This document shows, piece by piece, positions 1-64,000 of a stretch of DNA of 64,000 nucleotides. Both the position numbers and the translations under genes were made by a program. The notes below the pieces were generated by a model that made no database searches, was not told the origin of the DNA, and was given only the letters and a program-made list of their open reading frames with translations. How positions within the stretch are numbered: position 1 is the stretch's first letter; each line of letters starts with the position of its first letter. Source of the DNA: Reticulascus tulasneorum (taxonomy: Eukaryota > Ascomycota > Sordariomycetes > Glomerellales > Reticulascaceae); the NCBI GenBank assembly GCA_001557505.1, contig LSAX01000002.1:3906001-3970000 (forward strand), in the 5' to 3' direction.

Positions 1-46
1 GAGCGTTACCTGCCGCATCTCCTTCAGAAATTCTAACGTTTCCTAG

Positions 47-1429
47 GTTCCCTGTCTACAAGCCAAAAGACAACAAATTTAGCATCTGGTCAGAATCATA
101 TGGTGGACATTACGGCCCTTCGTTTGCCGACTTCTTCGAGTCGCAAAATCAGATGATTGCAGATGGTGGCATCGATAGTACTGCCGTCCCGCTGCGACTC
201 GACACAGTCGGCATAGTCAATGGATGCATTGATATTCTCACACAGATGCCATTCTATCCCGAAACAGCCTACAATAATACATACGGACTGCAGATGATCA
301 ACGAGACCACCTACGAGGCTAAAAAGGCTGCTTGGCCTGCCTGCAAAGAAAAGATTGAAACATGCCATGCCATGGCAGCCGAGAAGGACCCCTTGGCGAA
401 GGGAGACAATGTCGAGGTTAACAAAGCTTGCAGCGGTGCTTTCAGCTCTTGTTTTATGACAATCTGGACCGGTGTTCAGGATATAGGAGTAAGTTGATCC
501 TACCTACCAGTGGGAAACCTCAATTCTGATCGCAGATATCAGCTCAACGTATTTGATTTTACCGCCGACGTTCCCGGCTCTTTCCCACCGAAGTATGCAG
601 CCGGATATCTGAACACCAAAGAGATTCAGGAACAACTGGGGGTCCCGCTCAACTTCACAGGACTGTCGAGCGCGGCCAGCGACAGTAAGGACAGACGGCA
701 CTACATCACGAGAACTTTTGCTAACAGCAGCAGTATTCTCAGCTACGGGAGACTTTGTTCTCGGAAGAAATCTTGCAATCCTCGGAGAACTTGTTGACCG
801 CGGCGTCAAGGTCGCTTTGATGTATGGTGATCGAGACTACCAATGCAACTGTGAGTAGCATGCTTCGCGATGAGGAACATTCGTCTGACAACATCTTAAG
901 GGTTAGGAGGCGAAGCCATCAGTTTGGGCATCGAGTCCAAGCTCTCTGAGAAGTTTCGTGCTGCCGGGTATACTGAAATCAAGACAACCGACACTCAAGT
1001 TGGAGGACTTGTCCGACAGCACGGACATTTGTCTTTCTCGCGAGTCTTCGGCGCAGGTCACGAAGGTATGTGCATGCATCTTCTACGTTGGAGACGAGTC
1101 CACTAACCGACTTCCGTCCAGTCCCCTGGTACCAACCTGAAACGGCATATCAGATCTTCAAGCGTGTCATGGACGGCACCGATGTGGCTACTGGAAAGAT
1201 TCCAACCGGAGGCAAATGCGGCAGTGCATATACGACTACCGGTCCCGACGATGTATCCGGGATTGTGAACGAGTTGCCGGTGCCGGATGTTCATGAGTGC
1301 TATTTCTGGGATATGATGGAGACATGTACGGCCGAGGAGACGAAGATCTTCAGAAACGGTACGGCCATCACAAAGGACTTTGTCTTGATTGGACATCTGC
1401 GGGATGATGGGGAGGCAGTTCTTTATTAG
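47..1429 (+). CDS. Serine carboxypeptidase-like protein (peptidase family S10), 5' end outside the window
   Basis: Secreted or vacuolar S10 carboxypeptidases remove C-terminal residues with a Ser-Asp-His triad. The model joins 47-488, 543-684, 743-850, 901-1065 and 1122-1429; all four internal introns (50-58 bp) agree in phase and the gene ends in TAG. The nucleophile motif SESYGGHYGP lies at about 90-119, the Asp region reads MYGDRDYQCNW (its last codon is split by an intron) and the His region reads GHEVPWYQPE across the last intron. All three catalytic segments are therefore present. The window opens inside an intron (CTAAC branch and TAG acceptor near 31-46), so the N-terminus, including any signal peptide, is not visible. 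Nothing in the visible part suggests decay. A copy of the last bases of this gene and its 3' flank lies at about 3071-3165. Confidence 0.9.
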
Positions 1430-1510
1430 GAATAACCTTAGCAACCGCCTGTTCGACTCTATGTGTGACGCCGCCATCAGTGGGCTGTCAAAATCACGCA
1501 TATTAGACTG
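1415..1510 (+). repeat. Duplicated carboxypeptidase 3' end, copy 1
   Basis: The last codons, stop and first 80 bases of 3' flank of the S10 gene recur at 3071-3165 in the same orientation, with scattered differences and one-base length differences. Several of the differences are C/T or G/A, as in ttcgactc versus tttgactc. Weaker similarity may continue past both ends. Confidence 0.75.
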
Positions 1511-1758
1511 GTGCTTATCCCTAATCACTCTACTTGCAAAAGAACGATCTTGACAACAGCAGACGCTTTTCTAATGTATCGCGCTGTAAATCCGATATAT
1601 TGCAACACTATATTACAACAGACACTAACACTTTAAGGAAATCATACTACAGTTAAAGAATTCAAAGAATGTGCCAATTAACAGCTACTCAACTCTTCTC
1701 GGGCCCAGACATCGAGAACTCTAGTTTATAGAGTTAAAGCAAGCCCTCCAAAGCTCAC
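1430..1758. other. Intergenic, convergent 3' flanks
   Basis: AT-rich stretch between the carboxypeptidase and the convergent small secreted protein. No gene was seen. Its first 80 bases belong to the short duplication shared with 3071-3165. Confidence 0.6.
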
Positions 1759-2169
1759 CTAGCAAAAGAGCCGGAAGCTACCACAAGCGCCATGCCAAGG
1801 AGCATTAGAACAGACCCATCCGTCCCGAATGATGTCACAGAGCCCCAAGTCTGCCTCGCAATTACCACCTATGTAAACATCCATATTACAACCACCACCA
1901 CCATTTCCTAGGTAGGAAATGGCAGGATATCCTAATCTTATACAACCAGAACTACCCGTGCCCGCATATCCACTCGCACTACTAGCGCAGTTTTCCACAG
2001 GATAAGGTGTAAATGACCAGGAGGCTCGTTCTATGAGCTCCGAGACATTTCTCGGTTCGGTGGGCTCAAGGATCGGCTCAGGGGCTGGTTCCAGATTAGC
2101 CACTGGAGTAGCCATAGCCAACCTGATAGAGCTGCCCAAGAAAATAGTAGTGACGGCGAGGAATTTCAT
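1759..2169 (-). CDS. Small secreted cysteine-rich protein (136 aa)
   Basis: Single-exon gene. I chose the ATG at 2169 rather than the in-frame ATG five codons upstream: it has A at -3 and directly begins a signal peptide (MKFLAVTTIFLGSSIRLAMA). The mature part has a proline/glutamate-rich spacer with repeated EP motifs, then a C-terminal domain with eight cysteines and a Gly/Ser-rich loop (GNGGGGC). The pattern suits a disulfide-stabilised extracellular protein such as an effector-like or antimicrobial protein. I do not recognise a named family. It is convergent with the carboxypeptidase. A TATA-like site lies about 220 bp upstream. Confidence 0.75.
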   Translation of the reverse strand: MKFLAVTTIFLGSSIRLAMATPVANLEPAPEPILEPTEPRNVSELIERASWSFTPYPVENCASSASGYAGTGSSGCIRLGYPAISYLGNGGGGCNMDVYIGGNCEADLGLCDIIRDGWVCSNAPWHGACGSFRLFC

Positions 2170-2386
2170 CGTGAAGAATGGCATTAGATTCTGTAGTATA
2201 TATTAGCTAAACCCTAGAGTAGAGTTGAACTTAGATGACTTGAGAATACCAGATATATGTAGATCAAAGATATCTCTGATTAAGTAGCAGTTTTCTGTTG
2301 GACTTCGAGGTAGAATGTCTGGATCAGATTGAGCTGACTACTTCCTGTATGACGGATCAAAAATGCGTTGACAGAAAAACGTGTAC

Positions 2387-2394
2387 TTTTTATA
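2387..2394 (-). promoter_or_regulatory. TATA-like box of the 1759-2169 gene
   Basis: The minus strand reads tataaaaa about 220 bp before the chosen ATG. This distance allows a leader of roughly 180-190 bases. Confidence 0.4.
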
Positions 2395-2413
2395 CTTGAG
2401 GTTGATTGCTGAG

Positions 2414-2536
2414 CTGTTGGACTAGCAAGCTATCCGCGATGAGCCTTGATTAATCTGTTGGACCAACAAGCCATCCACGATGAGCCTTGATTAATCTGTT
2501 GGACCAACAAGCCATCCGTGAAGAGTCTTGATTGGT
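2414..2536 (+). repeat. Tandem repeat, three 41-bp units
   Basis: Units at 2414-2454, 2455-2495 and 2496-2536 each start ctgttgga. The first two end ttgattaat and the third ends ttgattggt. Units 1 and 2 differ at a few bases; unit 3 differs more in its second half. The repeat lies upstream of the secreted protein gene that starts at 2169. Confidence 0.85.
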
Positions 2537-3070
2537 CGTCATTCTCCTCCAAATATAGGGCTTAGCAAGGTTGTTGGCTTGATGCGCATCGGCGTGCAAA
2601 GTGGCAAGATCCGTGCGCTGTCGTGCCGTTTGGAAGATGTGTAACCTTCCTTGGATAGCATCAAATAGACGAGCATGGATGGTATGCGGTTACGCACTGA
2701 ATAGCAAAAAGAGAGGATGCATGCTACCTAAAAGACATACGGCATGATATCTTCAATCACTCCATGTCGCCGATAGGCTGGAAGCAAGCTACCACTTCCC
2801 CGCGATGCGCGACCCGCAGACGTGCTGCAGAGTTGTACTAGCATTAATTCCCGCGTTAAGTCTAGCAAGACGAGCAGTCCAGCTCAGGTTGAAGGGATGG
2901 GAGATCAGTCCTCAATCCGGAAATAGATTTGTGGGCGGCCTCATCTCGTTGCAGGGTATGGTGGGGACCTCAGGAATGGCAACGTCCGCAGATGAATGGG
3001 AAATCACCAAAACTTGGGGCCTCACAACGACGACTTAGGAATTGGACGAAATAGGAGGGTTGTGTTACCC

Positions 3071-3165
3071 GCAGTTCTTTATTAGGGATAACCTTAGCAA
3101 CCGCCTGTTTGACTCTATGTATTACGCCACCTCTAGTGGACTGTCCAATTACGCATATTAGACTG
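3071..3165 (+). repeat. Duplicated carboxypeptidase 3' end, copy 2
   Basis: Direct copy of 1415-1510, starting gcagttctttattag and ending catattagactg. No carboxypeptidase reading frame was recognised just upstream, so this copy looks like a remnant of a decayed tandem duplicate or a small segmental copy. Confidence 0.75.
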
Positions 3166-3622
3166 TACTATTTGCAACAAAATAAAGATCTTTTGCTCAA
3201 AAGCATCTTCCCAAAGCCCATGACGAACGGCAGTCATTCTAACTTAGTCTTGTATTTGCACAAAAGCCAAGCACACCTCACCATACAGCTTTGGCCATCC
3301 TGCGACAGAGCTTGGCATATTCCGCACACCACAACAAATCTACAAACTATGGAACCTTTTATTTTGAATAGGATACAGGGTTAAAAGAATCCATAATGTA
3401 TATGAATATGTGCGTATATAGTCTAACAGTCCGTCTTACGGAACCCTCCCCTGCGACCAGTATGACGATACGTGGCCAGGCTGTATCATGATTCCATAAG
3501 GAAACGAAGTAAATCTACTCTGACTCAGTCTCCTCGCCCATTTACAACGACTTGAAATGGAACCTGTGATTTCGTAGTTTCTGATCACGTCACCACCTAG
3601 CTTAAAGAATGAGGCCGTTTTC

Positions 3623-4201
3623 CTATAAGTCGGCAATCCTTTCATCACTCATCATCGGCTTTCCTAGAGCCTGCAGTTCGTCCTGAAGCTCCGCAGCCGT
3701 CACATCGACACGCCCAGCGCCAAGTCCGTGATAACTATCGTCGCCCAGCTGAATGAACAGCTCCCCGACCCCTTCCACTTCAGGCAGCGTTTCATTAGCG
3801 TCGCGCCTTTCCCTACGAAGTCCTCCGTGGCCACTGCCAGGACTACCAGGACCACTGCTTCCTGAATCATTCAAAGTCACAGTCGCACCCTTGATGTTCT
3901 TGCTCGAGGCCGTGCAACAGGTGCCATAGGTGAACGAGCATGTACCATAGCCGCAGTTGAGGTACGACGAGGGACGATAGGCAATCCATTGTTCCTCCCC
4001 TGACCCACTATCGCTGTACAGGCTTCGAGCGTAGCCATATTGGGCTGGAATGCTGAAGCAGGTATTCCATGCCGAAGCAGCGAATGAATAATAATCACCG
4101 CTGCAGCTGGTACCGTAATAAAAGCGATTGACTGCCTGGGAGGGAGTGAAGAGCGCGAAGAAGAGTCCGAGGGTTGCCATGGAGGTGAAGAAAGAAGGCA
4201 T
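3623..4201 (-). CDS. Secreted six-cysteine protein with Gly/Ser-rich linker (192 aa)
   Basis: Single exon. The open frame continues upstream, but the ATG at 4201 has an AAA context and begins a clear signal peptide (MPSFFTSMATLGLFFALF, then SQA), so it is the likely start. The mature N-terminal half (about residues 25-100) is rich in Tyr, Ser and Cys, with six cysteines including a CGYGTC pair and a CC pair. A Gly/Ser/Pro linker (SGSSGPGSPGSGHGG) follows, then an RRERR stretch that could be a proprotein-processing site, and an acidic tail. No family is recognised. The two-part layout suggests a secreted protein cleaved after the basic stretch, but that is inference. Confidence 0.7.
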   Translation of the reverse strand: MPSFFTSMATLGLFFALFTPSQAVNRFYYGTSCSGDYYSFAASAWNTCFSIPAQYGYARSLYSDSGSGEEQWIAYRPSSYLNCGYGTCSFTYGTCCTASSKNIKGATVTLNDSGSSGPGSPGSGHGGLRRERRDANETLPEVEGVGELFIQLGDDSYHGLGAGRVDVTAAELQDELQALGKPMMSDERIADL

Positions 4202-4323
4202 TTTGACGTTTTTATGTGTTAAGTTGACTGCTGTTTGGTTGGTGTATTGCGGTATCTGGCGATGTATGTTGTTGTGTTGACTTGTTGCTGGAAAGAGCAT
4301 CTAAAGGTGAGGAATCGTATCAA

Positions 4324-4330
4324 TTTATAT
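4324..4330 (-). promoter_or_regulatory. TATA-like box of the 3623-4201 gene
   Basis: The minus strand reads atataaa about 120 bp before the chosen ATG. Confidence 0.35.
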
Positions 4331-4333
4331 TCT

Positions 4334-4570
4334 TCCAAGGACCGCGATGTCGAGGACACCCTCGCCGCGAGAGCAAAGTCTCCTCACCAGCCGAACACTG
4401 ACAGCGTCTAGATAATTCGCTTTGAAACATTCATTTCAACAAAATCCGTGGTTTAATCCCTCCAAGAACCGCAAAGTCGGGAGTACGCCCGCAACCAGAG
4501 CAAAAGGCTCCTGGCTAACCGCGCGTCGATAGCGTCTAGATAAGCCATCTGGGGATTTCGCTATGAAAAT
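4334..4570 (+). repeat. Imperfect direct repeat, two units of about 95-110 bp
   Basis: A unit starting tccaaggaccgc at 4334 recurs, diverged, at 4461 (tccaagaaccgc). Both contain agagcaaa, then ctcct, then agcgtctagataa, and end near gctttgaaa or gctatgaaa. The second unit carries small insertions. It lies in the upstream region of the secreted protein gene at 3623-4201. Confidence 0.65.
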
Positions 4571-5526
4571 GATCTATAAAGATGATCCGAAGTTCTCGCC
4601 ACATAAGGTTCAGTGCGGTCCTTGCAACACGCTACCAACGACATGGGGCAGAATCTCACGTAAACGTGGCATTTTCCTAGCCTATTCATGCAACAATATG
4701 AGTTGTTCCATGCCTCAAAGTACCATTATGGGCTGGAAATCCATCATTTGTTCTCTTTATGAATAAAGATAATGCTTTGCACCATCAAGCCTCCCCATTG
4801 CTAACTCGGCATCCTATGTAGATGCCTCCTCATGATTCACTACGGAAGTTTCGAGGCTTGCAAGGTTCTCTACAATTAACCCAGGTCGGGAATGCTCACC
4901 CGACCCAGCTCGGGTAAAGTGAGTTGACCCTAGCAAATGTTAGATATTGTGTAGTCTCAAGTTAATGATACAAGGTGTCAAAAGCTGTTTTATGGCACAG
5001 GCGCAGCGGCAATACACAAACAGGGCATAGCTGATGCGGATGCTGGGCGCGGAGCTTCACAGGATCCTCTGGCAGCAACATAGCCAGAGTCAAATTGTGC
5101 AATAAAATTTGAGTATTTTCACAAAGTCTTTTCGGCGATGCCGTGCAAGGAGACCATGCACTTCGATTTTGACAGATCAGATGTGTACCGGAACACTATC
5201 AGACTCCAGAGAGACATTTACTGCGATACGTTTATGTAGCCCGCTCTTGGAAACAAGGCTTGCGTGTATTTCAGCTCCCTGAGGGTTTCCAGTATGAAGC
5301 ACCAAAATCATGATATCTGCCAGCGCGTTGCATTTTATCCATTTTTCTAGTCTTGTATATCGGCTCCAATGTCTTGCTACACTCACTACCCCAACAGCTC
5401 AAGTACGAAGGCGTTCCTGCATATTCGACAGCCATCCATGTTCTCTCGCTGTAAGACAAGAACGACCTTGAATGTAGCCTGCAGCCATCGGAGACCCAGT
5501 TTAACTCAGCGTGATAGCAAGAACTC

Positions 5527-6604
5527 TCAAGCTCTGTATTTAGCCCATGAGTTGTACATGCGAGCCCTAGTGAGATTAGCTACAGCGTACTGCATGACGG
5601 TCGCACGGAATAAAATTAAATTTAGCAAATAAGACCTTTGACTCACACTTGGCCCTTAGTGAATTCCTCATAACACGCGCTGGACAGATAGTCAGCAATT
5701 CAGCCAAACGACAAAGAAAGAACGTATGGGAAAGAGGGAACAGGTGGGGCTTACTCATCGGAGTCATCCATGTAATTGTGTATAGGGTCTACACCGGCAA
5801 GATTGGGACAAGAGTCACGGCCGATTGGGCAACCACTGGAAGAGCTGGCTTGGGCCGGCGTATCGTCGACGCCATCGTTGGCTCCTGAACAGCCGCCTTG
5901 AAATGTATGAACTAAGCCAAACCAGTGGCCAGCCTCGTGGACAACTGTCTTGCCCAAGTTGAAGCGAGTCAAAGAACCGCCTGGAAGAGTGGTGTAAAGA
6001 ATCACGATGCCATCATGGACGATGAGATCGGAACTCGGTCCAGAATCTGGAAGGCTGGAATAACCGAACAACCCTTCACCCATTGTCTTTTGAAAGTAAA
6101 CGTTGAGCGAGTCATAGCCGCCTTGACGAAGGGCTCGTTTCATTGGCGTTGCCGCATCTATATCTGCAGTTGCCCAACGTGCATTGATAGTTCGAGTGGT
6201 ATTTCTGAGCGTGAAGGAAATACCATATGGGGCAAAGTCATGCGTCATGACGTCGAACTGATCAGAAATCATTTTATCCTAGGAAAGGTCAGTGTAACCT
6301 TTTCTTGTTGTTGAAGCCACAGGGAGATGAGCTGGTTATTAATGGACCATACAGTGACATAGCCGTCGGACAACATGGTAGACGAGGCCACGACATGGAA
6401 ATACACATCGACGTTGAGAGTTGGATTGGTTGAGTTAGTCCTGGAAATTTTCGCTTGCAAACTCTGAGGAGCAAAGAGCTTGTTTTTCTGCATATACGAT
6501 GACGATGGTTCAGGTGTGCCGCAGCGAGACCTCTGAGCCACGACTGCGTGAGCAGTGGTAGCTGTCAAACCCAGGCAGGTAAGCAGAATCGTCTTGAATT
6601 GCAT
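5527..6604 (-). CDS. Secreted M43-type metalloprotease (289 aa)
   Basis: Extracellular zinc endopeptidase of the pappalysin/cytophagalysin-like M43 family. Exons on the minus strand are 6604-6353, 6278-5755, 5679-5649 and 5589-5527, with introns of 74, 75 and 59 bp; the total closes in frame. The signal peptide is MQFKTILLTCLGLTATTAHA. The zinc site reads HEAGHWFGLVHTF at about residues 195-207, followed by the Met-turn region HNYMDDSDD. Exon 3 is only 31 bp, but it restores the expected ACYEEFTKGQ segment, and exon 4 gives the usual C-terminal helix before TGA. The last intron uses GTGTGA as donor; a neighbouring GT is possible and would change one or two residues. Length and motif order match full-size fungal members, so the gene looks intact. 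Confidence 0.88.
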
Positions 6605-8356
6605 ATTAGCAGGTAAAGCTACCGAAGTCTGAAGTATGAGAAATAGATATACTGTTGTCTAGTTGGCTTTCCTTGGCGCGGCTGGAGTCTAAGAAAATCA
6701 TGACGGGCATGTGGCACGACACAGTCATACTTAAGTGTCGAAGCACTTTGTCATCGCTTCGGCCAGTCGTCAACCACCACCATCTCAGCAATTGCAGGGT
6801 TAGTCGTATTCCGCGCCACAGCTCGACATTTGGAGCAAGGTCGGGATTCCTCTATGGTGGCATTTTGAGTGGGATAGGATACGATGACCTGCACAGATGT
6901 AGATATGGAGAGAGTAAGTGTTGCCAAGCCTCAGGCAACATTGATAATCGTGACCGAAAGCCTATCGAATATTAGATTGAAGCTTCAATCAAGAAGCCGT
7001 ATTCAATGAGCAGTGCCTTTGGGTCTGGTAATGCGAAGTGTTAATGAAGATTGCGATGTGGGTAACAGGACTGAAGAACCGAGGATCGATTCGCAATTAT
7101 AGTGCATGTGATAATTACAACGAACACCAAGCCTCCCAGGATACTGCTTTGGGTGGTTTCGGTATGCGCATGCCGTAGACAGCTGTTAGGAAAGCAACCT
7201 CCCTAATTCGGAGTGCAGTATCAGTCAGCTGTGCCACAACTCAGATAACCGCGGCCGCCGTACATGAAGATTGTTACCGTCAGAAAGCTATTGTTCATTC
7301 AGCCTTGAGAGGTGAGCCTGGGGGGCGGGGGAGTTGGGACTGCTAGAATATCACCTGAAAGTAGATATGAACGGGCATGTAAATTAACCAAACTGTGCAA
7401 TTCTGCAAATGGCACTCATGTACTTGGTATGGTAGCATTTTGCGTCTAGAACTCCGAAAGACCTCTGTCAGGCGAATAATGGTGATGTCCCCGCCACTGA
7501 AAAACCGACCTCGAAAAAAACCTCCTCCGCTGCAGGTATTAATGGAGGTGGCGTCCATCACTACGGAACTGATTCCCCGGAATTAATTAGTGGTCTTTTT
7601 GGGTAAGGTAGCGTGTATCAGCGCCTGTCAGAGCCCGCCCGCACTCAGTAATTATCTGTCCAGTGGACTAACGGCCGGACTTCCAGTTCCGCTGTCGGAT
7701 CCACCCATATTTAGCATGATTTAGGGCAGAGCGTTACGAAACACGTCCCAGCTCGCAGAAACTCGTCAGCAGTGGAGACCGGACGTCTGCCTCAGCGCGC
7801 CAGAAACACACAACAATGTTAATGTCCGTAAATAAATAAGACAGCCTCCTCATGCAGTGGATTTGCTACCTATTGATACATATTTCCTAGCCTAGGTAGC
7901 TAATTAGTCTAGCTGTTCTGGGTTCTAGGGAACACGCAGGTGGCGCGTGCTTCGTGCGGGGGGGCCGAATTGCGAAAGCCTCGCGGTAGGCTTCCATTTG
8001 ATCGTCACGGTCATCCACGGTAGTGCGCCGCATGGCCGACCAATCAACCACGCGTCAACTGTTTGAGGATGAATCCTACAGTCCTGGTGGATGGATCGCC
8101 AAAGCTTGTGGTGGTCGCGGATCTTTGCACCTTGATCCCTGGTCAACCAGCCGCACACCGCTGTACAGCTGGTGGCTGAGGGGGGCGGCGCAGCAGTCGC
8201 GAACGGGCGTTCGTACAGCTTGAAAGTTCGTTGAAATACACGATTCTTCCCCACAATGAGTGAGCATCGAATTTTCCCCAAATATTATTGTTCACCACAA
8301 TTAATGGAAGGGAGATTCAAGCACGCCGCTTATCTTCCCACGGCCAGGCAGAACCC
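6605..8356. other. Divergent intergenic region
   Basis: Shared upstream region of the metalloprotease (minus) and the DUF3176 gene (plus). No gene or repeat is recognised. A short upstream open frame starts at the ATG near 8303 and ends just past the 8357 start codon of the DUF3176 gene; it overlaps that start in another frame and could dampen its translation. Confidence 0.45.
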
Positions 8357-10547
8357 ATGATGGAGCCGCCAGCGCCTGAACGAGGCCGAAAAGGCTTGGG
8401 CGTGAAACCCCGCCGGTATCGAAGAGTCTCCAAAACCTCAATCATCGCAGACTGGCAATGGGAGCTAGGCAGCGTAATCGTCGGCATCCTCGTCATGAGC
8501 GCCGTCTTCGTCGTCTTGCGGGCCTTTGATGGCAAAGAACAGCCCGATTGGCCGTTCAAGATCACCCTCAATTCCATAATTGCGGTTCTGACCATCGTCA
8601 TGAGGGCGATGATAGTAGTCATCATCGGAGAAGGTATGTGCATCTTGAGCACTTCTGAGTCTATCGTTGACCCGGATGATAGTATTGAGCCAGCTCAAGT
8701 ACCACTGGTTTGAGGACAAGCCGCGGCCGCTCAGGGATCTAGACCTCTACGATGCTGCGACACGCGGACCCTGGGGGTCGTTCCGGCTATTCTTTGTGAT
8801 AGCGAGACCGTAAGTGCTCGCTAACTTGGCTGCAATCCTTTTTCTCACCGGCCGCAGGAATCTCGCTTTTCTCTGCGCCTTCATCTTCCTGGTCTCGTAC
8901 GCCATCGAACCCTTCAATCAGCAAGCAATCCAGAGCACAGCGTGCAGCAGATTCGACGTCCCCTTTGGCTCAGTGCCGGCGGCTCATTTTGTTGACTTGG
9001 AGTATGGTTATTATGCAGCGGATGCTGCCCCAAAGTGGCAGCTAGACTTCGCTAGCAAAGGTGCCATCATTCGTGGAATCTCGGATCCTGTCTCGATCAG
9101 CACAGAGATCAAGGCAGACTGCCCGACTGGAAACTGCACATTTGAACCCTTGTTCAACACTCCCGACGGACGTGCCGTATCATACTCATCTGTGGGATTC
9201 TGCTCTAAATGTTTTGATACGACAACATTGATCAAAGCCACAGACCCGACAGCCAGACCGATTAATGTGGATAGAGGTCCGAATATGACTCTGCCGAACG
9301 GCTTGATTGTCGGCAAATCTGGCTTCGGATTGCCACACATGAACATATCGACATTGGGAGATCTAGAATGGGCTCGAGATCTTTGGGACCTTGAATTCGC
9401 CGCTTTGGCATCTACTTCTTTTCTGAACATCTCAGTACTCACATGGACCCGAGCTCCTGATCACGAGAACGTGATTGGCGCCTCATGTGCGCTTTACCCC
9501 TGCGTAAAGGACTACAGTCTAACTGTCCAAGGTGGAAAGACCACCGAAGACGTTGTCCTCACCACTCCAATGCATCGGGGAGATGCCAGGGAGCGAGATG
9601 GGCGCCTGGCAGCGTTTATGGTCAAGACACCATGTAATGTGAACCACCAGATATACACGGCAGAGAATATCACTAGCCTGTCTCAAAACGATCCTGCGAC
9701 CTCAGTGGTGGTACCCGAACAGTCACCGAGCTTCGTAGGACAAAGCGTACCTAAGGAGTGCTTTTACAAAATAGGTTCGGGATATAGCAGTGGATGGGCG
9801 GATTTTGTCCAAGATCTCCTGGAAGGCACATGTTCCGCGGATGGCGCGAACGCAAAGATCAACTACGACTGCAACGGGGCTTTCTGGCTCGAGGCTTTTG
9901 TCAACAGCAACGCTGCAACATTCGAGACAATCAGCTCCGTGGTCAAGAATGTTGCGACTGCCTCTACGAATCGAATTCGCAATATAGGCAAATCCGCTGA
10001 TGCGATGATGAGCGAGACTGCCGCCTACAATGAGACACAATACGAGACCTCAAAGAACGGACGCGCGCTCGGACAAACCACTAGAACATCGGTTTGCGTG
10101 GTCGTTGACTATCGCTGGCTGATCCTACCAGTCGTGATCTTTGCCATATCCACAGTCGTGCTTCTCACCTTGATCATCCAGGACATCATCAAACGACACA
10201 GTGGGGTGCCTGTGTGGAAGAGCTCGATCCTGCCGTTGCTGTTTTATGGTCTGGCAGATAACGGACCCGACGAAGCCGGAGGTCGGCCATTGCGCCTCCG
10301 GGAGATTGAGGCGGAGGCTGAACGTATGAATGTGATGTTCCAGCATCATGGGGATAAGAAAGCTGGCTTTGTGGCTAGCAACAATGCTAGTGTGGCAGGC
10401 CCCACTGATGACGCTGGGTGGAAGCGTATTCAGGACGATTCGATGGAAGTCACATCGCCGGGTAGGGAACTACTGAGACCACATCACAGTCCTCACTCGG
10501 GTATAAGGGATGATGCATCTTCGGCCGATACCCAGACCTGGATATGA
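8357..10547 (+). CDS. DUF3176-family membrane protein (697 aa)
   Basis: Exons 8357-8633, 8683-8809 and 8858-10547 (introns 49 and 48 bp) close exactly in frame. The start is the first ATG of an ATGATG pair; no earlier ATG lies in this frame. Hydrophobic segments near residues 37-59, 72-92 and 137-157 are followed by a long, probably extracytoplasmic domain with many Asn-X-Ser/Thr sites and cysteines, then a last membrane helix near 553-578 and a polar cytoplasmic tail. This order, with the ADWQWELGS stretch before the first helix, is the signature of the fungal DUF3176 family. Members are widespread in Pezizomycotina; their function is unknown. The gene is convergent with the HET-domain gene downstream. 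Confidence 0.85.
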
Positions 10548-10743
10548 AACTCTTACGGGGAGAAAGAGGCGAAAAATAATAGAATAAAGATTTCACAAAG
10601 TAAACATGCCTTCAAAGCCTTTGATTTGCGATTGTAGCCTTGGCTCAGCATCAACCAGAGCACCGAGGCCTTCGACGAGTCTTTCTAGGTGCTTCAAATA
10701 CAGCCACCTGCCGGAAATCAGTTGCAAAAGAAGAAAGCACTAG

Positions 10744-12774
10744 TCATGCCGAGACCTCTGTTAGCGTTAACCGCACTACACACCGACTGCCCAACCGCTT
10801 ATATGCCACCGCAATTGTGAAGTCCCCGCAGTCATGCAGCAGACGATCCCGGCGGCCGACGGAACACAAGTGATCGATGCCGATGTGTCGTAGGGACCTT
10901 AACGCATCGGGGTGCCAGGCGTTACTGCCGCCGTTCGTCCAGATCTTACGTGCGGTGGTATAAGCTCCATCCTGGCCACCGCCCCGGAAGTGCCGCTCCC
11001 TTTGCTGCATCACGATGGCGTGGGAAAGATAAGATTCAGAGGGTATGATGCCACATGTGTCTTGCCCCAAGATGACGATGAACAAATGCTTGTTGTCGTA
11101 TACGCAACGGATGGCGTGGAAGCGACCGGTGCGGAAATCGATGCGGCTGGAAGCCACGGTAGTGTTGATGGTGTTGCTGCCGCCGCGACTTGTATTGACA
11201 CCGGTATCTATACCGGACTTCACTACATTGGAGCCGCCAAAGGTTTGCCTCGTCATCCTGCTACTAAACGATTCCAAGCGTAGTCCCGAGCTACAAAAGC
11301 AGATCAACTTCGGCCCTCGGACCTCCAGGTCGGCTTCCAGTGTGTCAATGAGGGGTGGCAGCTCGGACAGCCCTTCTGAGACCGTGCAGGCTTGCGGCGT
11401 CGCGATGTATACTAAGCGTCTCTGAAAGTCCTTGCAGCTGCCGCGCGGAAGAAAGCAGCAGGCTCCCTCTGAGGGAACAATGCGCTCGTAGACATTGTTG
11501 CCTGAGTATCCGATGCGGCGAAAGTAGGCGCACACGGTGCGGCCTTGAAAGCGGAGGTTGAGGTCGGCAAGGAAGACGGTGGGCGAGCAGCCGTACATAG
11601 ACAACCACACGCGCAAGCCACGGGCAGTCATCTGTGGGGGGCCATAGTCTGGTGCAAGAGAGCTGTGACTCACTAAGGGTTCACGGCCCGGTACTGGGGG
11701 CGTGGCCACGGCGAGCTCGAGCTTAGAATAGCGCCAGTTGTTGGCGTCGATGGCGTCGACCCGAAACTCCGACACCTCTCCGGCAAGCGGATGCACCGCG
11801 GTTACCCACGAGCTGTGGCCAGCCGTACGAGCAATACCTTCAGCTTCAAAGAGCGCCGTCGTGGGAACGCTACGCGGCGCATGGGTTCCAATATAGAACG
11901 GCGGTGCCAGCCTCCACGCAAAGAGTGTGTGGTCTTCGGTCATGCGCAGTATCTCCTCCTGCAAGCGGATAAAGGCACGGTGACCCTCGCCATAGAGCAG
12001 CGGGATGGAAACACCAAAGACTCCCAGCAGTGAGTAAGCGGAATCCTCAACTCGCGTTGTTTGCCGTGCAGCAGCCCAAGACAGTCGCTCGGCCGCGTTG
12101 CAGGCAGTTATCGACCGGCGCCCGGTCAGCACGTGCTCGTCGATGCCCGTGATAGATGATATTGCCAATGTCAGGCTCGACTTGGTGCCGATTTCAGTCC
12201 AGTCTGCGGCATAGAACTCGACCACAGCTGGCGCGAGGAGCTCCTGCAGCGTCCAGCCACGAGTAAACCAACGGCTATTTTGGAAAATGCCGTGTTTGTC
12301 GAAGCGCTCGTCTTTCGACGCTGGCAGGACTGAGGATGCACTTGGTACTTGGACTAGATAGGCGTAGCAGACTCGTGAGGCTTTGTACCAAGCGTACATG
12401 GAGTTGATAGCCTCAGAGAGTTCCGCCGAACTGGTCTTGTCGATGCTGCGTTACGATCGACATTAGTTAAAGCGTATCTCAGGGCTCATGTGGACTTGCG
12501 GACAAACAAGCAAAGTGAGCGCGCTCCTGCCCAGCACCTACCAACACGTGTCAATCCAGACATACTCGAACTGATCCTCTTTGGCCCGCGCGCAGCATCT
12601 CTGAATCTTGTCGTAACCGAATTTCAGCCTCGCCGTCTCCGGTGACGCCACCATGTCCTGAAAGGTGACCTCATCGCCTTCCTGGCCCCAGGTGTGCGAC
12701 AGGATGGCGTATGGAGGGTACGGTTCAGCCTGGAATTGGTGAATCTCCTTGGTGTCGACGTGCAGTAGTCTCAT
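10744..12774 (-). CDS. HET-domain protein, heterokaryon-incompatibility type (644 aa)
   Basis: Exons are 12774-12542 and 12445-10744, with a 96-bp intron (GTAGGT to CGCAG) joining in phase inside the DTCCID motif. The HET domain occupies about residues 1-250. Visible hallmarks are YAILSHTWG, YVWIDTCCIDK, RWFTRGWTLQELLAP and RVEDSAYSLLGVFGV, then PLLYGEGHRAF, which is typical of the HET-D/E-like subgroup. HET domains trigger programmed cell death in fungal allorecognition. The C-terminal 350 residues hold no NACHT, WD40 or ankyrin repeats that I can see, so this is a stand-alone HET protein. All core motifs are intact. Confidence 0.9.
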
Positions 12775-13593
12775 CGTGACGTGTTTAAAGAGTCTTGAAG
12801 TGGCATCCGCTCAACGTCTATAATAGCACACTATCCGCAAACAAGGTAACAAGAGTGTGTTTCTCGATCCACTAGAACTCTGCACAGCAGTTTTATGTGT
12901 ATGCTTATGAATTGTGCTTTGATGTATGTTCAATGATCCTATCGGGCTATTGTAGTTCCAGCTCTCCTGACAGTTCTCAATGCCTTGCCCGGGTCAGGTA
13001 ACTGGGCAAGATAGTGGTTTGTCGGTGGTTTGTCTAACGCGAAAGACTGCCTAAATTGTAATCAAAGCAACATCTTTCTTGTGCCCAACAGTACAATTAT
13101 CAGGGCAGATTTATTCCTTGTGTTACACCAGGTCATGTGCTACTAGCCAGGGAATTCAGCTTCCTGCAACCCCCTGGGATCTGGGTCAGGGCGTAAGATA
13201 CCTAAATGCTGAGGTAATAACGATGTGTACCTCCCGATCGAGCATCCCGCACTGCACTACGAGCCTGCTTGTAATGAGAGTCATTTCAATGACATGTCTG
13301 ACAACAGCTTTACTTCCTTTGTCAAATTAGCGTTTGTTAAAGCAGGGCACCCACGCAAAGAATTGGCAGTATTCAAGATGCTTTTAAGAAGTTGTGGATG
13401 AGTCCTTACAGAGTACCTTTCCCCGCCTTCACCGCTTTCAATCCTTGTTGAAACCTACACATCCAACTATAAATCCAACGACCACCCATCCCATCCCAAA
13501 TCATTCCAAGTCATCTTGACAACACCTGAAAGCTACTCCATATCCCGAGCGTTTGGAAGAATCTCATACTGCAATTCAGGATCTCTTGCAAAG
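12775..13593. other. Divergent intergenic region
   Basis: Lies between the start of the HET gene (minus) and the 89-residue protein gene (plus). No gene seen. Confidence 0.5.
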
Positions 13594-13933
13594 ATGCCAG
13601 CCACAGATGCTCTCCGTACGTCGAAGCCATCTCCCAGCAGATTCCCTTCCCTTTACTTGCCGTAACTAACATCTTAGCTTTACAGAGCCCCCTCTCAGCC
13701 CGGCTGAGCGTGCCATCTGCAAGTCGTACGGCGGATGGACAAATTTCATGCAATCTATGGGCCTGAAGCCTTGGAATGACGAGGACGCGGCTGAGGGCAA
13801 GGCCATCATCGAGGCGTTTGCGAGCGATCGACAGGAAGAAGAACCCAGCGCTACTCACGCAGCAAACAAGACTGGTACTGGCGATGTTGCTGGCTCCAAG
13901 GATGGGAAAGGCGGACAGAGCAGCAAAAAATAG
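13594..13933 (+). CDS. Small conserved fungal protein with YGGWTNFM motif (89 aa)
   Basis: Exons 13594-13615 and 13686-13933, with a 70-bp intron that has a good CTAAC branch and TTTACAG acceptor, join in phase to give 89 residues. The N-terminal half contains SPAERAICKSYGGWTNFM followed by GLKPWNDEDAAEGKAI, a pattern shared by many short ascomycete proteins of unknown function. The C-terminal third is low-complexity, rich in Lys, Gly, Ser and Asp. No signal peptide is present, so it is probably cytosolic. The very short first exon explains why only an internal ATG is obvious by eye. Confidence 0.75.
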
Positions 13934-14294
13934 TGGAGGGGGGGATGCAACTCTGATTTGGCGAATTTGGTGTTTGGCGAGGTGATCGACTGGCGTTCTT
14001 GCCATGCTGGCTCATGCATTGTCACAATTACTTCATACACATGAAGAAAAGCTTGTGCATGGTGTTTTTACCAATCCTAGTTCAACGCGAGAAGGTACAG
14101 TGGGAGTGATTGATGATGTCGTCTGTAACGCAAATAATATCAACCAGGCCAATCATCATCCTCACTTGCCTGATCCATCTCAACTGTAGTTTTCCTCCCT
14201 CCGGTGGTGGTCGCCATATCAGTGCCTTGAAAGGCCTAAAGCGCAGATCCACCCACGTCGCCCTTTGGCACCAGGCCGGTCAATTTAACCGCTT
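13934..14294. other. Convergent intergenic region
   Basis: 3' flanks of two convergent genes. Nothing further seen. Confidence 0.5.
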
Positions 14295-17200
14295 CTAAAT
14301 GGCATAACTCTCTTCATTGAGAATGCTTGATCCGGCTCCAGGCGTCTGGCTCAAGACGGAGCTAAAGCGGCGTCGCCGCGCTGCATCTGAGCGCCTCCTG
14401 GACGCCTCCGACCACCTCCTGCGCTCATTGTTCCTTCTGTCCTCCTCCACCCTATTGTACTCTCGCCGGCTGTACCAGAATAATAGGTAACCTGGGTCAT
14501 CGTAGACTACCTTGCGACCGCCATCCGCGATCTCATGACGCCACTCCCTACGGCGACGTGCCTCATTCCAGCGCACGACACTAATGCCGTCCCACCAGAG
14601 AAAGATGACGAGGCCGAAAAAGGCTAGTTGAGCACCAAGACAGGCAAAGACAACCGGCGTGTAAATATATGTGGCGGCATACTCATACGGTTTGTTAGTG
14701 TTGAGAGGCACGAAAGCATCACTCCCCCAATCTCCAGGAAGGAAGCGGTGCCACATGTAGGCGCTCCAGCAATAGCAGCTGTTGAAGAGCCCGCTCGTGG
14801 ACAAGAACACCAGGCCCAATCCTGCGGCTCCAATAAAGCCGTCCTTGAGCAACACCACGTTCCACAACGTCTGATCGCTCCATCCGAACGGTCTCTTCTT
14901 GTGCAGCATGGTAGTGCATGCCACACTGGCCAGCCAGGCCGCCGTTACGCCCACCACCCACGAGTGTCGGCAGCTCCACCCCTCAGGAACAGCGTACCAG
15001 ATGATGATGAAGGCACCCAAGGAGCTAACTACCACTGGGAAGAGCGCCACCAGAAAAAGAAACCAGTTCGGTGCGTAGTGAGCGTAGGATTTTATCGATA
15101 CGGCGCGATACCTAATCTTCCAGGGCCGGTACGTATAGATAGCGCCAAGAGACTGTAGCGAGGAGAAGTACTCATTCCAGTTGATCTTCGGCAAGAGTGG
15201 CTCCAGATCATCCTGGGCCTCGGCAGCCGCCGCCCGACTCCTATCCACCTGGTGCCCGTGATGTATATGGAAGTCATCGTCCTCGGCCGCCATGGGATCT
15301 CCAGATAGCCGAGCACCAGTGACTGCCCAGTTAGGACTGTTGAATTGGGGCGTTCTTGATCCGGAAGGGCCGAGAAGAGGCATATGACTGCCGCTACCAC
15401 GGATTGAGAGAGGTGACCCGCCATCGACGCTGCTGGTTGGGCCGAAATATTCCGTGTCTGAGGAGCCCATCTGCCGCGGAGGCCAATCACTATGTGATGG
15501 CTGGCGCCCGCGGGATAACACCGACTGCGGTTGTGTGATTGGGCTTGAGGCATCGGATGGCTCAATGGTCGAACGGAATGGGGCGCCCATTTGATGTGGC
15601 GACCGTGGTGGCCCATCCCTTTGTTCTTCCTGATCACCACGCCGTGGGCTTCGCCTTCCCTGCCTGTGGCCATCATCACTCATAGTGCCGGGCGATGTGG
15701 ACAGTTTAATTTCTGGTGTAGGGGGCTGGAAGTGCACCGTTCCTGATTTACGCCGCGTGGATGGCACTGCAACAGCATTGTGCGACGAGGACTGACCCTG
15801 GCCAACGCTAAGCAACGATGAAGGAGTGATGGCACTAGCGATGGGCTTTCTGCTGATACGAGCAACTGAGCTGGCTTCTAGAAGTTGGGATGCTTCCTCT
15901 CGTTCCTCTTGAGAAGTCGCTCGGGCTTGGCGCGGTGATGGAGGCTGTTGGGGATTGCTATCGTTAGGGCTCGTTGCTGCAGATGTATTAAGAGGAATTG
16001 CCGGGCTTGGGAGGGAAAGCCGGGGGCCACTGCTGGTTCGCGGAGGTTGGTGCTGTTGCAATTGCTGTTGCAATTGCTGCTGCTGTTGCTGCTGTTCTTG
16101 TCTCCGCTCTTCATCCTCATAGCTCATCGCCGCAGTGGCACTCTGCACGAACAGGCGCATGATCGTGAGACATGTGCGACGGCTGGTGAAGGTGCCTACG
16201 GTGTTGCTCAGCAGTGCTAGCGGCACCAACCACATGAGGAAGACGGCGCTGCCAATGCGGCCGCCCGGTTTGCTTGTATTGCCGCCGCCGATGTCGTCGT
16301 CCAGGGCAGCCACGACGCCGAAGACGTAGACGAAGATGGCCAGAAGCGTGCGCAGGAACTCGTTGGTACGAGCATCTGCCAGCAAACGTGCGCAGTGCCG
16401 CCACTCCTGCCAAGCCCCGGGCGATTGCTCCGTGAGGTCCCCAATGCGCCCCAGCTGGTTCAGCACCATATGGTAATGCAGCTCCGAATGGATATGCGCT
16501 CCGCTGGTCTCCTCGAAGCCGGCCAGCACCGTCGCGATGACGCGGGCCCGGTCATGCGCTGACTCGTAGTCCTCTTCATCGCCATCATCACCATCATAGG
16601 CATCTTCATTGTTTTCGAGACCTGGCTTGTTTTTATTAGTCCTCCATGACCATACCAACCGCCACCACCGCCGGAGCCGTTGCTGCCATCGCTGGAACCA
16701 TCGTTTCCACCACCGCTTCCATCGTTGCCGCCGTTGACGCCATTTGTCCTTTTGGGAACACCTGCTCAGTCCGATGGCGTGCAGGCGGCGCCAGACGTAA
16801 ATCTTATGCAGGATGCTCCAGAAGCTGTCGATTGGGTCGCCCACAGCGTGCACCACTGTCATGAAGCGGCGCTTGTCAATCGGACTCAACTCGATGTTAC
16901 TTAAAAGCAGGACTACTGGGATAATCCAAGTAGTTAGCCGCGGAGTCGCATCCCAGTAAAAGGTCCAGCCCCCGCAAAACTCGTCGCAGCCCAGCATCGT
17001 CACCACCATGTTGTCAGACGTGTTTGCGAGCCTACCATCGGGGAGGCGCTGGAAAAACTCCTCCGTGCCGTATCGTTGAGCGAAGTTGGCGGTCTTCCGT
17101 TGACGCGTCGCAATCTTAGCCACACAAGTCGGCCGATCCCAGTGCTCTAGATGCAGATCTTTGCATGACACGTTTGTGGAGCAGTCGATGCCGATATCCA

Positions 17201-17312
17201 CGGCGAAGTCGATATCACCAGCAGCACTGGAGACAAGCGAAGGAGATGTGATCAACACCGCCATAAACCATGCCACGCGACGACCGCGTGAAACGAGAGT
17301 TTGCCGGGCCAT
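14295..17312 (-). CDS. Large multi-pass membrane protein of unknown function (1,005 aa)
   Basis: Single exon. A signal peptide or anchor near residues 12-31 is followed by a Cys-containing luminal domain, a helix near 127-141, two helices near 320-372, a long disordered region (about 400-730) and at least four more helices toward the C-terminus. Unusual segments are a Trp/Arg/Lys-rich stretch at about 189-224 with ten tryptophans, an acidic run at 233-250 and a glutamine-rich run at 405-421. The C-terminal tail has many RRR clusters. The layout resembles uncharacterised fungal plasma-membrane proteins; I cannot assign a family or a transport function. Continuous coding over 3 kb argues for a real, functional gene. 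Confidence 0.8.
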   Translation of the reverse strand: MARQTLVSRGRRVAWFMAVLITSPSLVSSAAGDIDFAVDIGIDCSTNVSCKDLHLEHWDRPTCVAKIATRQRKTANFAQRYGTEEFFQRLPDGRLANTSDNMVVTMLGCDEFCGGWTFYWDATPRLTTWIIPVVLLLSNIELSPIDKRRFMTVVHAVGDPIDSFWSILHKIYVWRRLHAIGLSRCSQKDKWRQRRQRWKRWWKRWFQRWQQRLRRWWRLVWSWRTNKNKPGLENNEDAYDGDDGDEEDYESAHDRARVIATVLAGFEETSGAHIHSELHYHMVLNQLGRIGDLTEQSPGAWQEWRHCARLLADARTNEFLRTLLAIFVYVFGVVAALDDDIGGGNTSKPGGRIGSAVFLMWLVPLALLSNTVGTFTSRRTCLTIMRLFVQSATAAMSYEDEERRQEQQQQQQQLQQQLQQHQPPRTSSGPRLSLPSPAIPLNTSAATSPNDSNPQQPPSPRQARATSQEEREEASQLLEASSVARISRKPIASAITPSSLLSVGQGQSSSHNAVAVPSTRRKSGTVHFQPPTPEIKLSTSPGTMSDDGHRQGRRSPRRGDQEEQRDGPPRSPHQMGAPFRSTIEPSDASSPITQPQSVLSRGRQPSHSDWPPRQMGSSDTEYFGPTSSVDGGSPLSIRGSGSHMPLLGPSGSRTPQFNSPNWAVTGARLSGDPMAAEDDDFHIHHGHQVDRSRAAAAEAQDDLEPLLPKINWNEYFSSLQSLGAIYTYRPWKIRYRAVSIKSYAHYAPNWFLFLVALFPVVVSSLGAFIIIWYAVPEGWSCRHSWVVGVTAAWLASVACTTMLHKKRPFGWSDQTLWNVVLLKDGFIGAAGLGLVFLSTSGLFNSCYCWSAYMWHRFLPGDWGSDAFVPLNTNKPYEYAATYIYTPVVFACLGAQLAFFGLVIFLWWDGISVVRWNEARRRREWRHEIADGGRKVVYDDPGYLLFWYSRREYNRVEEDRRNNERRRWSEASRRRSDAARRRRFSSVLSQTPGAGSSILNEESYAI

Positions 17313-17990
17313 TTCCTCTAAATTCTGTTGCTAGCCAACTGCATGGAGACAGCTGATGCGTTCCACGTATCGTCAGCACTACGCAACACTCTTAGCTGTC
17401 GGTCTTGTTCGTAAAGCTATCAAAACAGTTGCAATGGCTCTTGGAGAACAACTCCAATAGCCTGACCTAGTTAAGGGCGAGGGGTCGAGCCAGGATTAAG
17501 TAAGCTCATCTAGCACCGTCCCGCGGGACAGGGCAGGCCGCCCGTCCCTGGCATGGGCAACTAGCTGTAAATGGCTGCCCTATAGCTCTGCAGTCCAGAC
17601 CACATCTTTTGGGTCAGCCCCAGCGCTTCAGCAGATTGCCAAGGAGAGAACTGGCGTGGTAAATTTAACCCGCACATGGCAGCCTTGCCAATTCCTCTGT
17701 CGCGAGTGATCAATCCAACCAATCCCATCATGGCATTTCACCACGTGTGTAGATAGGAAGTAGGCTTGTGTTCAGCAGACAACAAATTTCGATAACAGCA
17801 TTTGGTATGTACTCTTGAGCACATTTGTATTTGCTTTCTTTGCCATTGCTTATGATATTTTCTTTTCTCAAGACATGGAAGATATCAGAAGAGGTGACTG
17901 ATATAGGGGCAACCACTCACACTATGAGTAACCACGCTAGATGGCCCGGAGCTGGGAGAGCAATAATGAGGAAAGCAATAATGGGGAAGT

Positions 17991-18422
17991 TTAGCTGCTG
18001 AGATTCGGTGCCGCAACGCTTAATAACATTTGAGACTTCATGAAACATAACGCATCTTGGCACGGAAAGAGACCGCGAAGTTTGACGGCCTGTTGAGATT
18101 GCGGGAGCGTCGGGATGACTTCGGAACAGGCCCGGACAAATGCCTTGCCCTTCTCTGTCAAGGAAATCAGCATATGCTCAAGTTCTACTGCTCATGGTAC
18201 TGATTGCAGCATGGCTGTTACACTTCGCCGTTCAAATGTTTCAGGAATATTTTTGTGATTCCTCAAGCTAGATGCGTCTATTGAGTGGCATTGTAGAAGC
18301 ACCTGAGCGAGGACTGATAGTTGGTTGTGCTGAAAATTGATGTTAGGTCGATCGAGTAGGTAATAGAGAATAAAGCCAGTTAGTGTAACGTGAAGCTGGA
18401 ACAATATATTAGCATGGTCCAT
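17991..18422 (-). pseudogene. Interrupted open frame, possible gene remnant
   Basis: Two open stretches, 18422-18195 and 18191-17991, lie in one frame separated only by a TGA at 18192-18194; together they would encode about 142 residues. The composition (HNQLSVLAQVLLQCHSID, LTEKGKAFVRACSEVIPTL) is protein-like, with amphipathic helices. The TGA could come from CGA by a single C-to-T change, which would fit RIP-type decay. No family is recognised and no start or splice structure is convincing, so this may also be chance. Confidence 0.3.
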
Positions 18423-20542
18423 TCAACTTTCATTCTTGGATTGTAGCACTTCTCAAAACCAGAGCACTGGTTGAACTTTTGGTGGCGATTGAAAATGGTC
18501 CGATTTGGATGCGGTTGCTATGACGTTCGTTCTGCAGCGAGATGGGATTCGATGAGATCGCGGGAGGTGCGGAATATTCAGCCGCCATGTTCATTTAAAG
18601 TTACTTTCGCACCAACTTGAGATCTGGGACAACCGCTAAGCTTGACGAACCGACCAGCCTCTAAAACACGGGGGTGGGCCTTGAAATGTGAGGCTGTGTT
18701 GAAGACGCTTGGCTAAAGGCGGCCTGCGGTCGGCAACGCTTGTCTGCGCCAATCAATGGGACGACTATCCCGCACTACCATGTGCTTGGTACACACGAAA
18801 TTCCGAAACCAGCCATCACAAGTACATAATTCTGCAAACAGATTGAACAAGGAAGAAACGAATACATCTACAGCATCATCTTGTCACTTGGTAAAGGAAG
18901 CTAGCCATTAAAAGTTAGAAGAAAACCGAGCAGCCCTCATGGACTTAACTTGAAGAAGCAAATATAGGCGACGCTTGATAAGCCGTTGTAGCCGACGAGC
19001 TTGCGACCATCTAAGGAGCCGACTGTCGAATGTCGAAAGTGGGATAAAGTAGTGGCAAATTGTCACAGTCACAACAGAGATCCACCATGAGCCTGGGAGA
19101 TGCCGCCACGAGAAACGTCAATAGCCGGTCCAGAACAACTAGTAACTGTCAGGAGGCAGGAAAAAACTACCTAACAAACCTTATGAAAAGAAATCATCAG
19201 AGGCGTGGCCCATCGAAATGTAGTGGTGCAGTGCCTAGGAGGCTCCGCCGAAAACCATTCAGCCCCAAAGGTTGCGTAAAGAAGCTGACATCCACAGGGG
19301 TCGGCTAGAAGATGAAAACAGGCATAAGACGTATTACAGATGAATTTGAGGCTGTTTGCATGTTAAAATAAGTGTGGCAAGACTGTAGTTCGATCTAGAT
19401 CGCACTTGGTCTCTACTCCGTAGCCCGACTGGCACCGGCATAGTGGCATGGGTTTATGTTCCATTGCTCGCTTGATGAAAGTCGGAGCTGTCCATCTCCC
19501 TCTGGTGACGCGATATAGTGGGGTGTCTCTACTAAATACAGTCGTCCCTTTCGGCGTCATGCAGGGTAATAGACCTATGTTCATATCATCTCCGAAGGAT
19601 CGAGATATCTAGTTTAACGCCTACATTGGCAGTGGTGTGAGGAAGCTGCAAACACAAGGTCTTGATTCAATCCCAGCTCAGTTATTGCTTGATCTACTCA
19701 AAGAATACTCAATGCTTGATCTGCAATGCTGCGAGACCCCTTTTGGTTGGATTCTGTAACATAACACGAAAGTGATGGCGTTTTAACATGGGTGGTTCTT
19801 CATCAGGTTTTGATCCAACATGTAGATACTCTTTAATTCTTCATGTCCTTAAAACACTGAACATAATGTTGATCTGACAAATCTCTGGCCTGATGGTGCC
19901 CCCTAGTCCTCTTAGGGGCTCTACCTACCTTGATAATGGGCTGGTCATAGCCAAGGATTCAGGTAAATAGGCTTCGGACTGTAAATTACTCAGCTCGTCC
20001 TATCCTGGATACAAGAGCTCCATGATTGGAAGCTAGAGGAACATGCCTTGTCTAAGCTAATTGGGTTTCTTTGTTCCGCCACAGGTTCCGCCATTAAGCG
20101 ATGTCAGGAAATTTTAGGTTTCGCTATCCCACACTCCTGTCCCGCGTTCCGAGACCTTCATAAAGACTAAAGGGATCTCTCCGGGTATGGAAAGTGCGAG
20201 CAAGAAAGTCCACAAAATTCATCGTCTATCGCAAACAGCGGTCTAGCCCACAGGTGGCAACAAACGCCAAGTATTCGATGCGGTGACTGGGACCATCCGG
20301 TGTGCGAAGAGCCGTCTAACTTTGAATTTGCCGTGCATTGAAATCATGCCTCGTCATTGTCACTCTACTCTAAATAAGGTTTAATGTTCAAGTGGGGATA
20401 AATGATGATGATTATCTCCAACGATCACATTGCTATGAATCGTTCGAAGTTCAGCTTAAGCTTCCCCATATGACGTTCTCGTTGATATGATCCTACCCAA
20501 ATCTTAATCCTTGCCTAGTACATAAAGCGAGGAGAGAATGAA

Positions 20543-20549
20543 TATAAAA
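20543..20549 (+). promoter_or_regulatory. TATA-like box of the CAP protein gene
   Basis: tataaaa about 143 bp before the ATG at 20692, followed by a C/A-rich leader, as is usual for highly expressed fungal secreted proteins. Confidence 0.5.
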
Positions 20550-20691
20550 CAACGTAGTCTCGTCCACGAAAACAGTCATCAACCTCCAAATCCCAAATCA
20601 TCTCGCATTAGATCTTCAACAACAAACACAAACGGCTCTGATCAGCTACTCACAAGTTTTTACATTTTTTTCCTTTGAATCATACTCCAAA

Positions 20692-21542
20692 ATGTTTTAC
20701 AGGACAATCTTCGCAAATACCGCTCTCTTCCTGGTGGGCATCCAGTCCACTGCCATGGCAGGGATTTTGAGACGGGATCCCGCTATTGACGATGACGACG
20801 GGACCGGGAACCTCAACCTCATCGACTTAAATCTTGAGACAGATATAAATGTTCTCACTATTCCACCAGCGTTCGAGGTTGCCCCTGACGCATCCGAATC
20901 TATCGTGAGCCGCCAAGTTCTTGGTCTGGACCAGCAGGCGTCTCTAAAAGTCCACAACGACGCTCGCTTGGCTAGAGGAATTCCTGCGTTGGTCTGGGAC
21001 GCAACTCTTGCACAGAATGCCCAGAACTGGGCCAACTATCTTGTTCAGATCAACCAATTACAACATGCAACAGATAGACCCGGTCAGGGCGAAAATTTGG
21101 CCTACGCATGGTGAGTGTCGCCCTCAGTCAGCACTAGTTAAATATTTACACTAATCCTAGGTCATCCCCACCGCTCTCATATCCCATGACCAGAGGTACT
21201 CAAGCATGGTAAGTATCCCAACATACCCTCTAGACATGATGATAGCAAACTAATCTGATATGCTTTTCAGGATTGCTGAATCCGTGAACTATAATGGCGA
21301 AGTTATCCCCCAAGGAAATTTCGGGTCTTATGGTCATTACAGTAAGTTCATTTTCGTTTCTAGAAGATATTTTAAACAAGTTGTGCGGAGAACAAGTCGC
21401 TAACTGGTTTGCAACAGCTCAGTGCATGTGGAGGACTACCACTAAGGTTGGCGTTGCCTTTGCTAGACATGCTGATGGTGGTGTCTACACTGTCGCAAGA
21501 TATTCTCCAGCAGGAAATGTTGTGGGACAGACGGCGTTCTGA
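20692..21542 (+). CDS. Secreted CAP/SCP domain protein, PR-1-like (220 aa)
   Basis: Exons 20692-21110, 21161-21208, 21271-21341 and 21418-21542 close in frame. The signal peptide is MFYRTIFANTALFLVGIQ, ending near AMA. An acidic propeptide of about 60 residues comes before the CAP domain (about residues 85-220). Visible CAP features are LKVHNDARLARGIPALVWD, LAQNAQNWANYL, the QGENLAYAW motif, and HYTQCMWRTTTKVGVAFAR followed by VARYSPAGNVVG. CAP proteins (sterol/lipid-binding PR-1 relatives) act outside the cell. The expected glutamates and the His after the Gly-rich turn are present, so the protein should fold. Fungal members have been linked to lipid export and to host interaction. Confidence 0.9.
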
Positions 21543-22583
21543 TGGAAGGTGTCATTCTAACCCGAGGATTGAGGTTGTGTCACAATGTGCTGGGCACCAC
21601 AGGTCAACATGTTGGACTTTGACACTTTCATCAAGATCTTGCAAAGGTTTGATCCTCTGTTAGTGAAAATGTATATTACAATCTGTACAAGTATGCCATA
21701 TGGCAAGCATTTATAGTCACTCGTTTCATTCAAAGATATCATTGTCTTTTACACATAGTCACAATTTTACGATGATTAGAATATTTGATATAACATAGTT
21801 TTCATTTCTTATACTCTCTAAAGGAAAAGTTGCCTGCAACTGACGAAAATGAATTCGCCCTTTTTTCGTCAAAGATCCATTGTTTTATACAACCCACTTG
21901 CCGAGGTACCTTTTGGCCAACACGGGACATCCCTCCAGGGCTACCGCAAACACAAGCAAGTAGATATAGAGTCAAACTTGAATTGCTTGAGCTTTTGAAG
22001 CCCTCAATACGACATATCTGCTTCTATTTTATATATTTCTATTGAAGCAGGGGTCCAGGCCCTTTGTGTAGATGCTCGTTAGGGAGAGTGGTAGAGGGGA
22101 GGTCTATACTTACGCCAACTTACGATACATCGCCAGCTCTTTTAGGCGTGATTGGCAGATAGTCTGTCCGGTTACCTGACCACTTGGCTAAAGTCACCTG
22201 ACCTTTGGTATGGTGAAGCCACATGCAGAGGCATAGCCACCCCCTCCCTCTCTTCTCCCTCCCCAGGCAGACTGCCATAACTACCTACCTACCTACCTAA
22301 CTAGGTAGACTACCTATACAGTTATATGACAAAAAACACTTCATGTATTAAAGCTATCTATTTTGCCTTGACATGCTTGAAGATATAACTGGTTTGCTTT
22401 GCTTTGCTTGTTTGTTTGCGTTGGATAATTTTTAAATCGCTCTGAATTTGCTGCTGCGCAACACCTCTCGGCAGCATTGCGGCTGACGGCTGACCGCATG
22501 CCCCGCAAAGACAACATTGCGCCCCACGACTTGCAGGCGAATGTGAAGAGATCCGTTATGTCTTCATATGATCTTGCGACGAC
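21543..22583. other. Intergenic region
   Basis: Between the CAP gene and the NACHT gene on the same strand. It holds a CTAC microsatellite at 22281-22298 and otherwise AT-rich sequence without a recognisable gene. Confidence 0.5.
22281..22298 (+). repeat. CTAC tetranucleotide microsatellite
   Basis: About four and a half ctac units, followed by a short inverted-like ctaggtag stretch. Confidence 0.7.
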
Positions 22584-25500
22584 ATGAAGAAGGTAAAGAA
22601 AATCACGAGGCTGTGGCGACAGAGGCGGCAAGAAGAAGAAGAACTGCAGAGTCCGTCATCGGATGGCGTGTCTGTAGCACCCAAGTCGACCCCTCCACAG
22701 CAAGACGCGGCTGAAGGCGGCCCCAGCAACACGCCTCCCATCCGTACGCATAGCAGCGGAGTTCCAGCAGTCAATGATACGCTCTCCGGAAAGCAGACGC
22801 GCGGATTACATGTGGTTCACAACCCTCTAGCATCAAATGTCGACGTTGACATCGTATTCATACACGGCCTAACAGGGGGCTCCTTCCAAACATGGAATCA
22901 TCCAACTTCCGGGGTCTACTGGCCTACCACCCTGCTTCCTCGCGATATCCCAGGTGCTCGAGTCCTCACATTTGGGTATGATGCCGATGTCGTCAAGCTA
23001 TTTGCTTCCGTCGGGCAAGGGACGCTACGTAACCACGCCGCAACCCTAGTAGCGGATATTGCATACTTGCGGCGCGGCGAACAGGGGAGCTGGAATCGTA
23101 AGATCATCTTAGTGGTGCATAGTCTCGGCGGGCTTATTGCCAAGAAGGCTTTGTGCATCTCCTGGGAGTCCGTCGACGAGACCCATCGGCAGCTGGATGC
23201 TTGCGTAGTCGGCGTCTGCTTTCTTGGAACGCCGCATCGTGGTTCTGGGAAGGCCGACTTTGGCAGCGTGGTTGCACGATCTCTCAGGGCTGGAGGTATG
23301 AGGGTCAACACTCGCATTGTAGACGTTCTGAAACCAGAATCCGAAGGCATGTCCCGCTCTTTATCTCACGTTGATGATTTTATAATAGTCAAAGTTCGGC
23401 TGACAAATTCGTACAGTACTCGCCGACCTCCAAGAGTCTTTCAGTCTATGGCTGCGAAGAAACAGTCATCGCTTCGGGCTTGCCTGCTTCTTTGAAGAGC
23501 ACGAGTCCCCGGGAGTCGGTATGATTGTTTCCAAGATGACGGCGACTATTGAGGGTTACACGTGTCTCCCGATTGCCAACAACCACAGGGACATGCCCAA
23601 GTTCGCATCTTCTGAAGACCAGGGATACCGGCGAATTATATCCGAATTAAAGTCATGGCTGTATCGACCAGCAGAAAACTCAAACAAGAATGCTGTTGAT
23701 CCCGGGGAACAAAGTTCAAGTGCCACGCCAGAGATTCTGGAGATGCGCCAGGCATGCCTCAGGGCCTTGTCGTTTCCAGAAATGTATTCACGCATCGAGA
23801 GTATTCGAAGTCCAGCGGAGAAGACCTGCCATTGGTTCCTCCAGCATAGTACATACCGTTCCTGGTACAAGCAAGGACAGGGTATTTTATGGCTCCTAGG
23901 TCATCCAGGAACGGGTAAGAGTACACTGATGAAATACGCAATACAGAATACCCTATCCAAGGAGAAAGAGACTGCGGACATGACCGATCTTAATATGTGC
24001 TTCTTCTTTTATGGTCTCGGGGATCCTCTGGAGCGAATACCTGAAGGCCTCTTGCGCTCGCTTTTGCATCAATTACTTCAAAGGGTTCCCAATGCTCTTG
24101 ATAGGTTTGTCCAGATATATGGACAACGGCAAAAGTCGGTTGTAACTGGTTGGAAATGGCATACTCAAGAGCTTTTGACCTCGCTCGAAGAGGCTCTTGC
24201 CAATGCACTTGAGATGACAAATGTTCGCATCTTTGTGGATGCCTTAGATGAGTGTGCGGCCAATTCTGACGGAGACGATGAGACAGAAGCCATCAGAGAC
24301 TTGATCACTCGCTTTCACCAACTCGAGGCAAAATTTTGTGACGCGAAACATCGATTCAGTGTCTGCTTTTCTTGCAGACATTATCCTAAGCTCGCACGAA
24401 TCAGCAACGGTCTTCGGATCGTTGCGGAGAAAGAAAATGGGACAGACATCAGGTCTTATCTACGACAAGAACTATCCTGGAGTCTTGAAGACCATGACGG
24501 CAGTCTTCTGGATATCCTCGAAGATGCTATTGGAGATCTTGCAAATGGTAGCTTTCAATGGGTCAAGCTCGTAACGGCAAAAGCCGTCAAAATGTACGAC
24601 GCTGGCAAGAGCAGGTCAGCAATTCTCACCGAGATTCGATCTCTGCCACAGGACCTCTCAGCCCTATACGAGAATATTCTCTCATCTATTCCAGAGGAAG
24701 ACCAACAGCAGTCACTGAAACTGTTCCAGTGGATCTGCTTCTCCCAGAAACCTCTCTCAATAACAGAGCTCCGCCTAGCCCTGAACATCACCGTGGAAGA
24801 GAAATACACTTCTATTCGGGAGCTTGAGTCGCTCGCAACTTTTGTTTCGACAGATGATGAGATGAAACGAATGCTCTTGGTTCTTACAGGGGGACTTGCA
24901 GAATTGAGAAAGCCATCAGAAGATGAATATTCAGATTCCGAAGATTCCCTCCTGTCGAACTCCTCTTCTGCTTCAATAGCATCGTTACACTCGGTGTATT
25001 CGGGAGTAGATCCGATATCACAGAATGAAAATCTTAAATCTGATGAATCTGATGAATCTAATTCTGAAGATCTCGATTACGAAAATCTTGGATTGATCAA
25101 TCAACTCCAACGGACAGACCCTCCCATGCCAATTTTAGCAGAAGGTTCAGAAGGAATCGTTTCTGTTTCGGTCTCTATCAAATCAAAAACGAGCGTGAGA
25201 AGCGGTATATATGAACGACCAATGGAAGAGGGTGCCCCCACCGAAGATGAGAGGAACCCTAAAGTGTTTTTCATCCACCAGTCAGTGAAAGACTACTTTC
25301 TCCGACGAGGATTCAGTCATCTGCATCCAGAGATCTTGGGCACTGACATTGCATTGTTTGAGGGCCATAGCCGTCTTCTGTCAACATGTCTTTGGTTCAT
25401 CACCGTGAAGGACGTATTGGATAGCTGGGAAGGCATTGTGTCATACTACGGCGTCGGCGTCAGCAACATGGGCGTCAGATGCATTAAGGTCTTGAGAACG

Positions 25501-27198
25501 TTCCAAAGATTTCAGCGGATTACACTGGAAATACTACTGGCGTGGCAGAAGAAGACAGAGAACGCGACGGAAAAGATGCTGTATGATGCTTTGGGCGCGG
25601 TATATGAAACCTGGCCTATCACCGATCGATTGTACTTACGTCGCGAACTTTATGACTTCGGCGGCCGAGCAATGAAGGCATACATGCAATCATTGCTAGG
25701 TATTGCATTATCCGACTCGCCAGACATGCTTGATTCGAAGATCGGTGCCTCTCTGGACAGAGTCATCATCTGTGGCATTCATATGATCCAGTTGAGCACC
25801 CAACCATACTACACTATATTGTCATATTCCATGCGAGCATGGGCGATGCATGCCTCTGCCGCTCTCAGCACCGGGGTCGAATACCCAATAGATTCTGTAT
25901 TCGCCGCGTTTTTCACTCGGGCCACCCAGTCTCTGCTGGATTTCATGAGGATTAATGGATATTTACAGCACCTAGCAGCCTATGTGGAGCAGCAAGGTGT
26001 CATGGCTGGGCTTCTGACCGGTAGTGCTGGTCGACTGCTTCCAGATGCAAAGAACATTTTCGGTCAGACGCCGCTGCACAACGCAGCAGCGGCCGGCACA
26101 ACCGAAATAGCAGCTCTCCTACTTGAGCGTGGGTCCGCAGTTGATGATGTGGATGAATGGGGCATGACTCCCTTGGCTCATGCAGCTAGAGAAGGGGAGC
26201 TAGCTGTTGCGGAACTACTCCTTCGGCATGGCGCAAATTCTAATATGGTAAACCACGAAGGTTGGTCGGCGATGCACTGGGTGGCAAGCGCGGGAGATGT
26301 TCCTGTAGCCGAACTGCTGCTCTCGCATGGTGCTAATATCGAACTTGAAAATGACGATGGCCTGACGCCTCTATGCTTGGCCATTAACAACTGGCACGAA
26401 GGCTTTGTTCGCATGTATGTTGGAAAGCTTGATAACTTCACGCATACTTCAACAATCAGAGAGGCAAACGTTAAAAGGGCACTCAAATCTGCCGCATGGC
26501 AAGTCAACACCCTGAAACTTCTCCTTTCGATTGAGCCTCAGCCAGAAGTCGTCAGGGTACGAGATCCGGAAGTAATCTGCCAAATGATTCGCGGGAGAGA
26601 TTATAATGCTGTTCAGCTACTTATCCAAGATTACCACTGGGTCTTGGACAAGAAAACGGAAACTGGGACCACTCCACTGCACCTTGCCGTGTTGCTTAAG
26701 GTTCAATATCTCGACCTGCTGCTAGCCCAAGATGGCGTCGATATCAACGTCGAGACAGATGAGGGCACTGTGCTATACATGGCTGTTGGACTATTTGTTG
26801 CCAATCGGAAACTTTTTCACCAGCACCACACTCTGGCAATGATTCTGAAAGTACCTGGACTCGACCCAAATAAAGGCATTACGGCAAGCGGCAAGACTCC
26901 ACTGCATAATGCGGCGGTAGCGGGACATTTGTGGGTTATCAAGGCACTTCTTCGACACTCTGCTATTGATGTAAGGCGTGCAGACAAGGACGGACTCACT
27001 CCCGCAGACTGGACACGTCGGGCCTTGCGTGGTCTGGATGATGAGGAGAAGGAGTTGGAGGACATTACGCTGAAAGATGGTCCGGCACGGCTAAAGGAAA
27101 TCGCCCGCAAACGGAGGAGGCTCGAGCGAGTTCTTGAGACAATACAAGGCCAGGGTCAAAGTACAGAAGAGACAGATACAGACGAGGCTGGAACCTAG
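22584..27198 (+). CDS. STAND-type protein: alpha/beta hydrolase - NACHT - ankyrin repeats (1,514 aa)
   Basis: Exons 22584-23346 and 23417-27198 close in frame. The intron has a GC donor (GAAG|GCATGT) and a TACAG acceptor; it joins KPESE to VLADLQESF as expected for the family. Residues about 75-280 form an alpha/beta-hydrolase domain of the SERAC1/PGAP1-like kind, with VFIHGLTGG, the nucleophile elbow HSLGG at 179-183 and FLGTPHRGSG. A NACHT NTPase follows: Walker A GHPGTGKST near 416-424 and Walker B IFVDALDEC near 526-534. An acidic, Ser-rich insert lies near 755-820. Two ankyrin blocks lie near 1133-1260 and 1335-1450. Such fungal NLR-like proteins are thought to sense non-self and drive an effector domain; here the effector would be a putative lipase or esterase. 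All NTPase motifs look functional. Confidence 0.88.
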
Positions 27199-28277
27199 AG
27201 CTGCCGACTGACAGAGACCAAGATTCCCGCAACGCCGCGGGGTAAGCAATTGATAAATATAGAACGCCTATCTCATAGATTTCGTTTTAAGTTTGGGAAT
27301 TGAAGCAAAATATGGCCTCGGCTTTGTACGATTATATTTGCTGGTATGTTTGCTATCTAACCCCCGGTCCTCCCGACACTCGTTGAAATCGATAGTCTCC
27401 TTGATCTCATTCTCGATGTTCTGGTCTAGCCGGATCCGCCGTAGGTTTGCCACGGGAAGAATTGACGAATGGCATTTGTACGAGCTGCTTTGTGACTTGA
27501 CTACGTCTACAGCTTCGAGTTGTGACATTTGCTCCCGAAATCAAGACCGGAGAGGATATCTAACTGCAATAGTTAAGGCTGAATGGATCATATGGGGCTT
27601 GCATGTCATGAACGTGCATTGTCATGCGGAGGAGGCGAAAAGTCCTCTGTTGAAGCATATTCGAATTTTCCACCTCTCCACTCCATGAGATATGAATATT
27701 GGCCCTGTAATGCCCATACCTCGCAAGCAGAAATTTCGCATCCTGTCTCGCTTTCTTCGGATAGCGTGGGGGCGGAAGGATTGGCCTAAAAGAAAGACGA
27801 CAAAGAAATTCACAATTGAAAGTAAAAGAAACCTCGTACCCACTGTGACTGCAGGTAGGTAGCTAGGGCTGAGCCACATTCGCTGCATCATCCCACGGCA
27901 TCTCCCCTATCGACTCATCATACGTCACGAATCCTCCGTAATTCATTAGGCACTCTCAATTCGCACATGAGAAATCGTTTTCCCCTAAAAACACAAACCA
28001 ACGCCGTAAACACTGTTTGATGTTTCATTTCATGAAAATTTAGACGATAGCTCCTCAATTACAAAACCTCCCGCGAAAGATCTTCACAAGCAGGCCAAGT
28101 CAGCGTTCTGTGCCCCTCTGTGTAGGAAGTACTTGTAAATTTGTACTTGTACATCCACAGAGACCCGCCTCGAACACCGAACGCCGGTCGAGGACCAGCT
28201 GCTTTAGTTTCCTAACATGCGATACGTCTGTACATGTCCTTCGATCAGAACGACCTTACCACTAGACAGAAAGGAAC
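27199..28277. other. Intergenic region
   Basis: Between the NACHT-ankyrin gene and the second HET gene on the same strand. Short open frames on both strands show no protein features. Nothing further seen. Confidence 0.5.
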
Positions 28278-30407
28278 ATGGGTCCTTATCAGTATTCGCC
28301 GCTGCCCGAAGACCGGCGGCACTTCCGCCTGCTGCAAATCGTCCATAAAGGCGAAGACGTGAACACCGTTGGCGCGCCCGAACTTTCGGTGGAGCTGAAG
28401 ACATTCCCACTCAACGAGGCGCCGCCCTACTGGGCCTTCTCGTACACGTGGGGCTCGCCGCGCTGCGGTCCGAACGGCGAGGAGCCAGATCCCGCTTTGC
28501 AGGCAAGCGTCACGATCAAGTGCAACGGTGCGCCCATACAGATCGGTGAGAACCTCCACGACTTCCTGTGCCTCTCGCGCGATGGTGGCCTATTCATGTC
28601 GTCGGTGTCCGTCCAAGACGGGAGTGCGAGCTCGTGGGTCGAGCCGTTCACCAATCTCACACCCGGATCAGTGGATTGGCGCGGGGCTCGCACGGCTTAC
28701 CTGTGGATAGACGCTCTCTGCATCAACCAGGAGAGCCTCGAGGAACGCTCGCAGCAGGTCCGGCTGATGAGCGCCATCTACGCGCTAGCGAAGCACGTCC
28801 TCGTCTGGCTCGGCCGCCAAGCGCCGCCGCCTGAGACCGCCTGGGCCTTCAAAAGCTTCCTGCCCCGACTCTTCGACCTCGCTAGGGATAAGCCCGAAAT
28901 CATGGGTCAGAGCACCATCGACTTTGAGGATGGCAAGGCTGTCGACGCACTCGGAGCTGAAGCCTGCGCTCGATGGCGGGCCGCCTACCCGGAGCTCTTC
29001 ATCTTCCTCGCACGCACCCGATGGTTCCGCCGCGGCTGGATCGTGCAAGAGGTCATTCTCAAGGACTCATTAGACGTGACTATGCTCTGCGGCACCGAGG
29101 CGTTTTGCTTTGAATATTTCTTGGGGCTGATGACGATTCTGTTCCTGGGGCTCAGGTCTGGCAGCGTCTTAATGCTGCGTATAAAGTTGTCCAGGTTTGA
29201 CCAGGAAGGCCCCGGCCTGTGGGCGGCGCCGTCCTCGACGCTCCATACCTTAGATACGCTGAGGAAAGTGTCGCGGCTTATATACTCTAATTCGACGCGG
29301 ACCATGACGAAATGGCAACGCGTGCTGAAGCTGGTCGCCAACATGGGTCGCAGTAGCTTTACCGATCCCCGAGATCGCTTATTCGGCTGCTTGGGCTTAA
29401 TCGAGGCTATTGTCCCTAAGAAGGATCTGGACTCCGTCGTGCCTGACTACACGCGCTCGAGAGCCGAGGTCATGACGACCTTCGCGCGCCTCCTGTATGA
29501 AAACATCTACGATCTCGAGTACATGTTCTCTCTGGCCGGCTATGATCCCGCATCAACGAGCGACCTACCGTCGTGGGTTCCCGAGCTTGCGTTTACGACC
29601 GGTCGGAGTGCCTTCAATGCCCTTGGCGTCAGGGCGAACTTCACAGGCAGCTTTAACGCCTCAAAACTCCTCCCCGTGCCCCGGTGCCAGGTAAAGGTGG
29701 ACAGCAGGGCGCTCGTGCTAAACGGAACGCGACTTGACGTGGCCGGCGAGCTGGTCGCGTCTCAGAAACCGCGCCGCGTGTGCGCCGAGTGGATAATCAA
29801 ATACTGCGAGCAAGACGATATTTATGTCCCGACGGGCCAGGGGCGCCCGGAAGCAGTAATCCTAACGCTCAGTATAAACAACAACAATGTCCAGAGACGG
29901 GCAGACCAGCTCAACCACCCCAGTGCCAGCGCAGGTCACGTCGCATCCACGGCGCGGAACTGGTACCTGCAACTTCTCGTAATAATGCTGAGGAACGACC
30001 TCGTGCCAAAAGACTCCATGGTCGCCCTGACGGCCGCGGCCAAACGCCATCCTGACTGGGTGCCGACCTCCGCCGAAGTGACTGCTGCGGGAGAGAGCAC
30101 AATGGACGATAAGCCCACGGTTAAAACCCTGATGGGGAACGTGTGGGACAACCAGATTTCCACCTTCGTCCACGACCGCCGACTGTTCCTGACCGACGGC
30201 GGCCTGCTCTGCCTGGGGCCGAAGCCCGTGAGGAGTGGCGATGAGGTGTGGATCGTGCGCGGGTCACGGGTTCCCATACTGCTGCGTAGGGCCGAGGACG
30301 GCGACGGCTACCACCTTATTGGGGAGACGTACGTGCACGGAGTCATGTACGGGGAGGCCGTGACCGAAGAGTTCGAGCGACAATTCGCCCCCGTCAAGAT
30401 TGTCTGA
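28278..30407 (+). CDS. HET-domain protein (709 aa)
   Basis: Single exon. The HET domain covers about residues 45-260, with PYWAFSYTWGS, TAYLWIDALCINQESLEER, HVLVWLGRQ and TRWFRRGWIVQEVIL visible in order. It belongs to the common stand-alone HET type (TOL-like), different from the subgroup at 10744-12774. After the domain come a helical region with a DPRDRLFGCLGL motif and a beta-rich C-terminus (residues about 620-700) with YHLIGETYVHGVMYGEAV, the usual end of this family. The third positions are more G/C-rich than in neighbouring genes. Domain order and length match full-size members, so the gene appears intact. A role in vegetative incompatibility or defence-linked cell death is expected from the family only. 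Confidence 0.9.
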   Translation: MGPYQYSPLPEDRRHFRLLQIVHKGEDVNTVGAPELSVELKTFPLNEAPPYWAFSYTWGSPRCGPNGEEPDPALQASVTIKCNGAPIQIGENLHDFLCLSRDGGLFMSSVSVQDGSASSWVEPFTNLTPGSVDWRGARTAYLWIDALCINQESLEERSQQVRLMSAIYALAKHVLVWLGRQAPPPETAWAFKSFLPRLFDLARDKPEIMGQSTIDFEDGKAVDALGAEACARWRAAYPELFIFLARTRWFRRGWIVQEVILKDSLDVTMLCGTEAFCFEYFLGLMTILFLGLRSGSVLMLRIKLSRFDQEGPGLWAAPSSTLHTLDTLRKVSRLIYSNSTRTMTKWQRVLKLVANMGRSSFTDPRDRLFGCLGLIEAIVPKKDLDSVVPDYTRSRAEVMTTFARLLYENIYDLEYMFSLAGYDPASTSDLPSWVPELAFTTGRSAFNALGVRANFTGSFNASKLLPVPRCQVKVDSRALVLNGTRLDVAGELVASQKPRRVCAEWIIKYCEQDDIYVPTGQGRPEAVILTLSINNNNVQRRADQLNHPSASAGHVASTARNWYLQLLVIMLRNDLVPKDSMVALTAAAKRHPDWVPTSAEVTAAGESTMDDKPTVKTLMGNVWDNQISTFVHDRRLFLTDGGLLCLGPKPVRSGDEVWIVRGSRVPILLRRAEDGDGYHLIGETYVHGVMYGEAVTEEFERQFAPVKIV

Positions 30408-31172
30408 AGCTCGTCTTCCGCGCGCGTCTTCGACCCGACGGGAATCCGACGGGATAATCAGGGACCGCTGCGTCCAGGCCCATGAGGCTCGCACTTAAGG
30501 GGCGCATTTTCTGATCCTGGTTAGTGCCAGCACCGGCAGCCAAATCGTCAGGGACACCATAGTGGCAAGTGGATCCCAAATAACATCACCGGTTCCCCCA
30601 TACATTTTAGGTGTGAACAGCGGCGGTGTTTTTTGGCACCCACTTGAGTGGCTAAGGGGAAAGCCGCTCCCAGCCCTGGATAGCTTAGGGAAGTTTTGGA
30701 AACCGTGCTAACGATAATTGAGCAAGGAGGATTTGCAATGTTGTGGAAGTGACGCCTATTGCCTTGGCTGATGAAAGTGCACATTTATAACCATATAGCG
30801 AATCAGAGACTTCGTTGGGACGATTTGAGTTTTTCAACCCCTGCGAGCTACAAGCAAAATGTCTGTGTTGGCGTGGGGACTCATGCAGCCCGTCACATCT
30901 CATCACCAACACACAGTTCACATCACGGCTGATACTAGCTTAATCACTGTGTATTGGGCAAAGGCACCAGCCTCGCGCTCTTCCACCTCGATCCTTCGTC
31001 ATGCCACACGCGATCCTCTCAACAGCACAAATTTGTTTCTATCTCTGTCACCGGTGTGCTTCACATTTGCAGTTGAAAGCACGAAAACGCTTTGCATTTT
31101 CCAAGATTCCTCAGCGTTGATTTGCACTCCGGCCAGTATCAGATCTGCTCGTGTTGTCCCAGACAGAAGAAT
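30408..31172. other. Intergenic region
   Basis: Between the HET gene and the coiled-coil protein gene on the same strand. No gene recognised. Confidence 0.45.
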
Positions 31173-34100
31173 ATGGCACACGATAGCATGGCGGCGACAG
31201 CCGAAATCGACTCTAAAGTCCTACAAATACGGAAATATATCGCCGAGCTGCTGTCCGAGCTGGACAGTACCGTACGAGTTGCTCGGGCTACATGTGAGAG
31301 CAGCTTGCCATCTCTCCAAGAGAAGATTAGCAGAAATGAAGAGACGATTCGGCAATTGCAAATGGAGAATCAAGTAGCAAAGGAGAACATTACGGAGCTG
31401 AAAAATGCCCAGAAGTCCGCAGAGCAGCAAAAGGATAGGGTGCTGCGCGAACTGTTTTCTGCCAATGAGAACACTGCAAGTCTCCTGGACTCGCTCTTTG
31501 ACCATCTGGATGAGACGGCTAATTCTCTCAGTCTCTTCAGCCTACAAGCCCGGAAATTGTGAATTGTCATGGACAACAAGAGAGCTCTCCGGGCAGATCA
31601 CAACCGTCGCCCACAGCAAGCAACTCGGGTGTTAGAATAATCACATGTCAGCAACAGGAAGAGCCCATTGGAGACGTCCGCTCCGTTGGCTCGACCGAAT
31701 TGGAAAATATCCAGATGGCAAGCGCTCATGCCACTGAACGACCAAGACGAACTCGTAGGGCGCCGCAACGTCTTACTCCAAGCCGCAAGCCGTCTGCAGA
31801 ATTACTTTCCAGCCCATCTTCTCCCCTTTCGGAATCGTCAGCTATCTCGCCAACTCGCATTGGTGCAAAGGTAAGTCGGCATGTTGCAGTCGGTAATATG
31901 TCTTGTTACTGATGCTACACCACCAGAGAAAGCGAGGCAGCGAAGACACTTCAGATACTGCTCAGAAATCGCGGAAACGCAAAAGAATCGCGCAGAATGA
32001 GACTGCCCGAGCATCGTTTCAACCGAAACAGAAGAACGGAGATGAAGGAACGAGCGCGAAGCAGGCTAAGGGGAGCCAGCAGACGAAGACCATCGACTTT
32101 GATGAGATATTCCAGAACGGTGGGGCTAAATTCAAGCATGAAATTGTCGAATACCCACAACGGAGCGGGGCTTGGTTTATCCTCCGGTGCGACGAGCATG
32201 ATGTGCACTTCGGCCAGAAGCCAATCCTCAAGGCTGGCCTGCATCTCAGTAGGCAAGAGCATGGTAAACTTCCACGGGTTGGACCGGTTGCCATTCGAGA
32301 ACTCGGCATCCGTGTACGCAACTGTGACGCTCTCAAGGCTGAGAAGAATAATGCGGTCTTTTACGCGGCGATAAGAGGCGGATATAAAGTCCACAAGGGC
32401 CTGTCGTCCGATGAAGGTGTCTCTTACGTAACAACCTCATTACGAACGGCAGGTGTAGGAAGCGAAGTGGTCACTAAGTGGGACAATGAGGAGCAAGCTG
32501 CGGAACATATCCAGCCGCCGCGAAAACGGTTTGAAGGAATTACTGATCCTGTGGCGGGCAAGTTGTACCTTGGGTACCGTCGCTCACGCTTCGCACTCGA
32601 ATCAGGTTGGTACGCCGTCGTAATACTACCAACGGGAGACTTCAATCCCGTGGGGATATCGGGGTCTATTTACGATACACGTCTGACAAAGTCTCACATT
32701 CCACTTTGTTATGAGTCGGTAGTAGGTACACGCACCATCTCCGGGTGGGCCAAGGGTTTTGAAGATGGTGGACAAAACATTACTAAACGGAAGTTCCCGA
32801 TCATGTACTTCGACGATGGCCAGGTGATCCCGTCAAAAGGGAAACTCCCAATTCCGTCCCCGGATGTCTTGAGTTGGCTGGCAGCTAGCCAACTGCGAAC
32901 CTTTTCAGCATATGGCCCTGGAACCTTGCCTGTCCGCGGCTGTAACAATGCGCTGCGCTTCCTGACAATGCGAAGCTCGTCTATGAATCAAATCTCGGGT
33001 GCGTTATCAAGCAAAAGCAAATTGGCCGTTTTATGAAATGCTAACGTCTCAACAACAATTAGAATATGACACCCACGAGTCGGATCTGTCAACCTCGCAA
33101 AGATCGATTGTTGCTTCTATAGTTGTCTGCGGCAGCAGTGATGACACAGATGAAGAAGATGTCGAAGAAGACGAAGACGATATTGAAGCTGACGAAGAGG
33201 ATATCGAATCTGACGAAGAGGATGTCGAATCTGATGAAGATGTCGAAGCTGACGAAGGTGAAGTCGGAGCAGACGAAGATGGTGTCGAAGCCAATGAAGA
33301 CGATGCCGAAGCGGACGATGTCGAAACACGGTCAATGTCCTCAGCGGAACCCATTATTGCAGTTCGCGTAGCGAACGGAAACGATCTTGAAATTCTAGAG
33401 GACACGACCAACACGTCAAGAGAAGCTCAGGGCGACTCTGAATCAGATAGCAGGCATGGTGGTGAAAGTGATTATGACTTTGATCACGCATCTGATCTTG
33501 AGTATCAGGCTCTCAAGAATCGGGGTCTCGAAAGTGAATTGAATGACTTATTTAGGCCAGAAAACCCAGAATTTCTAGCGAGTGAGCATAACGGCGAGAG
33601 AGAAGATGGGACCAACAAAGAGACTACCCAGGATGATGAGGATGTGGATATGAGTTTTGATTTCGGGTCAGACTTTCACAATACCCCTGGACCACGTTTC
33701 GCTCGACGATCATCGCACGACCGGGGGGATGTCAGCAGCGTGAGGTCCACGAATGACGTGGATTCTTTCATCTCCCCTTTGGTGAACGAAAGCCAAGCAT
33801 TGGGAATCTTAGCGCATGCAGAAACCCCGGTGGACGACTTCCCAGTGAACCAGGACGGGGATCAGAATTGGAGAAACGCGAATCTGGAGCCCCTGACCAA
33901 TTTAGCAGTCGATGCACTGGCCGCGGTGACCTCTTGTCCATTCGACCAAACAGGCCCTCAGAAAAACTCTGCAGCTAGAAACTACATATCCGAGATCGAT
34001 GCTCCCTGTTCGGCAAGCTCGGCTCCCAATGCCCAGAACACAAATCTGTATGGCATTGCAATAAATGCAAAAGCAGGCGTAAGCTCACAACTAAACCATT

Positions 34101-34981
34101 TCGACTTGACGCAGCCCAGAGAACCCACACCGCCTGTGCATTCGCAGCCCAGGACACGAGACATCGATGTACGCGACCTTCATCGAGAATCAAGCGTCGT
34201 TGGACAGAATATCAATAAACATGGGGGGCCTGTCCAAAAACCTGCCCAAAATCCGAGTCATACCGCTGTTCCCGATTCTGCAAACTCAAACGGGGATTCG
34301 ACCCATACACCACATCGGAGTAAGACTCCAATAAATGCACATATTGAACTGCAGCTGCAGGAAATTATCATCCAGAGCCAGTCCAGGCAGTCAACCCATT
34401 CGGTCCGGCCTGTTCCTTCTTCCTGTGCGTCGGGTTCCACGATCACACAATTAAGCAACAGCAGCCAGCAAACGTTGGAACCGGAAAAAGATGCTCACGT
34501 TAGTCTGTCTGCATATGAAACAGGTTCTTTTGTATTCCAGTCCCCAGCATCTGGCAATCCAGCATCAGCCTCCTCGTTGATGCATCCGAGCTCTCATGCT
34601 TCGGGCCAACCCTTAAAGTCACCATACGTACAACAGAGCGAAAATGATCCCGACCGAAGACGTGTGATAAACCAGGATCAAGTCCAACCGTCTCCAAATC
34701 CTGTAGCTCATCGAGCCGTGTTTGAAACAGCAAAGTCAATGGTAGGAACACCTGGACCAGAGCCACTGGCCGATCGCCACTACCAGCAACTGCCCAAGTA
34801 CATCACTCACCAATCGCCCGCGTCAAATGGCAACATCGTCAGCCAGGCACTTATAGCGCCGGATGCGGCCGCTAGTTCATCGCAGCAAGCGGCTGGCAAA
34901 GGGAGCAGCTCCACCCGCTATCCGGTCACAATGTTCGTTCTCTCCCAACAGCCTTCCACAAGTAGACCCCTTAACAAATGA
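31173..34981 (+). CDS. Coiled-coil protein with nuclear-type basic motif and acidic tandem repeats (1,203 aa)
   Basis: Exons 31173-31558, 31636-31870, 31927-32998 and 33063-34981 close in frame; the first intron has a weak GTGAAT donor and is the least certain. The ATG at 31173 starts a coiled coil (about residues 10-125). A Ser/Pro-rich linker with RPRRTRRAPQR follows, then a basic cluster KSRKRKR that could be a nuclear signal. Residues about 250-560 form a globular part with CDEHDVHF followed by a His/Gly pair (HLSRQEHG), suggesting a small metal-binding module, and a beta-rich segment ending SWLAASQLRTF, reminiscent of chromatin-reader-like folds. An acidic run of about eight 7-residue repeats follows, then a 500-residue Ser/Gln/Pro-rich disordered tail. 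A nuclear or chromatin role is plausible but not shown. Confidence 0.65.
33150..33323 (+). repeat. In-frame 21-bp tandem repeats encoding acidic heptads
   Basis: About eight diverged 21-bp units of the type gaagaggatatcgaatctgac encode seven-residue units such as EEDIEAD, EEDIESD and EEDVESD. One unit is a codon shorter. Unit copies drift in sequence but stay in frame, so length could vary between strains without breaking the protein. Confidence 0.8.
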
Positions 34982-35289
34982 TTCGTGTGCTAGTATCCCA
35001 ATAGTGCGCAGTGGAGATAGATCCTGACGGCTCTAGCTGGTTGAATGAAGAAAAGGCTACCATACTCTTTAACCCGCTTGGCAAGGAAGAGCCGTGAGCT
35101 AAACTTGGTTTAGCGCATCGCGTCATTCCACAACCCTCCGTATTTGTCATTCCAGTTCACTTGCGACCAAGAAGCGAGTAACCGTGAGATCCGTTGCTTC
35201 TCACGCTGACCTTTGCATTACGTTTATCTGCTGCTGATTGCTCCCTTTCACCCAATTTTCTATTCTTTTGTTGGCCCGACACTATTGCC
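34982..35289. other. Intergenic region
   Basis: Short spacer between two plus-strand genes; it must hold the promoter of the FAD monooxygenase. Nothing distinct seen. Confidence 0.5.
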
Positions 35290-36522
35290 ATGGCTGAGAG
35301 CACACGAAAGCCAATACTCATCTCCGGCGCGGGCATTTCCGCGCTCTTGCTCGCGAAATCCCTCCTCCGGGCCTCCATCCCTTTCCTGATTTTCGAACGA
35401 GATAGCTCAATCTCCTTCCGGGCACAAGGATATAGGTTGCGTCTTTCTTCAGAAGGATTGGATGCTATTGAGTCCGTTCTTGGGCCAGAGGACTTCCAGG
35501 CATTCTGGGACAAATGTGGCAAGACCGGCGGTGGTGGATTTGCGACTATCAATGCGATAACAGGCTCCAAGATTTCCAACCCTGAGCTCTTGAAGAACTT
35601 GAATCGTGAAAATAAGCCTGCCGGCGAGACAGCAAACGCACCAGAGGTTCTCACATCCCGTGATGGAAAGATCGTGGGTATTTCAAGGGGTGATATGCGC
35701 AAGCATTTCATGTCTGGGTGTGAACCGTTTATCCAATGGTCCCACAATGTCACAGGCTACGAAGTAACATCTTCTGGTGTTCGTGCAGTCTTTGCGGACG
35801 GATCTAAATCGGTCGAAGGGGACATGCTGGTCGGCGGCGACGGTATATACTCTAAAATCGCGAAACAGGTATCGCATGGACTACTCAAAGTATATGATAC
35901 CGGCGCAAGAGGGATACACGGCCAGGCTCCGACCACGGCATTCAAAGGCATCGGGGAGGGTGTGTGGCTCCTCAGAGATGAGTCGAATCCAGACGGATGG
36001 TTGTTTGTTATTACGAATGTCCGGCCTGGCGATATGGACGACCCCGATGTGCAGTTTGGATGGACAATGGGATCCCATCCAGGTGTCATCACCGCGCCGA
36101 ATGACGACTACTCCTTGATCGGAGCCCCGGCAGCTGCAATAGCGAAGAGGCTTACTACGAATTGGCATCCTCGCCTAAAGCCCATTTTCGATGAGATGGC
36201 GGTGTCAGAGGCTGCGTTCTGGAAGATTACTTGCTCCACTCCCACTGGTGTCCCAGAGTGGCCGAATGAGCCGCGTGTCACTGTGATCGGAGACGCCGCA
36301 CATTCGATGACACCTGCTGGCGGTATTGGTGCAAACACGGCAGTTAGAGACTCTGCGCTGCTTGGTAGACTGATAGGCGAAGCGGGCGGGTATAATGACA
36401 GTGTGACCGCGGCCTATGAGATGGAAATGAGGGTATATGGCAGTGAGGCGGTTGGGACAAGTTATAATCTGGCGACGGTTCAATTTGGAATAACTATCGA
36501 CGAGAATTCAAAGACCGTCTGA
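35290..36522 (+). CDS. FAD-dependent aromatic-type monooxygenase (410 aa)
   Basis: Class A flavin monooxygenases hydroxylate small, often aromatic or polyketide substrates using NAD(P)H and O2. The ATG at 35290 (GCCATGG) is chosen over the longer open frame because it directly precedes the Rossmann dinucleotide fold ISGAGISALLLAKSLL, with GxGxxA in place of the usual GxGxxG. A central GGDGIYSKIAK matches the DG motif, and VIGDAAHSMTPAGGIGANTA near residues 330-350 is the second FAD motif (GD). Length and motif order fit salicylate-hydroxylase-like fungal enzymes. No polyketide or peptide synthase lies nearby, so I infer no metabolite cluster. No intron and no damage seen. Confidence 0.9.
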   Translation: MAESTRKPILISGAGISALLLAKSLLRASIPFLIFERDSSISFRAQGYRLRLSSEGLDAIESVLGPEDFQAFWDKCGKTGGGGFATINAITGSKISNPELLKNLNRENKPAGETANAPEVLTSRDGKIVGISRGDMRKHFMSGCEPFIQWSHNVTGYEVTSSGVRAVFADGSKSVEGDMLVGGDGIYSKIAKQVSHGLLKVYDTGARGIHGQAPTTAFKGIGEGVWLLRDESNPDGWLFVITNVRPGDMDDPDVQFGWTMGSHPGVITAPNDDYSLIGAPAAAIAKRLTTNWHPRLKPIFDEMAVSEAAFWKITCSTPTGVPEWPNEPRVTVIGDAAHSMTPAGGIGANTAVRDSALLGRLIGEAGGYNDSVTAAYEMEMRVYGSEAVGTSYNLATVQFGITIDENSKTV

Positions 36523-36892
36523 TGGGATGGAGCCTAGGTGTCAGCGGCGGTTTGTCCAGTCAGATACATGTGCAAGCTTAACGCGGCAATCTGAATGATA
36601 GGCGGAAGGCTTGTCAATGTATGGCATCCATGATTGATCTCCAACCCATGCATCACAATGATACGATTGCTAGAATGGAGACCACAGAGTAAATACATAA
36701 GCGATCAAGCGAAGAACGTAGTATCTTTTAGGTACAAGTGAGAAATTTATTGCTTTCTCTATCTGCGTTTCCGATTATCATCCTACCGTTTGTATACGTG
36801 ACAACAACGTTCGAAAGACAGACCCGGTTTGTACGGATATCAATCTGTCAACATCCTCGTCAAGAACTTTCAGACTCGAATTTCTTGCAAAA
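36523..36892. other. Convergent intergenic region
   Basis: 3' flanks of the monooxygenase and the secreted Cys-rich protein. Nothing further seen. Confidence 0.5.
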
Positions 36893-37597
36893 TTACGGAA
36901 GACAGTAAGAGTTATCAAAGATTCTGTCACACGAATTCCAGTACTGGTTGCATGCGTAGCCAGTAGGGCACTGTGAATCCGAAGTGCACACAAGAGAGTG
37001 GATGAAATCCCCACCGAAGTAAGCAGCGTCGCAGAATGGATCCCCGGCAGCGTTGGCTGCGCAGTAGCAGATGCCCTCATATCCTCCCGCACAGGGGAAA
37101 GGGGGCTCAGGTTCGCCGACTGCTTCCCCTGGGGATACAGTGCAAGCAGGAGCTGCAGTGCTAATGGTTGTCGTAGTAGCTGTAATGCCCCAGCAGCTAC
37201 AGGCCGATGCGTAAGCAGTCGCGGCGTTGACCGGAGAGCTGCAAGGGGAGGCGTAGGCTGGGACGGCGGTGGGCGAAATCACAGTTGCAGTTGCGCCGTT
37301 AGCGTAAGTGTAGGCAGTGGCCTTTTGGAAGCTTGAGCAGTCCGCCTGTCTAGATGTCACTGCTGGTGCTTTTCCCTCGCGGGTGCCTGTAATAGCACGG
37401 GCGCAGTTATTGGCATTACAGCCTTTGGAGTTGGCTCGTGGTGGGAGAAATCCACCCTCGGCGCGTTTGCCAACTGGGAGCCCGAGTTCGGAGCAAACTT
37501 CAACCCGCTTGTCATTGCAAACGGGGGCGCGTTGACCAAGGGGTTCTGCCGATGTTGCAATTGCCAGGCCGAAAATGACAACGCTGAAGAGTTTCAT
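36893..37597 (-). CDS. Secreted cysteine-rich protein (234 aa)
   Basis: Single exon. The ATG at 37597 starts a signal peptide (MKLFSVVIFGLAIATSAEPL); the frame continues upstream without a better start. The protein has an N-terminal Cys-containing part with a KR dipeptide, a Thr/Ala/Ser-rich middle that is probably O-glycosylated, and a C-terminal domain with dense cysteines (CAGGYEGICYCAANAAGDPF, then CTSDSQCPTGYACNQYW). The last part resembles small disulfide-knotted modules of secreted fungal proteins. No named family is recognised. A TATA-like site lies about 215 bp upstream. Confidence 0.75.
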   Translation of the reverse strand: MKLFSVVIFGLAIATSAEPLGQRAPVCNDKRVEVCSELGLPVGKRAEGGFLPPRANSKGCNANNCARAITGTREGKAPAVTSRQADCSSFQKATAYTYANGATATVISPTAVPAYASPCSSPVNAATAYASACSCWGITATTTTISTAAPACTVSPGEAVGEPEPPFPCAGGYEGICYCAANAAGDPFCDAAYFGGDFIHSLVCTSDSQCPTGYACNQYWNSCDRIFDNSYCLP

Positions 37598-39849
37598 GTT
37601 GGCTTCCTTTGGTATTCTGGCGTACGTGATAACGTCTCGTTGTGTGTCTGGGCAGGAGATGAGGGAAAGCCGGTGAGATATAGCTTGTCGCAAAACTGAA
37701 ACGAGAAATCAAGTTTGAGATGTGAAGTTCTCTTAGTGAGTTTGTACTCTGATTCTTCTGAGATTGTGTGATGAAGATGAGAATGATGCAAGGAGGCCAA
37801 GCATGGTCCCTTATATAGCCAGTTTCGACATCGCTACCTTGGTACTCGATCTATCATCAATTCATTATCACTCGCCTAACCCTCGTCCACGTTTGAATGC
37901 CAATCACCTACTGGCTTCTCCTGGTAGTCAAATTCAAGTCTGCAGGCTGGAGCGCCCTGCCCTCACAGCCTCATCGTGTTGATTCAGTCCAAACATGCCA
38001 GAACAAGGAGAGACTGCGCCGACTCATCCGATTCTTGAAGTTATCACCGCTCAGCCTTTCAGCAGAAATGCCACATATGGATGGCTTGCACTTACGCGCG
38101 CTTTTGTGCGGCTAAATCATCGTATGATTTGTCAAAAAGGAAGCCGTGGCGCTTTGAATGCTTTCAGCCCTAACCATGTGGTCATATGTCTTCGGAGAAT
38201 GAGCCAAGAAAGAGTTCCCCAGTGCAGTTGGCGGCTCTAGACATTGAGACTCCGCCTTTCCAAGACGCCAGGTACCCGATAAACTGAATACATTCCTACA
38301 AGCTGATTCGCAGGAATTTTCCGCCTTTGGCTCGTTTCCTTGATTTACAGTTATCATTGGGAACCAGTGGCTAGGGCAGGGTCTCACAGCCACTTGGTAT
38401 CTGCGCAGTGCCTAGCAAATACCTCAGCCTCATAGGCTGCTGGAACCGATTTCACAGCGGGGTTGCAGACCTCCGATGACCTGCATCCAGCCTTATGAGC
38501 AGATGTGCGAAGCTCCGACGCCATTAACTAATCTCAGCTGGACATGCTAGCGGTCGTGCAGAAAGCCACAACGAGGCGCAGGTAATACCTCTCATTCAAC
38601 TAACCCAATTAGCCCACTACTCTATTTCAGGAACAGTGTGTGCAACTCTGGGCCTAATTGGGCCTGGAAAGCAACTGATGCTCCTCGATGCTTGCAGGTG
38701 AGATGTTGAATGTTGAAGTTTTGTAGCACCGTCTACTTATCTGAACCAGTTCAGGCCCCCTCTCGAGGGCTGTATCACACTGTGGTCGTCTTTAGAAGAC
38801 CCCTTGGCCATCCTCGCCGCCGCAATCTGGGCGAGCAAAACAGCTTATAACTAGAACCGATCGTTGGAGCAGACCAAGAGCAGGCAGTGTGCGTTCCAAA
38901 CTTTTATGTCCTCCTCACATTTTCACGTCGGCGTCTCGCTCTGTTATGCTTGCTAACGAGACAGGGTCTAATGAGACTGTGTTTGACCAACCAGGTATGC
39001 AGAAGGGTGTATTCGCAACGCTGGACTTTACGTTGAACAACCTTCTGTAAATTCGCTACTAATTGTTATAAAAGAATTGCAGAAGCCAGTTTTAACTTAT
39101 TTCTAGGTCGTCGCTCAACAGAAAAAGAAGATCTCATTCGATGCCCGAACCTGTCGCAGAACCCTCTCTTTAGAGAGTTTCTGCCAAGCCAACACTGGGC
39201 CGCCCTGCCAGATAGCAGGTCCGCTAACGCTTGTGGCATGGGTGAGTGAGTATGCAGATGCCTAATAACGTGGAAGAGCTACGGATCTACGATGATAGAT
39301 TCCACAACAGCAACCTTCGGCCCACGAGTACAATTCGATAATAGAGACAAGCCGTTTGTTATAAGTGAGTCCAAAAAAAGTAAATTTGGCTAAGGGCTAT
39401 CTGAAACCAGAATTACTCCTGTCATTCTTAACTGATAACCTGCAGCAAGTGGAAGCCATATAATTGCTAGCAACTTCGGAAGGAAGTGAAGGAATCGTAC
39501 CTTGATCGTCAGAAAATTGTTACCCACACTATGGGGTCGTCTTTTGTCACTGCGCCCCACGATTGATCCCCAGGTATACTTACTTCGTCCAGCGTTAGGG
39601 AAAGCGATAGACATCCTGCTTAACGCAGTTGAAAACTTGACTGGGCCGGGCGTTGCGCTCTGGCGTCATAGGAGGGTCGCGTATAAAGCCGTATCATGTC
39701 ACAGCTAAGGTACCCTATGGTACGTAACCTGCCAGAAGGCAGTAAAAACACGACACCTAGAGAAGGAGTAGCACTACACGTAGTCAATTTAAAGTAAATA
39801 AAACCAATCGAATAATAAAGATAACCAGCAAGAGAATATAGATGACTGG
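37598..39849. other. Long intergenic region
   Basis: About 2.2 kb without a supported gene. A 66-base open segment near 38632-38697 is flanked by splice-like signals (TTTCAG before, GTGAGA after) but no neighbouring exons were found. Confidence 0.45.
37811..37817 (-). promoter_or_regulatory. TATA-like box of the 36893-37597 gene
   Basis: The minus strand reads tatataa about 215 bp before the ATG. Confidence 0.4.
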
Positions 39850-41289
39850 CTAGGCGAGCAACTGTATAACTTTCTCATGTCCAGGAAATTGGTCCCTTCT
39901 TCCTCGAGCGCGCTGCAACGCCGTGTATCCATATGAATCTCTCGCCTTAGTATTGGCTCCATTGTCCACTAGCGTCTTGACAACCTCAAAATGTCCATTA
40001 TAAGCTGCAAGGTGTAACAGCGTCCATCCGCTACGTCGGGCCACGTTGATATTGACCCTATTCTCGAGCAGTAGCTCGACCGTTATGCTTTGTCCCCGTT
40101 CGGCTGCGATGTGTAGCGGTGCTTCGCGCTCGTCACTGTACCCAATCGGCGCATTGATACTCGCTCCCTTTTCGAGTAATACTCTAGCGGCCTTGTCGTG
40201 CCCGTATTCCACAGCTAAGTACAGCGGCGTCCCGAACAGACCTGAGGTAAAGTCGCCTCCCGTCTTCGCATCAGCATTGGCCCTATTCTCAAGCAAAAGA
40301 TTGACAATCTCGTGGGATCCATATCGAGCAGCCCAGTGCAGGGCTGTCACGTTGCCTATCTTGCCGCCACGGTGGGGTTCTGAGTCATGGACATTGGCCC
40401 CATTTTCGAGAAGCATCTTGACAATCCCGTAATACCCACCCTCCGCTGCCCTGAGCAAAGCTGCCGATCTATCATGACTGTCGTCTAATTTGATAATGAC
40501 CCCATTCTCGAGCAACAATTTGACTATTACTTCGTATCCGTGGCTGGAAGCCTGGTATAGCGCCGACCTCACAGAATCTTCTGTTATGACGTCAACTCCT
40601 TGTTCCAGAAGTCGGCTCACCGCCCTCGTATGGCCTTTCGTAGCAGCTATGACGAGAGCCTTCGATGCATCTCCTGTAAGCGTTCGAGGGTCAAAGCCAC
40701 CTTCTCTCGATAGCCATTTATCTGTCTCGTCGTTCTCTTTGCTTGCAGGATCTTCCTCATCCACAGCATCGTCCGTTTCATCATTCTCTTTACTTATAGG
40801 ATCCTCCTCATCCACAGCATTATCCGTTTCATCGTTCTCTTTGCTTTCGGGATGCTCCCCGTCCGCAGCACCGTCTCTGTTCTCGAAATCCTTTTCCTCA
40901 ACTGTAGCACCCGGAATATCACTGCCCTCGCTCGCAGATGTGGCCACTAGGTGAATCTCCCTTACCGCTGTTAGCACTACGCACCTTTCGTATTAGCAAG
41001 ATATATGCTATGCTTACAGGGGGCTGAGCCGGAGCAGCCGTATTCGTTGTATTCGTGTTGGCAGGGAAGCGCTTCAACTCCTTGGCAAGCCTATCCGAGA
41101 AATTCTCGGTAAGATCCAATTCACACTTGGAGGCTAGCACCCTAACTGAATCGGGCGAGAGCCGGGATGCAGCGTTGTTCTCGAGAAGAGCGTGTTTGAT
41201 TCGTCTCTTTAGCTCTTGAGTAAGCTCGGAACAAACAACTCGGCGAGCTCGTCCGCGAGATCTCCGGACGGTGGGCTCTGAGGTGCCAT
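39850..41289 (-). CDS. Ankyrin-repeat protein with apparent 5' frameshift
   Basis: The main exon (40956-39850, 368 codons plus stop) encodes an acidic repeat region and about eight ankyrin repeats, for example ALHWAARYGSHEIVNLLLEN and APLHIAAERGQSITVELLLEN. An upstream exon (ending 41018) is joined by an intron with GTAAGC donor and a GGAG acceptor behind a CTAAC branch; this acceptor is a guess. The best start, ATG at 41289 (AAAATGGCA), opens a frame that reads MAPQSPPSGDLADELAELF and stops at a TAA after 26 codons. The neighbouring frame then continues with ELKRRIKHALLENNAASRL without its own ATG. A one-base loss near 41211-41224 would explain this. It may be a real mutation, an assembly error, or an unrecognised intron. 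Ankyrin genes of this kind often act in recognition or protein binding. Confidence 0.6.
40733..40875 (-). repeat. In-frame 51-bp tandem repeat
   Basis: Two full units and a partial third encode the 17-residue motif NDETDxAVDEEDPxSKE ahead of the ankyrin repeats. The copies are nearly identical at DNA level, so this may vary in copy number between strains. Confidence 0.75.
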
Positions 41290-42509
41290 TTTTGCACGTT
41301 GTAAATGCGCACACTGCTGTAGACTATTTCCAACTAACAAGTTTTGACAAGGCGTAAGCAGTATGCTCACTTTTGAGAAAGAATCACAAGATATTAGTGA
41401 AAACGTAGCGATAGGGCCTGAGGATGAAGATCGAAACGGGTGCGGAAAGGATTGCTGTCATTCTGGACTGGACTTTGGGGAGGGGGGTTGGTTCTTTCGC
41501 TCTTATTAGGATAAATGGGCTGCGCACATACTATTCGGATGTAGGCACCTAGCGATGGGCTATGGTGTGACATGGTATTGATAGCGTACCTAGCAAGTTC
41601 TTCGACGAAGTTGGATGGCCTGGTAAGTAGGACTAGAATAGTGATATTTAGTGGCTGGCTCTGTGGGTACCAGAATCAGGTACAATTTGACCCATACACG
41701 TTGCTGTTCAGCTGCTCTCGGCATTTCTGTTGCTTGGCATTACTATTTGGGATCAGTTTTCTCCAATTCTAGACTATTCTCAAAACAGAGATATTGATCA
41801 ATACTGTAAGGGCGTAGCCTGCAGCTTTCTGACAGGTCTTTAGATTAAGGTGGTGGCGTTTCTTGATCAATATTGTGAGAAGAGTATGCAGTAAATCAGA
41901 CACAATTGACCCACAATATCGGTCAGCCGCTTGCAGCATTTCAGTTGTTTAGCATTACTATTGGGGATTGATCAATCCTGAAGTGGTGTGTAGCTGTCGG
42001 CTACCGTTTCTGCAGTGAAGACGTGATACAATATGCTGAATTCATTCATGCTGCTTGAGCAATTCTATGTTTTTATTTGTCGGATCTATCACCGATTGCA
42101 TACGCACAGCCTTGTTTATGCAAGAATCAATATTTTATCTCCACCTGGCTTGGCTTGCAAACCAGGACGGGATAACCAAGGGGTGACTCGTCTAATATTC
42201 CCTGTCTGTGAGCAGGGGGTATTGGTTTTGCCTTTTGGAGCAAGGCTTAGCAACGCAGCTCACTCTGAAAGTTAGAGTTCTTCCCTTATGTATCAGAGTC
42301 ATTTAATGCGAACCGATAAGTCGTATGGACATATATAACATATCTCTTTGAGCCCCGAGGTGGGACGAAGTTGCATCTAAAAAAGAAGGATTTCCTGCAC
42401 AAAGACTCTGATACTCTCTTTCAAGCATACGACGCGATCATGACCATCCAGTAAGTCTATGTTTTCTAGCTCTGCCAATCCCTTACAGTAGCCTCAAACA
42501 TGTTGCGTA
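41290..42509. other. Divergent intergenic region with degenerate repeats
   Basis: Shared upstream region of two divergent ankyrin genes. It contains the diverged direct repeat at 41683-41974. Near 42439-42492 an ATG is followed by a GTAAGT donor and a CTTACAG acceptor, which looks like a 5'-leader intron of the gene starting at 42510. Confidence 0.5.
41683..41974 (+). repeat. Diverged direct repeat pair
   Basis: A segment of about 73 bp at 41683-41756 (caatttgaccca to gcattactatttgggatca) recurs at 41903-41974 with many substitutions and small gaps. The shorter motif ttgatcaat recurs near 41793, 41858 and 41968. No open frame is associated. It may be remnants of a small mobile element. Confidence 0.6.
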
Positions 42510-43250
42510 ATGACAAATTTCGTTTCGAGTAGCGACCTCTACGATGCGGTGCAGACCGGCGATGTTCGTAAAGTCCGGGCGTATATACGATCCGCGGAAG
42601 AAGCTGGCGAAGACATCGATTGGGACATGAACAAGCACCGATTCACGCCGCTGACACTGGCCGCAAATCAAGGGTATACTGCCATCGTCAACGAGCTCCT
42701 GGAAGCCGACCCAGGTCCCACGCTCACCGAGTTGAGTGTCAAATGGATGTATACGCCTCTCATGTGGGCGGCGCGAAATGGCCACGAGCAAATTGTGCAA
42801 GCGCTGTTAATGGCGGATTCCGATAAACAACATGTGGACATGCAATCAACCATTGACGGTGATACAGCGCTTTTGAAGTCTGTGCAGAAGGACCAATGGG
42901 GAATAATGAACATATTGCTGAGCTTCAACGCCAGGGTTGATATCATCAACCAGGGAGGTGAAACCGCACTACACCGCGTCATACAGAGTCAAAACTGGCA
43001 TTACGTAGCAAAGATCGTTACTGGGAAGAATGCGCACATCGCCGCGCAGCAGCGTGACAGTGCTGGGAACCTTCCATTCCATCTTGTGGCACAACTCACT
43101 GTGGGATTGGATACAAAGAAGAAAATGGCTAATTCGCTGCTCGGAATCGGGGCAAAGAAGACAGATCTAACCGGATTAAATCGCACGGTAATACAAGTAG
43201 CGACGGACAGTGGCGATTCGCAGTTTGCAAACTTCCTTGCTGCTCTGTAA
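42510..43250 (+). CDS. Ankyrin-repeat protein (246 aa)
   Basis: Single coding exon from the ATG at 42510. Five or six ankyrin repeats cover almost the whole protein: DLYDAVQTGDVRKVRAYI, FTPLTLAANQGYTAIVNELL, YTPLMWAARNGHEQIVQALL, DTALLKSVQKDQWGIMNILL and ETALHRVIQSQNWHYVAKIV. There is no enzymatic or membrane segment, so it is probably a cytosolic binding protein. It stands head-to-head with the ankyrin gene at 39850-41289 and upstream of the ankyrin-subtilase gene. A small intron in the 5' leader is likely (near 42450-42492). Confidence 0.8.
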   Translation: MTNFVSSSDLYDAVQTGDVRKVRAYIRSAEEAGEDIDWDMNKHRFTPLTLAANQGYTAIVNELLEADPGPTLTELSVKWMYTPLMWAARNGHEQIVQALLMADSDKQHVDMQSTIDGDTALLKSVQKDQWGIMNILLSFNARVDIINQGGETALHRVIQSQNWHYVAKIVTGKNAHIAAQQRDSAGNLPFHLVAQLTVGLDTKKKMANSLLGIGAKKTDLTGLNRTVIQVATDSGDSQFANFLAAL

Positions 43251-43765
43251 ACCCTGGGCTCTAGACTATCAAAATATCCACCTGATCAATTCACAGCGAG
43301 CTCGCCGTATTTTCCTAGATCGCATTTGTACTCTACATCCTTGCTTGTGGAGAAGGTGGTAGGCAGTTAAGCCGCCACCCTCTGCAACTCACTTTATAAA
43401 TGAATGGGAGCGGCAGGCACTGGCCGGTCACGTATGCGCCACCTTTGGCAGATATACTCATTTCAGCCTAACTTCCCATTTTCCCGCTCCGACGTTACTC
43501 TTGCTCGACACATCATTATTCCGCTGCAACAATCGCTGAACCGCCTGACTCAAACTTTCTATCCTCACTTAATTATATGCAGAGCTAGAACGAAAAACGT
43601 CCGCCAAAACATTCCGCCTCGCAGCTCAAGAAGCGCCGAGAGCCTCACCTCCCTGAACGACGTGATAGGATATCTCAAGCCGGTTTGCGGGAGATATATG
43701 GTGGCCTGTATTCTCTGACTAGTCATTTTCCCGATATCTAGGCTGCTGGTAATTTGGAGACAAGC
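43251..43765. other. Intergenic region
   Basis: Spacer between two plus-strand ankyrin genes. A TATCTAG acceptor-like site near 43741 lies just before the next gene, and the frame stays open back to it (AAGNLETS), so the following gene could have a short extra 5' exon here. Confidence 0.45.
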
Positions 43766-46039
43766 ATGTCGCATACTCCACTAGGTCGCGCAGCAGACAA
43801 TGGTGACGTCGAGAAGATGAAAGTTCTCCTGGAACGTGGTGCGGTAGTTGAGCAGCGATTCGCCAAAAATTTATGGACACCTCTACGCAGAGCGGCGAGG
43901 CACGGCCATGCCGACGCAATCAAACTACTCATAGATTGGAAGGCTGACGTCGACACTGCAGACTACCAAGGAGAGAGACCTCTGCATTCGGGGGCAAAAT
44001 GGGATCATGTTGCTGTAATCAAGGTTCTCCTAGAGGGGGGAGCAGAAGTGAACATTGGAGATGATGAAGGAGTGAGACCTCTGCATTTAGCGGCCAAGCA
44101 TGGCAAGGTCGATGCAATCGAGACTCTTCTGAATGGGAAGGCAACGGTTGACATTCGGGCCCATGACAGACGCACACCTCTGCATTCTGCAGTAGACGGC
44201 GGCTCAGTTATTGCAGCGAAGGCTCTTCTGGGGGGGAGAGCGGATGCTAACGCTCAAAACAAAGTCGGAGAGACGCCACTACACTGTGCAGTGCAATCCA
44301 GTAGTAGTAAGATGGTCAAGGTTCTCCTAGAAGGAGGGGCTAAGATTGATGTTCGAGACAAAAGCGGAAAGACACCCCTGATCTTGGCGAAACAGAGTGG
44401 CGATACTAATATAGAGGCTCTGCTCCGTGCACATTCAACTGCCCCCACTATTGCACCACAGCCAAAGCAGCGGTCGAGTTCGGGATCGGAACATGAAGAT
44501 ACAAAGCCCTATCACGTCACCGCGGACGTTGATTCGGACGCCTCCATCTCGGATAACGGTTGGCCCCTCTGCCCGCGCAATCTCAGCTTTGATTTCATGG
44601 AGCTTCTGATTGCTCAGCATCTAACAGAAAGGATTTTCTCTAGAAACCCTGAGCCGAGACAACCCCTATGCCCTTTTATTCGACGCCGAATCAGCTAAGG
44701 AGATGGAGTAAGTACTAACAACTACCGTCATGCTCGCGACGTGTTATGGATGTCCAAATCCACGGGTTGGTGATGTTGAAAGAGTTGGCTAATAAATCAA
44801 CAGAAAGAGTTCGGAATGGCTCCGTGACTTCATAAGCTTTCGCAACCGCTTACTTGGACCGTTTGACTCTGACACCAATACCCGAGTCCGAGTCACTATC
44901 ATTGACACAGGAATTGACACAACTCATCCTTTTCTCAAGAAACAAGGTTGGACAGTTCAGTTCCCTCATTCCTTAGCGCCGTTGTATAAAGATTTCGTTT
45001 CAGAGAACACCGAGCCTGTCGACAAAGATGGCCACGGGACTTTCATTGCAGGGCTCCTTCTACAGTTGGCACCGGATGTTGAATTGTCGGTTGCTAGAAT
45101 AGGGAAGACAAGGAAATCGATGCGCTCAGATGCGGATATAGACGATAAGATTGCAAAGGTAATACCACTTTCAATTTTAAGCTCGTCTTCCACCACGAGC
45201 CCATCCACTTCAGCTCTCTTCGAAGCTTCTCCACCAGGCGCAGTTGTTACCGAGACTCACTCTGTATGGGTACTTATCACTCGGTGTAGGCAATTAACCA
45301 CGCCAATAAAATATGGAAAACTGACATCATTTCAATTTCATTTGGCCTACAGCAAGAGTCTACCAAGATTTCTCGGGCTATTGAGGAAGCTGCGCGGCCG
45401 AAGCGTGAAAGTGAGCAAGCTGAGACGGACAAGCTGAAGGAAGTCATAATTCTTGCAGCCTCGGGGAACTCTGGAAATCGGGAGAGGATATCCTTTCCAG
45501 CGAGAGAACGTTTGGTCTTCCAGATCTGTGCTGCCGATCCGAACGGTTTCGCGTCCACAATTAGCCCTCCGTCGAATTTGTCTGGATTTTGCTTTAGCAC
45601 GCTCGGCCATTCTATTCAATCCATTTGTTCGTCGGCGCTACAGAAAAAGCTAGGCAAGGACGGCCTCATTCTCCCTCGGGGCACCATGACAGAGAGTCAA
45701 GGGGAAGGGCCTTGGACCTGCATGACAGGAAGTTCGTTCGCTACACCGATCGTTGCTGCTCTGGTTGCAACACTATACCAGTTCTACGACGAGAATTATT
45801 CAGACTTCGATATGGGACGTCAAGAGAACTTTAAGTCTGTTAGAGCCGTGTACAATATGCTGCTGAAACTAAGCCGAGCGCCTCAGCCCAACGGAGACCG
45901 TTACCACTATCTAGATCCGCTGGTGACCCATCCTCAAAGTACGAATGGGTGGTTCAGGTATCCTGTACATATGAAAACAGGACTACATGAGTTCTTTGCC
46001 AGGCAGCTGTGCTTAGCTATTAGCAACGGAGACAATTGA
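43766..46039 (+). CDS. Ankyrin-repeat / subtilisin-like serine protease fusion (653 aa)
   Basis: Exons 43766-44558, 44644-44707, 44804-45158 and 45290-46039 close in frame. Residues 1-235 hold seven ankyrin repeats (for example RPLHLAAKHGKVDAIETLL). A polar linker follows, then a peptidase S8 domain (about 310-640). Its triad is complete: Asp320 in TIIDTGIDTTHP, His363 in DGHGTFIAG, Ser553 in TGSSFATPIVAAL, plus the oxyanion Asn464 in AASGNSGN. There is no signal peptide, so the protease acts inside the cell. In fungi, intracellular S8 domains serve as effector or activating proteases in allorecognition; in Podospora het-Q2 cleaves a gasdermin-like partner. The next gene is convergent and only 193 bp away. 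The first intron has a GTTGGC donor and is inferred from phase and from the TCTCTAG acceptor. The start could lie one short exon upstream. Confidence 0.87.
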
Positions 46040-46232
46040 CCCAAGTCAAAACAATGGATCGCCGGTATGGAAACGAGAGTTCTTTAATTTAGATAGAGAC
46101 TGAAAAGAAATAAGCACTGTAACTATCCTTCAGTTTCAATATGGCCGCGTTAACCACCTGTTCTCTACTAGTGACTGGAAAGCACGCCAATGCAAAAAAA
46201 TTCTTGGTGAGCGCGATATTGGCTTACTTTAT

Positions 46233-47153
46233 TTACTCTGCAGCAACTACGACTAGGCACCCCTTGCCATCATCCTCGTCTAACGCTTTCATTTTCATGT
46301 CTCCAGCGGGGAGACTGGAGCCGAAATCAATCTTGGCGAGAAAAACATCCTCGATTTCGTCCTCGACGGCTGCTGGCGGGACCTTGGGAGCAGTGTCCCT
46401 TTTGCTGCTCTTCCCGGAATCCTCATCCGAGCTGTCCGAGTCATCCTGTCGAGAACCAACGCCATGCAAATCCGCGCCAACGACGTCGTTGCGCAACTTG
46501 ATCTTGTTGCGCCAGCTCACGCGGACCTTGCGTAGTCTATAGGCAAACACGAAGTCGGCTTTTGGCTGGCTCTCCTCTGATAAAGCTGTCGATCGATCGA
46601 AGCTGCCTCCTGCCCCAACCTCTACCGCTCCTCCGGTTCCCGGATCTCCGCCGGCTTCTGCCGACCCCCCCGTCTCTCTCGTGTCATAGTAGGTCGCCGG
46701 TCCGGGCTGTCTTGCCACCTTGATGCCCGTGATCATGTAGACGGTCTTGCCGAATCTTTTGTTCTCTTTCAGCCAGTCCTGTACCTGTTTCACCGCCACA
46801 CTCTCCTTTGCATACGTCACATCCTCGCCCAGCTCGATAAAGTGTGTCTCCAGCTCGGCAGCCTCCCAGGTCTGAGTTAACTCCTTGGACGCGTGGCCAG
46901 AAAGCCGCGCGGAAGCTACATTTAAGAACTGAGCGAAGATACTTAATTCTGTGCTTGCGCCTCTTGACTTGGAAAGTTGCCAGTTTATCTTGGACGAGCT
47001 ATAGATGGTCGGGACCGAGGGGACTGACTGAAGCGGCGAGGCGAGGGAACGATACGGTATCCTGGGATTAGAGATGAGCTGGCCCAGCCGGATCAGCTGG
47101 TTGATCTTGTAGTCGGTGGATTGGAGGATGAAGTATGTTCTAGGCTCACCCAT
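46233..47153 (-). CDS. Gasdermin-like candidate, predicted pore-forming protein (306 aa)
   Basis: Single exon, no signal peptide. I cannot assign it with certainty. Its layout resembles the gasdermin pore-forming domain: an N-terminal strand-helix part, then a beta strand VYMITGIKVA (138-147), a Gly-rich flexible stretch (149-187) and a returning strand FVFAYRLRKV (201-210). In gasdermins two such strands flank a membrane-inserting hairpin. A Ser/Asp-rich linker (234-252) then connects to a short acidic C-terminal segment that could be a removable inhibitory tail. Similar fungal proteins with this strand-glycine-strand pattern are common. The gene is convergent with an intracellular S8 protease, the arrangement known for het-Q1/het-Q2. 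An unrelated fungal family is the main alternative. Confidence 0.5.
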   Translation of the reverse strand: MGEPRTYFILQSTDYKINQLIRLGQLISNPRIPYRSLASPLQSVPSVPTIYSSSKINWQLSKSRGASTELSIFAQFLNVASARLSGHASKELTQTWEAAELETHFIELGEDVTYAKESVAVKQVQDWLKENKRFGKTVYMITGIKVARQPGPATYYDTRETGGSAEAGGDPGTGGAVEVGAGGSFDRSTALSEESQPKADFVFAYRLRKVRVSWRNKIKLRNDVVGADLHGVGSRQDDSDSSDEDSGKSSKRDTAPKVPPAAVEDEIEDVFLAKIDFGSSLPAGDMKMKALDEDDGKGCLVVVAAE

Positions 47154-47569
47154 CTTGGGCTAACTGGTATGCTACTGATTGCTCCGCATGGAGCCTTGGA
47201 GTTTATGATTAATTATCTGTTCTCGGGACTAGAATTACTGGGGAGGAGGATACGTATATCTCGGGCAATGTTTAGGCATCTATTGACGTGGGGGATGGCC
47301 CGCCTCACTTTATGGAGGAACTGCATCAGTTGCATCTCTACCCTGCCAACATGGCTGGCTTGGTCATATCTGTCATATCTCTTGTTTTCTTCGCACCATG
47401 CAAGCTTAGCCACATGCATTTGTATTATTGATCTTGGCATGCGTGCGCAAATTAAGACATGCGTACAGAGTATTCACTAGGTGTTATATCTAACAATAGA
47501 GACATAAGGCTTTCGGGACAGTATGAGCAGATTCTGCACGCTGTGTCACGTCTTCACGCCGGAAACAGC

Positions 47570-47597
47570 GGCTGCAGGCTGCGGGCTGCGGGCTGCA
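47570..47597 (+). repeat. Four tandem 7-bp units (ggctgcr)
   Basis: ggctgca, ggctgcg, ggctgcg, ggctgca in a row. Confidence 0.8.
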
Positions 47598-47826
47598 CAC
47601 CACTCCAGGATTAATGAGTACCTCCATTTCGAGAAGAGCGGAGAGTCTCGAGCCCAATGGAATTAAAAGAGTGTTTGAAATGTCGCACAACGTAAATGAC
47701 GTGAGTGGTTAGCTATGTACCGAGATTGCCCAATCGTCTGCACTTTTCCACTAGCAACATCAGCCAGGGAACGTCACTGCTGCAGCGGTAGGACTGATTG
47801 CACGGCAAGAGCTCGATAAGCCAGTC

Positions 47827-48105
47827 TTACCTAAACAGGGATGGTTCCAGAGCCTCGAGCTCTGTAGCCCTCGCAAACCACACCCAACCCCAACGCTCGC
47901 AGGCCTGTGAAATGCTGTCGTAGAAAAGATAGTGGAAGCTAATCGTGACCTGAGCGCTATTGGCAATGGGTATATTAGCCAGCAGCGCTGCGGTCCCCGG
48001 GCGGTCGTTGCCAAATAAGAAGCCTGGCAGACAGCTGGTGATCATCGTTGGGTTCACCCCGAAGCCATCATGCCAAGTACGAGCAGACGGAAAAACTTGT
48101 AGCAA
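47827..48105 (-). pseudogene. Remnant of a multi-pass membrane protein, possibly DUF6536-like
   Basis: An open stretch of about 92 codons contains GFGVNPTMITSCLPGFLFG followed by TAALLANIPIANSAQVTISF and HYLFYDSI. This order recalls the C-terminal half of large fungal membrane proteins of the DUF6536 type, in which an LLANIPQ-like motif begins a membrane helix that ends in an aromatic YN. No flanking exons of such a protein (normally 600 or more residues) are found, so it is probably a truncated relic. Confidence 0.35.
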
Positions 48106-49569
48106 ATCTAATGTTCTCGACCAGTACTAGTCCCATATCAAGACTACAGTATATTCGAGCCGGAAACACTTGCAGTGCAAGTGGAATCTCCCAGAACATG
48201 GAGCTGATGATTTTGAACCACAAGATATGAGGATGAGTGCACCATGTTGCCATGGCCAGTTCGACCGTTCGCTGTTGAGGACATCCTGGAGTTGCTTCGT
48301 CTACGGCTAGATCCCCGGGTGTGCGTGAAGTGTCGGGCAAGCTTTGGACTACGTCTCCTAAAGCGTTTAAGGACTCCTTGTTCCCTTACCATCATCGCGT
48401 GGCGAGTATGCTGGAGCAGATCAGGGCAAGCAGTAATCATGTGAGAGGAGCTGTGGGGTTACAAGTCACTCTTTTTAGTCGTCCTCTCCCCTTCTTGGAG
48501 GTGACTTAGACGGGGTCGACTCGAGGGGACATTGTGTGCAAATGGACGTGTTCATATCATTTTGTTTACTCCAATCTATTGCAAGTCGTAACTGCGACTA
48601 CTCAAACCCCAATCCAACATACTGTGCGTAAGCCTCACAGCGACTCATACTAGAAATATTTTAAACCGAAATGAGGAAGCTGAACCTGAATGACATGCAA
48701 TACGAACATGCTATTCCAACGAGGTCTTTTCCTAGGAAGCCCAATCGCTTTCCCCGGTTTAAGCCTACTTAGTGGCAATTAATTATATGGAGCCCATATG
48801 TCTATCATCAGCTAGACCGTAGCGGAGCGGATCCCGCTGATTTACTGCCCTGAACCAGGGCAAGTCGGGATACTTTAGATCCTGCATGAAATGTAACCAA
48901 AATTCTGAGTCAGCCTCAAGACCGGGGCATGGACCTGGAGACCCGACATTCTGATTCGAGGCGCCTTTGATTGATTTAAACCCGACTATGAAAGGTTCGG
49001 ATGCTTGTAAGCACAGTCTAGGAGTTAAGATAATTCCCCATACCTCGTACTACTTAAGTAAGCGCGAACTCGGGTAAACCGGCTGCACTTGGGAGTTCCC
49101 TTCAAGTGCAGTCTAGTGAAATTGACTTTCATGTCTTGCTACCACTTGAAAAAAGACTGGAGTCGGATAATCGGCTCGTCCCATGAGTTGTGGCAGCTAG
49201 GCTTGCATGATGACAGCAGGGCCTCGCTCGCCGAGTTTACAATGAATGCTGCTTCGAATAATGCTTCTGTTTTGAGAGCACACCCCTTGAACTCCAGCGC
49301 ACATGTTGGTTCGGACATTGCTTTCTTACATCAGATTGCTGAGCGCGCTGGTGGTACTCCGCAGTTCTTTTGCTTCGGCGGTGTTGGAATTATACCATGA
49401 AACTCAATTTCACCAATGACAAGTACATACTCCTGTATGGGAGGTACTTCCAGTCGTATGATTATCCTGCGCAAGGACGATTAGGTCCACTCTGCGTTAA
49501 CACTGCTGTGAGAATCTTACCGTGACCAGTGTAATGTTTTCGACCCCATTAATCTTCATGCCGGAACTC

Positions 49570-49577
49570 TATATAAG
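49570..49577 (+). promoter_or_regulatory. TATA box of the 49677-50281 gene
   Basis: tatataag about 100 bp before the ATG at 49677. Confidence 0.5.
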
Positions 49578-49676
49578 ACAGGCCGACCAGTGCAAGCCCA
49601 CAGTCTGAAGCTGATAGAGGATCACCGTAACTCCTCTTTCTCTTCTCCCATAAAAGACACCCACCACAAATTAACC

Positions 49677-50281
49677 ATGAAACCATTCGCCGTCATCACG
49701 TTACTCTCTGCTCTCGTCAGTGCCACTCCTGTGGACAAGACTGAGAAGGATGTTGCGTCACTAGAGAAACGAGACACGGAAGTCATCTATCTTGCAAACT
49801 GCGTAAACGCCGTTTCATGTTGCACACCCAACGTCAACTACTCCCAAGTTATTGTAAGATATTTCCATCTATCAAAATGTACACGGTACTAATGATTAAT
49901 GAAGTACTACCCTACGAGCGCGGCATCGCAGAACGGACAACTTCCAGATAGCAAGAACAGATGCAGTGTTAGCAGTAACAGTTTCACTTGGTGGGAAAGC
50001 GGCTCGCCACACTGCTCATTCCCTACTGGAGTCACGTTTACTGCTCATATCGACTCTGATGCTCAGAGTCGACCCCTCTATAGTTGGTCTGGGTAAGCAT
50101 GCGTTTCATTATTTCATTCCTCTTCCAAAGCTCCTGGCTAATGCTTGAATCACGTAGATGGGGCAGTAACGGGTATAAAAACTGGAACTGCTACAAGGAC
50201 AACAACAGAATTCTCTTCGACCCTTATATGCCCGAGGCGGCGAACTACTGCAGAAGCATCTACTACTGCCTGCCCCAGTAA
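49677..50281 (+). CDS. Small secreted protein, conserved fungal family (162 aa)
   Basis: Exons 49677-49853, 49905-50092 and 50158-50281 (introns 51 and 65 bp) close in frame. The ATG has an ACC context and starts a signal peptide (MKPFAVITLLSALVSATP); a KR site at residues 31-32 (LEKRDTEV) suggests Kex2-type processing. The mature part contains VIYLANCVNAVSCC, YSQVIYYPTSAASQNGQLPD and a C-terminal NWNCYKDNNRILF plus YCRSIYYCLPQ, with paired cysteines. Proteins with this pattern are frequent in plant- and insect-associated ascomycetes and are taken as secreted effectors or defence proteins; no function is established that I can name. Confidence 0.82.
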
Positions 50282-51949
50282 TGCAATAATATTTCGGGTG
50301 TCTTTCTTTCTCCGGTCTGCGTGACTCACAGGATGTATTTCTTGGATTAGAGATGTCTTTCGATGAGTTCAGATGCTGCAGCGTTGACATGACAGGCTTC
50401 AAAAGAGGGTTTATTGGTCTCAATATTTTTATGGTTACGCAACGTAGATATTTAACCTCAAGCTTGTCACATAGATGTAGCAAAAAGAGAAAAAGATCAC
50501 ACATCTCTGCAAGACAGCATCCCCAGATTGTTGTGGCATGGTGATGAGTCTACAGCTATCCGCAGTTGCAATATATTGCCTGTCCCAATGCCGGCAGAGC
50601 CCCTCCGACTTCCGCCGCCAAGCTAACTGACGCTGGTACTAGCCAACTGATCAAGTTTGACGATCAGTGTGACTTGTTACGATAGACATCTTTTGCGGCG
50701 TGTTTTTTACATGCATATGCCAAAAGCGTCAAGAACCATAACTGACTCAAGAATAAACTTAGAGTTACAAGATAAAGCGATTTATAGATTCAGCTTTGTT
50801 CCACGCAATCACAACCCCCCAAATAGGAGACCTCTTGATGATTAATCAATTCAAATCCTGCGCCATAACCTCGAGAACTCGAAGCTCGAACTCTTCTTTC
50901 CATTCACGGCGCTAATAGCATCAATAGCTACATGACTGCTTTACATGCGCTCATGAACATCTAGCAAAGAATTGGAGACACCAAAACTGCTCTTAATTTA
51001 GAGTCAACGGGTCAACTGAAGAGCTCGCTCGTAAAGCCGACAGAAGTGGCCGAGCTCTGCTGTGGACTATGACGTAAGCACTAGTAAACAGGTCCGAATG
51101 CGATCCACAGACGGACAGACGGACGAACTTGCTATACGAACGCTAGCTGCGGCCGCTAGGAAACCCACAATGATATTAAAATAGAACTTTACTCCCAGGC
51201 CTACATCTGTCAGCGAATACAAATGCCGCTGCTAAAGCTAAGTCGAGTTTTATTGTTCTTCGGCGACGAGCAGACACAGCAAGAGATATGCGGGAAACCA
51301 GATGATATAAGAATCGACGCTAGTAGGGGAAAGATCTCAGCTGAAAGTTCAAACGGCCACATTTATGCATCCTCCCGCAGGCCGCATTATACGTGCTGTC
51401 GGCTAGATTCTTTCAGCTTACTACGTACTACCACCAGGTAAGCAAAGATCCTGGAAGCATCACCGAAAACTGACGTGATATGTCAACACAACTATGGCGA
51501 CAACAATCTCGCTCCCATTCCATAGGGCCTCGTACACAAAACGTCTGCTGGTCATTCTAGGGTCAACGCAAGAACTTGCAACTTTAGTCTCAGTGCCTTG
51601 CATAGGGATCTGTAGTATGCGCCGACTGTATTTTTCGTGGTTTGTACGACGCGCATTTGGTGCCAAAAGGGAATTCATGCGTGCCACTGATTTCTATGGA
51701 GTAAAGCAAGCAGAAAGTCCTATCCGTATGGCTGACTGACATATTAGCTTGGCATCATGGTTTCCGTAGCTTCGGGTAAGAGATAGGTAAGTGAACCTAT
51801 AAATGTAAGCCAGATAAGCACCGAACTGGAGGATTGATTTCAAAGCGCTGCTTCGAATAGCCCGCCAATATAAGCATCTCAATGTATCTAACCCTTGTAG
51901 TCCCTTGTACTTGACAGAAGTTATTCGGAACTAATATCAAGGATCATTA
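50282..51949. other. Intergenic region
   Basis: Convergent 3' flanks of the small secreted protein and the broken transporter. Short open frames only; nothing supported. Confidence 0.45.
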
Positions 51950-53543
51950 TTATGCGCCTCTTTCTGGCTCAAAGCGTTGGTATCTCTCCTCTCTCCACTT
52001 GGGACCCCGTATCCGCACGATCCAAATACAAGGGCTCGTCGCCAAAACTACGAATCCCATGAAAAGATAGGTGAAGCCGTAGCCCCAAGCATCAATTATA
52101 TACTGCACCACAGCAGTTCCCACGGCACTAGTCGTCACTCTCGTCAGATTAAAGGTCGACGAGACCCGCCCAGGATTCATAGGGTACAGGTCGACCAGCA
52201 GCGTCATAAGGATAGATACCGGCCTGCTAAGCCCGGCGCCTGCGAAGAACAAGATGACTAGCGGCGCCGCGAGGCTCGTGCCAGAGTCCACAACCCAACC
52301 CCAAGCGATGATCATGCCTATGGCTAGCAGCGTCCACGGCCACATCAGGTCCAGCCTCGCTCGTTCGATCGGAAACTTCCTCATGTCGTCACCGCGCTTG
52401 CGATCGACTGAGATGCCCATCTCTCTGGCGACTCTCGCCTAGCTCCAGTCCAGTAGCCGGCCGATGACGACAGATCCCGCAACGGAACCAATGGCGAATG
52501 GAATATAGCATAATCCAACCTGCAAGTCGTTGAAGTCGTACCTCCGGCGGATGACGTCTTGCAGAGGTATGAGCATTGCGAAATTGGCCATGACAAATAT
52601 GGACATGAAGAGCATAAGAGGCCCGACATCTTTATCAAACAAAATGGGAATCGCCGCGTAAACATTAGGGACTGGCACCTTCAGATTCATCTTTTTACGC
52701 TGGGGCGGTGACGTCTGGTTGGCGTCCGATTCGAGACATTGGTTCTTGCGACGCCATTGACGTGCTGACGTTACAGAGTTGTTTAATTTCGGCGGGCGTA
52801 TAGACCCATTGCTAACTACATTCTGGGCCGTCTGCAACCAAACCATGTCAGCTGAAACTTCTCCGTACGCACTGCAATGCGGACTAGGCCGCCATAAAAC
52901 TCGCCTCAGGCACGAATGGGAAGTACCTGAGCAGAAACACGCCTGCGGCTCCGACCAAAAGCCAAAACGTAGATCGCCAGCCCAGAAACTGAGTCAGAAC
53001 GCCACCCAACACCGGCGCTAAGGGGGGTGCGAACATGATGCTGGACTGCACGGCGGCGATGTACCCACCTCTCTCGCTGTTTGTCACCACATCGGCCATG
53101 ACGGCACTACCAATAGCGACGGCCGATCTGATCGCTGAGGTCACCAAAAAAGAGCGGCGAATGGTCTGCATGGCCTGATAGACGGTCACGCTGAGGTTAA
53201 TCTCGGCAATGGAGCGGTGGTAGGCCATGGCGATTGGCGTGAGAGTGGGAAGGTAGACGAAGGCAGAGGAAGGCGAGAAGAGGGTCGCAAAGACTGTCAT
53301 TACTAAAAAAGATACTTTTGCCCTGGCCGAGAAGGTGGAGTGTACCGCTCGTGTCGGAGGCTCGTCTGTCTCCTGAGGCTGGACGACATCATGGATGGTT
53401 GGATCTTGGCGCTGCCGGAACTCTGAACAGCCTTCCCCTCGGTGTCGGCTATGTTGTCTAATTACACAAGCCCTTGGAAAAATTTCGGTTATATTAATGC
53501 TGTCACTTGTCTTGACTTGCTTTTCACTGAGTGGCACAGACAT
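51950..53543 (-). pseudogene. Broken MFS drug:H+ antiporter-like transporter
   Basis: The order of segments matches a 12-helix major facilitator of the DHA1 kind: FVYLPTLTPIAMAYHRSIAE (helix 1 region), VMADVVTNSERGGYIAAVQS, APPLAPVLGGVLTQFLGWRS, NVVSNGSIRPPK, then the C-terminal six helices down to RGA at 51950. It is damaged in three ways. After VYQAMQ about 35-45 residues covering helices 2-3 and the loop motif are missing. A TAG interrupts the frame after FMAA, although an intron could hide this one. A TAG at 52439-52441 splits LLDWS from ARVAREMGI in an otherwise continuous frame. It is therefore unlikely to make a working transporter. Confidence 0.75.
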
Positions 53544-55188
53544 AGTGGTGGTGATGGCTATGTAGGCACTGCTGGTATGTCAACGCTGCGCGGTCTATTT
53601 ATTGTGTCCGGGGTTTTGAACGCCGGAACATTGCAAGAGATTAGCCAGTGTCTTGATACGGCGCCAAACTCTTGCTGCCCAAGTCAATGATATTAGTGGA
53701 TACAAGAACACATCGTCGCAGCTGTTTTCGTTAGTTACACTTTGGAAATCTCATTGATTGTACGATGGCGGCAAGTTGTGAAGTCAAGAGCAGTTAAGAG
53801 CAGTTTGGCCGATTCGGCACCGACTAATAATGAACAAGCCCAACGACGCCGAGAATAATACCGAAAATGCCCAGACCTCGTCCAGTAACAAGACCCGAAA
53901 ACCTCCAATGTTGTTTCAATAAGGAGTGGTTATTACGAAAATGTCGAAAATATCTTTAGCGATGTTGTTAAGAAATCTGGGGACGAGAGGGCTTCTACAT
54001 CTCTTATAGCACGAGTTTTCTCTTGTAATGCATTAACATAATACCACAGTGACACACAGTTAACCTATTAGCCGCCTTGATATTATGTCTGTTCTAAGCA
54101 TGTTTACCTAGTTGGGTTGGAAGTGATTGGCATCTTTTCTTTATATTTATCAGTAAGGATCTCTTATTCTTTGCCGAAATACCCTTCAAGAGTAAAGTAT
54201 TGAGCTTCGATGGCTTGGACCTTTCCCCCCAAAATGTGAGCAAGCACGTTCTCTCTCCACTCCTCCTACGAAACAGCTTTCGCCCCCAACCCACAGAGCC
54301 GGCAGACTTGGAACCGATATAGATGGGTGATTCTTAGGCTGGTGGCAGCCGAGACAAGTCAAAGTTGATGGAAGAGTTTCTCGGACATTCCCCGAGGCCG
54401 GATGCTCTTGTTCGAAGCCTCGGACCTCGTTGATACTAAACTTTCAAGGTTCAGGGGCCTGTATACAACCCTCAAATTCCCAGCACGAAACAGGCTCGGT
54501 AAGCGGTCAGCCAGTATTGCACTGTTCATAGCAGATGTACTTGAGTAGACGGATTAGATTACAGCTCGGACTGGTGACCTACTTCCTGCAAAGACCCGGG
54601 TGAGCCCGGCCATACATGCTGAAATTAGCATTGCAAAGATTTGCTGTGGTTTCGACGCCATTCTTCCAAGTTTTGGACCATTCGGAATACCGTAGACTCA
54701 CAACAGCTCTCTCCTAGTGATATCGTCCAGCGATCATGTCGACTCCAGAAGTTCCCAGAAGTGCGTGGCTGGTGGCTGATTCACCGTCACCGGGAATGAC
54801 AGCCCCACGAGTACCGAAGCCTTGTGTTACCTGGCGGAACCATGTTGGCCAAATCCTGCCAGCGGCTCGATATTACCTGCTTACTCTATGAGAACACTGA
54901 TGCCTGGCATGCTGACCACAAATGCGCCGTACCCCGCGAAAACAATTTAATCTGCGCTGTATTCAATATTTATCCAGGAGTTCGATTGCCGAAGCCATTT
55001 CCACATGGAACTATTGTCCGTGGGGTGGTCGCACAAACTAATGAAACCCTCCGAGTTGCGCGCTTGTGAGGTGTATAAAAGACCCTCCCCATCATCGACT
55101 GCTTGTTTCGTATAACAGGACCCTTGCTGGTATTAAGAATTAGCCTTTCCCGCTGTTAATAATAATCAAACATACGCTGGCCCAGGAG
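53544..55188. other. Intergenic region
   Basis: Upstream of the broken transporter (minus) and of a secreted protein gene (plus). No supported gene. It contains the TATA-like site at 55074-55080. Confidence 0.45.
55074..55080 (+). promoter_or_regulatory. TATA-like box of the 55189-55647 gene
   Basis: tataaaa about 110 bp before the ATG at 55189. Confidence 0.5.
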
Positions 55189-55647
55189 ATGAAGACGTTC
55201 TCTCTCGTCACCTTCGCGGGCCTTTTTGCCACGCAGGTCGCCACTCAGATCCCTCCTAGCGAGCCCATCGAGGCTCCTCCCGATCTCCTCTCCATAGTGC
55301 GTCTCTACAACGATGGCCAATGCACCGGTTACAACTGGGCCATCTCTACAGGCACTTGGAGCAAGCTTCCCGACGGGTGCTCGCCCGTGAATGCGACTTG
55401 GACCATTCAGAGTGCCGAGGTTTTCTATCTGGGAACTGGCTGCCAATGTAAGCGATGTATCCAAGTTTCTCGCATCAGCACGCCTCGAGGAGCAATTTAC
55501 TAACGGAGCGTCTCTGAAACAGTCAACCTCTACACGGATGTGGGCTGCACTGGGAAAGCTGCTCCGGCCCCGCTGGAAACATGTCAAAGTGGCAATAGCT
55601 CATGGAAGAGTTACTCAATCCGCGGTTGCACTGCGGTTGAACAATAG
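55189..55647 (+). CDS. Small secreted cysteine protein (127 aa)
   Basis: Exons 55189-55447 and 55523-55647 with a 75-bp intron (GTAAGC to AACAG) join in phase. The signal peptide is MKTFSLVTFAGLFATQVATQ. The mature protein of about 105 residues has six cysteines in evenly spaced DGQC, DGC, TGC, VGC, ETC and RGC contexts. The paired patterns VRLYNDGQCTGYNW and FNLYTDVGCTGKAA suggest an internal duplication of a small beta-rich unit. No named family is recognised; a crystallin-like or effector-like extracellular protein is possible. Confidence 0.8.
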
Positions 55648-58427
55648 CGCCTCCCAACCGTCAGGCTATGTGCATTTGCGGTCCTCTTAGGTGCTGCAGA
55701 TGGCTAGTTTTCGGTAGCTACCTATGCATCTATCTGGGCGCATCCCTTTCTCTGCCTATCAAGAGCCGGCACCTCATTTGCCTCGCAGAGTGTCGTTGCC
55801 TTTGAAGGTGGTTTCCGCAGTCTCTCCCGTTTGGAAGTATATATGGGACATCGCGAAGACGTTTTCTGCGGGTCATATTAGTCATTTTAGCTTATGTTTG
55901 AAAATACTGACTGCGAATCGCGGCGCTGCCAGAGGACAGGCTAGCCTGAAATGAGACTCATGCCTGCTGGGTAAAATTGGTTCCTGTTAAGCCGGCGATG
56001 ACATGAGAACTCCACACGCGAACTTAGACATGTGCATAAGCGCCACAGCGACTTGATGATGAGTTTGGCGTACGGATAATTGTGAATAAGTAGAAACTGT
56101 TACATGCAGATTGCCACAGCCCAAGCCAGTCGCTTGGTTACAAGACTCATGCTTTCCTTGGTTTTAACAAGCTCGGCATATAACCGTCAGTCGCTGTCTC
56201 TGAGACTGGGGCGTAATGTGGAGAAGCTCTTAAATTTTCCAAACTCTGTAGGCGGTACATTAAGAGGTTTAAGATCATATATACATTCAAGATTCTTATG
56301 AGAACACAGAGCGTACTTCGTATTCTAGACCACGTACTTCCGTTTAGATGTGGTATAGTTTGCGTACGCTTTGATGAGCGTTGAGAGACTGAAGTACGTG
56401 TAGATGGACTACTCAGCTGGGCCGTGTCTGATACAATTAAGCTAGCTCGGCCTTGGCCCTGGGCAAAAATGCCCTAGCACATTTGTTCTACCAGAGTAAG
56501 ATTGAAGGGTTCCCAAAGATTTAGAGGCGATAGAAAATGTTTTGTTGTGGTGAGATCGTGTTTGCTATCCATAGGATGACTCCAACAAAGAATCGAGTGA
56601 TCTAAGCTCTATGCAGTTTAGCTCCCACTGGCTCCAAGGACACACTCGAGTAGAGATCTCTATCACGCAAGATAGTTGCCGAATGGTCCATTTAAAACGG
56701 TGAGAAATGACAAGTCCCGCTCCGATTCCACAGGACGAGGGATATTCGTTCACACGAAGTCTTTGATTTTGTTAACGAACCGACAGACTTCAAGTCCGTA
56801 GATTGGAGATCCCCTGCTTAAGGGAGACGGTCTATCAGCAAGTAGCTCGTAGCAGTCACTCAAGCTTGGTGCTTCGCATGTGTTTCGGGGGAAAGGTTTA
56901 GGCCTGGCATATTTTTGCTGACTCGCATTCCATGCTGAATGACTTGAATGCATATGCAATAACTAAAATAATAGTTGGGGAAAGATTTCCTCCGCGCTAT
57001 CCTTGAAGTGCATTCAGTATCCGCCAGTGTCTCCTGTGTTAATGTACCGCCCCTTTGCGGCGAATAGCAGACAGAGCTCCAAAAGCTCCATTCAACGCCG
57101 CAGGGACAATCTGTTACTCCGCACGAGCTCACCCAGCGCTGCCAACCTCACATCGACGATTTAGAGGTCGACATTAACGACAACACTTGGGCACTGGCAG
57201 TTGACCCTGGCACAGTACTTGGCATTTACCTGCACGCCGTGGCGTGTTACAAGGTTATGCGCTCCAGATATTTAAACGCGAGTGCACCAGATAATTAGTA
57301 AACCCGATATCTGCTCTACGGACTACAGCTTCCCAAAAGAGCTTGGCATGCTGCGAGGTGGCCGCGGTCGCCTCGAACATGGCCGATCAAGGACGCAACG
57401 TCGGAAATGTTCCCGGTCATTCCGACGTAAAGAAGAATCTCGGTAATAGTGCGCTCACCTTAGCTTGCATGTTTTAAACCTCTCAGCTACGAATAACTGC
57501 TTCGAAGAATCAAATACATGTTAATTACTTTTCGCAATGCCGACATCGTTAGATCAGAGCATGGCATAGTTCACTGTCTTATTCTTCTATGACACACGGA
57601 TTTAGCGGCAGGTCGTGATTTCAAACAACTTTCAGCTGCGCTTAAATACGAGATCTTCATTTACAGTGTCCAAGTCCATGGCGTGCTTGCTGCAATTTTA
57701 GCTGTTTTAACAGGGCTGATCTGGATACGGGTTGGGGGAGAGCTAGGTTTGTTTCCATTCACCTTGCAAGGACAGAATAAGTTCCATTATCACGGTTTTT
57801 GAGGCCTCAATCACTTCACTTCTGAGGTGCGATTCCGGGTTTACAACCCTTGCCACTGTAGAGGCTTGCGTCTGGTAGCTGTGCTCGATACGAGATTTAC
57901 GCATTACGCTGCCCCCAAACAAGAAGGTTATGGCACATGTTGAGTGCTACCTTACATATTAGATCCGACCAATAAATGGGCGAGGATCACCTGCATACCG
58001 TCGGCATGCCCCTGTTATCGCACATCGAGCTTGGACAACCAAATTTGTGCCTCATCCAATGCAGCGTATGCCCGTACCACCCAAACCGTCTCATGCCATC
58101 AAATCGAGCAATACTCGACGCCATCGACTTATCGATGCAGTGGCCATGAGCTAGGACGCTTACGTGTCCGATAAGTTCCTTAAATTCCTAACACGGACCT
58201 GAAGCAGTTAACAGTAGCACAGCGCTGTCCCTGCTTACCATTGTGTCTGTGCGTAACCGAATAAGGAAGCTTGCTTCCGTATTTCCTGCATGACGTGAAG
58301 AACATGGGAGTCAACGATTTAGTCATCATAAAATGCGACGGATATAAGATGCAGCTAGGGAGCAGCAAGTTAAAACAAAATCGTTGTAAGACTATCACTG
58401 AGTTTCAGAGGCTCAATTTACGTGGAT
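55648..58427. other. Long intergenic region
   Basis: About 2.8 kb. One open frame without ATG near 57070-57297 reads protein-like (TQRCQPHIDDLEVDIND, then LGIYLHAVACYKVMRSR) but has no start, splice partner or recognised family. Otherwise nothing seen. Confidence 0.4.
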
Positions 58428-61400
58428 ATGCTTGTCTTGCAGCTACTGACTCTTCTGCCGTTGGCAGGAGGGGTTCTTGGCATCCAACTTAGAGATGGCA
58501 CACCTACCGGCGCCAAACAAAGCTTTATTCTTGAGGCAGCTCCAGTATAAATCCACCAATAAATCAAGGCATGGAGCTGATTTGCTGATATATGGTTGAT
58601 ATAGGGAGTAGATGTGGAGGCTCTATCAGCGAAACTTGAGCTGGATGGGGCTCGAATCCTGAACACGTATAAGACGGACATCTTTTCCGGACTGGCTATT
58701 GAGACCGATAAAGACAACATAGATAGTCTCCAGGCGATAAAAGAAATCTCCAGGGCATGGCCAAACGGCCGGGCATGGCTGACTCCGCAGGCGGCTCCCC
58801 AGATGCTTCGGCGACAAGACGCTCCCTACCCAAATTATTCTCAAAATTTGCACAAAGGGACTGGTGTCCAAAAGGCCCATGACGCGGGCATACTTGGCAA
58901 GGGCGCTGTGGTTGCGGTCATCGACACGGGGGTTGACTACAACCATCCAGCTGTGAGTGGCTTCGACCAACAATGATATCATGGGACAATAATTCTGAGA
59001 ATGATAGCTTGGAGGAGGCTTCGGTCCAGGTTTCAAGGTGGCGGGTGGTTATGATCTTATCGGAAGCTCAAGTTCGTTCGATACCCTCTATTACAATTGT
59101 TCCACACTCCTGACGATAGTCGCGTCACAGACTGGCCAGGTTCCGCAAAAAACCCTGATGATGTCCCTAACCCCGCCGGCCATCACGGCACCCATGTGGC
59201 CGGTATCGTAGCGGGCAAAAACGACTGGTAAGCTACTGGTGCTTCGTGCTACCGAATACAAACATATATTGATTCAACCGGCTAGGTTCTCTGGTGTTGC
59301 GCCTGAAGCTACATTGTTAGCCTACAAGATAGTTAGTGACTATAATGCCGTAAGCACAGCTGAAACAATCACTTCAGCGAACTCGACGATAATGATGACG
59401 TGTGCAGGGCTCTGATGACGCAACAATAATGGATGCAATGCTTATGGCCTACGAGGCCGGGGTAGGTTCCATTCCCGTCCGGCCATTTAAAGCAGCCTAA
59501 CGTCTTTCCAGGCAGATGTCATCACCCTCAGCTTTGGATCGGGGACTGGTGGCTTTGCTGATCCACCGCTGCCTACTCTTACTCAGAGGCTCGTCGATGC
59601 GGGCATTATCGTTACAGTTGCTGCGTCTAATTCCGGGTCGGAAGGACCATATAACTTTAACCCAGCCGCTGGAGCAAAAGATGTCCTCGGAATCGCCTCA
59701 TCCCTAGCTTCCACCTTAACCGCCAAACCGTTTCAATTGAACTTCATCTTAAACGGGAAGACTGAGACTTCTACCTACGGCTATCTTGAAGTACCTTACG
59801 ACCAAGTAGACACCTGGGAAGGGGCAGCTGGGGAACTTCTCAATCGGCCGATATACCCAATTGTTTTTGATCAGAATGCTACTAGTCAGCTATGCAGCAA
59901 CTCCCCGGCGACATTTCCAGATCTGTCAGACAAGATCTTGCTTGTCCCCTTAGGCGACTGCGACCAGCTGATCAAAGAACTTCATCTCGCGCAGGATTTC
60001 AACGCTACCAATGTTCTGTGGTATAGTAACGAGGCTATGTTCCAGGCGCCGTTTACATATCTAAACAATTATGAGCGTCCGAAGGCCAGAATAAGCTATG
60101 ACGCTGCAGTACGCATCATTGAGACCGTGAAAGCCGGCGGCGAAGCGAGAGCGGATTTCGGTGGTGACAAGAGCATCCTTGTCGGCGTTGAGAACCCTAT
60201 TGGCGGCCGGCCGAGCGAATACACGTCTTGGGGCCCCATGTACAACTTCGACATAAAGCCAGACATTACGGCTCCCGGTGGGCAAATCCTCAGCACGTTC
60301 CCAGACAACCAATGGGCTAGCATAAGTGGAACCTCCATGGCAACCCCGTACGTGGCAGGCATCGCTGCTCTGTATGTTTCGAAGTTCGGAGGGCGGTCTG
60401 TAAATGGACCGGATTTTGCAAAGAAGTTCGTCAAGCGCGTGATATCTAGCGGAACTGCTATCCCGTGGCAGACAACAGAGAACCCCAGGGTACCAACGGA
60501 CAACGGCTTTCTAGCGCCAGTTTCACAAGTAGGGAATGGCTTGATCGATGCCTGGAAAGTGCTGAGCTACACAACCGATCTCGACTTTGAAAAGTTTACG
60601 CTCAACGATACCCATCACTTCAGTAGATATCACAGCTTTGACATCATCAACAACGACGCTGTTGATGTCGAGTACAACTTCGAGTTGCAACCTGTAGCCG
60701 GGTACTACACAAAGCTGTCGGGCAAGGAAACGATTAGCAAGCTTATCAAAATCGAACCTCTGAGCATTGTTCCAAATGTTACTATTCCATTAGGAAAGAA
60801 GCTCAAGCCGGGACAGAAAAAGACGTTCCAGTAAGTTTGGATGCTGCCATTCATTTCCTTCACCAAGGCGCGGATAAGAATAATGATTTTCATCTTAGAT
60901 TTGCGTTCAACTACCCCAAAGGCCTGGACGAATCGCGCCTACCCTTCTATGGTGGTCAGGTGCTCATTTCTGGTTCCAACGACGAGAAACTGTCCGTGCC
61001 ATATCTCGGCGCTGCATTCAACGCTAAGGCTCAATTTGACACCATGTGGACAAACGGATATCCAAGGGCATGGATTGGTAGTACCGTTGTTCCAGATTCG
61101 CCGGCAAAGTTTGTCTCCTCCAAGACAGCCAGCTCCGGTGCAGATTCCCGCTAACATTTATTCTAAGGCTAGTGGTACGACCTAATAATCCCGAAGGCAA
61201 AGGTGAAGAGCCGTTGAGACTCTGGAATCAATTGAAGTGGGGCAGCGCTGAGCTTCGTTGGGATGTGAGTCTTCTCTCGTTGGCACTACATCATACACCA
61301 TTGCTGAGACCAGCGTAAGATCTTTAACCTGGGATTTAAAGAAAGAAATTGGGCCTACCCGCCGGTCGTAGGTAAGAATGGCTACGTTGGGTCTGTCGCA

Positions 61401-61729
61401 TACTGGGGACAATCAAAGTTGAGGGGGTGGAGCCCCGACAACCTGGACAAAGATGTCACGGTTTCCTTCCCCGAAACAATTTGGAGAAACAACGAAGGTA
61501 GCTGGACCCAGTGGTACTGGATGGGAAAGCTGGCGAATGGCAGCTACATACAACCTGGACAATATTTGTAAGTGCCCTACGTATGATGAAGAAGTGTTGG
61601 TTATGAAGAGGGCTAATCGCGAAGTGAGACAGCATGAGATATGCTGCCCTCCGACCTTTCGGTACCCCGAGCCATTCAGACAACTGGCAAATATGGTCGA
61701 CCAATATTACGATTGTGCCACCAGCATAA
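58428..61729 (+). CDS. Secreted subtilisin-like serine protease, Vpr-type with PA and C-terminal domains (906 aa)
   Basis: Eleven exons close in frame: 58428-58544, 58605-58952, 59008-59071, 59131-59227, 59286-59349, 59408-59461, 59512-60830, 60899-61108, 61168-61264, 61314-61567 and 61633-61729. The start has a signal peptide (MLVLQLLTLLPLAGGVLG). A propeptide (about 25-110) precedes the S8 domain, with Asp146 in VIDTGVDYNHP, His195 in GHHGTHVAG and Ser523 in SGTSMATPYVAG. The 300-residue gap between His and Ser holds a protease-associated (PA) domain insert. The C-terminal 350 residues are beta-rich, Fn3-like, ending in TIVPPA. This is the minor-extracellular-protease architecture common in fungi. 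All motifs are intact. The exon 3, exon 9 and exon 10 boundaries rest on phase and are the least certain. Confidence 0.88.
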
Positions 61730-62771
61730 GTCAAAGTTAGACTACTAGTATTAAAATAGGATTCTTGTATGTCGGCCGGGTTGCTTCCTTCAGGCTCTGT
61801 TATTGTTGTTGCTGTCGGATAGCTTATTATCTCGGATGTTGACCTACAAATCATTTTTTGGGTATCTTTAAGTGAAATGTCATGGGCTATGAGTACATAA
61901 CCTCTCTAGAAGGCGGTAGTATATAGTAGAAAAGACTAGTCGAGCTGATGAATAGGTCCATATTTCCAAGCTTGGTTCCATGGTTGGTCGGCCTCAACAC
62001 TCAGGCATTCGCAAGAAATTCGGATTTACACTCCCACAGCATTTCTTGTGGGAGGATAGAAGAGTTCGCATCGACATGAGGCGTTACCGGAAAGCCTAGC
62101 CACGGGAGAGCAGACGGCAACCTTGGGGATGTAAGTCTTCGGGCACAACTGCCGAATGATCAAGTCTTTGCGTATGAAACATGCTCAGATTTGCCGCAAA
62201 AATTGGTCGATAAAATTGGAGCGGAGGCCGGAGACCGTGGCCATCATGCGCAATAAGGCCAGCATTTTGTCGAGCCTTGATCAGTACAGATTCGCCCGGC
62301 AGCACCGAGACCGTAGTCCCAACTAAAAATACCTACCCATAATTATCAGACGGTTTGTGCCAAGCACCAACGGCTGATTTAAGCTACCCATGCAAGGGTA
62401 CATCTCAGCCACGTACAGCACAAGATCGTTTGAGCTGAATGAGCTATGACTAATCGTGCACCCAGACGGGGACTCCGCAAACGTAATCATCTTCTACGCT
62501 GCTTGGCGTCCGTTTTATAAGGCAATTTAGTGAGATATTATCAGCTTGCCCCCCCAAAATTACCGATCGACACCAAATGCCTATTTAGGAAAGGCTCTTC
62601 AATACGATGATAGAGCCAGCATATATATCTGCGACTGTTAGCGGACACTCTCCAGAAATTCAGTCCATCTAGCAGCAGCAAAATTGACCAAATATCCACA
62701 TTCACGACCTAAACTTAAATCAAAGACGAGATATCATTATTTATATACATAACCGCGGTTTTTCAGCCAAA
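61730..62771. other. Intergenic region
   Basis: Between two plus-strand genes. No supported gene or repeat. Confidence 0.5.
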
Positions 62772-63297
62772 ATGAGGACAGCCAAGGACATCCTCGAAGG
62801 TTTCTACCTAGATGAATCTCTCTACGTATCAAACAAGGCTAGCGGTAAGGGTGATGACCCTTCTGGGGTTATGCGCTGGGTTTCCCCAGAAGTCAAAACC
62901 ATCCAGTCGGCAGATCTAGCATGGGGTGGAATCTGGCATGGCCATAAAGGCTGGGGAGAATGGTATATCCACAACTACAACTCGCTCTAATTCAGAGTGT
63001 GCTCACTACAACTGCAGGTTCTCCACAATGAGCAAGAACTTCTCTCGCCTCGAAGTTCATAATGCTGTCATATATGAGCCGAGCGGCAGCGACGCTAATG
63101 ACAAGCCAATCGTTGAGCTGTTGGTCCGCACGACCCTGTCCGTCACGGTTCTGGGTACAGGTGAGGAACATACTGGCCCTATGTTACAGATCATCACGAT
63201 CGATCGCGAAAATGAGGTCATCAAGGAGGTTCAGCCGCTTGTGTGGGATATTGGAGGATTGAATGAGAAGTTGAGGAGGGCTGGGCTGATTCAGTAG
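62772..63297 (+). CDS. SnoaL-like / NTF2-fold protein (156 aa)
   Basis: Exons 62772-62962 and 63018-63297 (55-bp intron) join in phase within a tryptophan codon (KGWGEW|FSTMSKNF). The pattern fits the SnoaL-like cone-shaped fold: N-terminal helix AKDILEGFYLDESLY, the central SADLAWGGIWHGHKGWGEW, then beta strands with LEVHNAVIYEPSG, VELLVRTTLSVTVLGTGE and QIITIDRENEVIKEVQP. Proteins of this fold are small-molecule enzymes such as polyketide cyclases or ester hydrolases, or binding proteins. No partner biosynthetic genes lie nearby, so the substrate is open. No signal peptide. Confidence 0.7.
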
Positions 63298-64000
63298 ATG
63301 GATAGGCTGAGAGGTACAAAATAGAGGGTGACGTCTGTACACCTGATAGAGTATACCAATAGAGGCAGCTTGCTCTCAGACTCAATGCACTAAAGTGCTT
63401 ACAGATGTTCTCCACTTTGACGGGGTTATTCTCTCCTGACACAATGACTAGACGCAATTGACTTCTAGTGCCAACCTTGCTGCTCAAATTGGCAATTCAC
63501 AGGTCAAGCTTCGGTGATCTCGTTTGACCCATCTCAAGCACCTCGCGATCTCATCACGAGATGCAGCGTGCTTAATCGCCGGCTATACGTCGATGTGTTG
63601 CTGGTGAATTGCCTCTTTGTTTCAGGGTTAGGTGTTGAGGCGCTGGGCACTCTTGGAAAAGGTGGTGTCTGTGAGGCGGGTCGGCACGGGGGGCTCTGCA
63701 AGTGTCCCCATAGCGTAGGTAGTTTAGGTTCACTGATAACTTTGTTTGACGATTCTGTTGCGTCTCTTCTGTACGCTGATTGATGATTATTCTAGATTAC
63801 CTTTGCTCTACGAAGCATCCCGTGCTACCTACTTTAAGAGGCCCGGGGTACTTGATCACTTCTGACGTCGCCACCTGTTTGACCTCTTCAGTCTTGGCGA
63901 CAGCCTCACAGTATCGGCTGTGTGTATTCATGCAGGTGAGATCTCGATATGGGATATAGGCTCCAAAGTATCGCCTGCTGTCCAGATCTTGAACACCTCC
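63298..64000. other. Intergenic region to window end
   Basis: A short open frame at 63514-63783 has biased composition and no features. No gene supported. Confidence 0.45.

What the first reader, a model, noticed from the sequence alone, without database searches (positions are those of the whole stretch)
43766..47153. Convergent intracellular ankyrin-S8 protease and gasdermin-like candidate: a possible two-gene cell-death module
Seen: an S8 protease with a complete Asp/His/Ser/Asn set, no signal peptide and seven ankyrin repeats lies tail-to-tail, 193 bp apart, with a 306-residue protein built as strand, Gly-rich loop, strand, then a polar linker and a short acidic tail. Known: in Podospora anserina het-Q2 (an S8 protease) cleaves and activates het-Q1, a gasdermin-like protein, and fungal gasdermin genes are often clustered with protease genes. 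Inferred: this pair is a variant in which ankyrin repeats, not an NLR core, control the protease, which then trims the C-terminal tail of the pore former.
Basis: partly seen in the sequence, partly recalled or inferred. Interest (0 to 1): 0.88.

Follow-up and report, generated by a model that had tools for sequence, protein, structure and literature searches.

The report
Ankyrin-protease and gasdermin death module
A fungal chromosome carries, tail to tail, a gene for a gasdermin-family protein and a predicted gene for a subtilisin-type protease fused to ankyrin repeats; the protease would likely clip the gasdermin so that it punches holes in the cell's own membrane, which makes this one more example of a known type of fungal self-destruct pair.

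Summary
ORF 47153-46233(-) encodes a fungal gasdermin: profile matches to solved RCD-1 (E 7e-17) and HET-Q1 (E 7e-7), and a predicted fold whose 20 best PDB entries are gasdermins. Four predicted exons at 43766-46039(+) encode a 653-residue ankyrin-S8 protease with a complete catalytic set. The genes converge, 193 bp apart. The only other gasdermin detected in this 42.8-Mb genome also faces an ankyrin-S8 protease (145 bp; predicted 2215 residues). For 9 of 19 named gasdermin homologues (9 of all 31) an S8 relative lies on a contig of identical length, three with consecutive locus tags. This is a HET-Q1/HET-Q2-like (Q2L) module; reviews already describe fungal gasdermins clustered with protease genes, ankyrin-fused ones included. 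So: real, correctly guessed, but a new member of a known kind. The twist: the S8 domain groups with contig-sharing proteases that carry weak TPR matches or DUF7580, apart from other ankyrin-S8 proteases, so the sensor was probably exchanged. Cleavage, pore formation and ankyrin control are inferred; no conserved cleavage motif was found.

The parts
43766..44558 (+). protease exon 1: about seven ankyrin repeats plus polar linker, no signal peptide by hydropathy
   Evidence: start agrees with the paralogue, whose first ankyrin repeat also follows its start closely
44644..44707 (+). protease exon 2 (predicted)
   Evidence: splice sites that keep the frame; donor GTTGGC (unusual), acceptor CTCTAG with CTAAC upstream
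44804..45158 (+). protease exon 3 (predicted): S8 domain with catalytic Asp (IIDTGID) and His (DGHGT)
45290..46039 (+). protease exon 4 (predicted): rest of S8 domain with oxyanion Asn (AASGN) and catalytic Ser (GSSFAT), C-terminal part, stop
   Evidence: an intron precedes the matching exon in the paralogue too
46040..46232 (.). 193-bp gap between the two convergent stops
46233..47153 (-). fungal gasdermin gene, single open frame, 306 residues
46509..47153 (-). gasdermin core, residues 1-215 (pore-forming domain by homology)
   Evidence: profile alignments to RCD-1 and HET-Q1 end at profile positions 211-213
46368..46508 (-). linker, residues 216-262: predicted disordered from 218 to 257, Ser/Asp-rich; likely place of cleavage
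   Evidence: pLDDT below 50 for 218-257; residues 234-262 filled in 19.2 of 29 rows on average
46245..46367 (-). acidic C-terminal tail, residues 263-303, predicted three strands (likely inhibitory)

Best explanation
The pair is a fungal gasdermin gene next to a predicted ankyrin-S8 protease gene, likely a HET-Q1/HET-Q2-like cell-death module in which the ankyrin part would sense a trigger and the protease would then cut the gasdermin in its predicted disordered linker. Removal of the C-terminal tail would release the N-terminal core, which would assemble pores in the cell's own plasma membrane and kill it. Shown here: gasdermin sequence kinship and predicted fold, an open protease frame with full catalytic set, the convergent arrangement, a second such pair in the same genome, and linkage of the two families in other fungi. 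Inferred: cleavage, its site, inhibition by the tail, pore formation and ankyrin sensing. The S8-gasdermin core has probably been kept while the sensor was exchanged (weak TPR matches in most of the linked Colletotrichum partners and in Cercophora, DUF7580 in Histoplasma, Emmonsia and Magnaporthiopsis, ankyrin here).
Against: No experiment. No conserved motif in the linker, and mean information per column differs little between tail (2.57 bits) and linker 234-262 (2.34 bits, inflated by columns with few letters). Co-descent is confounded with species descent. The trees are quick ones with SH-aLRT only; the window row is a long branch (0.84); with nine long rows dropped the tree listed no supported set of up to half the rows; the AU group was named after seeing the tree. 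TPR matches in the partners are below Pfam's cut-off and P0049 shows none. A common origin of the window's and the paralogue's S8 domain is not rejected (p-AU 0.114). RCD-1, the best solved relative, works without cleavage (PMC12881547).
Confidence: 0.85

Rival explanations
1. The gasdermin works like RCD-1, activated by meeting a variant allele without any cleavage, and the neighbouring protease does something else.
For: RCD-1 is the best-scoring solved relative by sequence and fold. In the structural second look one RCD-1 chain (8jyx) has its last aligned residue at 302, so the tail is not wholly without counterpart there.
Against: The protein has 91 residues beyond residue 215, ending in a tail with near-invariant positions in the 29 aligned rows, while the RCD-1 sequences align only over the core; S8 genes are linked to the gasdermin in other fungi.
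Confidence: 0.07
2. The locus is a decayed or rewired allorecognition locus (constitutively active protease or primed gasdermin) rather than a working sensor pair, as proposed for het-Q in the pseudogenization model of PMC10197012.
For: Published model (PMC10197012 passage); the window also holds a HET-domain gene and an NLR-like gene.
Against: Both frames are open, with the full catalytic set and the tail present.
Confidence: 0.06
3. Chance neighbours: an ordinary S8 protease beside an unrelated gasdermin.
For: S8 genes are common here: 100 matches from 90 scored of 203 candidates.
Against: Both gasdermins found in the genome have convergent ankyrin-S8 neighbours; expected 0.005 to 0.010 each. 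Linkage recurs in other genera.
Confidence: 0.02

Closest known systems
HET-Q1/HET-Q2 of Podospora anserina (Clave et al. 2022, PMC8851545, not held; known here through reviews PMC12881547 and PMC10197012)
   Same: Gasdermin homologous over the core to HET-Q1 (9uv9, E 7e-7); an S8 protease gene next door; a short C-terminal part after the core.
   Different: This protease carries N-terminal ankyrin repeats; the gasdermin has a long acidic linker before a tail of 44 residues; cleavage is untested here. HET-Q2's own sequence was not compared.
Q2L proteases fused to ANK, TPR or WD40 repeats, clustered with fungal gasdermins (PMC10197012 section 15)
   Same: Same architecture class and same gene clustering; the ankyrin class is named there.
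   Different: In the S8 tree this member sits among partners with weak TPR matches or DUF7580, apart from the ten ankyrin-S8 proteases of the main ankyrin branch.
RCD-1 of Neurospora crassa
   Same: Best solved relative by sequence and fold.
   Different: RCD-1 is activated by its allelic partner without cleavage (PMC12881547); the sequence match stops at the end of the core.
Bacterial gasdermins with neighbouring proteases
   Same: Two-gene logic (reviews); 7n50, 7n51, 7n52, 8sl0 and 9a84 are among the top 20 entries of the second look.

Membership tests
fungal gasdermin (fGSDM) | sequence homology to RCD-1 / HET-Q1 over the pore-forming core | tested here: met
fungal gasdermin (fGSDM) | gasdermin fold | tested here: met
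fungal gasdermin (fGSDM) | short C-terminal inhibitory part after a cleavable linker | tested here: inconclusive
   predicted disordered linker and tail with near-invariant positions exist; inhibition and cleavage untested, no linker motif conserved
fungal gasdermin (fGSDM) | oligomeric membrane pore, cell death | not testable with these tools
   needs expression
Q2L (HET-Q2-like) protease | S8 domain with complete catalytic set | tested here: met
Q2L (HET-Q2-like) protease | intracellular, no signal peptide | tested here: met
   hydropathy only: best 12-residue mean near the start 0.67; the ankyrin repeats begin at once
Q2L (HET-Q2-like) protease | gene within 10 kb of a fungal gasdermin gene | tested here: met
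   193 bp
Q2L (HET-Q2-like) protease | repeat (ANK/TPR/WD40) or NLR part beside the protease, as in the annotated third of Q2L sequences | tested here: met
   ankyrin repeats; description
Q2L (HET-Q2-like) protease | cleaves its gasdermin | not testable with these tools
   needs biochemistry
NLR | nucleotide-binding domain (NACHT/NB-ARC) | tested here: not met
   Pfam scan of the 653-residue protein at E up to 1 gave ankyrin and S8 families only

The most novel reading that the evidence does not exclude
The protease-gasdermin pair is a fixed execution core whose sensor is swapped like a cartridge: within one S8 lineage that keeps its gasdermin neighbour, the sensor has been TPR, DUF7580 or ankyrin, and one fungus runs two such ankyrin-triggered suicide switches, one with about seven repeats and one with forty or more.
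Probability: 0.55. Interest if true: 0.5.

Novelty: new member of a known kind. Interest (0 to 1): 0.4.

Why it matters
What triggers the gasdermin-controlling proteases of fungi is unknown; the 2025 review calls the nature of the stimuli a major open question (PMC12881547 passage). A genome in which only two gasdermins were found, each facing an ankyrin-S8 protease of very different size, is a small, clean system for asking what the ankyrin part senses. An exchanged sensor on one protease lineage suggests domain-swap experiments that separate sensing from killing.

Full report
What is there. The window is part of a 42.8-Mb genome in 35 contigs (G000:C2:3906001-3970000); homologues and introns mark it as a filamentous fungus. 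On the minus strand, 47153-46233 is an open frame of 306 codons. On the plus strand, four predicted exons (43766-44558, 44644-44707, 44804-45158, 45290-46039) give an open 653-residue protein. The stops face each other across 193 bp.

Its anatomy fits control by cleavage but does not prove it. After the core (to about residue 215) the model is disordered from 218 to 257, then folds again into three strands (263-272, 286-291, 298-303). In the 29 aligned rows residues 263-303 are filled in 28 or 29, with D276, P282 and C299 kept in 28 and D292 in 29, whereas 234-262 is filled in 19.2 rows on average. Mean information per column differs little (2.57 against 2.34 bits), the second figure being inflated by columns with few letters. 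L229 is kept in 28 of 29. I found no conserved motif that would mark a cut.

The protease. Pfam gives ankyrin repeats and Peptidase_S8 (residues 313-574, E 1e-22) and no nucleotide-binding domain. All four active-site motifs are there. There is no hydrophobic leader. Intron 3 and intron 2 of the paralogue both fall just before the matching AI(N/Q) stretch of the S8 domain.

A second module in the same genome. The only other gasdermin found with three queries (the window protein, its paralogue, the distant homologue P0028; the tool calls such counts lower bounds) is at C2:180616-179768(-). Convergent to it, 145 bp away, is a predicted three-exon gene of 2215 residues (C2:172860-179622, +): a giant ankyrin array (42 PF00023 stretches in the 1710 residues scanned) followed by an S8 domain. 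S8 genes are common (100 matches from 90 scored of 203 candidates), but an S8 gene within 1 kb of a given point is expected only 0.005 to 0.010 times.

Pairing elsewhere. Of 31 gasdermin homologues, 19 carry NCBI names. For 9 of these 19, and none of the 12 unnamed, a relative of the window's S8 protease has the identical longest-contig length: C. truncatum, Cercophora newfieldiana, C. navitas, C. falcatum, C. tanaceti, C. orchidophilum, Emmonsia crescens, Histoplasma ohiense, Magnaporthiopsis poae. Three have consecutive locus tags (MAPG_02595/02596, I7I48_02183/02182, EMCG_04299/04298); three others share contigs of 18.6, 47.9 and 85.9 kb. For the last three the contigs are 0.58 to 6.8 Mb, which shows linkage only. 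The other 10 of 19 gave no such match, which says little because the database is clustered at 90% identity and only 7987 candidates were scored. Pairwise distances of gasdermins and proteases correlate over 10 pairs (r 0.878; 1 of 20000 permutations as high), as expected for linked descent, though species descent alone would also give this.

Sensor exchange. In a tree of 87 S8 domains, the window's domain falls in a 41-row branch (SH-aLRT 99) that holds none of the 11 other ankyrin fusions labelled in the tree outside this genome, and in a 25-row branch that holds all nine contig-sharing proteases (SH-aLRT 86; 96 when the long-branched paralogue is left out). Of those nine, P0045 and P0062 carry DUF7580 above cut-off and P0064 by the precomputed list; P0032, P0033, P0041, P0048 and, barely, P0053 give TPR matches below Pfam's cut-off; P0049 shows S8 only. 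Forcing the window together with ten ankyrin-S8 proteases of the main ankyrin branch is rejected (p-AU 4e-54), while forcing it with the paralogue is not (p-AU 0.114); the first group was named after the tree was seen, and the window row is a long branch. So the ankyrin part was most likely gained by exchange, but whether once or twice in this genome's history is open.

Place among known systems. One review states that about 80% of fungal gasdermin genes are clustered with protease genes, about 63% with S8 proteases, that a third of about 1500 Q2L sequences have annotated architectures, most of these with ANK, TPR or WD40 repeats, and that a subset are NLRs (PMC10197012 section 15, read in full). 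A second says the same in passages (PMC12881547). The primary paper (Clave et al. 2022) is not held. The module is therefore a new member of a known kind.

Commitment. Most likely the ankyrin part senses a trigger, the S8 domain cuts the linker, the tail leaves, and the core makes pores. Cleavage and pore formation are inferred from HET-Q1/HET-Q2; the trigger is unknown.

Noticed in passing
L005/L007, G000:C2:172860-180616: Second convergent ankyrin-S8/gasdermin pair in the same genome; the protease is a predicted 2215 residues with 42 PF00023 ankyrin stretches in the 1710 residues scanned.
   Followed up: yes
window 22572-27198 (+): NLR-like ORFs: alpha/beta hydrolase match below cut-off, then NPHP3_N/NACHT and ankyrin repeats, overlapping in two frames, probably one gene with an intron.
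   Followed up: partly
window 28266-30407 (+): HET-domain gene (PF06985, E 7e-23), so the window holds NLR-like, HET and gasdermin genes within 25 kb, in the manner of an immune-gene island.
   Followed up: partly
window 42510-43250 (+) and 40977-39850 (-): Two stand-alone ankyrin ORFs beside the module; the first points the same way as the protease, 515 bp upstream, and could be a third component or a separate gene.
   Followed up: no
window 59491-60834 (+): Another S8 protease ORF with no ankyrin match in that ORF, probably of the ordinary secreted kind.
   Followed up: no
hits: DUF7580 (PF24476) is listed in 44 of the 109 S8 hits by my count, against 12 with ankyrin repeats; Pfam describes it only as a domain of unknown function.
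   Followed up: no
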